Program-made: the position numbers and the translations under genes | NCBI GenBank assembly: GCA_031002005.1 | Contig: CM061914.1 | Location: 14,246,148 to 14,310,147 of the forward strand | DNA length: 64,000 nucleotides | Source of the DNA: Vandiemenella viatica | Taxonomy: Eukaryota; Arthropoda; Insecta; Orthoptera; Morabidae | Direction: 5' to 3' | Notes under the pieces: model-generated | What the model was told of the DNA's origin: nothing | The model's database searches: none | The model's input: the letters and a program-made list of their open reading frames with translations, nothing else | In this document: positions 1-64,000 of the stretch, piece after piece | How positions within the stretch are numbered: the stretch's first letter is position 1 | How the letters are laid out: every line of letters starts with the position of its first letter

Positions 1-524
1 TGATTTTGTTTCTTTATCAAATATGTAAAACCCCAATATTCCTGTGGCATAAGCAAATATTACAAGCATCTACCACACAAAACATTTATAGATAAAAATG
101 TTATGTTCAATTAGATTTGTTGAAATTGTTTAATTATTATCACTCTCTGAGGCACATATTTAAAGCAAAATCTGTACTGGCAATAAAAGATATTGATTGA
201 ATATTAATTGTGTAGCCTTATATGTTTTCTAGACAGTGAAATGAGAAAAGAATATATAGTCTGGTATAAGGTTATAAGCATTTCAATTACTATGAAATTT
301 GATCTAACATGCATGAATTTTGAATAAAAATTTAAATAATTGTTTTACATTTAATCAGTTACTGGTATATTATAAATGGAATATTTTTTGCTTTGTCATA
401 TATTATAATACTGAGAGAACTTAGATGATTGTTGGAGTGTGGTGCACTGGCAATCTTTTTTTTTTCCTCACCTTGTCGGTCCTGAGGGGAACATATAAAT
501 TGTGGGTAAGACTCTTCTTTCATG
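1..524. other. AT-rich sequence, no gene recognised
   Basis: No coding pattern, RNA gene or transposon end is recognisable here. The short open frames lack any family motif. Confidence 0.6.
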
Positions 525-1125
525 TTGTTGGTAGCATACATAAATAAGACTCTCAGTAAGGGTATATACACAGGTACAATTTATTCACATCAGACATGTA
601 CATTGATAACATTCTTGACTCCCCTTAACTGCTCCATAGGCCAGATTCCCATTACTTGGTTCTACTACTTGAATTCCCCATTACATCGCTTCAGTGGCTT
701 TCTCCCACGTGTTACGGTGACTGTTTCTGGCGTAGACTTTAAGCGGCTCCTACTGTAGTCTGCCTAGCTCCGTCACTCCCTAGTTGTCAATGACGATCTG
801 CCTGCGAGAGAGAGAGCGACTCAACTGATCCATCAAGTTCTATGCTAGAGCACCATGGTTGTGTTTTCAGCTCCCCTCCACGGCTACAACAGTGGGTACG
901 ACCTCCAGCCAATAGTGACGATTGCTTCGCTACCATCTTCTTCCCAGTGTCGTCATGCTCCAGCGTAACTCTGATGACACTTTACTGTCATTGCTATCTA
1001 CAAAGCCTCTAACTGTTTTAATTTTCTGTTGTAACTGTGTTGGTTCTGATTGCAACTGTATGCAATTAACTCTTGCCCAGCTTTAGTAACTTTAGCCAAA
1101 AATTCCCCCGGGCTGACCACTACAC
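525..1125 (-). repeat. possible LTR (minus strand)
   Basis: Read on the minus strand the block begins TGTAGTGG and ends CTACCAACA, so it has TG...CA ends. It is preceded by a purine run (GCAGGGGGAAAGG, plus positions about 1126-1138 reversed) that resembles a polypurine tract, and it contains an AATAAA signal near its end. This fits a 3' LTR. No second LTR, PBS or target duplication was found and no pol motif is clear upstream, so the call is tentative. Confidence 0.3.
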
Positions 1126-2558
1126 CTTTCCCCCTGCACATCTGTTCTACTCAGATGAACATCTATTCTCTTCTGCTTCCCTTCTAATCTCCCCCTTATA
1201 AACAGTCTTCCCCCCCCCCCCAGTAAGTACACAGTTCTTTGATTTCTTTTTTCCTTACAATTAGGTATCTGAAGAAACATGTATTTGTGTACAATGGTTA
1301 TTGTGTTCATGACCACTACAACCCCAAGAGATTTAGATTCATTGAAATGTCAAGGTGAGAATTTTTCATGAGTTCTGTTTCTATTGTGTACAGATATGTT
1401 AAATGAAGCAGTGATAGTAACAATGGCACCTAAAGATTTTATCAGGTTATTTTCAAAGACAGATGCAGTAACTACTATCCTGGCGTACTTTGGCTACTTG
1501 CATTATAAAATCTTCTGGTGAGTTTTGTGCCTGAGTTTCTTTGCGTAAAGTTTGCACTTGCGGCAAAGTTGGCTATACTTAACATTAGATTCTTTCTTTA
1601 ATATACATTTGCTTGTATACTAAAAATTTTAAGTATGTTAATAAGTTATGGAACATGAATGACAATGAATCACTATTACCTTCTAGTGTGCACTCACAGC
1701 TGAAGATTATGGTACTAAAAGCTGAAAGCAGAAGCACATAAGTTATTTGTACTGTAGATCTAATACAAACAAGTAAATCCCCACAGGAGACTCAAATGAA
1801 GAGTCCAGGATAAAAAGGAGAGATGCCTAATTTCAGACAACATTTATATTTTCATTGCATCATATATGACAGATAAAAACTTTCATGCTATACATTATGG
1901 GAAGGATGCAAGTTCTATGTTACTGAGTAATCAACAGGTTATCGGGGGGTTCTGCATGTTGCTTGGCTTCTGTCTCAGTAAGCTCTTTTAAATCCCTGGA
2001 ATATGTATTCACTGCATCACCCTATTTCAGTTTATCAAAATACTGTCCCATTTCTTCGCTGATCTTTCCTATAATCATTATCACTACTCCCTTGTTATCC
2101 TCTAATGCTTTCACTGATTCTTGCTGTCGTCTCCTATTTTTAACTGTTTTGTATAACAGCTTTTTATGCTCCTGCATTGTGTTACCATGTCCTTAATGTT
2201 TGAGTCTTGTTTTCTTCATACGTTCCTGCAATGGTTCCTCATTCACTGTGTACCTAACCTTCTCTTTCATATCCTGTCAATTCTTGTAAAGTTTATTCTG
2301 AATAATTTCACTACATTTGCTTTAAACTAATTGATATCTCGCTTCTCAATGCTCAGGTTTAGGTAGCACACATGATTTTAATGTACTGGAGGACAACAAA
2401 GATCAAAGCACCCACATTGTTGGCCTTATCAAATTTCATTACATAACAATAATAAGAAACCGGAAGAATGAGGATAATATGCAGTGCCATGATGTTCTGT
2501 ATTCACACATGAAATAAACTGTGATGAAGATGGGAACATTGCTGATGTTTTGGTGTGT
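1126..2558. other. intergenic; possible decayed minus-strand retroelement frame
   Basis: No gene is recognised. A poly-C run lies near 1210. Between about 1930 and 2330 the minus strand reads as a lysine- and glutamate-rich, LINE-like stretch broken by stops, but no catalytic motif supports this. Confidence 0.35.
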
Positions 2559-2566
2559 CAGACAAC

Positions 2567-3403
2567 GAGGGCCGGCTTAAGGAATTTCGGAGCCCGCTGT
2601 GTAGTTTGATTTCGGGGCCCCCTACTTCTTTTTTAGATGTGCTTTTGCCTACACTTTTGGTAATTTTCGTGACTTTACATAGACATATATACTTCTATAT
2701 ATATAGATGTGTGTGTGTAGAGCTCAAACAATGATTAAAGAGATGGCTGAGGTTTCTCTGAATATGTGTACAAGTTTATTGAGTACTGAACGGGACCAGC
2801 TTCGTCGAGTCTTTGGTTTTTTATCAATGTATCTCATATGGATCACCCAATTACTGTCACTTTCATTTCTGGCTAAGCCCTGGTGCCCATTGTATCAAAT
2901 GAAAGTTTTTTTGTATGTATTTTTATAGCTTTTATATTTATAATACTCTTTTTGTATATGAAATTTCTATATTTTTGCGTTTCTTTGCTAGTACATATAG
3001 GTCTTTGGGGCTGGAGACACGTGAGCAGACATACGCATTTTAATTCAATAACTTTTTATATGAAACGTCAAAAGATGAATGAGTTTATTGGAACTAAATT
3101 ACATAAATTGCTGAAACAGGTTCAGAGCAATACACGCATTTAATTATATAGGCCTATTGTAATTACACCAGATACGACTTTCTCAAAACTGAATCTGATG
3201 AAGGATTTCTCGTGGAACTCCACACTTCGGAAATGTCTATTGTGAACGCAGCTTGTTAACATTCTAAATTTGTAGATTATTTATTTTAGCAGGAAAATTG
3301 TTTGTTAAGTAAGGACAAATTTTGAAGGGGATCATGGTGGGGTCCCCTCGAGCTAGGGGCTCCCCGCGGCTGCAGTTCTTGTGGTAACCTTAAACTGGCC
3401 CTG
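2567..3403. mobile_element. non-autonomous hAT element
   Basis: The element is flanked by a perfect 8-bp direct repeat cagacaac (2559-2566 and 3404-3411). Its ends are inverted: the left reads GAGGGCCGGCTTAAGG and the right, complemented, CAGGGCCAGTTTAAGG, so the first left base appears mutated from C. An 8-bp duplication and CAGGG-type ends are hAT hallmarks. The 837-bp interior contains GGGGCCCC-type subterminal sequence and no transposase motif. Confidence 0.87.
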
Positions 3404-3411
3404 CAGACAAC

Positions 3412-3839
3412 CTTCTTGTCTCTCCATGAAACAAAGAAATAGATACTTAAAGCTATCCAGGAACCATTATAATTTTTTGGTTTTGCGCCTACCAATAACA
3501 CAGACAATTATTCTCTCAAAATGTGTGTAGATACTGATACTAACAAAACAGAAATTGCTTTAAGGCAGTGTAAATGAAATTACTCCTGAATAACTCCCCA
3601 TCCCCACCCTCCCTTCCCCTTGCTAATCAGGTTTGTTTTCTCCCTCTTCTACCAACAAAGTAAAGAAAATTTCAGACTTGTAACTATGGAACTTCTTGCC
3701 TCAGGTTCAACAGTGATACAAAGTGGATAGAAATAAATAAGCAAATATGACAAATAATGTAGCACTATTATCAAGTTTTTAAGGTTGTTCCAAAACTATT
3801 TCATATCCAGTCCATTTTTACTTTTAGCCATGTTCATCA
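3412..3839. other. intergenic, no gene recognised
   Basis: AT-rich sequence with a C-rich patch near 3597-3620; no coding or element signature. Confidence 0.5.
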
Positions 3840-4655
3840 GTGACGTGCTGTTTGGAGGAATTCTTAAAACATAGAAGTTAAAGTAGGAAATGATGTATCA
3901 AAAGAAATGAAATTAAAAATAGGAATATCACAATGTAGCGATTTTGTATAACTCATTACTCTAATGAATGTTTGTGTAGATAGTTTACAGTCTGAAGTTA
4001 GGTTGTTTACGGATTACATAATGTTGTATAATTGGATTGTGAAGAGCTAAAGTGGAATCTGGACAAGATTTCTAAGCATATAGTTTAATATTGAAAGAAT
4101 GCAAATGCAAAGAGAGTTAACTCATTAGAAATCATTTTTTTCATATTATTATAATTTTTCCAAGGAGTTGCTAGTGTTAATATATTGCCACATAATAAAT
4201 GAGTTGGATCCACCAGGAAAGTGAGGTAACTGGGATACAAAAGCTTGGTCAGACAATTCCTTGAATTTGGCAATGAAGAATGGGAGATAAATATTTGTTA
4301 TCAAATACAGGAGTTGGGGGGCATGCAAAGGATGGCAGCTAGGCATTACTACCCTTAATAATTGATATGATAAAGGAGCTGGGTTGGGAGTCATTAGAAC
4401 ATAGAGAGAAGATAGTGCTCAGATTGCTTTTTTGGTTCATGATTCCTGGATGGACATTGACAGAAGAATTTGAAGTAGTACATGGAACTGAAGATATGAC
4501 AATAAACACACTTGATTTCACACATAAAGGTTTGGGAAGTTTTTCTTTGATGAGCAAAGGAATGGGGGCTAAATTATATAACTGAGAAAAATGCTGTATA
4601 ATTTACTTGAAACAGTGAAAGAATTCTTAAATAAAATCTCCTGAAATTACAATGT
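3840..4655 (+). pseudogene. CR1-like LINE fragment (RT end and C-terminal tail)
   Basis: This is a decayed piece of the same LINE family as 25890-29058 and 34915-38658. From about 3860 it reads as the RT segment before the NDCVDG-type motif (LMNVCVDSL near 3960). Near 4365 it has the family's conserved MIKELGWESLEHREK (consensus in other copies MIKELEWDSLQDRR), then the KGLGSFSLMSKG tail and TVKEFLNKIS near 4610. Stops and frameshifts lie between these blocks. It is too short to encode an active polymerase. Confidence 0.75.
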
Positions 4656-6049
4656 AGAAGAGTATTGAAATTGCCAGTGTGGCTTTAACTTCATTACAAT
4701 GAAATTAAATTTACAATTAATTAGATGCAGATAATAGTGGCAAAACAATTGATTTTTAATTGATAACAGTATTTTTTTAAACTGTATTAACATCAGAACA
4801 CTAAGAATTAATTGTTACATATTTTTCATTTTCTTAGATATGCATTTAGTACCCACAAGCAATTTTTTTTATTTTCTAAACAAATTATGTACCTAAATAG
4901 TTAAAACCTCTTGGAATGACAGTGATAGTGTCTGTCTTTTGCCAATTCTTTCTGTATCACATATTAAAGATGTATGCCTTGGAATTTTTATTTAATTAAA
5001 ATAATTTTTCAAAAATAGGAAGTTTCACAAACGTTTCTTTTCAAAAGGAGCTATATCAGAACTTGAAAAGTTGTTATAAAAAGTTGTGGCAAATATTCTT
5101 ACTCACACCAAAGTATTATCAATTTAAAATTTCAATTCAAAACATAAGTTTAGGTCAGTTAATATAACACAGGGCTCTACATATTGAGGTCAATCACCTG
5201 GATTCCCAAGAGATTAGAGGAAATTGTTCTGATATGCACCAATCTACCACTTTGGAACAAAAGTAAATTGAATATTATCTGCTATTCTATCTGGGAAGCA
5301 TCAAGGTTGTGGGAACCATTGAATCTGGTTGACAATGACACTGGAACTGATAAAAACAATTCGCAAGGCTTCAACTTCTTCAGTGACTTCAGTCTCCCAG
5401 CAACAGTGACTTTAACTTTGGTATGTACAATCTTTTCATTTATATAATCATAAAAATTACATTTAGTTATTTTGTAAGTTCATTAATTATCAATAATACT
5501 GTGATGAATTTTGATTTATTTCCTTTTGATTGCAATCACAAAAATACAGTAATGCAAAGAGCAATGGAATATTTTTGTGCAAACTCTTCACTAGCAGGAG
5601 AAAATTATTTTCACTATGTGGCAACCATACAGGATCTGTCATATTCAAGTACTCATTAAGTGCTCATTTCTAAGAATTTCATGCTCTAAGAATGTCTATG
5701 TTTTTATGTATCAAGTTGAATTGAATTGCAATGGGAAATTTCTCTCTTTTTTTTTTGGGTGGATGGAGGGGGGGGGGGGGGAGGTTACATGACTTTACTA
5801 TAACTAATGATGGTACATTTCTCTATTTTAAATGGAAATACTCTTCAAATGAAACATTTATCTACAATTTGCAGAGAATCTTTAGATGCAGAAGATTTTC
5901 AGCATTTCTGGTGAACCATAGGTTAGAATTTTTGCAAAATAAATTAAATATTTCTTGGAATAACAGGTTGCATTCTTGATTGCTGGGTAAGTCAACATAA
6001 AATGAAGATAATTACTCCAAAAAGTCAGGCTATTTGTTTAGGAAGGTAG
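4656..6049. other. intergenic, no gene recognised
   Basis: AT-rich sequence with a poly-T/poly-G run at about 5746-5782. Short open frames show no recognisable motif. Confidence 0.5.
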
Positions 6050-6330
6050 GAAAATAAAGGTGTTGTTGGATTCTAAGGTGAAGAAAGACAAATTGCTTGT
6101 TTGCAGGAATAAAGTGTAAATATCTTGGCACAACATTTGATAGCAAACACAAAAAAGATTTTTTTAAAAGTACTGCCGTCACTGAAGAGGCTGATTAGAG
6201 GAAAGACTAGGGATACAAGGGAATTATGACACAAAACATTGGTCAGCATGTTGCTTTGATATAGTGAGATAGTATTGGACCAACATTATGGGTATCAAAT
6301 ATTTTAATTGAGGAGGGCAACTAAATTTTT
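6050..6330 (+). pseudogene. CR1-like LINE fragment (C-terminal RT region)
   Basis: Translation around 6105-6150 gives CKYLGTTFDSK, matching the YLGxxFDxK block of the LINE copies at 28440-28530 and 37575-37610. A VALI...WVSNILIEEGN stretch follows, resembling the copies' lineage of vWDP and yiq-type residues. Several stops are present. Both truncated ends are ill defined. Confidence 0.6.
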
Positions 6331-7699
6331 TCACTAAATTAATACACAGCAAAATCAGTAACTAATGATACAGGAAATGTGTTATGACTATAAGGCACAT
6401 ATTGCGAATAAGGCCTATTTGGATATTGGGAGCAGAATTAGGAGTCATACATGGAAGAGACGGGTTATAACAAGCAAAGTGTCAAACAATAATAATTATT
6501 TTCTATCTGAGAGTCAGCTACATAATTACTGAAATTAAATTATTGAAGGATATTATAACATTTTTAAAAAAATAAAGGACGGCAGGTAGGATCTTTCATT
6601 TTATAGATAAGAGACTTTGAAATTTTGAACTAGTATGAAAATTTTATGATGCAGTAACACATTTAAAATTCTAGAAACCACAATTTTAAAGATATAGAAA
6701 TGGTTTGTAGCTTAAAAGTAGCATGATTTTTGATTACATATCAGATTAAATTTTGAGAGGTTAGCTAAAAGGGTTGTTTTTGGAGATTCCAATGAAAATA
6801 ACAGTCTACATGAGGGAGGAGAAATAGTTAAAATTAGTGGAGAAATAAATTCAAAGGAGGTACTATATTTAAATTAAAGAGGAATTTTTTCTAGGAATGA
6901 TACTTATATTTTAGTTTTTTAACAAATTTATGCCAGACTTTGGTTAAAAATAGTAACAAAGTGGATCTTGGTATCAAATGAAAGAGAAGCAAAATTGAAT
7001 CAAGTTAAAGGTTATTTCACCTTCATAGCTCGAAAACTTTGGAAGTTATATACATGGGAATTGCGGAGAAAACAATATTTTACAGCTAAAGTATGATAGC
7101 TTCAAAAATTTTCGTTAGTATTGACTTTGACATTTAGCACTTCAGCTACCTACTGTAAAAATTTCAGACCGATACGAGTTTATTTAGTGACAATGAATTT
7201 TTGATTTCGTCATGTAACCATTAAATTTTTACATTCACATGCTGCGAAAAGTAATGCCTATAAATGTGGGTCTGGAGGAAAGCCTTGTCAAGTTCGTTGA
7301 AATCAGATGGGCAGTCACCCTGCATCTTCATGGTGTGATTAGGCATGTGAGGCTAGGCAGATAGCATCAAGGCAACTACGTCCGGCAGACATTTTGAAAA
7401 TTTAACATAATGTCTGAAATAGTTGTCCATCCTCATGTAACTGTAAGCAGTTAGGAGTTGGTCTGATTTTAATGGATTAATTGTTCCTGCAATAAAGTTA
7501 TTATGGTGAAAATTTTAAATGCCGAAGTTTGTGACTTCATAAGTTTTTTAAAAAATGTAGTGATCATTTGAGTTTTCAATAGCAATTGTGACTTTCATTC
7601 AGGTCCAATCTTGGTGGTGGCCATTCTTCAAGCACGAACTATATCCAAAGGCAACACGACACAGTTAGAGTTTTCGACATAAGCTGTTTATCACTACTC
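6331..7699. other. intergenic, no gene recognised
   Basis: AT-rich sequence with no coding, RNA or terminal-repeat signal that I can support. Confidence 0.5.
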
Positions 7700-8705
7700 C
7701 CGTTATTCAGTTTTGTAATGACAAACCATAGTCCAGTACTGGTTACACAATACTTCCCTGGCCTTGAATCCATCAATAGAACCCTTCGACAGGATTTCCT
7801 ACTAATCTGCCCAGAAATGAGATCCATTCATTCGAAAATCCTCCTTGGCCCTCCCAGAACTTGTTTCTGCAAGCCTCCCGACCTCAGCCAGCTACTAGTC
7901 CACAAACACAGTCTCCCTTGTCCCATCAGACAGCCCCAGGCTCCTTCCCATGTAATAGATCTCACTGTAAGATGTGCAACATACATCCTGCTTCCAGAAC
8001 TTTCACCAACTCAATCACTGGTGAGAACCTATTATAGGACACACCACCTGTGAAATCTCCCATGTAATATACCAGCTAAACTGCAAACACTGACTGGCTT
8101 CCTATATCCATTAGGGAGCGTGAATAAACCACGTAGCTCCATTTTGGTCTCCTGTGAACCCCCTCTCCCCCCCCCCCCCCCCATGTAGCCTTACGTGGCT
8201 TTTGCCTCTAACCCCCTCTCCCCACGTAGCATGTAGCTTTTTTGCCTTTTGCTTCCAGAAGACATTTTGTACTGTTTTTTCTTGTCAGACTATTGTAAAT
8301 TACATACAGAGATAAGTGAAGGAAATAAATATTCACATACTGTTGTGAGTTCTGTTCCTCATTTTAAGTGTGAAAAATATTATGAAAGGAAAGCTACGTG
8401 GCCTGACTCGGAACCCCCCCCCCCTCCCCCCACGTAACCCAGCGTAGCCTTCCAGCCAACCCCTTCCCCCCTGGACCGAGCCACGTAGTTTGTGCACGGT
8501 CCCTTAGCCATAAGAATGAATGGCCACTGACAGACAGTGTTCACCTGGAATCCACAACATCCACGCCATCTCCTTTAATTCTTGTGTCATGGTCCATGCT
8601 ATCAGAGTCCTCCCAAGCAACAGCAGCTCCTCTGAACTCGAAAGGTGGGAACTTGCCTACCGATACAAACTAGGCACAAGGCAACCTCCTGGTCTCAATA
8701 TCAGA
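7700..8705 (+). pseudogene. GIY-YIG retroelement fragment (Penelope-like), split by a MITE
   Basis: The frame at 7718 reads PVLVTQYFPGLESINRTLRQ, then LLICPEMRSI and GPPRTCFCKPPDL, followed by a Cys/His stretch. This block precedes the GIY-YIG nuclease of Penelope-like and related retroelements. The frame is interrupted at 8113 by the MITE at 8114-8503. Beyond it, the frame at 8520 ends with WELAYRYKLGTRQPPGLN, the usual C-terminus of these proteins. Frameshifts separate the middle part. No reverse transcriptase precedes it, so the copy is 5' truncated. A second copy lies on the minus strand at 21094-21447. Assignment to Penelope rather than another GIY-YIG element is inferred from memory of the family. 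Confidence 0.65.
8114..8503. mobile_element. PIF/Harbinger-like MITE
   Basis: The 390-bp insert has inverted ends GGGAGCGTGAATAAAC and (right end complemented) GGGACCGTGCACAAAC, each followed by an ACGTGGCT-like block. It is flanked by TTA (8111-8113 and 8504-8506). A 3-bp TTA duplication with GGG ends fits PIF/Harbinger. Poly-C/CACGTAG blocks lie inside. A second, reverse-oriented copy begins at 42990. Confidence 0.78.
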
Positions 8706-8706
8706 T

Positions 8707-9299
8707 AATACCCAGTCAGTACTTTTCCTTCCTTCTATCCTCTCCTTGCCTCCATCCCCACTAAATTGAACCATCACATACCAGAGGTGATCTTTAACTG
8801 TGCAGATTCTTTCATTTTTATTATTTTAAGTAGATGACCCATGCGATAATTTTGCGTATAAAATGCGATAAATAGTGAGGTTGAATGCTTGTAATATAAT
8901 GAAAAGTAGAACCGTACTTCTTTAGCTAATTTTTTAAGTGTAATAGGTACGTATCAAAATACTCGCAACATATTACGGAACAGTTAGGAAAATTTAAAAC
9001 ACTCTGTATTTATGGCAAACTGTCACTGACCTTAACAGACTAAAAACAACCTGAACAAAATGCACAAACATATCAACATCTCTGAAATATTTGTTGATGT
9101 GCGAATAAAAGGTTTACATTCGAAATGTACAGCAAAACAACAGTGTTTCCGTAACAGAAAAAAAAATATCCGAAAAATTACTTATTGAATAAAAAAAGTT
9201 TATTGACATCTCTGTGATATCCATATCCGCTGCTGCAATCTAGGGACTTGGCTCTGAAAAGTCTCATACACGCTACCACTTTAAGAACCAAATTCTGAT
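8707..9299. other. intergenic, no gene recognised
   Basis: No coding or element signature; AT-rich, leading into the satellite array. Confidence 0.5.
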
Positions 9300-10294
9300 T
9301 TTACCTTGCCGAAGACCTTAATTTTTAAAACGATATGTCATTTATCGATTTCGGCTAGGTAATAACAAATAAAGAAAATAAACACGTTGTATAAATAATA
9401 TTGATACTTTTGCCCTCTATAGGTCGAATTCCAAAAAATTCCTTTTATAAAACATGGTGTGACCAAACCAGCCACCTTGGTCTTTAAAATGATAACTCAT
9501 TTATCGATTTCGCTTAGTTATCAAGCGAGGTAAAAAAAAAGTTTTGAGAAATGATGATATTTTTGCCCCTTAAGGGTTGAATTTTTTTCCTTAAAATATT
9601 ATGTGACCATAGAGGATAATTTAATATTTAAATTGATACCTCATTTATTGAAATAAATAGCTAGTGACAGAAAACTGCGTTGTAAAAATATTAATACTTT
9701 TGCCCTTTAAGGTTAGAATATTTTTAAATTTTTTCTTAAAATGTGGTAATGGAACTAAAGATTACGAACACCTCAATCTTTCAAACGATACCTCATTTAT
9801 CAATTTTGTTTAATTGTCAATGGAGATATATGGCTCGAGATAACCAAAGACGCATTTTAGAAAAATTGCCATTTTTTTACCTTTAAGGCTCGAATTACGA
9901 AAAATTCCTTTTTAAAATATAATATTACCATGGCGGAGACCCTAGTCTTTAATATTACACCTCATTTATCTATATCGGCTAGATATCAAGGGAGATAAAT
10001 AGCTCGTGACACAAAAATGTGTTGTACAACCATTTACACTTTTTCCCTTTAAGGATTGAATTCCAAAAACTTCTTTCCTAAAATATGATGTCACCAAAGC
10101 TGAGAAAATATTCCTCTTACTTGATTTATTGATTTTGGATACATATCCAGGGAGATAAGTGTCTCGAGACACAAAAAACGCATTTTAGAAAAATTGACAC
10201 TTTTGCCCTTTATGGGTCGAATTACGAAAAATTCCTTTCTTAAAATACCGTATAATGTTACCACGGCGGAGACCTTATTCTTTAATATGATACC
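9300..10294. repeat. diverged satellite array, left part
   Basis: The motif (c)tcatttatc, followed by a cgattt-like block, recurs at about 9336, 9497, 9650, 9792, 9961 and 10123, giving a period of roughly 140-170 bp. Each unit also carries a ttgccctttaaggtcgaatt block and an aaaattccttttaaaatatgatgt-like block. From 9830 onward two unit types alternate, one with 'ctcgtgacac' and one with 'cgagacacaaaaaacgcatt', implying a dimer of about 330 bp. The array continues at 20265 after the Gypsy insertion. Confidence 0.85.
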
Positions 10295-10432
10295 TGTAGC
10301 AAATCCACTATCCCCGAATGTATATTTAGATGTATATATATTATAATATTAAAATAAATGTATGAATATGCATTGTAAGCAATTGTATTTATGCTCACGG
10401 AAATCACAGACGATGCTAAGCATGTAGAAAAG

Positions 10433-10478
10433 GGTAGTATCATGGAGGAAGGAATATTCCTTCCTCCATGGGTAGTAT
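10433..10478. mobile_element. P-like excision scar 1 (30-bp palindrome)
   Basis: A perfect 30-bp palindrome at 10441-10470 has half-site CATGGAGGAAGGAAT. It is flanked by the 8-bp duplication ggtagtat (10433-10440, 10471-10478). The half-site is identical to the first 15 bases of the P-like element at 18053. The 3' LTR lacks the insertion (gggtagtataag at 19835). Confidence 0.88.
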
Positions 10479-10494
10479 AAGTGATGCTAACATC

Positions 10495-10538
10495 TATGGT
10501 TCCATGGAGGAAGGAATTCCTTCCTCCATGTATGGTTC
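10495..10538. mobile_element. P-like excision scar 2 (28-bp palindrome)
   Basis: A perfect 28-bp palindrome at 10503-10530 has half-site CATGGAGGAAGGAA. It is flanked by the 8-bp duplication tatggttc (10495-10502, 10531-10538). The 3' LTR holds the corresponding empty site, tatggttttgag, at about 19860. Confidence 0.88.
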
Positions 10539-10594
10539 AGAGTGTGTGCAGAGATGTGGAGTGTCTCTGGCCGTGAACGGATGTGAGAGGTCGT

Positions 10595-11944
10595 CAGGGT
10601 TGCCAACTCAAAATTCTTTTTACCCCTAAAACTTAAGCCAAAACCCCTAAAATCACCACAATTAAGTGGAAAAACCCCTAAAAAATAAATACCATATTTT
10701 TATTAGTAATATTTTATTTATAAATTATTCAATATTTATAACATTTCGTTTTATTCTGATTGTACAGAGTTTTTGAGATCATACATTTAGACTTAACATT
10801 TTAATAGAAGGATTAATTAAATGTTATGAAAGATCTTTTTTAGTTATAAATTATTCAGTATTTCTAACATCACGTCGTTTTGTTCTAATTGTACAGAGTT
10901 TTTGAAATGTAATTTATTATGTTTGACTTGAGATGTAGCAATCTCTGGTTGCAAATCAGCAACCATTTTCAATATTGCTAAATTGTCTGGAAGCCATTTT
11001 AGGTTCTGTACTTTTAGACAACATAAAAAGTTCTTACATCTTTCTCTGACATCTAATAAGTCATTTGCTTCAATTTTTTTATATGTTTTGAAAATCATTG
11101 ATGTTGTATGCATTGTATGTTCCTGGAAATTCACAATCTAAAAATTTCTCCAATTGTGAAGGTACAAGACGTTTTAGCAAGTTTTTGTACAGTAAAAATA
11201 AATCTTCAAATAATTTAGTGTGTTCAGCATTGTCACTTTGAAAAAGTATATTTAATTTTATCACACTTTTCAATTAGTTTTTCAGAAATAACAAAAAAGC
11301 TTTGAATGGTAGTCTCCTCATGATATCATGAAGCTGTTCTGCCATGTAACATTTGTCTTGAGTCTTTGCAAATAAAAAAAGCAACTTTAATTCGTCCCAC
11401 TACTCTAATATTGTGTTAACTGCTTGAAAGCGGGCGAGCCATCGGGTTCCGCTTAGTCCTTGAATTTTTTGAGGATCTCTGTTAACATTCATGGTCTCAA
11501 TGATGATTAATAAAGTATTTGTCGACACACTACAGCATTTACACAACAGCACAGTTAATTGGACCAGAAATAACTAAACAATAACGGCTACATTGTTGCA
11601 CGTTGGTTGTTGCCGCAACAACCAAAGTATTTCCATAGGTAACCAAAACAATTATATGTCTCTGGTAAACATTAAATACTGAGTCTATACTTTTTTGAAA
11701 ATGAATATTCTATTCTGTGATCAGAAAAATATATTCAGTCATAAAGAAGTCCGAATTGTCAGTAACGAGGATCTGTACGAGGATTGGACGTCGCTATTTA
11801 ACTCAACAAATAAATACAAGAAATCATAAAGTATCAAAAAATACCCCTAAACATTCCCCTAAAATTATAAAGCCCCTAAAAAAATCCCATCACGCGTGTA
11901 TACCCCCTAAATTTAGGGGGAAAACCCCCAAGTTGGCACCCATG
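10595..11944 (-). mobile_element. hAT element nested in the 5' LTR
   Basis: The flanking 8-bp duplication is gaggtcgt (10587-10594, 11945-11952). Inverted ends are CAGGGTTGCCAACT and (right, complemented) CATGGGTGCCAACT. The 3' LTR has the empty site gaggtcatgcgcc at about 19915. Both ends carry repeated CCCCTAAA motifs, three or more near 10620-10685 and five near 11840-11930, all in the same orientation. The interior encodes a broken transposase on the minus strand. Confidence 0.93.
10840..11480 (-). pseudogene. hAT transposase fragment
   Basis: Read on the minus strand from about 11460, the translation gives GLSGTRWLARFQAVNTILE, CYMAEQLHDIMRRLPFKAF, then LFEDLFLLYKNLLKRLVPS (frame 11079-11273) and MVADLQPEIATSQ (frame 10844-11134). 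The TRW...CYxAxxL...FL order matches the middle of hAT transposases of the KIAA1586/SCAND3-like group. At least one stop and a frameshift separate the blocks. The N-terminal zinc finger and the C-terminal dimerisation region are missing, so the element is an internally deleted derivative. Confidence 0.65.
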
Positions 11945-12294
11945 GAGGTCGTGCGCCAAAGTCGTGCCGGCGATCTTATATTTGTATTATGCCAGATGAA
12001 TCAGTGATTGTTTCTTAATGTACAGAACGAGTGTATTTTCAATTGTAGTTTTGTGCCTCGTGTAAAAATAAAGTTGTTAAGAGCAGTAATCGGGCTTTAA
12101 TCAATACAATAGCAAATTATTTATTGTATGAAGTTAAGACGTCTTATTTGGATAGTAAGAACCTTTTAAAGGAACTAAGTAGCTCCTCTGTCCGCGTACG
12201 TGGGTTGAATGGCGGTATTTAAGGGCCAAACCGTCTAAAAACCTGTGGACTTTAATTAGTAATACAAATTAATAATATAGAGGAGTATTACATT

Positions 12295-12312
12295 TGGCTA
12301 CCCTGCGAGGAT
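12295..12312 (+). promoter_or_regulatory. primer binding site
   Basis: TGGCTACCCTGCGAGGAT lies two bases after the 5' LTR end and starts with TGG, complementary to a tRNA CCA tail. It would prime minus-strand synthesis. I could not name the tRNA. Confidence 0.7.
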
Positions 12313-12634
12313 GATTCAGTGGTATGATGGTACCAATTACGGATGTTAATTGCTAATTAACATAGCGTCCGGGACACCTGGAAATCTGATTCCGACAACG
12401 TCGCTGCAGTCAACAGTGGTGAGGAACTTCAGACGACAGCAGTTTCGCAGATTGGCAAGTACAAAATTCCAAATTTAATTCACGGGGTAACAGCAGCAAT
12501 CGACAATCACATTGCAGAAAGAAGAGCAGTTATAAAATTTTGAACAGTAAAAAGTTAAATTTGAAATTAGTGAAATTAATTCTAAAAGTTATTTGTTTGA
12601 AAGAACATTGGAACAAGAAAAGTAATTGTCGTTT

Positions 12635-12637
<3 letters not shown>

Positions 12638-12695
<58 letters not shown>
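12638..12695 (+). repeat. poly-A tract, 58 bases
   Basis: An uninterrupted run of A in the untranslated leader of the Gypsy element. Its length may vary or be an assembly estimate. Confidence 0.9.
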
Positions 12696-12698
<3 letters not shown>

Positions 12699-13220
12699 CT
12701 ATTAAGAATTGTAAAAGAAAAAGTTATTGAAAGTTGTTGTAAATTGCAGTAGTTTGTTTAGAGTAGTTAGCGTCTGTGAATTTCCGATGAGAAGCAAGTA
12801 ATAATAAAGAAATTAAAAGAAAAAGGTGGGAAAACATTTCGTAATTAGAATTTTTTTAAAAAATCTGTAATGTATCTATATGTTTGATTTTATTTCAGGC
12901 CGGAGGAGAGCAGAATTTAAATACTATTTTGTTTGTGTGAACTGTAAATTTTCAGCTGATACGAGAAATTACTAGATTTGGTGGTGATTTCGATGCTGAA
13001 TTGTTTGTCTTTGTTGTGTGTTGCTTAACGGCGTTGTTGAAAGCAGCGTTGGCTCATTGTTGTTGATTGGTGACATTGGAGTTGTGAATTGTTGTCTGAC
13101 GGAATTCTTCCTATTAACTGGAGTGTAATATAATTTTATTTCGTCTATTTTGAATTTTCAAATGTCTTTGAATATGGAAGACAGTTGTGGTAGGTTAGTC
13201 CAGCGGGAGATAATACGGAA

Positions 13221-14462
13221 TTGGTGGAATCAGACTGTAATAATTCAGGAATTTTGATCGAAAGCTCGGGAACAGTAAGTTTTGATGGAAAATATGAAAA
13301 TTGTATGGGGATACATGAAAAGAGTAAATTTGTGCAAGCTGAATTGAGCAGTTGTCCGGTTGTTAATGGGGATGACAATGAATTTGGCAGTCGTTTTGCA
13401 ATTAATGACATTAGTAGCGGTAGTGAGGATAATGTGCAAGTTGAAGGAATAAGTGTTTTTAATGGGGGGCAGAACCCAGTAGAAAGAATAATTTCACCAG
13501 GACCGAATCAGTCTGAAAACACTCGGGAAGGGTCTGCAAATTTTAATATGCTGCTAACCGCCATATTAGATGCTAGCCGAAAACAAGAAACCGCCATATT
13601 AGATGCTAGCCAAAAACAAGAAATCGCCATATTAGATGCTAGCCGAAAACAAGAAACCGCCATGCAAGATTTGGAAGAAAGAATTACTGAAAACTTCAAT
13701 CAGATGGTAGTACAGGTCCATGAAAGAAATGAATATGTAACAGAGCAGATGAACGTAAAATTCGAAACAATTGAAAGCAAAATGTTGAAAATTGAAAATA
13801 ATATACGACAAAAAATTGTGGAAGAGATACATCATTACGTAATTCCTATGGTAACTCGAAGTGTGGCAGAAAGCGAAAGGTTATTTAAAGAAAAATTAGA
13901 AAACGTCAAAAAAAATCAAGAGAATGTTGAGAATGAGATGGGGAAGATTCTGGAAGGCCAGAAACAATGTGATAAGAAGATACAAGGAGTAGAACGGCAG
14001 GTCGTTGAACATTCTAGTAGAACAGTATGTATAGAGCAACAATTTGAAGAATTGTCGGACGGGGTCGCGCAAATACGCGAAGATATGATCAGCATAAAAG
14101 GAAATCTAGAAGAGGTAAAAAAACAGCCTAATATTATTGTGAGCGGCGGATCGAATGCTTGTCAATTATCGTTACCCGAAACTATATTTGAGCCGGGCAG
14201 AAATGTTCATCCCGCTGACTTTGTTAAAATTTATGCTAGAACTTTGCCCATAGAATGGTCAGAGGTTGATAAAATGCAATACGTACACAGAAAAATGAAG
14301 AGCGAAGCTTTTTCGTGGGAGTGTGAAATTTTAGAGAACTGTCATAATTTTAAAGAGTTTCTCCAAATGTTCCGAGATAAGTACTGGTCTCAGAGACGAC
14401 AACGAAAAGTAAAAAGTGAGTTTACAACTGCAAGCGTAACCACAGGACAGATGGGAGTATGA
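13221..14462 (+). pseudogene. gag: Gypsy gag, N-terminal and capsid part
   Basis: The 413-residue frame starts with an acidic region. Residues about 112-150 hold three 11-residue repeats (AILDASRKQET-type, 33-bp DNA unit), then a long charged coiled coil (about 150-310). A capsid-like domain at about 330-405 includes IYARTLPIEWSEVDKMQYV and FRDKYWSQRRQRKV. This is the order of retrotransposon Gag, the structural protein that packages element RNA. An upstream ATG at 13162 opens another frame (MSLNMEDSCG) that closes after 31 codons, so the original start may have been there, with a frameshift before 13221. The frame ends at 14462 with a TGA overlapping the next ATG by 4 bases; the capsid continues in the next frame, so a frameshift has broken it. 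Confidence 0.8.
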
Positions 14463-15037
14463 GAAATTTTTGTGAGAAAATGCAGACAGAATTACGGCAT
14501 CTAGATCAGCCTATCGGAGAAGTTGAACAAATGGAAGTACTATTACAAAAGTTGCCAAGACAAGTCCAGGAAAAATTAATTGCAACTCAGTGGGACAAGA
14601 TGGAAGATTTTTTAGATATACTAGAGAGGATAGACAGATACCAAGAAGCTTGTGAAAACAACACAGAACGAAACAAATTGTTCGACCGGAGCGCGGATAA
14701 GACGAAAGATTATCGACACAACGATAGGTGGGATAACGGTTCACAGAGAGGACGTGACATATACGGAAGAAGTGGGAGGCAAATGTACGAGCAAGAAAGA
14801 GTAGATCGGCATTTTGACAAGAAAGTGGCCAATAATAATAATAAATACTGTAATCAGAACTATAGTAGTAACTACACATCAGGTGAACGCCATGATTACA
14901 GACAGCAGCCTAAACAAATGATGTATATGAGAAAACAGAAAAAGTACAGGATGAGAAAGAAGAAGAGGCGGAAAACTCCAAACCGCGACTGTGAAGGTCC
15001 ACACGGAAGCGAATTTCGGAACTTATGGACCAAATAA
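14459..15037 (+). pseudogene. gag: Gypsy gag continuation, basic C-terminal part
   Basis: The 192-residue frame overlaps the previous one by 4 bases (ATGA) in the -1 frame. Its start (MRNFCEKMQTELRHLDQPI, VLLQKLPRQVQEKL) continues the capsid helices, so this is one Gag domain split by a frameshift, not a separate gene. The rest is rich in Arg, Tyr and Asn (RHNDRWDNGSQRGR) with a basic end (RKQKKYRMRKKKRRK), like a nucleocapsid tail that binds RNA. No CCHC knuckle is visible. Confidence 0.65.
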
Positions 15038-15557
15038 TGTTGAAATAAAAGAGAATGAAGAACAGCATTTATTCGAGTACCGCAAATTATACAGCAAAGA
15101 TGAATATCTACAATGGTGGAAATGTTTCAACGAGATAGAGAATGAGAAATGCGATGTCGCGACATTAAAGCAAGGGGGTGGTTGGAATTGTCGCGAAGTC
15201 ATAGATTTGGCTAACATCGATGTACAGGATGAAGAAGAGTATGAAAAGAATACCAGAGGAGGAGTAAATAGTGCGGAGGCGCAATGTAAAGCTGCAATGG
15301 ATTTGTTCGACGAAGGAAATTGTGAGAATGAAGATAATGAGCTAGTGTTTAGCATTAACGAAACCGGAGAAATTGTTCCTAGCAGTGATAACGAGGAGGA
15401 AAGGGAATCTGAAAGCAGTGAAGAAGAAAATGAAAATGAAGAAAATGAAGTCAGAATATTTTTTATAAGGAAATATGATGAATCGGAGATTAAAGGTATA
15501 TCACGGGTAAGAGCGAAAACAGTTGAAGCACCAGGTAGCTGTCAAATGCGAATATAG
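14991..15557 (+). pseudogene. Gypsy polyprotein segment, acidic, unassigned
   Basis: The 188-residue frame overlaps the gag tail. It contains WWKCFNEIENEKC and a strongly acidic C-terminal half (EESESSEEENENEE). I see no DTG/DSG protease motif. It probably belongs to the gag-pol junction upstream of the deleted protease and polymerase. The function of this segment is not recognised. Confidence 0.45.
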
Positions 15558-15781
15558 CCCCTCTACGAACACGTACCAACGTAGCTTGTTATTCTACCGC
15601 CGACGGAGAAGAGCAAAGTAAAGAACAAAAAGCTTTATTATCTTGTACAGTTGAGGACAGCCAGTACCAAGCGAGCTCGGATGATTTCAAAAAGAGTTAT
15701 CTATCTAAAATGAACCACCAGAAAGAAATAGAATGGTCTCGCGGGGAGTTGAAAATGATTTATTACAAGCAGAAATTTTAA

Positions 15782-17191
15782 AAGATTGGAAGAAAAGAAA
15801 GAAAAAATCAACGTTATGGGGGCATAACATATGAGATACGATACATCAAGGGTAGCGACAACACTGTGGCCGATGCATTGTCGAGACTTGTTAGTACTGA
15901 GGAGATACCAAATTCAGAGAGGGTATTTAAAATTCTTTACATAAAAGGGGTTCCGCAAGAAATGAATGTGAAGGAGCTCTGTAAAGACATGGGAAGAAGA
16001 CAAAATAAAGACGAGTGTCTTAAGATGGTAAAGCAAAATCTAGGTAATAAAAACTGCGAGAAATTGAAGAAATACTATACTTTGTATGAAGGAATTTTAT
16101 TTCGTAGAAGGGAAGAATCGAGTGAAGATTGGAAATTGTGCTGGCCGCACCAGTATGTTGATTTAATAATTGATTATACCCATTCAAGCTACGGTCGTTA
16201 TGGAGTTGAAAAATGTTACCAAAAATTACGAGAAGTTGTTATATTCGACAATATGCGGAAGCGAGTAGCACGACGCTTGGCGTTTTGTGACCTGTGCCAG
16301 CGCACGAAAGTATCGGTGACGACAAGTAAGAATCTGATGCAAAACATATTGCCCACCGACGTGTTGGATCTTGTCGCAGTAGATTTATACGGGCCGCTAC
16401 CTAAATCAAGAGGCGGATTTGCTTACCTATTTGTATGCTTTGATGTATTTTCAAAATTTGTAAAGTTATACCCGATAAAGAAAGCTACTGGTAAGGCACT
16501 TGTGGGTAAACTAGTAAAAGATTATTTCGTGAATCTCGGACGGGCACTATCTTTGCTTTCTGACAATGGTAGTCAGTTTTTGTCAAACAGTTGGTCTTCT
16601 TGCATGAAAGATAATAATATAAAGCATATTCGAATATCGAGTTATCACCCAGCCAGTAATCCTTGTGAAAGACAAATGAAAGAACTTGGAAGATTGTTTC
16701 GGGCGTACTGTAGCCAGAAACACACACGATGGATTGAATATGTGAAAGAATTCGAAAATTTGATAAACAGTAATCCAAGTGAAAGCACGGGATACACTCC
16801 ATTCCGCATCATGTTCAATAAAGATCCTTCAGATTTTATAAGAGAAAGTGTTAAATTTCCTGTCGCTACCACTCTTGATCGACAAGAGCTTCTAAATCAA
16901 GTCAGAGAAAGAATGAGAAAGAAGGCGGATGAAAGAAAGAGAAGGTATGATAAAAGAATCCAACCTACCGAGTTCAATTTGAATGATTTAGTTTTGGTGA
17001 AAACAAAATGTAAGTCCAGTAATATCAATTCGGAGATTAAGAAATTTTTCAAAGTTTATTTTAGACCTTTCCGTATAATTTCTAAGCCTCATTCTAGTGT
17101 ATATTTACTTGCATATCCTAAATCAAATAAAAAACTGGGTTTGCGAAACATAGTAGACTTGAAACTGTACAAAACTAAAGATAGTGTGTAA
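15782..17191 (+). pseudogene. pol: Gypsy pol: RNase H end plus integrase
   Basis: The open frame begins after a stop at 15779-15781. It gives the end of RNase H (YIKGSDNTVADALSRL, codons near 15842-15890), then integrase. The integrase zinc-binding region reads THSSYGRYG ... CDLCQRTK; the second zinc His of the usual GH motif is Arg. The DDE core is complete: D in AVDLYGP (about 16380), D in LSDNGSQF (about 16560), E in NPCERQMKE (about 16660). A basic C-terminal domain ends at 17191; no chromodomain is seen. Integrase inserts element DNA into the chromosome. Reverse transcriptase and protease are missing directly upstream, so an internal deletion has removed most of pol. The usable frame reaches upstream of the GTG at 15866, which is not a real start. 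Confidence 0.88.
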
Positions 17192-17903
17192 AAATTGTTG
17201 TATGGAGTTGATATAGAGTAATGTACTAACTGATAGAGCAAGTAACAGTCCTTTAGTTGGAAGTAAATTCGATTCAAATGTGGGAATTAAGTTTGGAAGT
17301 TCTTTTTTGTTGATATTCAGGGATTGGTAGCTCTGGTTGTTGTCTCGATAATGAAAAACTATCGCGGGAAGAAAGGTTACATTAAAATATAAGTGATCTG
17401 AATAGATGTAAGTAAGATTTCAACCTGCCAAGAGTGTACAAAGAATAATGAAGACATTAAAGTAAATGTTAGAATATATGGACCTTAAGTGATTTAGTGG
17501 CACAAGTAACTTTGACGCTAAAAGAAAATCAGCTGTGCTGTTACGCCCCTAACCGAGCGCCAGGTATACTACCCGCTTCGGTCAATCTGACAATAGGGTG
17601 TGTACTCACCGCAAAGAGTTGGTTGTTGACCTCAGTCAGCTGTTGGTAGCTTTAATTGTAACGGACCATGTACAGTTCATGAAAAAGAAGGTGTAAAGTG
17701 TGAAATGTAAAACAAAGTAATATTAATAGGGAAACATTCAATTGGTGTACATTATAACATTTGGTGTTGTGTGAAAAGGTTGTTCAATCAATGTGTCAGA
17801 AAATAACGCTAACAATTTTAACTGACAATTTAATATGGACAGACAGTAATGACTTCTCGGCAAAGTGAAATACATGCCAAGCATTAAATTTAATTTGCCT
17901 CGT
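17192..17903. other. Gypsy 3' untranslated region
   Basis: Sequence between the integrase stop and the polypurine tract; no further frame, such as an envelope gene, is recognised. Confidence 0.6.
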
Positions 17904-17915
17904 AGTGGGGGCAGG
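17904..17915 (+). promoter_or_regulatory. polypurine tract
   Basis: AGTGGGGGCAGG ends exactly where the 3' LTR starts, the position required for plus-strand priming. Confidence 0.75.
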
Positions 17916-18231
17916 TGTAGCATATCCACTATCCCCGAATGTATATTTAGATGTATATATATTATAATATTAAAATAAATGTATGAAACTGCATTGTAAG
18001 CAATTGTATTTATGCTCACGGAAATCACAGACGATACTAAGCATGTAAAAAACATGGAGGAAGGAATTATATGGAGGAGAAGTGACGTTAAATCGGTGAA
18101 GCAAGCACTAAACTCTTCCGCATGGTGGCAGCACCGGCAGCGACCATATGGCGCTTCCCAACAATTAAGGTGTTCACATTGTGGTAGATGCAGTGATTAT
18201 TTCATTTAGTATTGTGTATAAGTGTTTAAAA

Positions 18232-18302
18232 ATGCCAGCTTGTGTTGCGTACGGTTGCACAAATAGGCCAGACAGGAAAGAACCTGGAATATCATTTCAT
18301 AA
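18232..18302 (+). pseudogene. THAP-domain first exon of P-like transposase
   Basis: ATG at 18232 opens MPACVAYGCTNRPDRKEP and then GISFHK, the start of a THAP zinc finger: two Cys four residues apart, then the SFH block holding the zinc His. A perfect splice donor GTAAGT follows at 18303-18308. P-type transposases use an N-terminal THAP domain to bind element DNA. No later exon is recognisable before the right end, so only the first exon survives. Confidence 0.8.
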
Positions 18303-18885
18303 GTAAGTTGAATTGTAATTATCGTTGTTGAAGTGAGCGGTAGACACCGCAAACTTTGCAGCACGTCTATAAATATTTAGTCATAGGTCTCAATGGGATG
18401 ATTTGTTCTCAAATTTTTCTTGGTGTAGTGTAGAAAATCAGCAAACTTGCTATTTTGCACATAATAGACTAGCATTATTTTTTAACGAGTGTTTAAAATG
18501 AGATTTAAAGGGGCGTGTTTTACTTCGCGATTCAGTGAATTTACTATTACGATTTCTTTCGTCACGTTGCTGATTATACTGACAATGGATGATGAAATTA
18601 ACTGTTATGTGAGAAGCTGTGAGTTTTATTAATTTTTTAAATAGCTTTTCAGGCCATTGACTTATGTTATTTTTAAAGCTTCATATAAGACTTGTTTCTG
18701 TTTGTAAATACGTCTATACCTATTTTTACCGATTTTGAAATCTTTCTCATCTATTTATGTCGAAACAGGTTCATGCAGAAATAAAAATGGGCTTCATAAA
18801 TAAAGAAGTTATTGGCCTTTGAACAAAATCAATTTGGGGAATGTGTTTCTAATTTAGTCTCTTTTTTTTTTTACAACATTCTCCA

Positions 18886-18905
18886 CCCCCCCCCCCCCCC
18901 CCCCC
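18886..18905. repeat. poly-C tract
   Basis: A run of about 20 C after a poly-T run, inside the P-like element. Confidence 0.85.
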
Positions 18906-19240
18906 GTATCTAAATCTAACTGAGAGATAATTTTTTTACAATTGTCCTAATAAGTAGGGCTGTGAAATTAGACAACACATCTTGATCAAGAGAATGTTCA
19001 TTAAGGTGACTGAATAAACATTTTATTTCTGGTACCAGCCTACAAAATGTCTGGGTTGCTCATCCCTAGAGTGGATCCTCTTACTTTTTTTCTGGTCTAG
19101 GACACATTTCAGACTAACCACAAGTGGTAGTAATAAAACTGAAATATCCATTCTGCATGTCAACCATGTAATCATTGTGGCTTTGACAGAATTAATTTTT
19201 GGTCCAGCCTGCATCCAAACCTAAACCCTCAATTTGGATG

Positions 19241-19630
19241 TTGTATATCCCCCAAACTAAGCAAGATATCGAAAACATTTATTCCTTATTATCGAGTTTT
19301 TTCGTCGTGTTACATAAGAATCCATCATTAAATTTGACTTTTGCGAAATTTTTCTTCTGTATTTCAACTCAAGACACCTCACTTTTGAGACAGTATATCT
19401 CGAGAACTAGGTGAAATATCGAAAAATTTTACTCTTTATTTTTTATTTGTCTCGTCTTTTTAAATAAAAATTCATCACAAAATTTGACTTTGAATAATTT
19501 TTTCTTCTGAATTTCAACCAAAACCATTTCACATTTGAGACAGAATATCTCGAAAACTAAGCAGGATATCAAAAAATTTTATTCTTCATTTTTTATTTGT
19601 ATCATCGAGTTACATAATAATCCATCACCA
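19241..19630. repeat. tandem repeat, 150-bp period, about 2.6 units
   Basis: The phrase tatatc(t/c)...aacta(a/g)g...atatcgaaaa recurs at 19244, 19394 and 19544, exactly 150 bases apart. Each copy is followed by a tttattt-rich block and tacataa(g/t)aatccatca-like ends. The units lie inside the P-like element. Confidence 0.8.
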
Positions 19631-19814
19631 GATTGCGGCGTCACGTTTATCCTAGAGTCCCCTTGAGGTGTTTGTACATATTCCCCGTGTTTGTTGGGAA
19701 GCGGTCAAGCCCCCACCACTCCGGCCATGTCCCCCCACTCCTCCGCCGGCCTGCTTCACTCCCATGCGTGGTAAAGGTCTCTTGCGTCGTCTCCATATTA
19801 TTCCTTCCTCCATG

Positions 19815-19834
19815 GTAAAAAACATGGTAAAAAA
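19815..19834. mobile_element. P-like excision scar 3 (CATG between duplications)
   Basis: Directly after the P-like element the sequence reads gtaaaaaa-catg-gtaaaaaa. With the copy left of the element, the 8-bp target occurs three times. CATG equals the first four bases of the element's ends. Confidence 0.8.
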
Positions 19835-20264
19835 GGGTAGTATAAGTGATGTTAACATCTATGGTTTTGAGTGTGTGCAGAGGTGTGGACAGTCTCTGGC
19901 TGTGAGCGGGTGTGAGAGGTCATGCGCCAAAGTCGTGCCGGCGATTTTATATTTTGTATTATGCCAGATGAATCAGTGATTGTTTCTTAATGTACAGAAC
20001 GAGTGTATTTTCAATTGTAGTTTTGTGCCTCGTGTAAAAATAAAGTTGTTAAGAGCAGTAATCGGGCTTTAATCAATACAATAGCAAATTATTTATTGTA
20101 TGAAGTTAAGACGTCTTATTTGGATAGTAAGAACCTTTTAAAGGAACTAAGTAGCTCCTCTGTCCGCGTACGTGGGTTGAATGGCGGTATTTAAGGGCCA
20201 AACCGTCTAAAAACCTGTGGACTTTAATTAGTAATACAAATTAATAATATAGAGGAGTATTACA

Positions 20265-21010
20265 TACCTCATTTATCTATATCAGTTAGACATTAAGGGA
20301 GATAAATCGCTCGTGACAGAAAAATGTGTTATAGAAAAATTTATACTTTTTTCCTTTAATGGTTGAATTCCAAAAACATTCTTTCTTAAAACATGATGTC
20401 ACAAAGCTGAGACATTACTCCTCATAATCCTACTTCATTTAGCGATTTTGGTTAGATATCCAGGGAGATAAATGGTTCGAGATACAAAAAACGCATTTTA
20501 GAAAAATTGACATTTTTGCACTTTAAGAATCAAATTACGAAATATTCCTTTCTTAAAATATAATGTTACCATGGCAGAGACCTTATTCTTTAATATGATA
20601 CCTCAATTACCTATATCGGTTTGATAGCGAGGGAGATGAATATCTCGTGACACAAAAAAATATTGTTACTTTTGCACTTTAAGGGTCGAATTCAGAAAAA
20701 TTTCTGTCTTAATATATGACGTCACTAAAGCGGAGATCTTAATCTTTAAAATGATACTTCATTAAACGATTTCAGATAGGTATCCAGGGAAATAAATGAC
20801 TCGTAACACATAAAACAGAGTTTTAGAAATATTGACATTTTTGCCCTTTAAGGGTCGAATTCAGAAAAATTCATTTCTTAAAATATGATGTTACCAAAGT
20901 GGAGACCATATGCTTTAAAATGACACCTCATTCGTTGATTTTGGTTAAATATGAAGGAAGATACAGGCATGTGACAAAAAAATACCTTATAGAAATAATA
21001 TATACGATAT
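20265..21010. repeat. diverged satellite array, right part
   Basis: It continues the array at 9300 with unit anchors at about 20266, 20434, 20602, 20757 and 20926. The alternating unit types (cgtgacag at 20309, cgagataca at 20477, cgtgacac at 20646) keep the phase of the left part across the Gypsy insertion. Confidence 0.85.
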
Positions 21011-21093
21011 TTTTTCCCCCATTCTTATTTTGTTTACTCATTTACTTTTGCTTACTTACATATATGTTGTAAAAATGTTAATGTATTATACTG

Positions 21094-21447
21094 CTATTTT
21101 GGCAAAAATTTTCTGAAACAAATTCTAGGAGGTGCAGGGAGGATTTTAGGAAGAATGGATCTCATTTTAGGGCAGTTTTGCAATAAATCATATCCCTGCC
21201 GGAGGATTCTGTTGATGGATTTGAGGCCTGGGTAGTACTGTGTGACCAAGACTGGATTGTGGTTGGTTTTTGTGGGTTTGGGATGAATTATAGGCTGATT
21301 CAGTTGTGATGTTGCACGTGAAAGCTGTTTGTTCACCAAAGCTGGAGGGTAGTTGCGAGATATCAATGCTTCTGAAATACTGTTCATCACAGAATTATTG
21401 AAGAAACACTCAATGAACTCACACAACTTATCATAGAAATCTGGCAA
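21094..21447 (-). pseudogene. GIY-YIG retroelement fragment (Penelope-like)
   Basis: The minus-strand frame reads EALISRNYPPALVNKQLSRA, then PVLVTQYYPGLKSINRILRQ and PAPPRICFRK, the block found upstream of the GIY-YIG nuclease in the copy at 7718. It stops before the nuclease itself, so it is truncated at both ends. It abuts or overlaps the opposite-strand LINE that starts about 21430. Confidence 0.65.
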
Positions 21448-22838
21448 ACAGAAAAATTATTAGAAGACAAATTCATCCACCCACTGTAGAAGAAAGGTGA
21501 CTGGATACATGTGAATAATTACAAAGGGATTTCCCTAACCTACAAGATCCTATCAGAGTATCTTCATCAAAGAATACAAGAACAGTTCGAACATACGATC
21601 AGTGAATACCAACCAGGTTTCAGACCAGAGCACTCCTGTGTTTAACACATTTTCAGCAATCCCAAACTGCCCAATTAACTGTACATTCATAGATTTAAAT
21701 AAGGCACAAGACATCTCAAATGGACAGGGACTCACTACCAAGACTTTAAGCCTAATCAAACAAACATTCACAGATAGAAAATCCAAAGTGAAATTTGTGG
21801 GTGAAATTTCAGACCGCTTCAAAATTAACACCAGCATTCAACAAGGAGATGGACTGTCACCACTTCTCTTCAATATTGGCTTGGATCATTAGGGAATGGA
21901 AAAAAGAACTGAAAAACAAAACCACTGAAAACCCACTCATCTTGGACAGACAAAGGATGACTTCATGATCATTTGTTTATAACCTAGTGATAGTAGTGGA
22001 CAGTGAAGTCACTATTATCAAGCAGATAGAAGTCCTGAAGTAATGTACTGAAATAGTTGGTTTACAAATTTCATTCAAGGAAACTAAATTCATCTTCACT
22101 GAATTAAACACTCAGAAATTAAACATGAAATATAGACAATTCAAATGGGTTCCACACTTCAGCTGCCAAAATGAGATTCTGAAGCCATCTGGGCTAGAAA
22201 AAGAAGCAGAAAAAGTTCAACTACAGGAACTCAAGAAAGCGTACAGAAGAAGATGAGACACATATAACAAAAAATGCAAGTCAATACCTACAAATATCTG
22301 ACACTACAACACAACGATAAAACTGGAGGCTCTGTACACAAGTGAAACCCTGATACTCAACAGAAAAGGTGGTCTAGAAAACATCTAATATGAAGAGCAA
22401 ATGATTATAAGGAAAATTCTTGGCCCAAATAAAACAGAAGACAGGTACAACTGCAATCCAGAAAGGCAACAGAAAAACTGTCTAAACTTGCAGTAGATAT
22501 CAGAAAACAAAGATTAAAATTCTTTGGACATGTTCAAAGATTCCAAACAACAAGATTTACACACAGGATTATGGCATATGCCAGAAAGCTGAACATTATA
22601 CCGTGGATCCAACAAGTAAAAAAGGAGCTGAGAGGGCCCAAAGAGACAGTTTGAAAGTTTTAGACAGAAACCTATTCAGTCAAAAGGTAGACAGATAGGA
22701 AGTGCAGCAACAAGACCAGGAACCAAGTGGATTGAATAAAGAAAGAGAAAATAAAAACTATTTGAAAGATCAGAAAAGCAAATCATGAATCACTGCATGA
22801 TCCAACTGGGTCTGTATGCATACAATAATAATAACAGT
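21430..22838 (+). pseudogene. non-LTR retrotransposon RT fragment (L1/RTE-like)
   Basis: Broken frames give NNYKGISLTYKILSEYLHQR near 21510 and SEYQPGFRPEHSC near 21600. They then give FKINTSIQQGDGLSPLLFN near 21830 (the RQGDxLSPxLF block) and EALYTSETLILNRKG near 22325. The remainder resembles the C-terminal part of such polymerases. The catalytic YADD block is not recognisable. The copy ends in an (AAT)n tail near 22825-22838. It is 5' truncated, lacking the endonuclease, and riddled with stops. Confidence 0.72.
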
Positions 22839-22840
22839 AT

Positions 22841-23188
22841 TACACCAAAACGTAGCTACGTGTTTAATATCTTGCTTGTAATAAGTTTAAAAAACCTTGG
22901 AGATCATTTGTAATAATCCTGAATATATATAAGCCTCTATCATGCAGTTACCTCACTCGGTTGTTGATTAAAGTATATAGCCCAAACATTTCAACATGTT
23001 TTGTTGCTGTGTTATATTTGTAAATTAAACATTTGGATATGAGAATAACCATTGCCTACCAAAGTTGAATGTTGCCATGACAACAAAACATGGATAGACA
23101 TGTCCATACATAGAGCATTGAAATTTTTGGGCTGATATCCCATCATCAACAACAGAGTGATGTAACTGCATGATGGTGGCTAATAATA
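22841..23188. other. intergenic, short shared repeat
   Basis: No gene is seen. A block at about 23033-23092 (gagaataaccattgcctac, then caaagttgaa and aaaacatgg) also occurs at about 34168-34232, so this is a dispersed repeat of unknown family. Confidence 0.5.
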
Positions 23189-23190
23189 TA

Positions 23191-23758
23191 CAGGGTGGTC
23201 CCAAATTCATGGTACAAAGTTTAATGGTAGCTACAGGACATTGTAACAATGATTTATTGTACAGGAATGCATGGTCACAAATGACGTGGTGAGGCACAAA
23301 CAGGGGAAATAAAAGGAAAGAGAAATGGAGTGATCGGTTGGTAGCATTGCAGTAGATCTCCTTATTTATCGAGCATCGATTACTTTTTATGGGGACATCT
23401 AAAGCATCTTGTTTATGAGACTCCAGTTGACTGAGATGAGGATCTCGTTGCTCGCATATTCTTAGCTGCTGCAGGTGTGCGTGAAATACCAGGCATCTTT
23501 GAACGTGTACGCCAATCGCTCCACTGACGCTGTCAAGCATGTATCGCTACTGGTGGACGCAATTTTGAACACTTAATGTAAACATGACACTTGTCAACAA
23601 CGCTTTCAATAAAAGCTTTGTTTTTCCTTTCGGCTGTTATCTCTCCTGTTTACGCCACACCGCGTCACTTGCGACCATACATTCCTATACAATAAATCAT
23701 TGTTACAATGTCCTGTACCTACCATTAAACTTTGTACCATGAATTTGGGACCACCCTG
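23191..23758 (+). mobile_element. mariner-type element, internally deleted
   Basis: The ends CAGGGTGGTCCCAAATTCAT are perfect inverted repeats flanked by TA. The inverted repeat is unusually long, about 120 bp with scattered mismatches (23191-23313 against 23636-23758). The 568-bp interior keeps only the end of a transposase. Confidence 0.9.
23340..23581 (+). pseudogene. mariner transposase, C-terminal part
   Basis: The frame from about 23355 reads YLSSIDYFLWGHLKHLVYET, then EDLVARIFLAAAGVREIPGI, FERVRQS and an RNFEHL end. This is the last catalytic-residue block (PDLxPxDFFLWG in relatives, D/E after PD) and C-terminus of a mariner-family transposase. At least two stops interrupt it, and the N-terminal two thirds is deleted. 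Confidence 0.8.
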
Positions 23759-23760
23759 TA

Positions 23761-24867
23761 CATGCAGGGTTATTACAGATGACTTCTGAGAGTTTTAAAT
23801 TTATGACAGCCAAGATAGTAACTATAATTGTTTCTGATAGTTTTGATGTGCATTATGAACCTTCCAGTAATTTCATTTTTCCCACAAGGTGTCAAATGTT
23901 TTCAATAAGGTAGCTAATAGTCAAGAGAAAACATTTTTTACTCTCAAATTGTATAAAACTTGATATTTTTCTGTTGTTAAATGTCACTTTCATACAAGGT
24001 CTGTGGAAAATTCACAGTCCAACAATCCATTTATGAATGGTATGCACAATTTGTGGAAACTGGGTTTTTGTGTAAAGTGAAAAGCATTGGACCCCCAAGT
24101 TACTACTGAAACCCATGGTTTGGAAGGTGTTATGAAAGTACGTTGTCACTAAGGACTTTCAAATTTTACATGTTGTGCATCTAGTGTGAACAGAAATGTG
24201 ATATCACAAAATTGTATTGGGAGTGTTAAAGGATGCACATATTGAGTCTTATTTAATTTTGCTGCATAATAAACCTAGATTCTTATTTCTGTTTAAATTA
24301 TATTGTGTGCAACCATTTTTTTTTTTTTTTACTATGTCAATCATTTGTAATTTATATATTTACTGGCATTTACTTGTTGCTTCATGTGTGTAGAAATGTT
24401 TTACTTTTTTATTGAATGCCAAAAATAATCATGGAGAAACAACAGGTGTAAGTGTCATTTGAGAACTTTCCGATATTAACTTAGGTTTGGTTTTCATAGA
24501 AATGTCTGAACTTTTTTTTGGCATAAAATAATTTAAGAACTATAAGAAATTAGGTAACCAATTTCTCATAAAGGTGAGTGAGAAATTCTATTTATTAATA
24601 TGAGAGGGAATTATTGTATAGCCATCATTGCTAATCCATTTTAAACTGTGAAAACCACATCCACATTGGTTAGGTATGTTCACTATATTATTATTAGCAA
24701 ATCAAAATGTCACATTTTCAAACATGAAAAAAATACTACTGAAAGCAATTACTGGAGCAGATTTTAGGACATAACCAAAACTTTCAAACGGTGAAAATAC
24801 TTTGAAATTCTTTAACCAATAATAGAATGGCAGATGCCTATCATGGCATCTAACATTCAATACTGCA
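23761..24867. other. intergenic, no gene recognised
   Basis: AT-rich sequence; no coding or terminal-repeat signal found. Confidence 0.5.
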
Positions 24868-24965
24868 TTAATTTAATTTAACTTCAATTGTGATGGAGCA
24901 CACACACTCTAGTGGCAGTGCCCCTGTAGCCGCACCTTCCAATGTCATGGTTTATTTTCAGCACC
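24868..24965 (-). repeat. CR1-like LINE 3' end, minus strand
   Basis: Complemented, the sequence reads ...gcactgccactagagtgtgt, gctccatcacaattg, then (ttaaa)-type repeats. This is the same 3' end as the LINE copies ending at 43661 and 59167. Confidence 0.6.
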
Positions 24966-25189
24966 CACCGAACCCTGTCCTGTATTACACGTAGACTTCC
25001 ACTACTTAGAATTTTGGTATTTTCTTTACCATACAAATTACATGATCTGAACACAGAGCTGCTTTGTACTATTTGAAGAATTAATTTAATTTAATTAATA
25101 ATATTTAATAAATATTAAATTAATGATTCAACCAACAAATGGCAGAACAATCTCTGGCCAAGAATTTATTAAGAATCTTTAGCTGAGTG

Positions 25190-25430
25190 TTCAGGTTATG
25201 TAATTGGAAATTCAAAGGAAAAATTAAAAGTAAGCCAAGACCAGGTAGACCTCATTTAATAATGGCCAAGGACTGGTGAGCATTGCAGAGAGTGATTGTA
25301 TAAAAGAGAATAAATCAATGGAAGAAATCATTCGAGAATTCCAAAGTGTATCCAGCAAATAGTACAGCCAGCACAATAACTGTAGGTCTCAGTGTCTTGA
25401 TGCAATTAAATTCAAGTTAAAAATGTAACA
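25190..25430 (+). pseudogene. possible Tc1-type transposase N-terminal fragment
   Basis: The translation KPRPGRPHLIMAKDW, followed in other frames by KSMEEIIREFQSV and an STITV-like stretch, resembles the GRPR hinge and second helix-turn-helix of Tc1 transposases. Stops and frameshifts are frequent and no inverted ends were found. Confidence 0.4.
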
Positions 25431-25473
25431 ACACTGTTATCTATGAATCCAATTTTCCTCGGCATTGTTTATT

Positions 25474-25645
25474 TATAAACGTTTCTTGGGAAACAAACCG
25501 AGTAATATTATTATTGATGCACAAATTTCGGTGACTTTATTCTCCGTCGCCATCTTCTGGTGCAGTTGTAAGCCTTGAAGTCTGCCTTGAAATATTGTGC
25601 ATCAATAATAATATTACTCGGTTTGTTTCCCGAGAAACATTTATA
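25474..25645. repeat. fold-back hairpin, 51-bp arms
   Basis: The left arm 25474-25524 and right arm 25595-25645 are inverted copies with two mismatches, around a 70-base loop. The arms include AACAAACCGAGTAATATTAT. The origin is unknown; a fold-back element or retroelement terminal repeat is possible. Confidence 0.85.
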
Positions 25646-25889
25646 AACACTGTTATCTTTCATAAGTTGAAGGAATTCAGTTACATACTTTGGTGATAAT
25701 TTGAGTCATCTAGTGATTTGTCAAATGAGCAGTAAACCTTTGCAAACAAGTGTGAAGCAATATGTTCTGGGTGGTTTAACAGTGGCACCTTGTCACATGG
25801 CTTCAAAACAATTGAGAGTTTCTTGCATATTCCACAGTTTTCCATCTGACACTTCAGAAATGTTGGGAAAAATATGTTACCTATAATCA

Positions 25890-26280
25890 GAATCAGGAAG
25901 GGAACATAGTACAAAATTAGGTATGGTAATAGGAGATATAGGTTCACTTTGTAGGAGTTTCACTAATGACAATAGAATAGTCATAGTGGGGGTTGCAGGA
26001 AATGGTATTGATAGACACATGAGTGATACTATCGCGAGTGACCTGAGGAATATAGTGAAGGAGGCGCAGCGTACCAGGGTTGAACCATGACCAACCACAA
26101 TTGAACCACACCATGAGGCAGGTAAACATGGAAATAGAGGTACTACTTGGCAAAGTTATTAGTTTTGTCTTGGGGGTTATGTCTGTGAACAGATTAGGTT
26201 TTACTAGGCACGGCTTATACCTGATTAGAATGGGTTCTTTCTGAGTTAAAGCTGTAAAGGAGCCCACTTCCAGTGAAGAC
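25890..26280 (+). pseudogene. LINE ORF1-like remnant, possible esterase fold
   Basis: Broken frames contain VIGDIGSLCRSF, NRIVIVGVAGNGIDRHMSDT and GFTRHGLYLIRMGS near 26200. The GDS-like start, VGGxGN-like centre and T-H-G-L-H/Y-L end recall SGNH esterase domains known in ORF1 of CR1/L2-type LINEs. The match is from memory and is weak. It precedes the endonuclease of the same element by about 200 bases, which supports the assignment. Confidence 0.4.
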
Positions 26281-26289
26281 AGGGTCAGG

Positions 26290-29058
26290 ACTATGCCTTA
26301 TGTTTTTAGGTTAGGGGCTGCTGGTGAAAGGATGGAGCAAACTGATTGTAGATACCCTATGAGAAAAATCACAAATGCTAAAGAAATAGATAAAGATGCT
26401 GAAATAGTAACTATTGAGGGCAGAACTGGGAAGGAGACCATTAATACTGAAAATATACTAAAGCCAGTGATAAGAGTGTTACTGGTGAACTGTAAAGTAT
26501 AATGAACAAAGTAACAGACTCTGCAAACCTTATGAAAATACACAAACCACAGGTAGTTATAGGAGTAGAATCTTGGTTAAAAGAAGACGTACTAGACAAT
26601 GAGGTTTTTTCTGATGGGTGCAGAGTGACCGCAGAGATATAGGAGTAATGGGTGGAGGTGTTTTGATACTGATTAGCAAAGAATACAACCATTCACTGTT
26701 GGTAGATTTCTGGCATAATAAAAAGAAAAACATCAGACTTTCAGCTGCAAATTGTAGTGGTTGATGATTCTGAGGCTCTGGGGGAGAAACTAAACAGTCA
26801 TAGTGAGAGGAGGAGGTCATTATTGGAAAGGAGTTAAATTTACCAGATGTTAACTGGATAGGACATAAGATAACACATGGGAACAATGCAAGGAGGGTTT
26901 ACATAAGTGTGGACCAGAACACAAGAGGATATCTTCATAATATCTTGCATATAACCTGACATAAATCCGTTCTGATGGATAACAAAGGATTCAATAAACT
27001 AGTGACCCCAGGTGAAGGGCAACATGGGTACAACAATAATAAGGCACAGAATTCGAAATTGGAGAGATATTTCAGGTAAAGTTTCAGCAATGGAAGGAAG
27101 GCACAATTACATGGAGTTAAAGTAGGATGAGTTCAAGGACAAAATAAAAAATGGTGGAAAAAAATTATAATCCAAAGTGGAAAATAAAGAGAAGCTCAGA
27201 ACCTATGAACTATAAAAGGGAGAAGACTTGGTTAAAGTGGTTGATAACATGAGAACATAAAAGTGTTAAGAGATACCAAGGCAGTAGGGAATACTTGTAA
27301 GAAATAAACAAGAAATTAATTACAACAAAGAAGGTGGCTAAGGAAGGGGTTTACACAGGAAATTAATGGTGAATGGAGACTACGGACACAAGTATCTAGA
27401 AAGTGCTATGGCTGAGTAGAAAACATAGGGGAAGTGAGGGTCTTGAGACTATTATAGGCAAGGATGGATTTGAAAAAGTCAGAGGTTTTAAGTAACTGAT
27501 TTAGTGAGACTATTAGGGACAATGATTCAGGAATGAGAACATGTAAATCAGAGCAAGAGATTATCTACATAATTAGAAATGAACATGATAAGAAATTTGA
27601 AATTCATCCTGAGTATATCATAAAGAAACTAAGACAGCTAACAATGAATAAAGGGGCCGGTGTAGATAATACTACTATGGACGACTTACTGGCAGCAGTA
27701 TGTGACATTGTACCTTAATTTGGAACGTCCGGACACTTGCTTCTTTCCAGAGGACTGAAAAAGTGTGATAGTAATACTGGCACATATAAGAGGGAGTTGA
27801 AAATAATTGGTCAATCAGTTTCACAGCAGTGATAGATGGTTAATATAGGGATTTATATGCAACCACATGAGAAATGTATGTGAGGAGCGTGAGTAGGGTT
27901 CAAGTTAACAATGTGGCTCCAGACCAGGCTACTCACATGAATCCCAGTTAGCAGGTTACATGTATGATGATATGGATGAAATGGACAAAGGAGGCCAAAT
28001 TGATAGTGTAGCACAAGCTATTTCAAAGGCTTTTGTCTAAGTGGCAAAAAAGAAAAAAAACTTTTGGAGTGGATGAGAAAGTGATTTTCTGGGTAAAAGA
28101 ATTCTTTAATGGTAGAAAGCAAAAAGTTAGGGAAAGAAATGCAGAATCAAAAGAACTGGAAGTGGAAGTGAAAATGGGAGTAGTGTTTTGGGACCATTTG
28201 TATTTGTTATTCTAATGAATGATTGTGTTGATGGTTTACTGTCATAAGTTAGTTTGCTTACAGATGCCACAATAATCTATATAATAGGATTGGAATGGTA
28301 AAAGTCTGTGAACTTTAGGATGATATGAACGGGATGTCCAGCTGGGTTGGGCAATATGTGATTAATACAATAAAGAGTTAGATGAAGAGATATAGAGATA
28401 AAAAAACAACAACAACAAAAGATTGATTATGATCATAAGTGGGGAAAGAATTGCTTATTGAAAACTTGAAATATAAGTATTGTGGCATAATGTATGATAA
28501 TGAACTCGATTGGGCAGGTCACATAGGGTGGATAGCAAGAAAAGGTTTCAAAATACTTTATTTGTTGAAGAGAATGAGTAAAGCAACTGGATTAGACCAT
28601 TACTTGACTATGGTGGTGTAGCATGGGACCTACAGTTTGGTTATAAAATACAGAAGCTGGGAAAAGTGCAAATAAGGGCTGCTAGATTTGTCTCTGAAAA
28701 TTACTGCAGAACCCAATCTGTAACTGATATGATATAGGATCTCAAATGGGATTCACTGGAAGACAGGAGAAGGGCAGAAATCAGGTGTGGAAAGATATTG
28801 GTGAAAAAATTAAAGGAGGTGGATGGAGGGCATAAGATGACAATGACCACAAGTTGGCACTTGAATTCAGGCAAAAGTGTAAGGAATGAGGGATTAGAAT
28901 TAATTATTAAGGGAAATTATAAATAATTTACCAAAGAGCTGAAAGAATTCAAAATTAACTTTTGTAGAGAACAAAAGTACAGAGAATTAAAATAATATGT
29001 GTACAGGTCGTCACTGGGATGTTCACTCCATCACAAATAAATTAAATTTAATTTAAAG
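26290..29058 (+). pseudogene. CR1-like LINE pol (endonuclease and RT), longest copy
   Basis: Endonuclease traces are VVIGVESWLKEDVLDNEVFS near 26555 and a GGGVLILIS-like stretch near 26655. RT blocks follow: EIHPEYIIKKLRQLTMNKGA with GVDNTTMDDL near 27600, DEKVIFWVKEFFNGRKQKVR near 28070, and KYKYCGIMYDNELDWAGHIG near 28470. The RMSKATGLDHYL block and the RTQSVTD-like tail come after. The element ends in a TTAAA-rich tail near 29040-29058. LINE pol nicks the target and reverse transcribes its own RNA. Numerous stops and frameshifts make this copy dead. Related pieces occur at 3840, 6050, 24868, 34915, 43221 and 59045. Confidence 0.8.
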
Positions 29059-29931
29059 GGCATTGACAACAAAAACGAAGGAAAAAAGTGAACAATATAA
29101 AATGAAAAGAAATACATCGAAGTATGCAGTACATATAGAAAATACATTGCAAAAGCTGGAACAAATTTATAATAGACCTAAAGCAAGCTTTTCACAATGA
29201 CTATTGTAAATAAAGTGATGAAATACATATATCAGAAAGAAAATGCACTGTACATATATACAGCATTACAGAAAATGAGAGGCTGCAGCAGGGACCTTGG
29301 ATCACCCTGCAGTTTTCCAACAGGTGGTGCTATCTCTTATGCGGCAAATTATTTTTATTGAGTGGAGAGTGTATTCCAGGCTGTTGTTTTGAAGTGGAAA
29401 ACAATATAAGTTTTTCAGTTCAAGGAGGAACTATATTTGAAGATTCTATTTATTTTTCCACTATAGTCTGAATGTTGTCAGTGATATAAATCACAGTCTC
29501 ACTAAAACACTGGTCACTTATGAGTAATATGGTACATTAGATTTTACCCTCATGCCAATAATATAAAGAACAGGTTATTTATTAAAATAAGGTAGTATTT
29601 GGAAATAGGACCAGATACTTACCATATATGACAGTGGCCGGGAATAATGACCACAAAAAGACATATACATATGTTTTTCTGTATCTCTTTTAGTATTGTT
29701 TGTATTTGTTGTTCCAAGCCACCGTCATTTGTGGTAAGTGTTGGGTCTTATTTCTGCACCCTTCCTTCATTTCATTGCCTTAAAGCAAGTACAGACACAC
29801 TTTTGCCACCCACTCACAGTTTTGGTGGTCTCCTGCTGTTACTAAGGGAGTTTGGAAAAGATGGATGGAAATGGGTGGGTAGCAAAAACAGTAGCAGCCG
29901 AAGTGATTTGCTCAGGTAGTGACAACAACAA
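29059..29931. other. intergenic, no gene recognised
   Basis: No family motif or terminal repeat is seen. Confidence 0.5.
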
Positions 29932-29939
29932 AATGTTTC

Positions 29940-30147
29940 TAGTGGTGGATCCAGGATTTCGGCTTGATTGGGGGGGGGGGGCTAGGATTTGGTTTGGGGG
30001 GCTCATTACTCCAGAATGCCGCCCTTATAAGAACAGCATTTAAAAAAAAGGTTCCCAAATTCCATGTCGTCAGGGGTGACCTTGGTGCTTTTGGTGGTGG
30101 GGGGCATCTAAGCCCCCTAGCCCTCTCCTTCCCTGGATCCGCCACTG
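29940..30147. mobile_element. hAT-type MITE, 208 bp
   Basis: It is flanked by the perfect 8-bp duplication aatgtttc (29932-29939, 30148-30155). The ends TAGTGGTGGATCCAGG and (right, complemented) CAGTGGCGGATCCAGG are inverted; the first left base is probably mutated. It is G-rich inside and has no coding capacity. Confidence 0.88.
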
Positions 30148-30155
30148 AATGTTTC

Positions 30156-31942
30156 CGCGGCTTACTGATCATCATTGAAGTGAAAGGTGAAAAACAGCTC
30201 AGAGTAAAAATCTCGCTATATAAAGATTTGTAACATGTGAAAGTCTCATTAACTGCAATTACTGCCAGATTAATTAAATGATTTTGAAATTAATCAATGA
30301 TAAATGTTTTAAAATTGACCAAACGGTAAACATTTAGTGATTAACCAAAAACCGATAAGTTGATCTACAAGCAGTGCTGGATTACCCAAAAGGTTGGACT
30401 AGGCACCAGTAGGCAGTAGCCTGGAGCCCCTGATTTTTGAAGGCTCCCTGAAAGTTCACTTTTTTCACTAAATAAAAATAATAAAAAATAAAATCATCCA
30501 GAATAAAACAATCAAAATTATATGAAAAGCATGGAAATTAATTCTTTTGTTTCATAGTAGTGTACGATAAACAAAAGTAATTTTCCTGTTATGTGCATTC
30601 ATAAACTTATGTAATTCTTCTTCAGAGAATCTAAGAAAAAAACAATATTGCCTGCTTGCATTGACAAAGCTTCTAAGGCAGCATATCCAAACCTTTTTCA
30701 ACCCGAGGACCAGTAAATTTTCAAAAATAATTCTGTAGGCAATTTTTTTTTTTTCTCTCTCTCTCCTTTTTGTTTCAGCCGACTATGGACGACGATTGCG
30801 CAACTTCATTTTCCTCTTCTGAGTTTCCTTCCTCCGTCGCCAGTCACCTCCACAATTTTTCCTCTGTCTTTTTTAATGTCTTCCACCCTGGGCCTAATTT
30901 TATTTTGTTATTAAAATGTACCATTATAACATAATAAATCTAAAACCACATTTTAATTCTATGAAAATGCAGATATAAAACTGGATGTGAACTATTAAAA
31001 GTTAATTACATGTCAATCAGACCAAACCAGATAAATAATAATGTTACTACAGGATGGGCGCTACACTATACCACCGGCCTACATACATAAACCAAAATAA
31101 AAGACGCTAGACCGTATGCTTTTTATTTACTTCACCACTTGCGTTACCAATCTTATCAACTACCGTGGTTCCTCATACCCACTTAAAACCCTTAGTAAAC
31201 CGTCATTTACTTAATCTCTAGACGCCAGATGGAAGTGTGTTGTAGAAACAGTGCTGTTCTATCTCATCCTGGAAATGCCACATTTTTGCCAGGTCATTTA
31301 AATATTCAAGGCTTTTAAATTTTGGGCATACAGCCTTATACAGTACGAATATGGTACCAGAATTTATGATATTATGCCTGTGGAACTCCTGAACTATGTT
31401 CGCGGACCACCAGTAACCAGCAAACAGGCTGAAGCACTGTTCCAGTGGGTATTTAGTTGAATGCTACAAAAAGGGCAGCTGCTGCACTCTGCTGGCAGTA
31501 GTAGTAACTTTATCGAGCAGCAGCATGTGACAGAACGAACTTGTCTCCATTCCCCATTAACAAAGACCTTGAATATTTCCACGAAAACGCTAGAGCACAT
31601 GCGCAATATGTGCCAACCAAGATTTATCTCCACGACAGCGAAACAGTTCACTGATGTGGCCAACACATGGAGTTCATTACTTTCCCTAGCTGTAAAGTAG
31701 AGAATGCCACATTTATAAATATTTATTTTTCTTTCACTGCATTTATTTTTTAATTTATTTATTAATGATTAGAGGTTTTGACATGTCACAGTGGCACTAT
31801 GTCTAGAGCCGCCACTGAGGAAAAATGTGTAATCTTTAGAAATAAAAAGTCATCCTCCATAAGTTTGTGTTCACAAAATTTGAAAAATAATCTGTCTATT
31901 GACTTGAAATTTTTGGAGAATGTGGTGGGCAACATGCAGAAG

Positions 31943-31945
<3 letters not shown>
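30156..31945. other. intergenic with possible transposon scraps
   Basis: CAGTGCTGGATTACCC at about 30374 and a 'aaacctttttcaacccgagg' block at about 30691 look like hAT left ends, but I found no matching right ends or duplications. The open frame at 31461-31700 has no recognisable motif. Confidence 0.4.

Positions 31946-32004
<59 letters not shown>
31946..32004 (+). repeat. poly-A tract, 59 bases
   Basis: An uninterrupted A run; possibly a retroposed tail, although no parent element is recognised upstream. Confidence 0.9.
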
Positions 32005-32005
<1 letters not shown>

Positions 32006-32039
32006 ACAGAAACCACCTCTCTACCCCTTTAAACCACTT

Positions 32040-32690
32040 AATTATTGTACAAACCCACATATTTTATCCAATTTTGATGGAACTTTGCACATATAAACTT
32101 TTAAATAAACGGAAATGTACTGTCCAACCCCTTAAATTTTGACAAAGTACATTATAAAAAGCTACAGTTTCTATCCAATTTTGAAGGAACTTTCCATATG
32201 TATATTTTAAAACAAACAGAAAAGTACAGTTGGTTTGGTTTGGAAAACCCCTATTCCTCTTCCCCTTTCCACCCCCTTAATTTTTATAAACATTCTTTGT
32301 ACATACCCACAGTTTTCATCCGATATCATTTACTTTAAAGCAAATAAAAAAATATTGTCAACATTTGGTTTGCAAAAATCCAACCCCTCTGTGCCTTTAT
32401 CCCAACCCTTCTTAATTTCCAATGTTGTTTATAGAAACCTACAGTTTTTATCAGATTTCAATGGATCACTGCACATTTATACTTTAAAACAAAGAGAAAA
32501 ATATTTTCTATGTTCATTTACCCCTCACCCCACTTTACCCTATTTAATTTTTGCAATTGGTCTTTATACACAGCTAAAGTTTTTATTTGATTTCAATGGA
32601 AGTGAGTACAGCTATACAATGAGAAAGTTACTGTCTACCTTAAGTTTACAAACTCCCACCCACTCTTTCCCATCACCATAAAAGAAAAAG
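32040..32690. repeat. diverged tandem array, about 110-146-bp units
   Basis: The phrase cagttttxatcxxatttxaatgga followed by actttaaaacaaaxxgaaaa recurs near 32055, 32166, 32312, 32443 and 32576. The units are strongly diverged. A second A-rich run lies at 32690-32712. Confidence 0.6.
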
Positions 32691-32921
32691 AAAAAAAAAA
32701 AAAAAAAAAAAAAGGAAAAAAACACTTGAAACCATTATTTCTTTGAAATGGTAGAGAAATCAGCAAAAGTGGATAGAGATATTCTGAGAGTGCATAACAT
32801 TTTCTGTCAAATGGTATTAAAATGATTCCAATTGGACATTTGCTGACCAAAAAATTGGATCTTCTATACCAGACTCAGCCACAGCAAGATGTGGCAAGCT
32901 TTAGCTAGTTATTCATATATA

Positions 32922-34121
32922 CACTGAAGAGCCAAAGAAACTGGTACACTTGCCTAATATCGTGTAGGACCCCTGCGAGCACGCTAGACAATGCGGCATG
33001 GACTCGACTAATGTCTGAAGTAGTGCTGGCGGGAATTGACACCAGGCATTATGTAGGGCTGTCCATAAATCCGTAAGTGTACGAGGGGGTGGATATCTCT
33101 TCTGAATGGCACGTTGCAAGGCATCCCAGATATGCTCAAAAATGTTGATGTCTGGGGAGTTTGGTGGCCAGTGGAGGTGTTTAAACTCAGAACAGTGTTC
33201 CTGGAGCCACTCTGTAGAAATTGTGGACATGTGGGGTGTCGCATTGTCCTGCTGGAATTGCCCAAGTCTGTCGGAATGCACAATGGACATGAATGGATGC
33301 AGTGATCAGTGTATGTACGTGTCATCTGTCAGAGTCATACCCAGACATATCAGGGGTCCCATGTCACTCCAACTGAACACGCCCCACACCATTACAGAGC
33401 CTCCACCAGCTTGAACTGTCACCTGCTGACATGCAGGGTCCATGAATTCATGAGGTTGTCTCCATACCCGTACATGGCCATCCACTCGATACAATTGGAA
33501 ATGAGAGTCGGCAGACCAGGCAACATGTTTCCCATCATCAACAGTCCAATGCCAGTGTTGATGCACCCAGGTGAGACGTAAAGCTCTATGTCATGCACTC
33601 AGCAAGGGTACACAAGTGGGCCTTCGGCTCCTAAAGTCCATATCAATGATGTTTCATTGAATGGTTCGCACACTGACACTTGTTGATGGCCCAGCATTCA
33701 AATCCACAGCAATTTGTGTGAAAGGTTGCCCTTCTGTCATGTTCAATGATTCTCTTCAGTCGTCGTTGGTCTCGTTCTAGCAGGATCTTTTTCCAGCCAC
33801 AGCGATGTCAGAGAGTTGATGTTTTACTGGATTCCCGATATTCACGGTGCACTCGCGAAATGGTCATATGGGAAAATCCCCACCTCATTGCTACCTTGGA
33901 GATGCTATGAGCCATCTATCGTGTGCTGACTCAAACACCATGTTCAAACTCACTTAAATCGTGATAACCTGCCATTGTAGCAGCAGTAAACCATCTAATG
34001 CCTTCACCAGACACCTGTTGTCTTAAATTGGCATTGCCTACCACAGCGCCGTACTCGGAGTGTTTACATATCTCTGTGTCTGCATAAACATGCCTGTACC
34101 AGTTTCTTTGGCCCTTCAGTG
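32922..34121 (-). mobile_element. Tc1-type transposon, first family
   Basis: The 1200-bp element is flanked by TA. Its inverted ends are CACTGAAGAGCCAAAGAAAC and (right, complemented) CACTGAAGGGCCAAAGAAAC. The minus strand encodes a broken transposase. Confidence 0.93.
32960..33790 (-). pseudogene. Tc1 transposase, broken (first family)
   Basis: The minus-strand frame 33306-33566 reads HVAWSADSHFQLYRVDGHVR and GGGSVMVWGVFSW. The frame 32913-33290 gives QQDNATPHMS and SPDINIFEHIWDALQ. These are the three catalytic blocks of DD34E transposases. The first Asp (WSDES in relatives) is replaced: the sequence has WSADS. The second D and the final E remain. A frameshift lies between the two frames and the N-terminal DNA-binding region is degraded. 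Confidence 0.82.
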
Positions 34122-34123
34122 TA

Positions 34124-34914
34124 TATTCTTAGGGAACAAAAGCTCTATAAAGTGAATACATTTAACATTTGAATAGGAGAATAAGCACCGCTTACCAAAG
34201 TTGAAGACTGCTGTGGCATTGAAACATGGAAATAGGATGTGATATTAAATGATTTATGGCTTGTTTTAAATCCACTGTATCATGAATCCTTATATATAAA
34301 AAGAATGACCCTTAGGAACATTAGGCTGTGATCAATTGTATATCAGGTCTTGTACCAATGACTTTATAACAAGTATATATATTTTTAAATATATTTTCAC
34401 TATCATTAAATTTAAGTGTCTTGTGGTGTAGAAATAATGGGGTATGAATATGAAAATATTAATTTCATAAAAAATATGAGAAAGTACCTTTATAAAATTA
34501 AATAAAAATTAAGTATCCAAAATATAACAATGTACCCCTAGTAAAAAGAGATCTGGAAACATAAGAATAAGAATGAGCACAAAGGTTCAACAATAGTAAA
34601 TCTCTATAGGGAAAAAGTAAAAGCTTTAACAATAGATGAATTAAGTAGTGCAAAAAAAAGAAGATAGACAAGCTTCATGCAAAGTTATATTAAGTGCAGT
34701 ATTATATAAAGAGGTTACTACACATATTCAACATGTGCTGGCAGTGAGAAAAATACCAAGACACTCTAGGCCAACCAATTCACAAGAAAGGAAGTAGTAA
34801 TGTCTGCAATTTATAGTGGCGTAAGCATACTGAATGATAGAAGGACAGAAGATGCTGGAGAGGTCTGTGCTCCTGGCAGACTTTGCTAGAGGCAGGATGA
34901 TGATGACTGTTGGA
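34124..34914. other. intergenic, no gene recognised
   Basis: It contains the short dispersed repeat shared with 23033-23092 (at 34168-34232); otherwise nothing is supported. Confidence 0.5.
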
Positions 34915-36059
34915 TTTTTGAAAATAAAGAGAAGTACAGAAACTACAAACAATACTAGGAAAGTGGGGTGATTAAAGAGGTTGGCAAGAAGAGAACATAA
35001 CAGAATTAAGAGACAGTGAGGCAGTAGGGAATACTTGAAACAACTAAATAAGGAATTAATAACAACAAAGAAGGTGGCTAATATTAGTGGTGCAAGGGGA
35101 CCAGTTGAGCTATGTGAGAGAACTGAGCTGAGAGGAAGGAAAATATTGAGACAGCAGAAGTTACTGGGGATTTCAAAAAGACAGAGATATTGAGTAACTG
35201 GTTCAGTGAGACTGTTAGAGACAATGATTCAGAAGGTGTAAATTAGAGAATGAACTTATCAACACAATTAGAAATGGGCAGACTAAATAATTTGAAATTC
35301 ATTCTGAGGAAGTAACTAAGAAAGCTAAAAAAGCGAAAGGAGCTGGTGTAGATAATATTACTATGGATGTGTTAAGACAACAAGATGTGACATTGAACAT
35401 TATCTTGAAACTTTATTTAAACTGAGTCTCGATACTTGTTGTTTACTAGTGGACGGGAACACTGTGCTAGTAATACCAGTCCACAAAAGAGGGGTAACAA
35501 ATAAGGTTGAAAATTAGTGGCCAGTAAGTTTAAAATCAGTGATACATAAATTAATGGAGATATTTGTATGCAACGACATCAGATGTATCTGAACATAAAT
35601 GGTTTTCAAGAGGACAAAATGGCTTTAGACATGGATAATCTCAGTTAGGGGGCTATATGGAAGATATTTTGAATGAAATAGATAAGGGAGGCCTAATTGA
35701 TATTGTACACTAGATCTTTCGAAGGTATTTGATAAATTGAACCATTAAATGGCGCTAAATAAAGTAAAAACTATTGCAGTTTATAAAAAATTGTATTACT
35801 GGGTAAAAGAATTCTTAAAACAAAGATTGCAAAATGTTAGGGTAGGAAACACAGTATAAAAGGAAGTGGATACGAAAATGGGAGTGCCACAGGGTAACAT
35901 ATTGGGACCATTACAATTTGTCATTGTAATGAATGATTGAGTTAGTGGATTTTGTTTGCAGATGGCATATTGCCACATAAGAGGATCAAAATGGTAGGAG
36001 ACTGTGAGCAGCTGCAGGAGGATCTGGACAGGATGTCTAGATGGGTAGGGATGAATGTA

Positions 36060-37479
36060 CACTCCTGGAAATTGAAATAAGAACACCGTGAATTCATTGT
36101 CCCAGGAATGGGAAACTTTATATACACATTCCTGGGGTCAGATACAACACATGATCACACAGACAGAACCATAGGCACATAGACACAGGCAACAGAGCAT
36201 GCACAATGTCGGCACTAGTACCGTGAATATCCTCCTTTCGCAGCAATGCAGGCTGCAATTCTCCCATGGAGACGATCATAGAGGTGCTGGATGTAGTCCT
36301 GTGGAACGGCATGCCAAGCCATTTCCACCTGGAACCTCAGCTGGACCAGCGTTCGTGCTAGACGTGCAGACCGCGTGAGACGATGTTTCATCCAGTCCCA
36401 AACATGCTCAATGGGGGACAGATCCAGAGATCTCGCTGGCCAGGGTAGTTGACTTACACTTCTAGAGCACGTTGGGTGGCACGGGATACATTTGGACGTG
36501 CATTGTCCTGCTGGAACAGCATGTTCCCTTGCCGGTCTAGGAATGGTAGAACGATGGGTTCGATGACGGTTTGAATGTACCGTGCACTGTTCAGTGTCCC
36601 CTCGACGATCACCAGAGGTGTACGGCCAGTGTAGGAGATTGCTGCCCGCACCATGATGCCGGGTGTTGGCCCTGTGTGCCTCGGTCGTATGCAGTCCTGA
36701 TTGTGGTGCTCACCTGCACAGCGCCAAACACGCATACGACCATCATTGGCACCAAGGCAGAAGCGACTCTCATTACTGAAGACGACACGTCTCCATTCGT
36801 CCCTCCATACACGCCTGTCGCGACACCACTGGAGGCGGGCTGCACAATGTTGGGGCATGAGCGGAAGACGACCTAACGGTGCACGGGACCGTAGCCCAGC
36901 TTCATGGAGACGGTTGCGAATGGTCCTCTCTGATACCCCAGGAGCAACAGTGTCCCTAATTTGCCGGGAAGTGGCGGTGCGGTCTCCTACGGCACTGCGT
37001 AGGATGCGACGGTCTTGGCGTGCGTCCGTGCGTCACTGCTGTCTGGACCCAGGTCGACGGGCACTTGCACCTTCTGCCGACCACTGGCGACAACATCGAT
37101 GTACTGTGGAGACCTCGCGCCCCACATGTTGAGCAATTCGGCGGTACGTCCACCCGGCCTCCTGCATGCCCACTATACGCCCTCGTTCAAAGTCCGTCAA
37201 CTGCACATACGGTTCACGTACACGCTGTCGAGCATGCTACCAGTGTTAAAGACTGAGATGGAGCTCCGTATGCCACGGCAAACTGGCTGACACTGACTGC
37301 GGCGGTGCCCAACCGCTGCGCAGCTAGCGCCCTTCGACGGCCAACACTGCTGTTCCTGGTGTGTCCGCTGTGCCGTGCGTTTGATCATTGCTTGTACAGC
37401 CCTCTCATAGTGTCCGGAGCAAGTATGGTGGGTCTTACACACCGGCGTCAATGTGTTCTTATTTCAATTTACAGGAGTG
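36060..37479 (-). mobile_element. Tc1-type transposon, second family, nearly intact
   Basis: The 1420-bp element is flanked by TA inside the LINE. Its 27-bp inverted ends differ at one base; they begin CACTCCTGGAAATTGAAATA on the left. The GC content is visibly higher than in the surrounding sequence. The minus strand carries an almost complete transposase frame. Confidence 0.95.
36222..37225 (-). pseudogene. Tc1 transposase, one stop and one catalytic change
   Basis: The translation on the minus strand runs YVQLTDFERGRIVGMQEAGW with TYRRIAQHVGREVSTVHR (first helix-turn-helix), then RRPGSRQQ and a TGA stop at about 37036. It continues with RTATSRQIRDTVAPGVSERT (second helix-turn-helix), RVVFSNESRFCLG, LFQQDNARPN and LDLSPIEHVWDWMKHRL. 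The first catalytic Asp (FSDES) is Asn here; the second D and the E are intact. It cuts and pastes element DNA in active relatives. No in-frame ATG is obvious before GMQEAG, so the start is uncertain. The single stop and D-to-N change suggest a fairly young but inactive copy. Confidence 0.9.
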
Positions 37480-38027
37480 TAAATACACAGAAGCATCATC
37501 TTAGATACACAGATAAAAAACTAATGACTGATTACAATTATAAGGTGGGGAAAGAATTGCTTGTTGAGTCTAGAGATGTAAATACCTTGGCATAACATTT
37601 GATAGCAAAGTCAACTGAGCAGGATACATTGGTCAGGTAATAGGAAAAGGTTACAAAATTATTCACTTGTTGGAGAGAATGATGAGGGAATGTACCAGAG
37701 AAGTGAGGGAATTGGGATACAAAATGTTGGTCAAACCATTGCTTGAATATGGTAGTGTACTATGGGACCCTCATTGTGGGTATCAAATATAGTTAGAGAG
37801 TCTGTAAAGAAGGACTGCTAAATTGGTCTCTGTAAGTTACTACAGAACAACATCAGCAAGTGATACGATGAAAGAGTTGGAGTGGGATTCATTGGAAGAC
37901 AAGAGGAGGGTTGATAGAATCTTGGGAGTGTACAAGGCATGGAAAGATATTGTTGGAAGAATTAGGAAAGGTGCTTGGAATGGAAAAGATGACCATGACA
38001 ACAAATTGGCACATGATATCATGCATA

Positions 38028-38438
38028 CAGTGGCGTAGCTAGGTCAACAAGGGCCCCGGTGCAAAAAATTTATTTTGGGCCCTCAGGCCAGACGGGCGAC
38101 CTTTTTTTTGCTTTGTGTGCTGGTAGGGGCCCCCTGAACTGAGGATGAGGGCCCTTGAATTATTCTTTAGGGGCCCCTGAGCAGAGGTTGGGGCCCCCCT
38201 GAGCACAGCGAGGGCCCTTAGTGAGGGGCTCTTGTACTCTCAGGGGCCCCTTAGGCGACGGTAGAGCTAAAAAAAAAAAGGTCACCAGTTTGCCGTGAAG
38301 GCTCGTGGGGCCCTCTAAACTGCGCTTGAAGGCCCCTAGAGGTGCGCTTTGGGGCCCCTTGAGGTATGCTTGGGTGCCCCCTGAGCGTGAGGGCCCCGGT
38401 GCACTGCACCGCCTAGCCCCATAGTAGCTACGCCCCTG
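38028..38438. mobile_element. hAT-type MITE, 411 bp
   Basis: The 8-bp duplication catgcata (38020-38027, 38439-38446) flanks inverted ends CAGTGGCGTAGCTA and (right, complemented) CAGGGGCGTAGCTA. The interior is a series of GGGGCCCCxxGAG-like repeats. Removing it restores the LINE frame (...HDIMH|KIVRRFSFIGK). Confidence 0.92.
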
Positions 38439-38689
38439 CATGCATAAGATAGTGAGAAGATTTTCTTTCATTGGCAAATGGGTCAGAGATTGGAATAAGT
38501 TACTAAGAGAAATGATAAAAAATTTACAATAAATGCTAAAAGAATTTAAAGTTGAAATTTGTAGAGGGAGATAGTAGATGGGAAAGAAAGGGGAAACATT
38601 GGTGTGTAGGGAAATTACCACAAGAACAAGTACTACATCACAATTAAATTAAATTTAACTTGATGTTTCAGGAACATGTGTTTTTAGAA

Positions 38690-39720
38690 AAATTCTATGT
38701 GTTGTAGGTAATGTATTAATATTACAAAAACTTATTGAAATAAAGAACTGGTATTTTGTTGATCTGGACAAAGCATTTGGCTATGTAAACTGAGAAAAGT
38801 TATGGCAGTTATGTACCCACTAACAAAAGATTCCTGCAACAGCTAATTACTCATTCAAAGCTGTTATTCTAACATGAGTTTTAAGATAATTGGTGGAAGT
38901 AAATATGCCCACACTTTAATATATGTATAGGGCAAACAGGAAGTGGGAAAAAATTGAACTGATTGAAATCCAAATAGATAAAAACCATTTCCATAACATG
39001 CTGTTATTTTTAAATAACATTGTGTTAATTGGTCCAAAAACAAATCTACTTACTACATGAAACAGTAATGACATATTATCATAAGTTATGGTTAAAGAAA
39101 GAAAACTAAAGTAATGGTACATTAGGGCAGAGAAATAAAAATAATAATAATAGTAATAATACTAAGATAGACACCATTAGGATAGGTCACACTTTTTAAG
39201 TAGTTTTATAAAATATGTGGATTTAGAAAGAGCACCGAGCACGGTGGGTGAGCGGTTAACATCCTGGCCTCGTAGTCGGGCATTCGAATTTGAGTTCTCC
39301 ACGGTTTCCCCAAATCACTACACGTAAATGCTGTGATGCTTCCTTCAAAGGTCCGTGGCCGAATTCACTCTCGTTCCTTGTCTCCAGTCCCATCCCACCT
39401 CTAATGACCTCAATGTCAATGAGGTGTAAAGCCATAAGAAAAACAAATTAACAAATATCTATTGATTTTTGGAATAATCTCTAAAGTATGGTGTTTAAAA
39501 ATAAAGCCAGAGTAGACTACAAAGTTTGACCCAATAACACACAAGACATTTTAGTTGCACTTTACTGGTTCATAAAAGTGGATTACAATATAAGAAATAG
39601 TTTAAAAGCTTAGAACAGCTGCAGTGAAACTTCTGAAGAGGATTAAAGGAAAGTAACTGTAACTTTAATCAATAGAATAAAAACCAGTAGATTAAAATGG
39701 ACTGGATAAAACAGAATGAA
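38690..39720 (+). pseudogene. LINE RT fragment, second type, split by a SINE
   Basis: Translation near 38745 gives WYFVDLDKAFGYVN, the RT palm block (VDLxKAFDxVN). Near 39650-39700 it gives a basic stretch ending RLKWTG, resembling the RxxWxGH C-terminal block of RTE-type LINEs. The SINE at 39233 lies between. The coding sequence is badly degraded. Confidence 0.5.
39233..39444 (+). repeat. tRNA-derived SINE
   Basis: It starts CACCGAGCACGGTGGGTGAG, an A-box-like segment, followed by a B-box-like gggcattcgaattt. A tRNA-unrelated body then includes ccacggtttccccaaatcac, aatgctgtgatgcttcc and ctaatgacctcaatgtcaatg. A minus-strand copy lies at 48092-48305. RNA polymerase III would transcribe such elements; they are mobilised by LINE proteins. 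Confidence 0.8.
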
Positions 39721-40859
39721 AGAAATTAAAAATATGTATATATATATATATGGCACACATAGCGATGATGCTGTTGCATTGGCTGGGCAAGTAAGTTTTT
39801 ATGGCACAAAACAGGTTAAAGGCCTAAACTGAGTTGTAACAATAGATAAATTCAGTGGGTACTTGTAGTTGTTTGCAGAGAGTAAAAGTCATGTAATTTT
39901 TTATGAAATTTAATGTTTAGTAGAATTATTGTACAAAATCTCACAACAATGAAAAATGACAACTTACTGTTATAAAGTAATTGTAAAAGATTATTTTACC
40001 TTCCAAGTTGGTTACCACTGTCTTCTCACCCAGGGGCGGCCCTAGGGCGGTGCGAGCAGTGCGGCCACACCGGGCGCCGTTATATGGGGGGTGCTGAAAA
40101 TGCAGGGATAGATAGTCTGCGCAAAAAATGGAAAATAAATTCTGTAAGAAACTAAAACTAGCTTGCTGTTCATATATTTCAATATACTAAACATCCAGAA
40201 GAGTACATAAATGTAAGAGCTTCAGCTTAATGTATGTTGTCATAGAATCAAATCAACTCGAGTAAGCGAATCAAGAAAATCACAACTACAGTAGTCCCAT
40301 AATTAGCACTCTCCGGTGCCGCACCACTCCTCCCACGCCTGTTTCCTACCTATTGTGCTTAGTCTCGGAATTTGTTCACTTGCGTGTGCAAGTTTATGGG
40401 GCGAGAGTCAACCGATTACTAACAAGTTAGAGCTTAGGTGATTGCAGAAGACATGTAGCTACCTTAACAAAAATTTGGTGCACAATAATTAAAAAGAAAA
40501 TAAAGCAAAACCAAGGCGAAATTGAGTAGGCTTCAGAACTGATTGCAAAATTTTTTAGAGTTGAGAAGTCACCTTAATCGTCGTCATCAGAACTATTTCT
40601 ACACACGGCAGAAGAAAACATATTTAATAGAAGATCTTCAGACAAGATTCGTGATGATAAACAACAGCAAGTACGTGTGAGAAGATTTAGATATGGTTCA
40701 AACATTGACTGCAGTTCAGAATATTAGAGAATAGGGTATACAAGACATACCACCACCATCGACTACTGAAAGTACAAATTATGGTGTTATTTCAAAATGC
40801 TCACTCATTGACTCTGCAGCCAGAGATGAAATAATTATTCAAGCAACAAAATAATCCAA

Positions 40860-42986
40860 GAAAAAAAATTACGTACATATTTTTCAAATACACATTTTCA
40901 AAGAGTAATGCAACACTAGAAACTTATCAAAGAAGATGGCTTGTTTACTCTAGATCTGCAGATAAAGTACATTGTTTCTACTGTTATTTATTCAACAGAA
41001 TGTCTCTCTGTTATTTAATGGCTGAAACTAGTTATCAGAGCATCCCAAAACTCACGAAACTTCAAATCACCAGCTCGCCATCCTCAGTTGGACAGAAGCG
41101 GCGATTGTATTAAAGAACTTCAGTGAAATACACAAGCATTTGTAAATACAGATTGAAGACGAAAAGCCACGGTGGGTTGCTATCCTTGAATAAATTATGT
41201 CGAAAGCTTTTTTAAAATAATTTATTTACTTTTTAACATGCAATAATTTTTTATTCAGACAAAGCCTTGGATCTGAAACACTAAATACTTCTAATAATGG
41301 TAAGTTCCTGGATATATTGCAACTGCTAGGAATATATGACCCTGTTATGATGTAGCATCTCCTTCGTATTGCTAATAAAGAAACTAATGTCTATTCATCA
41401 TCACCATCTTCTTCTTCTTCCGTCTCCACTTTCCCGGATGTGGTGTAAGAGTGCTCTCCGCTTTTGCCTGTCCAAGTATGTAATAAAATTTTGGCTATGG
41501 ATAAATCATCTAAATACTTTTCCATCACACTGAATTGACCACCTGATGTCAGTCGCATCGAACAATTACCAGTAACATTCTTTTTGTTGACACTAATTAA
41601 GACGAAGTCCAAGTGCGTGAGTACTTCATTTCACACAAGCCAGAAAACGACTCTTTGGGCCCTAGGAGCTGGACTCACTGGCCTGTTTTTGATACTTTGC
41701 AAAGTTCGATTTGGATATTAATGATTGTTGAGACCAAAGATACGACAGGATCCAATGGAGGAAACAAAGTAGAGCCGGATTAAGACATGCAGTAAATGCG
41801 AACAAGAGGCTCTTCATTTGCTTTACGTAAAGTTTTGGACGTAAAATGAAACAACACATTTACAAAGTTACCTTTCATGATTTAATATGGGAAAATTTAG
41901 AGATAGCAGTAGCCAAATCAATACTGTAAGTAAATAATTTTCTATACTAATTAAAAACAGATAATTAACAAAACATGGGTGCGAGGACCCCTGAGGGCGC
42001 GGGGCTCGTGGCTAATCTGGTACTGCAACATATGTGTCTAGAGCAGAATTCTGGACCAATATCTTCGAGCAGTTTTTAATTTGTGCAGCCATCATTAAAT
42101 TTGATAATAGCAGGTGCTGCCAAAGCACAAGTTAAATCGATTTCCTTGTCCGTATTTCTTTAAGAAATGTTTTGTTCTATTATCTCAATCAACAAAGTGA
42201 TGGGAAGTGATATCCAAGAACTTAGAACTATTGCCAAAATATTGGTGAAACTTGTTTAGAGAATCGAGTTTCTAGCCTCGCTGCACTACGTTATCACTAA
42301 TTTTCAGTTCGCGATGCCCTTTTGGAAACGAATTATTCAGTTGCAACAATATACTCATTGTCCCTCAGCCAGATCAGAAAACAATTAGAGTTCAAACTTT
42401 CAATGGTTACTACGTATTGTTTCAAGTAAATATTGTAAGCAAAGCTTTGCAGCCCGAAACACTTAACAATTGCTGGAAAGCAGATCAGAGTTTGAAAAAG
42501 ACCACCGGGCTTATTCGTCGGCTCTGATAACAGCTAGAGAAATCGCTTCTCAGACTGGGACATATATTATTAAGCCAGTCAGATCCCCCAAGAAAGGATA
42601 AATTTATCAAGTATGAGGCCGTAGATGAGTTAGTAATAGATCCGGAAATATTGTTTATAATGAACGTGTTTAAGCATATGCTTGATACACTTGAGAATCC
42701 AAATTTAATGATACAGACTCGTTCTTACACATTTTCGAAACAATTTCTCAAAAGTCCAAATTGGAATAATCCCGTGAATATTTAGAAGTAAGTTTAACTG
42801 ATGGAGAGGAATGTGACATATCTGGTTGAGGAACTTTCTAACTGAAACTATTGTTGATGAGGCTTTGGGACTTCAATCAGCAGAACCCATAACAGTTCAA
42901 CCTATGAAACAAAATGGTTGGCAGTATGTATTTCCGAATGTGTGGACAGCACTTTCAATTTTGATAAATATACCTGTAACTGTAGC
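40860..42986 (+). pseudogene. hAT transposase, ZMYM1/DUF4371-like, decayed
   Basis: Broken plus-strand frames give, in order: SNATLETYQRRWLVYSRSAD then KVHCFYCYLF (TTF-type zinc finger) near 40905; SETLNTSNNGKFLDILQLLG near 41275; KYFSITLN and PPDVSRIEQLPVT near 41515 (the catalytic iilDxxPDvSHxEQ block, Asp changed to Asn and a stop inserted); FDLDINDC near 41705; REIASQTGTYIIKPVRSPKK near 42535; and FPNVWTALSILINIPVTVAK near 42930. The last is the C-terminal hAT dimerisation block, cut off exactly where the MITE at 42990 enters. The order and spacing are those of a complete hAT transposase. Confidence 0.75.
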
Positions 42987-42989
42987 TAA

Positions 42990-43676
42990 GGGAGTGTGCA
43001 TAAACAACGTGGCTTGGTCTGGGGGGGGGGGAGGGGGGGTCCAAGACAGGTCACGTAGCTTTCCATACATATAATTTTTCATAATTAAAATGAGGTACAG
43101 AACACACAACAGCATGTGAAATTCATTTTCTTTATTTAATTATCGCCGTGTGTAATTTACAATGGTCTGAGAAGAGAAAATGGTAAAAAATCGTTCCTGG
43201 AATCAAAAGGGAAAAAAGCCGATTTGTTTCTGGAAATTATCGCAGAATGCAATCAGTGACCGATATGATAAAGGAGCTGGAATGGGATTCATTGCAAGAC
43301 AGGAGGAGGATGAGGAGGGTCATGGGAGTGTACAGGGCATATACTGGTGATGAGGCATGGAATGATGTTGCAATAGGTATGAAAAGTAGTGCATGGAAGG
43401 GAAAAGATGACCATGACCACAAGCTGGCACTCGATTTCAGGCACAAGGGTGTGGGAAGATTCTCTTTTTTAGGTAAGGGTGTCAGGGATTGGAATGAGTT
43501 ACCAAGGGAAGTGATTAATAATTTACCGAAAACTTTGAAAGAATTTAAGGATAAAATTTGTAGAGGGCAAATGTAGGTAGGTGCAGGATAGGGGGACGAT
43601 GGGTGTGTAGGGAAATTGCCACCGGAGCATGTGCTCCATTGCAATTAAATTAAATTAAATTAAAAGCCATGTGCTA
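42990..43676. mobile_element. Harbinger-like MITE, reverse copy, partial
   Basis: From GGGAGTGTGCATAAACAACG onward it is the reverse complement of the MITE at 8114-8503, through poly-G, CACGTAGCTTTCC and ATTAAAATGAGGTACAGAAC. TAA precedes it (42987-42989). It is interrupted by the LINE tail at 43221-43661, resumes as agccatgtgcta, and is cut by the LTR-like block at 43677. Its far end is not found. Confidence 0.75.
43221..43661 (+). repeat. CR1-like LINE, 5'-truncated 3' end with TSD
   Basis: It encodes SVTDMIKELEWDSLQDRRRM near 43250 and KGVGRFSFLGKGVRDWNELP near 43445, followed by a 3' end gccaccggagcatgtgctcc and a (TAAAT)n-like tail. The flanking duplication aaaagcc (43214-43220, 43662-43668) marks target-primed insertion into the MITE. 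The frame 43247-43576 is open, making this the best-preserved copy of the C-terminal tail in the window. Confidence 0.88.
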
Positions 43677-44098
43677 TGTTATTATTAACAGATAAGTCGA
43701 ATCCATCGTGGAAAGAGCAGGAGCCGGGCAGGTTGAATGGAGTTCTCTGTTCGAGATTGATGGCTCATCAGCGAAGGTAGGCTGTGGATATCACTCGTAC
43801 AGTTGAGAGTAACTACGAGAACACAGATGATACAAGGATCCAGTTTATTAGGCTCAGTCTCACAATACACAATGACAGATAGCGGAGTGATGTTGCCTCG
43901 ATATTCTGGCATGAAGAGAGCTCTGTGTACAGTGTGCTGCCCTTAAGTAGCCTCTCGTAGATGTCACTGCAGTCACTGTGGCGCTGGAATGCTGCTTGCT
44001 GTGTCTGTGGCACCATCTAGTAGCTAGCTCCATACACCAGATCCAACAGATAAATACTATCTTCTGCACGTGGCTTTGCTCGAGTGGAATTCATAACA
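43677..44098 (-). repeat. LTR-like block, 422 bp
   Basis: On the minus strand it starts TGTTATGAATTCCAC and ends TAATAATAACA, so it has TG...CA ends, with an AATAAA signal near the middle. No matching target duplication is visible, so it may be a solo LTR with eroded flanks or a misplaced boundary. Confidence 0.45.
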
Positions 44099-44401
44099 CA
44101 GTCATACACATATTCGTAATCAAATCCCATGGAAGCTATTGTTTCGATCGGGTTAAAAGTAGATAGCCAATACATAATTCCAAATTATATTCTAAGTCTT
44201 TCAACCGTTTCTATATGAAACAGTAAAAACATCCAAATAAAGAACTTTTACATTTATAATATTAGTAGGATGTAAAAGTATGTTATTTTCAGTCTATTTA
44301 CATGGACACCTTAATTAGGAATAAGCGACTGAACATTTGGGGTGCCACAATGAGATCTCGCTCCACCTGTAAAACTTGCTAGGGTCGCCCCTGTCCTCAC
44401 C

Positions 44402-45178
44402 ATAATATGTGATGAGACAGATATTTATGGATATGTGCTCATATTTGTTGAAAAGGCAATAGCAAAGAGTTAATAGAATAAAAATATTAAAATATGAGAC
44501 ATTTTTGATTAATTGAAGTCATTATTGGAAATTTTAGAGATTTCATTATTATTTTGTACAAGAGTTCAATGGCAGGTTTTGAAACCGTGATTTTAAATAA
44601 GTTGTAAGTTCAGTAGAACCTTGCTAAGCCAAGTTTCAAGAGAGATGAGAAAAAATTTGAGATAGGTTTCAACTTATAAAAGTGTTTGACGTAGAGTGTT
44701 TAAGAAAGGTACATGTTCGACTTGCAGAGGTTTAGGTCCTATCCTAATTAATTTTGAGTTATAGAAGAGGAATAAATAAAGATTTGTGTCACAGAGTTAG
44801 TGTTGTGTGAATGGAGACTTTCCCAGTGTACTGATGCAATGTAATCCTCTCGTGTGCCCAGCCGGCTGGTGCTGTATTACCACAACATCTTCACAGCTGG
44901 CTCTGCTGTCTTCGTCTGGTATGTTCAAGCTGTTGCAAGCTTACTATCACTGCCTGCACTGGCTTAGCCTTTTTTAAATTTTTAATTGGGGGAACCCCCA
45001 AAACCGGCTCTTCCAAGCATGGCGGCTTTCCTGTTATCTACTGCTCACCTCTGCACATGCATTAAGTTAGTAATTCTATAGGTGATCACAGGAACTGGAT
45101 TGTGATGTATTCCATGCATCCAGGCATCCACCTATTTACATGGGACCATTGGATAAGATAGACATAAACTTTTGAATG
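44402..45178. other. intergenic; possible pogo-like left end
   Basis: CAGTAGAACCTTGCTAAGCC at 44612 resembles a pogo/Tigger end, but no right end is found. No gene is recognised. Confidence 0.4.
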
Positions 45179-45182
45179 AAGA

Positions 45183-45905
45183 TGTGGCGGTAACCTAAAG
45201 GGGGTGTCCTTAGTCTACTAAAGTTCTTTGTCCTTTACCTCAACTGTCCCGCTATCTACGACTGTGTGGCGCTTACCTGTTGTCGTATTCCTGATGTTTG
45301 CAGTATTCGCCTCCTGGTCGCCACCCAGGGAGTTCCACCCTGAGAATCCTATGCCTCTAAGCACTAAAAACACTTTATAAATGTTTGGATGATTGATCGA
45401 ACACCAGGTTATAAAAAATACTTCCAACTTTAATGACCTTAAAAATCCTGGCCAACACAACCTTTTCAGATTTAAATCGAACTTCGTTTTAGATTCCGAT
45501 TGCAGGTTCTAATTTGGGGCACACGTGGGTTGCTCACACACACTAACAACTTACTCACATGAACTAGATGCACTTCTCGCCGCTATTACCGAAAGGGTGA
45601 CACACATTTTTCACTGGTGTTCACACTTTCCTTTCATGTTCGTCCGGGCAAGGGCACTCCACGATTCACTTCACTATTCTCTTTTTAAGTTACATATCAC
45701 GGGCAAACTCACTACACAACCGGCTACTACAATAACTCACGCCAGACTGCCCGACCTCCTGAGTCGGCCTATCGGCTCTCTCCCCCGGGTCAAGTGACTT
45801 GTATCCGCCAATCACTGGCTTCCTCTCCCATACTGGAGCTAGTCCACAATATGCCCTCCTTTCAATCCTCCTTAGCCTCGTAAGTGCCAATCTTGGCCCG
45901 TTACA
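45183..45905 (-). repeat. solo LTR, Gypsy-type
   Basis: The 723-bp block is flanked by the 4-bp duplication aaga (45179-45182, 45906-45909). On the minus strand it begins TGTAACGGGCC and ends GTTACCGCCACA. No internal element sequence remains, so LTR-LTR recombination is inferred. Confidence 0.8.
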
Positions 45906-45909
45906 AAGA

Positions 45910-46639
45910 GACAGGGTAGAGGGGAAAAAGTGACAAGGTTTTACCCTTTGGGAGGGAAAAAAACTCTTCAGTAGTTAGGAGAAGGAATAAGAGCAGCTGG
46001 CTAAGATACTGCGACAGATTCTATGCTACAAGGTTTGGATGTATGAGGGATTTGTTAGTTTTACTAGGATATGGTATCATACAACAACTTACTGCTGCTC
46101 CACACACCGTCGCTGCCATTGAGATTGTCTGCTAGCGCCACGCGCCATTGCTGCAGTTGAGATGGTCCTGGAACATGACGATTCGTTATAATTAGTAACA
46201 GGTGATGTACATGTTTGTGAGGCCTGATTCGCACCACTGGCCAGACCGTAATCGCCGCAATGCGCAGAGCCTTTCCTCATCCCGGAAGTACACGGTTTCA
46301 CTGACAGTGACAGCCACAGTGCTGCTAGATGACCACCCCGAACTTGCCCGAGCTTTAGGACAGTGAGGGATACCACTGCCATGACCATCATCATCAGTAC
46401 GTGTCATTGCTGCTGGGTAAGATAACCGCACCATGCTCATTCCTGGCAATATTTGAGCAAGATGCATTGCGCTAATCTGCCACACTTGCCAGTACTCCTA
46501 CTGTGCTTACCATGCCGGATACTGTACTAACGTTGTTTGTTTATTGTTTCCTTGTCGTGTGTGGCTGCCTTCTGCATGTTCGATCACACTGTAACCACTT
46601 TCCTTATCCCAGTGATTACATTGCAGGTTGATTAGGGAA
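45910..46639. other. intergenic, no gene recognised
   Basis: Minus-strand frames at 46089-46485 have no recognisable motif. Base composition is less AT-rich than its surroundings. Confidence 0.4.
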
Positions 46640-47397
46640 TGGAACCCAAACGCCAGTGGCCGTGGAGCCAGTTGACAGATTTCTTACTTGTTTATGTATT
46701 AGTTTTTTCCTATCTGTTAAGCAATGTTTTCAGTTATGGGTGTTTAAATCTGTGGTTGTGATCATAACTGCCTGTAGTGTGTATCAAAGGATTTCACGAC
46801 ATTTGGGATTTCCCGTACATGTTTATGGCAAGCTTCTTAATTACTTGCTGTATTGGCTTGAGTTGGAATTCTCAGTGTTTGTTGTTCGTGTTCCCCAAGG
46901 AGCATTTGCTATGATCCCGAGTACTTTGTTTTGAATTAATTGCAGTTTCTGAATATTAGGCTTAGTGAGGTACTGCCAAACTGGAGCTGCATACATCATA
47001 AGTGGCTGAATGAGTGCTAAGTACATTATTAACCATGTGCGCTATATGAAGCCCCCATGTTAGCTTCACATCAAACTTGACTCCAAGATAGTTAACTTCA
47101 TTCCGGAAATGTATAGGTTGATTGTGTAGTGTTAACAGTCGACAGTGTTCGTGAATGCATTTTTGCCTAGGTTTTCGTCTAAATAGGAGTGCCTTGCATT
47201 TACCTACATTGACTTTAATTCACCATCATGTGAGCCAAGGCCTGACAACAATAAGCGCATGCTGTAATCTAATGTTTATATGGGATGGTTGCCATCACTG
47301 TGCAAGATAGGCGGTATCATCAGCGTAAACGGCTTGCATCGTTTTTTCTGTGGTCAGGGTTATATTGACATATTCTGTGAAGAGCAGAGGGCCTTTT
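46640..47397 (-). pseudogene. Jockey-like LINE RT fragment
   Basis: Minus-strand translation gives AVYADDTAYLAQ near 47310 (the catalytic Y/F-ADD block), KVNVGKCKALLFRRKPR near 47200, and NEVNYLGVKFDVKLTWGLHI near 47080. LIQPLMMYAAPVWQYLTKPN and QLIQNKVLGIIANAPWGTR (frame 46841-47026) follow. These are the RT palm, thumb and C-terminal blocks of Jockey-clade elements. The copy lacks an endonuclease and the first half of RT, ending near a poly-G run at 47397-47412, and contains stops. Confidence 0.8.
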
Positions 47398-47420
47398 TTG
47401 GGGGGGGAGGGGGTTGCACT

Positions 47421-47561
47421 CAGTGTGGGTGGGTTTGTGGTATATTCTATGTGACAAAGGACCATCGGGTTTCCGGTTTATCCCATTCTTGGACATCTTG
47501 ATAAACCGGAAACCTGAAGGTATTTTGTCACATGGCGTATGCCACAAACCCACCCTCACTG
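47421..47561. repeat. inverted repeat, 61-bp arms, 19-bp spacer
   Basis: The arms 47421-47481 and 47501-47561 are inverted and diverged (for example GGGTTTCCGGTTTAT against ATAAACCGGAAACC). The right arm is the start of the Penelope-like frame, and the left arm encodes the same peptide on the minus strand (INRKPDGPLSHRIYHKPTHT). Confidence 0.85.
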
Positions 47562-48080
47562 AACGCTACTTGTGTGCAGACAGCTTCCATCAACCAGCAC
47601 AGTGCAACTCTGTATCGGCCACTCTGCTAAACAGAGTGAGGGCAATCTCCAATCGTGAGAGCCTGCTAATAGAAATGAAACATCTCAAAACCGTCTATGA
47701 ACAGAATGGCTACTCTCGGCGGCAAATGGAGTGTGCCTTTATTCAGAAGCCACCAAGACCACCTCACTTTCCTTCCATATGCTGGAAACACATCAGGAAA
47801 CATTACAAGACTCCTGGCCCGGTATGGGATAAAAAGTATCTTCCGACCTCCCATCAAGATTCGTGATATGCTGTATTCGGTAAAAGATGACTCAGGCTTG
47901 AGGACTCCTGACATTTATTCCACACTGTTTGAATGTGGTCACACTATCAGAACGATCAAAGTCACCTTACCGAACACAAACAACACCTAAGGCTGATCCA
48001 ACTGGAAAAGTCTGTGATAGTCAAGTATGCCTTTGACGAAGAACACAGGATAGAGTTTGACAAAACAGTAGTTTTCTTTT
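47430..48080 (+). pseudogene. Penelope-like retroelement, RT end and GIY-YIG
   Basis: The frame 47414-47866 reads FLDILINRKPEGILSHGVCH and KPTLTERYLCADSFHQPAQC, then ESLLIEMKHLKTVYEQNGYS. The frame 47697-47990 continues FLPYAGNTSGNITRLLARYG, IKSIFRPPIKIRDMLYSVKD and TPDIYS, leading into the Cys block and a degraded GIY-YIG nuclease (TEHKQHLRLIQLEKS near 47970). This is the RT thumb-to-nuclease order of Penelope-like elements, which combine reverse transcriptase with a GIY-YIG endonuclease. A frameshift near 47800 splits the two frames. RT catalytic blocks upstream are absent, so it is 5' truncated at the inverted repeat. Confidence 0.83.
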
Positions 48081-48091
48081 TAACTGCTTAA

Positions 48092-48305
48092 TGTCTCTTA
48101 ACAGTGAGGTCTTTAGAGATGGGAAAGGATGGGGGCAAGAACCTGGAAGGAATTCAGCCATGGCCTCTTGAAGAAAGCATCCAGACATTTGCGTGGAGTG
48201 ATTTGGGAAACCACGGAAAAACCAAATCTGGATGCCCGGATGGGGATTTGAACCGTCATCCAAATGCGAGGCCAAAACAATAGCCGTTACACCACCTTGC
48301 TCGGT
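48092..48305 (-). repeat. tRNA-derived SINE, minus strand
   Basis: Complemented, it begins ACCGAGCAAGGTGGTGTAAC, has the B-box-like ggttcaaatcc, and continues with ccgtggtttcccaaatcact and tgtctggatgctttcttc. It is the same family as 39233-39444. Confidence 0.82.
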
Positions 48306-48770
48306 AAAACAGTAGGGCTAGGGTCTCTTCCTTCTGGGACTCGGTCATAAGCGAGACATTGGAAATCCGGCTAAATGATAACAACATAAGTAGGGGGAGC
48401 GGGCTCTATCTGAGCAAAGCCTGGAGACCAATCTTTAACGATCTCCAAGAAGAGCAAAGCAGATCTACATAATAGGGTGCAAATGGCACCAGTCAGGTGC
48501 TGCAGCGGACTGTGGATTAAGCCGGTGCTCTCCATCAATCGGAGCGAGCGGGCTTTCCAACATCGTGCACCGCCGGCACACCTGGGTGGCACGGGGCTGG
48601 CTTCAGTGAGCAGAAGATTTTGTGCCATTGCTGGAGGTATAAAGGAAGTTCGATGGGTGGCTAAGTGGTGATAGTCAGCTTGTGACAGATAGAAGATACA
48701 TGATGAAGACAGCAGAGCCAGCTGTCAAAAAGTTGTGTTTATTTGTGAGATTAAATAGAAGGATGCACAG
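48306..48770. other. intergenic, no gene recognised
   Basis: Moderately GC-rich, with no motif or terminal repeat that I can support. Confidence 0.45.
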
Positions 48771-51449
48771 GATTTCTGGTCTGGGGAACACAAGATAATT
48801 AGCACACAAGTTGTCAATGGAGTCACTGGTAAAGGATTTGTAATGAGAAAGAAAGTAGGGAAATGGGTGAGTTATTATGAAAAGTTTAGTGACAGGATTA
48901 TTTTGATGAGGTTAGAAACTAAGGCAGTCCCGACCACATCAGTACAAGTAAATATGCCAACATCATAGGAAGATGACGAAGAAATAGAAAAAAATATATG
49001 CTGAAACTGAAGAACTAATCCAATATGTGAAGGGGGAGGAAAATCTAATAATCATGTGTGATTGGAATGCAATAGTGGGAGAAAGAAAAGAGGGGAATAG
49101 TGTAGGAAGTTTTGGTCTAGGAGGAAGAAATGAGAGAGGAAGCAGGTTGTTAGAATTTGGTGAAAGATATCAGCCAGTTTTGGCAAACACACTGTTTAAG
49201 AACAATGCAAGAAGAATATACACCAGGAAACATCCTGGGGATACAGGCAGATATTAGATAGATTATATCATGGTCAAACAGACATTCAGGAATCAAGTTC
49301 TAGACTGTAAAGCGTACACAGGAGCAGACATAGACTCTGACCATAATTTGATAATAATGGAGTGCAGGCTGAAATTTAAGTGAATAAGGAAGCAGTATAA
49401 GCAGAACAGACTGGAAGTGAATAAACTGAAACAATCTAGCACAAGAAAAAAATTTGCAGAAATGGTAGTGTAATGGAAAAGGAAGTAATTCTGAAAGGAG
49501 CTCAACTTAAGACAAATAGAATGCATTAAAGACCGAAATAATGAAAGCTGGTAAAGAAACATTAGGGAACAAGCTGCCCAAAAATCTTGGATCATAGAAG
49601 AAATTTTGGAGCTGATGGATCAGAGGAGAAGGTACAAAAATGCTCAGGATGAATCAGGAAGAGATCAGAACAGGCAATTTAGAAATCAAATAAATAGGAA
49701 ATGCAAAATAGCAAAAGAAAAATGGCTACAAGCTAAGTGTGAAGAAGTAGAAAACAAAATGGTCATAGGTAAAGTAGATGTTGCATATAGACTGCTCAAA
49801 CAAAATTTTGGAAAAATGTAGGAAAGAGGTATGAACATTAAAGCTGCCGATTGGAAACTTCTTTTAAGCTCACATGATAGAGCTAACCGATGGAAGGAAT
49901 ACATTGAGAAACTCTATGATGGGGATGACTTGAACAATAGTGTAATGGAAAAGGAAGGTGATGTCGACATTGATGACTTAGGAGATCCTATTTTGAGGAC
50001 AGAATTTAATAAAGCTCTGAATGACTTGAAAGCAAATAAGGCAGTTGGAATTGATGAGATCCCTGAAGAACTTCTTAAATCCCTAGCAGAAGAATGAACC
50101 AAAAGATTATTCAAGCTGATATCAAGAAGTTATGAAACAGGAGAAATTCCAACTGATTTTAATAAAAATATCATTTTTACACTTCCAAAGAAAGCAAAAC
50201 CCGACAATTGTGAGAATTATCGCACCATTAATCTAACATCACATGCTTCAAAATTACTGACCAGCATAATATTCAGAAGGATGGAAAGAGTAGTAGAAGA
50301 GATAGTTAGGGAAGATCAGATTGGGTTTAGGAAAAATCGTGGTACAAGGAAAGCAATTCTGTATTTAAGATTAATATTTGAAGATACTTTTATGGCATTT
50401 GTTGATTTAGAAAAAGCTTTTGATAATGTTAGGTGGGACAAGACGTTCAAAATTTTAAAGAAGTTAGGTCTAAAGTATCGAGATAGAAGAATACTGTATA
50501 AACTATATAAGAATCATGTGGCTGTAATAAAAGTAGAGAATCACGAGAGACATGCATCAGTTAAGAAGGATGTGAGAGAAAAGGTTGTAGTCTGTCATCT
50601 TTAATATTCAACTTGTATGTAGAAGAAGCAATAAAGAAAGTAAAATAAAAATTTCCATGTGGCATAAGTTGTCAGGGAGAAAAAATCAGTATGCTACGAT
50701 TTGCTGATGACATTGTCTTATTAGCAGAACAGGCTGAGGATATTGAGAAGTTACTGAATGTCATGAACAAAATACTGAAGGAAGATTTTGGACTGAATAT
50801 AAATCAAAGCAAGACAAAAGTGATGAAATGTAGCAGAAATGATACCAATACTAGTAGATTAAAAATAAAAATAGGATCGGATGCAATAGGAGAAGTATGT
50901 GAATTCTTTTCCCTGGGAGGTAAAATAACAACCGACGGCCGAAGCAGGAATGATGTTAAAAGCAGAATAGCACCAGCAAAAAGAGCCTTCATGAAAGAGA
51001 GAAACCTTTTAGTTTCTAATATTGATTTAGGAATTAAAAAGAACTTTTTAAAACTCTTTGTGTCGATCACATGAACTTTAGGAATACCGGAAAGGAAGAA
51101 AATAGAAGCATTTGAAATGTGGTGCTACAGAAGAATGTGAAAATTAAGTGGACAGACAAAGTAAGAAATGAATGAGTTTTTGAAATGATGGGTGAGGAAA
51201 GAAGTTTGTGGAAGAAGCCTACAGAAAGAAGAGAGGTCATATTTTGAGACATGCTGGATTGGTTAATTTGTTAGTGGTAGGAACAGTCAAAGGTAAGAAC
51301 TGTAGAGGAAGACGGATATTAGAATATATGAAGCAGATAATTGAGGACGTGGGCTGTAATGGGTATGTAGAAATGAAGAGGTTAGCACAGGATAGGAAAG
51401 GATGGAGGATTGCATCAAACCAGTCAAAAGACTGACGACAGCAAAAAAA
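48771..51449 (+). pseudogene. RTE-type LINE, plus-strand copy
   Basis: Endonuclease: GFVMRKKVGKWVSYYEKFSD near 48830; MCDWNAIVGERKEGNSVGSF and GLGGRNERGSRLLEFGERYQ near 49050; then TGADIDSDHNLIIM near 49320. RT: NKALNDLKANKAVGIDEIPE near 50010, REDQIGFRKNRGTRKAILYL near 50310, AFVDLEKAFDNVRWDK near 50395 and the catalytic MLRFADDIVLLAEQ near 50691. The C-terminal RRGHILRHAGLVNLL block lies near 51230. It ends at about 51424-51449 with cagtcaaaagactgacgac and poly-A. Stops at several points make it inactive. The protein would nick the target and copy the element's RNA. Its twin is at 58325-61060. Confidence 0.87.
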
Positions 51450-51984
51450 AAAAAGAACACATTATCCACTCTGTGACTACCCACAAGATAACTGTACAAG
51501 TTTGATAAAGGCAGAACTTTAATAATTGCTAATGTAGAAGTAACACCTAATTTATACCATTTTTAACTATTTACAATTAAGATAATCTCTGTGATTTAAG
51601 ACTGATGTTGGTTTCCAAATATTCATCAATACTCCAGAAGCAGCAGTCAAACAAGTACTCCTTCAGTCCTGAGGTGAATTAAGTACCCTCTCTTACAGAC
51701 TTCATTCTTTTGGTATGTTATTAAACAATCTGATTGCCACTTGAAGTGGTTCTTTCTGACAGAGGGTAGTATTTGTTTGTGGTATGTATAAATCTATTGT
51801 CTGTCTAGAATTATGTGTGTGCACATTATTGTTTGTTTGTAGCATATACCCAGAAGTTTCCATATTCTTTTTATGAATGTTAAAGTTTCCAGTATATGTG
51901 CATAGGGCTGAGGTTATAATTCCATCTGTTTGAGTAAAAGTCTTCTTGAGGTTCTACTTTGTACCCCTTTCTTAATTCTAATGA

Positions 51985-52024
51985 TTTTATTATTTTTATT
52001 ATTTTTATTATTTTTATTATTATT
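51985..52024. repeat. (TATTTTTAT)n-like simple repeat
   Basis: Repeats of ttattattt with ttttattat, inside the minus-strand LINE. Confidence 0.85.
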
Positions 52025-54261
52025 GAAGCAATTGATAATGGGTGCGGTATTTTCCCACAATATAGTAGCACAATTTTATAATGAGTGCACATAGCAAAAT
52101 AAGTATATCTAAGGGCTGCAGCCAACTAATATTCTCATTATTTAGCAGATAGTATTCAGTTGTTGTTGTTGTTGTTGTTTTTTTTTTTTACAAAGGTGTT
52201 TAACATATGTGTTCGATTTTAAATTCTCTTGCATCCATATACCTAGAAATTTTATGTTTTTTACATTTTTAAGTTGTTCACCATAGAGGTTTACTGTAGG
52301 TACTGGAGTATCTAAATTATTATTTTTTCCTGGAGTGTATGGTATATGTTTTTTCTGTGTTTATTATTAGCTTGTTCTGAGGAAACCAGTTTCCAATGTT
52401 TTTAGAAGTGTGTTCAATATTTTTAGTCGACTGTTCTAGAGCACATTCTTTCATTAATATGCTGGTGTCATTCAAAAATTTAATATACTTTGTAAGCACC
52501 TTAGAATTTTGGCAAATTCTAGTTTTGCTTAGGCGGGACTTAGAAATTTCGAGGAGTAGTTTTCAACTTTAAGTAATTTCCCTGTAATTATGCTCACAGT
52601 TATAATCCACCATATAAATCATTTTAAAGTGTAATTATCATATCGGGTAACGTTTGGTTTAGGAGATATTCCGCTTTGTTCAAGTTTTGAAACACGCGAT
52701 CATAAAAGTAGAAAACTAAGATTTGCAATATCTTTAAATCGCGTAAAGTTACAACCAATCTTTTATCACCAGCTGTAGTCAGCACCATCCCCGATATTTT
52801 GGTAATAAAATTAAGTAATTTGGTAAAGATTAATTAGTTATTTTAATTAAGAGAAAATAATAATCTTTTTTATTAAGAGAGATATTAAATTAAAAATTAC
52901 ATCAGTAGATAGCCCTAATTAAGACGATTTCATACATATATGGGTTTCCATAAAAAGTTTAAGCATTTGTCCGGTAATTAAGTTTTGAAAATTGATTGTC
53001 GGATGAGAGTTTTGGGAAAGTCCACAAAGTCCGCCAAGATTGGTCACGTGAGGAGTTTAGTGTTAAGACAATAGAAACCTTTTGGAACATTAAATTAAAT
53101 TAAAATAGATAGAACAGGATGATAGAAAGTCCCTGTAAAAATCTCAGATTAAACTATCATATACTTTTGAAGATATAAATTAAAGAAAGTTTTGCCAAGG
53201 TCATAGGCGCGCGCTGGGCTATAATAGTTCGTGCGATAAGCACACGTTGTCTCATTCTTACGCCGGGCAGTGATCGAGCAACTCCGTGTATGACTATCAG
53301 TGATGTTGAAAATAAGAACTTAGCAAAATGTAGTCTGTATTTCTGACTTTCGGTTTCATCTGGTCTGTACTTCGGGAACAATATGTGAAGTAACATTACA
53401 TCGGTTTTGTCGCCGGGTCGCAACTTGCTATGCTGGTCAGTGAACTGTTTGCGACCAAGTGGGGTGTCGTGTTACATCGTAACTTTAATGACTGCTAAAA
53501 ACTTTTAAATTTACTAAAGGGGTTTGGTCGGTTAAAATTTCTCTCCACAACTTGCAAACTTTTGGAAAAGTATATTCGATTTGCCTGCTCAACTGTTAAA
53601 TGCAATTTTGAACTTGTGATTCTGAAATAAAACTTTGGATTTTCTAACAGTGAACTTGTGTGCTCTAGTACAGTGGTCCGCAACTGGTGTGCCGCGGCAC
53701 ACTGGTGTGCCGCGAGAAGGTGAGAGGTGTGCCGCGAAATTTTACCCATTATAAGGAATTAATTATCAAATGTTTTATTATTTATATTTTAGATTGATGT
53801 GGCGCGAATTGTTACATTTTATCGTATTCTAAGAAATTAAATGTTATTTATTTACTCACAGTTAGTTTTGTTTATTAATTATTATTTTTTTTTTTTATTC
53901 CTCGATTCTACAACTGCGCTTTGAGGTTCTATTATATTTACCGCATGTACTGTGTATTTGCTTTTCCCTCAGTCTAAACTGCATGGATTAGCAGGACTTT
54001 CCATGCATTATATTATTTTATTACGTTGTCGGTACTTCTCCAACAATACTTTGTTTCTGTACCGTTCCTCCGACGCGTTGTTAGACATCACCGTAAAAAC
54101 AATCGACACGGTATATGTGACTTCTTTGAAGTGTGTAAATTCCGCTTCTTACAATTACTCTAGTTACATCATAGCTATGCTCTGAAGTGTTCCGAAAACT
54201 GTGTTAGTAATTGGTCTTGATATTTTCTATTAGAATTAGTAGACTATTTTATTTCTTCAAG

Positions 54262-56060
<1,799 letters not shown>

Positions 56061-56617
56061 TATAAAACATAAAACTGCCGTCCGACCGGTAAGGTGTGCC
56101 GCAAGATTTATGGATACCCTTGTGGTGTGCCGCGAGTGGGAAAAGGTTGCGGACTACTGCTTTAGTAGATAGCATAAAACCTTTTTCTCTATTTGTGGGT
56201 TAACAAATATTGTGGCGACCTAAGCATTTAAGTTGAGTTATCCTGGCTACATGGTCAAACCAAATCAAAATTATTTCGTAAATCTTCCATAGAACTTTGA
56301 GTTAACATCAAGAGTAAGTTGAGGCACTAAGGCTATACTACAGCCCCAGTATCAGCCTTGGGTCTTACAACTTTTAGCAGTTACTTGTTGTTTCTAGATC
56401 ATATATATATATATATAATAATACAGGCTCAAGAAGTGACCATTTCGGCACTCCATATTTATGTGTTTGCAAACTGAGTGCACACAGTTTACACTGCTGT
56501 TAGTCTTAAAACTACATTAAACAAACTGTTTCCTATCATACAGGCATGACTTTATCTCATCTTAAGCAGCTCCTGTAACTCCTAGTTGTTCTACTTTTTT
56601 AAGCAACATATTACACT

Positions 56618-56784
56618 CATGATTAATTGACTTTCGGGTTATGCCATGTTGTTTATTTCGTTACCTGAGCTTTCGGCTGGTATCCTACAGCCAGAGATAC
56701 TCCGATAAAGGCTGGAGGATACCAGCCAAAAGCTCAGGTAACGAAATAAACAATGTGGCATAGCCAGGAAGTCAATTAAACATG
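56618..56784. repeat. fold-back hairpin, 75-bp arms
   Basis: Inverted arms lie at 56618-56692 and 56710-56784, with few mismatches and a 17-base loop. Both ends read catg, and the arms include GTTTATTTCGTTACCTGAGC. It interrupts the LINE coding sequence between the palm's KAFD region and the LLKKVEQLGV helix. Confidence 0.87.
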
Positions 56785-57549
56785 AACAAAGACGGCCGCG
56801 GAAGTCTGAGGAATATTAGGCTCACTTACATCAAATGCCTATGAGAGATCCAAGTATATTCCAGGAAAATGTCCTTTTGCATCAAGAGAAAAACGAAAAA
56901 AAGTGCAGTTTCAGTAGTTTTATTCTACCTAAATCCATGCTGAGTCTCTGAGAATAATTTATTATTTTCCAAAAGGGTAACTAGTCTTTTGTGAAATAAC
57001 TTTTCTAAGATTTTTGAGAAACATAAACATATTGACAGCAAACAGTATTTTGACACATTCTCTTTTACCCTTTTTTTATTAGGGGTTTTACTTTTGCTGT
57101 TTTAAGCCAATTTGGAAATATTCCACTAGAAATGAGAGAGAGGACAAGCTATTAGATCAGCATATTTTTTTAATAGAAAATCTGTGTTACCATCAATTCC
57201 AGATGAAAATTTAGGTTTTAATTCACCAATAATTTTTATCAAAATTTTTCTTAAACAGATCTTCAACAATATTTGTGAAACATGTATTAAAGGCACTAGA
57301 TATCTTTAAAGGATCAGATGTTGCTTTACTCTCTTGTAGATGAATGTTATGCCTGTCTCACACCTACTTATTTCTTAACTAGTTTCCACATGGTCATCAT
57401 TTCATCGGTAGCCGAGGAAATATATCTAGCATTTTCTAATATTTTTGCATGTCTTACTACAATATTAAGAAACTGTTTGTATTTTTTAAACATTTATCAA
57501 ATTCTGGTCTTGTTTCCTGTGTTTGTGAAATTATATGTAACATTTGTTT

Positions 57550-57580
<31 letters not shown>

Positions 57581-58324
57581 TAGGATACCAGAGGTAATCT
57601 GGCCTTTTGTATTATTTAATGCACTTTGCTTTCTTGTCCAAAGTGGGAAGCATATTTCAAAATAGTACAAAAAGGTATTTATGAATGAGTCATATTTCTC
57701 ATTTTTATATGGACAACTATATATTTATTCCCAAGTTTCATTTCTTAAGAGATTCTTAAATTGGTTAATCTGTTCATCCTTAAAACTATGTGATTTTACA
57801 GTTGCCTGTGAGTTTCTAACCTTAATGTTAGAATTTGGTCTTAATAATCTGTATCAAAATTCACTACAGCATGGCTGCAATTACAACTATTTATTATTGG
57901 GTTCAATGAGTTGAAGTTTTTAATGATGCCTTGGTTTATTGGATGTAGTTTGTGATGTATCAGCAGTCAAATATTGAATTGAATCATATGCCGCACAATT
58001 ATCAATGAACAATAGAATTTTTTTTAGCCATTTTCTTGACCATTTTTATGAGCCAGTTTTTGAAAACACAAGAAGTCATCCATATTTTTGATGAAAACTC
58101 AACAAATTTTGCTGCAACATGCCACATACCCAAAATAAATGATTTTTTTTTTTTTTTTTTTAATGACAAGAGGCAATTGATATGCCAACATCATCAGCAG
58201 CCTCTCTAATTGTTAATAATCATTTTTTCACTTTTTCACATTTTCATTGGTTAATTATGCTCATGATATTCAGTGCATGAAAAAGCATATTCTATTTGTA
58301 ACACCATGTTTTACTCATGGTAGA

Positions 58325-61060
58325 TTTTTGTATTTTGATGTCATCAGTCTTTCAACTGGTTTGATGCGATCCTCCACCCCTTCCTATCCTGTGCTAATAT
58401 TTCATTTCTACATACCCCTTTCAACCCACATCCTCAATTATCTGCTTCATATATTCTAATCTCCGTCATCCACTACAGTTCTTCCCTTCGACTGTCCTCT
58501 CCACCAGCAAATTAACCAAGTCAGCATGTCTCAAAATATGACCTACCAGCCTGTCTCTTCTTTCTGTAAGCTTCTTCCACAAACTTCTTTCCTCACCCAT
58601 CATTTCAAAAACTCATTCATTTCTTACTTTGTCAGTCCACTTAATTTTCATCATTCTTCTGTAGCACCACATTTCAAATGCTTCAATTTTCTTTCTTTCT
58701 GGTAATCCTAAGGTCCATGTTTTGCTACCATAAAGTGCTGTGCTCCACACATAGAGTTTTAAAAAGTTCTTTGTAATTCCTAGATCAATATTTGAAACTA
58801 AAAGGTTTCTCTTTTTCATGAAGGCTCTTTTTGCTAGTGTTATTCTGCTTTGAACATTATTCCTGCTTCAGCCATCGGTTGTAATTTTGCTTCCCAAGTA
58901 ACAGAACTCACTCACTTCTCCTATTGCATCAGATCCTATTTTCATATTTAATCTAATAGTATTGGTATCATTTCTGTTGCATTTCATCACTTTTGTCTTG
59001 CTTTGATTTATATTCAGGCCAAAATTTTCCTTCAGTATTTTGTTGAAAGACTTTAAAAATAAATTTTGAAGAGGGAAAATTTAGGTGGGTGCAGGATAGG
59101 GGGAAGATGGGTGTGAAGGGAAATTGCCACCGGAGCCTGTGCTCCATTGCAATTAAATTAAATTAAATGGCATTCAGTAACTTCTCAATATCCTCAGCCT
59201 GTTCTGTGTCAGAAAATCGTAGCATACTGATTTTTTCTCCCTGAACACTTATGCCACATGGATTTTTTTTTTTTTTACTTTCTTTATTGCTTCTTCTACA
59301 TACAAGTTGAATATTAACAGTTATAGACCACAACATTTCTCTCACATCCTTTTTAACTGATGCATGTATCTTGTGATTCTCTCCTTTTATTATAGCCCCT
59401 TAATTCTTATATAGTTTATACAGTATTCTTCTATCTCGATACTTTAGACCTGACTTCTTTAAAATTTTGAACATCTTGTCCCACCTAATATTATCAAAAG
59501 CTTTTTCTAAATCAACAAATGCCATAAAAGTATCTTCAAATATTAATCTTAAAAACAGAATTGCTTTCCTTGTACCATGATTTTTCCTAAACCCAATCTG
59601 ATCTTCCCTTACTATCTCTTCTACTACTCTTTCCATCCTTCTGAATATTATGCTGGTCAGTAATTTTGAAGCATGTGATGTTAGACTAATGGTGCGATAA
59701 TTCTTCAATTGTCGGGGTTTGCTTTCTATGGAAGTGTAAAAATGATATTTTTATTAAAATCAGTTGGAATTTCTCCTGTTTCATAACTTCTTGATATCAG
59801 CTTGAATAATTTTTTGGTTCATTCTTCTGCTAGGGATTTAAGAAGTTCTTCAGGGATCTCATCAATTCCAACTGCCGTATTTGCTTTCAAGTCATTCAGA
59901 GCTTTATTAAATTCTGTCCTCAAAATAGGATCTCCTAAGTCATCAATGTCGACATCACCTTCCTTTTCCATTACACTATTGTTCAAGTCATTCCCATCAT
60001 AGAGTTTCTCAATGTATTCCTTCCATCGGTTAGCTCTATCATGTGAGCTTAAAAGAAGTTTCCAATCGGCAGCTTTAATGTTCATACCTCTTTCCTACAT
60101 TTTTCCAAAATTTTGTTTGAGCAGTCTATATGCAACATCTACTTTACCTATGACCATTTTGTTTTCTACTTCTTCACACTTAGCTTGTAGCCATTTTTCT
60201 TTTGCTATTTTGCATTTCCTATTTATTTGATTTCAAAATTGTCTATTCTGATCTCTTCCTGCTTCATCCTGAGCATTTTTGTACCTTCTCCTCTGATCCA
60301 TCAGCTCCAAAATTTCTTCTATGATCCAAGGTTTTTGGGCAGCTTGTTCCCTAAAGTTTCTTTACCACCTTTCATTATTTCGGTCTTTAATGCATTTCAT
60401 TTGTCTTAAGTTAAGCTCCTTTTAGAATTACTTCTTAGACCTAAGTCTACCATTTCTGCAAATTTTTCTCTTGTGCTAGATTGTTTAAGTTTATTCACTT
60501 ACAGTCTGTTCTGTTTATACTGCTTCCTTATTCGCTTAAATTTCAGCCTGCACTCCATTATTATCAAATTATGGTCAGAGTCTATGTCTGCTCCTGTGTA
60601 CGCTTTACAGTCTAGAACTTGATTCCTGAATCTCTGTTTGACCATGATATAATCTATCTGATATCTGCCTGTATCCCCAGGACGTTTCCAGGCGTATATC
60701 CTTCTTGCATGACTCTTATACAGTGTGTTTGCCAAAACTGGCTGATATCTTTCACAAAATTCTAACAACCTGCTTCCTCGCTCATTTCTTTCTCCTAGAC
60801 CCCTCTTTTCCTTCTCCCACTATTGATTATTAGATTTTGGTCCCCCTTCACATATTGGATTAATTGTTCAATGCCAGCATACATTTTCTCTATTTCTTCA
60901 TCATCTTCCTGTGACGTTGGCACATACACTTGTACTAATGTGGTTGGGATGGGCTTAGTTTCTAGCCTCATCAAAATAATCCTGTCACTAAACTGTTCAC
61001 TAAAAGCAATAGTTAACTTTTCTAAAACTTTGTTGCACTTAATTCCATTTTTAAATTTAA
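58325..61060 (-). pseudogene. RTE-type LINE, minus-strand copy
   Basis: The minus-strand frames repeat those of 48771-51449 with few changes, including NKALNDLKANTAVGIDEIPE, REDQIGFRKNHGTRKAIL and FVDLEKAFDNIRWDK. The endonuclease part is RIYAWKRPGDTGRYQIDYIM with TGADIDSDHNLIIM near 60600. The C-terminal part is TWTLGLPERKKIEAFEMW with RRMMKIKWTDKVRNE (58613-58819). The catalytic FADD is gone: MLRFSDTEQAEDIEK shows that the ADDIVLLA stretch was lost near 59205-59220. A CR1-like LINE tail is inserted at 59045-59167. The copy is inactive. Confidence 0.87.
59045..59167 (+). repeat. CR1-like LINE 3' end nested in RTE copy
   Basis: It begins gaaagactttaaaaataaat, continues aggtgggtgcaggatagggg, then gaaattgccaccggagcctg, and ends with ATTAA repeats. 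It matches the last 120 bp of the copy at 43221-43661. It is absent at the matching site of the plus-strand RTE copy (about 50765). Confidence 0.87.
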
Positions 61061-63693
61061 TGCAAATTCTCTGATCCAGGAATTACACAAATCAAAAATC
61101 GCTGATTGTATCAAAACACATTATCCTTTTAACAGCTGACAAGAGTCTAATCATCCAATCTAGCTCAAAATGTATGTATAATGCTCAATTACCGAAAATG
61201 CTCACTGAGCAAATCAAAAAAGACATGTCATTTGCATTATGGCACTAACAAAAAACAGCCAGGATTCTTTATGGCTAACTCAAAAAGTGCACAACGTGAA
61301 ATTCACATCTGTTTCAGGTTGCATTTTCCACATATGATGATTCACATTTTTTTTTCTTACCTCTAAAGTGTCGGGTAAGAAGAATCATGTATATTTTTCA
61401 AGAAATCAGAATGCACTGTGGTCTTTTTTCCACTCAATCAGTGATTTCAGTCTCTGATTGTAACATTTACATACTTTTAAGACACATTTGCCAACACAAC
61501 AAGGAAAAAGTGCTGCCAATCAGATCAATACACCCTGTAAAATTTCAAAATTCCTATTAGTTTTTGAACATACCTCTTATGCCAGTAAAACCAAATTAAA
61601 TCTGCAACAATTAAGAATTTCTTTCGTAGAGCTCAAATAAAACCCACAACATTCATGACAATGAATAGTAAAAAATAAACAATGGGACACCTGGTAAACA
61701 TGTATTGGTATCAGTTGTAAAAACCAATAATCCTTTCCTAGAAAAAAATTGCAAGAGAATCTACTGATAGCATACACATAAAAATGACTAACAATGAAGT
61801 ATTGCTGGTAATATTCTTGAAGTTGGTACCCTACTTATTTTTCCTTTGAGCTACAGAGGTTATTAATTGAAAATCATCAAACTGTAGAGTAAGTAGAATC
61901 AAACATTAATATGTTTGAGATACAGAGATCAAATATATTTTTTTTGGTGTTGTAGAGAGAAAATATGCACTGAAATATTTTGCAGGATAATACTGATTAT
62001 TTTGACTTATCGAGGGCTCAGATTTTGAGTAATGGAGGTATTGGGACTTAAAGGGAAGGGTAAAATGTGTGGGCAGTTAGTTGGTTGCTGCCATATGTGG
62101 CAACGAAGCGGGCGATAATGAGTATGTGTGGTTGGCGTTAATACTTTGTCTGATTGTTTCTAGATGGCTGGTCCGATTTCTATTAAATCATAAGGTCACC
62201 TTTAAATTCACTTCAGATTTATTTAACAAACTTGCAAACTTGTATATACACACCAACCACCACCAATAAGTCTACTTATTCATTTTGACTGTGGATAAAG
62301 GCTATACGGCACTTCATCTCTTCAAATTGTGGGTTCTGACCATGCTTTCATTCACTTAGTCAATCGTCCTGAAGCACTTTCTTTTATTAATTTGCATATA
62401 AGATTTTATTACTTTTATCTCTGCTCTACCATAAAACAGGGCGAGCAGCCAACTTAATACAAACTACAGCAGCAGCCAAACTCGTGACCGATCTCTTCGG
62501 CAGTCCGTTGCAGACTCCCTCAACAATTACTTTCTGCTCCGCGCTTAACAATGCTTCGTGACGATTTTAAACTTTGCACATAATACTGTCTCACCACAAA
62601 GGCTTTATTTTGAGTTGTAGACTTATAAAGGTTTGCCTTACCAAGGTTCTACAGTAGTTTCAGCGAACTCAGAAGTATTGGTGAAATGCACATGAACTGG
62701 AAAGGTGCAGAAGAAATGCACCAATGGAGTAGTTCAATGCCATAGTTTCATGGGAGTGATTAAAGAATTAATTATTAAACAAATAAAAGTTCAATAAATG
62801 TCTGGTTAGTCAAGTAAATATAAGGGAATTATGTTGTGTTGTTTGTGTAATTTAATGTTTTATTGAATTGATTTTGATTAAATTTGTAGTTTTGAAGAAA
62901 TACCAAGCTTCTAGAATAGTAATTTGTGAAGCTCAGAATTCCTTATAAACCCTCCATTTTGTGATTTTCAGTGACTGCCACCGATTTATCATTGATGCAG
63001 GCGACGGTGTAGTGAGGATTAGCTTCAGGGTGGGGCAATAACAAGGAAAAATACTGGTTGGAAATGTTTTTAGGCCTACATGAAAAAATTTAAACACTCA
63101 TTTAACTTATTTAAGCACTAGTCCACAAGCGTTCAAGCTAAATTTTGGCAAAATTTATTTTTCAATAATAAGAGTGAAAATTTTTATTTTAATATATTTT
63201 TCGCATAACTTCTTGAGGGAGGGAGCAAGGGTGGACAAGTGACCTCCCTGGCTACACCCATGGATTCATGGCCACATTAGTTTTATGTAAAATTTACTAA
63301 AACCAAATTGAAATTAGTTGAAAGTAACTTTAAAGTATAGGGGAGAATTTTTTGAGTATTTCTGTAAATTGCAATTCCCTTTTTAGAAGATTTTTGAACA
63401 CTCTATAGAAATTATGACTTTCATCAAGTTATAACTGACTGATTGTTAGACTGATGGTTTGAGAGGATCAATGTAATTTATAGAAGTAGAAATCAATATT
63501 TAATAATATATCATGGTCAAATTGAGCTCCTAATTCCAGTAGTGTTTGGGAAAAACTGATCAGAGAATTCATTAAATTGAACAATTAACCTAATTCCAGT
63601 CATTTTGTAGTGTTGCATAGTTCCTTATTTCCTCTGTGTGGTAGTGGTGACCATCAATAATGTTATTATTACATAAATTTTAGCAGTTAATCG
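61061..63693. other. intergenic, no gene recognised
   Basis: AT-rich sequence. Frames such as 62081-62269 and 61577-61777 have no motif. No terminal repeats were recognised. Confidence 0.5.
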
Positions 63694-63861
63694 TGTAGAG
63701 CAGGAGAGCATGAAAATAAACTGTAAAGAACGCGTTATTGTGAACAGCAATTCTTTACTACATGTTCACACGCCAATGCACAATACAATGTACAACATAG
63801 ACCAGAGGGATTACAGACAAGAATAATTTAATGTCTGTGCATTTCACTGATAATCTCTACA
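63694..63861 (-). repeat. Copia 3' LTR
   Basis: The 168-bp block begins TGTAGAG and ends CTCTACA on both strands, giving a 7-bp terminal inverted repeat. On the minus strand it follows a polypurine tract (CCGAGGGGGGGGAT). The 5' part of the element lies beyond the window. Confidence 0.8.
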
Positions 63862-63900
63862 ATCCCCCCCCTCGGAAGATCATTGACTTGTGGATGATCA

Positions 63901-64000
63901 TTCCACACTTTGGAGATTATGCCACCTGGACCTGCTTCAGCAGATGAGTATGATGTGACTCGTGTAGTCTGTGACACAGTGCCTTCGTGAAGATATCCAC
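63901..64000 (-). pseudogene. pol: Copia pol C-terminus (partial, runs off window)
   Basis: The minus strand opens with VDIFTKALCHRLHESHHTHL followed by a short stop-terminated tail. ADIxTKAL is the conserved end of Copia RNase H, just upstream of the 3' LTR as expected. Only about 28 codons are in the window, so intactness cannot be judged. Confidence 0.8.

Follow-up and report, generated by a model that had tools for sequence, protein, structure and literature searches.

Excision of the P element leaves 3' tails of 17 nt in Rad51-deficient Drosophila melanogaster. In the accessible part of that report, 14 isolates read acccagac-CATGATGAAATAAC(AT)GTTATTTCATCATG-acccagac, a perfect 30-bp palindrome, and 5 isolates carried one of 32 bp; junctions of this genotype number 68 in the figure legend and 66 by the sum of the table rows (PMC2895639). 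The 17-nt stagger is called unusually long in the accessible part of a review (PMC7776569). The excision mechanism is already known from Drosophila, and the family described here is a further member.

Vandiemenella viatica, the source of the window (the whole stretch of 64,000 nucleotides analysed here), resembles Drosophila, as far as the accessible part of PMC2895639 goes, in the intact 8-bp duplications with up to 17 nt of each terminal inverted repeat (TIR), in palindromes of 30 and 32 bp formed via AT or TA pairing, in junctions containing added bases, and in joints that lie deeper where the microhomology is longer. The two cases differ in that the Drosophila junctions come from a single construct excised in the laboratory, in flies deficient in Rad51, whereas the source genome holds hundreds of natural sites with another TIR (PMC2895639, same part). 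Zebrafish Pdre2 / THAP9 is likewise a P-type element with its transposase outside Drosophila, and its excision was shown in cells; it differs in its larger deletions and one-end events, and the string "palindrom" appears nowhere in the main text, the part accessible to us (PMC10983969). The P elements and P-MITEs of Anopheles gambiae are similar in being P-type with short non-autonomous relatives, but the terms footprint, palindrom, empty site and solo are found nowhere in the accessible text (PMC1562414).

Results

The original prediction placed two palindromes, of 30 and 28 bp and each between perfect 8-bp duplications, in the 5' long terminal repeat (LTR) of a retroelement, and this was confirmed to the base. 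The features are as follows, "scar" standing for a predicted excision scar:

10433 to 10440, + strand: left 8-bp target duplication of scar 1, GGTAGTAT; single copy in 20 of 20 fetched LTR copies
10441 to 10470, no strand: scar 1, perfect 30-bp palindrome, centre AATATT; would fit best two 17-nt tails with common ATAT
10471 to 10478, + strand: right duplication of scar 1, GGTAGTAT
10495 to 10502, + strand: left 8-bp target duplication of scar 2, TATGGTTC
10503 to 10530, no strand: scar 2, perfect 28-bp palindrome, centre AATT
10531 to 10538, + strand: right duplication of scar 2, TATGGTTC

Perfect palindromes elsewhere in the window reach at most 18 bp, and among all palindromes of at least 8 bp in the whole window these two alone are flanked by perfect 8-bp duplications. 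Their half-site CATGGAGGAAGGAA occurs six times in the window against 0 expected from shuffles: four of these copies lie in the palindromes and the other two form the ends of a 1,762-bp element in the 3' LTR (18053-19814), in agreement with the earlier claim that the half-site equals the end of a P-like element there. A search of viral contigs for the palindrome gave no match, and the window contained no Rfam or tRNA features.

The integrase reading frame of the host retroelement matches rve and Integrase_H2C2, domains from which we read the element as probably Gypsy-like; its best named protein matches are from insects, at 30-40% identity. Copies of the LTR were sought in the genome (294 candidates, 40 scored matches, 20 fetched, the window's own LTRs not among them). 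All 20 contained GGTAGTAT once and TATGGTT once, the TIR being absent from the roughly 333 bases read, and 19 of the 20 had the exact single empty site GTAAAAAA. The empty sites claimed for the 3' LTR were also found, with one copy of each target there, as in the 20 other copies. Because both the fetched copies and the 3' LTR have empty sites, the palindromes are later arrivals in the LTR. A chance origin, or inheritance within the LTR family, is as close to negligible as any reading weighed here: the partner 3' LTR and all 20 fetched copies are devoid of the palindromes, the reversed-pattern control of the genome search described below gave 0, and we found no point in its favour.

Other features of the retroelement were noted. 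The 5' LTR contains an insertion of 1,350 bp (10595-11944), starting with CAGGGTTGCCAACT, ending with AGTTGGCACCCATG and flanked by copies of GAGGTCGT, which looks like a putative hAT-type element. Diverged repeat units, many at a spacing of about 156-169 bp, lie on both sides of the retroelement (about 9300-10295 and 20260-20960), given which the latter appears to sit in a tandem array. Divergence between the two LTRs (10295-10592 vs. 17916-19921) was uneven, with 5 of 137 positions at the start and 6 of 52 in the middle, and 100% identity over the 300 bases displayed further on; gene conversion is a possible source of this unevenness.

The 3' LTR contains the P-like element, a third candidate scar and the empty sites of the first two:

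18045 to 18052, + strand: left target duplication of the P-like element, GTAAAAAA
18053 to 19814, + strand: P-like element, 1,762 bp, putative internally deleted relative of the transposase-encoding element L134
18053 to 18076, + strand: left TIR of the P-like element, CATGGAGGAAGGAATTATATGGAG
18232 to 18303, + strand: THAP-like first exon MPACVAYGCTNRPDRKEPGISFHK, 24 aa; a near-identical exon lies 5' of the L134 transposase reading frame
19791 to 19814, - strand: right TIR of the P-like element, CATGGAGGAAGGAATAATATGGAG as read on the - strand
19815 to 19822, + strand: right target duplication of the P-like element, GTAAAAAA
19823 to 19826, no strand: scar 3, CATG, putative 4-bp remnant of a second event at the same target
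19827 to 19834, + strand: third GTAAAAAA copy; the single-copy empty site is exact in 19 of 20 fetched LTR copies
19836 to 19843, + strand: empty site of scar 1, GGTAGTAT once; also single in 20 of 20 LTR copies
19860 to 19867, + strand: empty site of scar 2, TATGGTTT once; the 20 of 20 fetched LTR copies are also empty

The TIR of the P-like element is 24 bp long with one mismatch and reads CATGGAGGAAGGAATWATATGGAG; the 8-bp duplications flanking the element are GTAAAAAA. The first exon resembles, in our own reading, the start of a THAP domain; a Pfam search with its 24 residues gave no match, even at E 10. Scar 3, which the original prediction had overlooked, adjoins the element at 19815-19834 and reads GTAAAAAA-CATG-GTAAAAAA. 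The resulting order, GTAAAAAA-element-GTAAAAAA-CATG-GTAAAAAA, would correspond to two events at one target, one of them leaving 4 bp. Inserts of 4-59 bp bounded by CATG between perfect 8-bp duplications numbered 8 vs. 0 for each of eight other palindromic tetramers, in 59 pieces of 194,884 bases that, except for the window, had been picked for the TIR and in some cases overlap.

The first 14 bases of the TIR occurred 21,966 times (10,970 + 10,996) in the 3.72-Gb genome, and the reversed pattern 5 + 10 times. One genomic copy, L134, has the TIR at its start, is 98% identical to the window element over the first 699 bp, and contains nearly the same THAP-like first exon followed by a 944-aa reading frame. 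This frame carries Tnp_P_element, TNP-like_RNaseH_N, TNP-like_GBD, TNP-like_RNaseH_C and THAP9_C, and matches the structure of Drosophila P transposase (PDB 6p5a) with E 5e-30. Since L134 shares TIR, 699 bp and exon with it and carries a P-type reading frame, the window element belongs with a P-transposase element, of which it is an internally deleted relative; the link to the TIR rests on the left end of L134, its right end lying outside the stretch fetched. The family displays traits of the P superfamily, namely an 8-bp target duplication, the transposase domains (P helix-turn-helix, split RNase H and GTP-binding) and the TIR on a transposase element.

A genome search with the GTP-binding domain alone returned 564 candidates, of which 150 are scored matches; these include at least one other group (L133) lacking a link to this TIR. 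This second P transposase group (L133, 2630-5017) has a 796-aa reading frame and numerous equally scoring copies; the 7.6 kb fetched contained no convincing TIR accompanied by an 8-bp duplication, and the replicate test in a second family failed. L009 and L021, whose ends lie 5.6 and 5.5 kb apart, were discarded as transposase carriers, their reading frames being read as LINE-type. In L010 and L011, one P-like element lies within the TIR of another (target ATATGGAG or ATGGAGAC), resulting in stacked ends; L010 was rejected as a scar, being a nested TIR.

Inverted copies of the 14-base end lying 0-30 bases apart were found at 487 sites in the genome (reversed-pattern control, 0). Spacings of 7-36 bases (35-64 bp in total) gave 37 matches; as 33 of these are of 58 bp or below, at least 454 of the 487 close pairs are 28-34 bp long, a figure that, like all exact counts here, requires 14 intact bases per side and misses scars trimmed more deeply. 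Among the 37 longer matches, two of which overlap at one place, 18 have an inner CATG, 16 have extra or AT-rich bases and 3 retain, on one side, 28-30 nt of repeat; a TIR remainder of 23 nt on a side is also present in one of the 18 with inner CATG. The inner CATG probably marks a second or nested scar, and several of the longer matches read, by eye, as scar, 8 bp, scar. The source-genome contigs C7, C8, C4537 and C7729 are of near-equal size (388,957,591-388,957,675), as if longer chromosomes had been split at a fixed size.

The junctions fell into recurrent forms, each with 0 matches in the reversed control. Sampled TIRs ended in GGAAATA (37), GGAATAT (18), GGAATTA (8), GGAATAA (6) or one of three other tips found once each, and 26 further sampled hits were without a recognisable rest of the TIR. 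Variant GGAATAT was represented by 30-bp joints (centre AATATT) at 112 sites, 32-bp joints (AATATATT) at 22 and 34-bp joints at 3, and variant GGAAATA by 32-bp joints (AAATATTT) at 63, 30-bp joints (AAATTT) at 15 and 34-bp joints at 8. The 28-bp form of GGAATTA, via AATT, occupied 64 sites, and the 31-bp TTA joint of the pair GGAATTA/GGAATAA 88 places, both strands of this non-palindrome being counted. Sites of 33-34 bp of any sequence numbered 29. The first 50 sites of the list hold 13 junction sequences when orientation is disregarded. Scars whose two sides are unequal, 24-28 bp in length (L005, L007, L015, L049, L056 and L057, the duplication of L007 having one mismatch), would fit trimming of one side.

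These lengths would follow from annealed 17-nt tails of the four repeat variants. With 17 nt left per end, GGAATAT tips would pair via ATAT, giving 30 bp; GGAAATA tips via TA (32 bp) or AT (30 bp); GGAATTA with GGAATAA via TTA (31 bp), and GGAATTA with itself via AATT (28 bp). The pairing through AATT and ATAT tips that had been proposed from the window also fits, the corresponding forms occupying 64 and 112 sites, respectively. The 32-bp GGAAATATTTCC form was searched as the model of 17-nt tails required, the reasoning being written down after the count, and the 31-bp form was first noticed among the listed close pairs and counted afterwards. Scar 1 of the window fits best with an origin from a different TIR subfamily than the one to which the present 3' LTR element belongs.

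Among the first 50 sites listed, taken by contig order and not by random draw, those explained with no added bases number 8, 26, 44, 49 and 50 for tail limits of 14, 15, 16, 17 and 18 nt, respectively. Because an AT tract occupies positions 18-20 of the repeat, the limit is not fixable at exactly 17 nt: our own data give 16-18 nt, and 17 nt is reached with knowledge of Drosophila added. Longer ends would have made the six-base ATATAT the best match, with 34 bp (GGAAATA) or 32 bp (GGAATAT) dominant, whereas 8 vs. 78 and 22 vs. 112 sites were observed. The single-stranded ends of about 17 nt that the original prediction ascribed to Drosophila P agree with the 17-nt 3' tails in the accessible part of PMC2895639. 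The ranking of joints differs: in the same part of that report AT, 1 nt short of the tip, exceeds the TA tip 14 to 5, whereas here TA exceeds AT 63 to 15 in GGAAATA.

Target duplications were evaluated in 71 exact palindromes with flanks, the first listed, comprising 50 30-bp sites, 20 28-bp sites and, in addition, the 28-bp site of the window. Perfect 8-bp duplications flanked 54, rising to 63 within 1 mismatch and 67 within 2, vs. a mean of 1.05 and a maximum of 6 within 1 mismatch for shuffled flank pairs. Among the 30-bp sites read (50 of 112, the window's included), 36 duplications were perfect, 9 had one mismatch, 4 had two and 1 site was without duplication; among the 28-bp sites read (20 of 64), 17 were perfect and 3 were not, one of these shifted by a base. 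Four of the 71 had no duplication within 2 mismatches, one of them base-shifted. The 54 perfect duplications are 53 different 8-mers. Their strand-averaged motif is G T T N N A A C, in which averaging forces the symmetry and within-site pairing is weak (0.17-0.43).

L065 and L066 have both flanks in common and represent one event among the 71. The flanks of L061, L077, L099, L113, L117, L119 and L128 gave short matches to other scar flanks; these look like mostly TIR pieces within 55 bp of the scar, as if elements return to the same spots. An asymmetric 28-bp scar inside another repeat was found in four copies with small differences and flanks in common (L005, L015, L040 and L050), which represent copies of one scar or one target multiplied passively with the host repeat. 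A scar within this repeat family could be dated.

The earlier expectation, that lengths would peak at 2 x 14-17 bp and targets would vary, agrees with the at least 454 of 487 sites at 28-34 bp and with 53 different 8-mers among 54. The same note had named, as evidence against excision, palindromes at many loci as a mobile unit of fixed length; the many loci were found and the fixed length was not, lengths being varied and some forms asymmetric.

Discussion

The palindromes are almost certainly P-type excision scars mended by end joining, with no mobile unit of fixed length behind them; the length spectrum, the varied duplications and the pairing of tip variants support this reading, which was that of the original prediction. 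We infer the following order of events. P-type transposons would have entered the 5' LTR after integration of the retroelement, duplicating 8 bp each time. A P-type transposase would then have excised each of them, cutting the inner strand about 17 nt inside the terminal repeat and leaving on each chromosome end some 17 nt of repeat as a single-stranded 3' tail, as Drosophila P and the length limit found here suggest. Host end joining, the presumed repair pathway, would have paired the tails through short matches located at the tips or close to them, namely ATAT in the 30-bp palindrome and AATT or ATT in the 28-bp one. After trimming, filling and sealing, two repeat tips would remain as a palindrome, with the 8-bp duplications intact on either side.

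The alternative already raised from the window is that tiny elements, reduced to their two terminal repeats, were moved as such by P transposase. Identical copies at scattered sites (112, 64 and 63 of the 30-, 28- and 32-bp forms) and the varied 8-bp duplications at the 30- and 28-bp sites with flanks read would be expected of such elements. Their lengths and sequences vary, however, with asymmetric and inserted-base forms among them, and the forms track four TIR tip variants and their microhomologies, in place of the one fixed-length sequence of a MITE. Moreover, 14-15 bp per end is far below the minimum of 138 and 216 bp of terminal sequence that Drosophila P needs to move, or the approximately 100 bp per end that may suffice for Anopheles P-MITEs, according to the accessible text of PMC1562414. 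We consequently reject this alternative as very improbable.

Internal deletion of whole elements by abortive gap repair, with only the terminal repeats left by chance, has a still smaller probability. Longer deleted elements do exist, such as the 1,762-bp one of the window, and three matches retain 28-30 nt of repeat on one side; but with a repeat of 23-24 bp, 18-24 nt per side should often remain, whereas at least 454 of 487 sites are of 34 bp or less and just 3 of the 37 longer matches, plus one nested, retain at least 21 nt on a side.

The 17-nt stagger of P transposase rests, to our knowledge, on Drosophila biochemistry. A genome-wide natural record of P excision scars outside Drosophila was not found by title or abstract in a literature search whose reach excluded most subscription journals, older P-element footprint papers included. 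In the genome studied here, a tail limit near 17 nt is readable from sequence alone, the outcomes of germline end joining being recorded in at least 454 scars. Such palindromes could be mistaken for MITEs or hairpins in repeat annotation. Lying between duplications, they mark former element sites, so that past activity becomes measurable beyond the present copies. Quite probably, hundreds of germline repairs of double-strand breaks with chemically defined ends are archived naturally in this genome. On this reading, the staggered P cut of about 17 nt would hold outside Drosophila, the microhomology of the tips would have chosen the joint, and new elements would insert again at the same 8-bp targets, next to old scars, as the 3' LTR of the window exemplifies.
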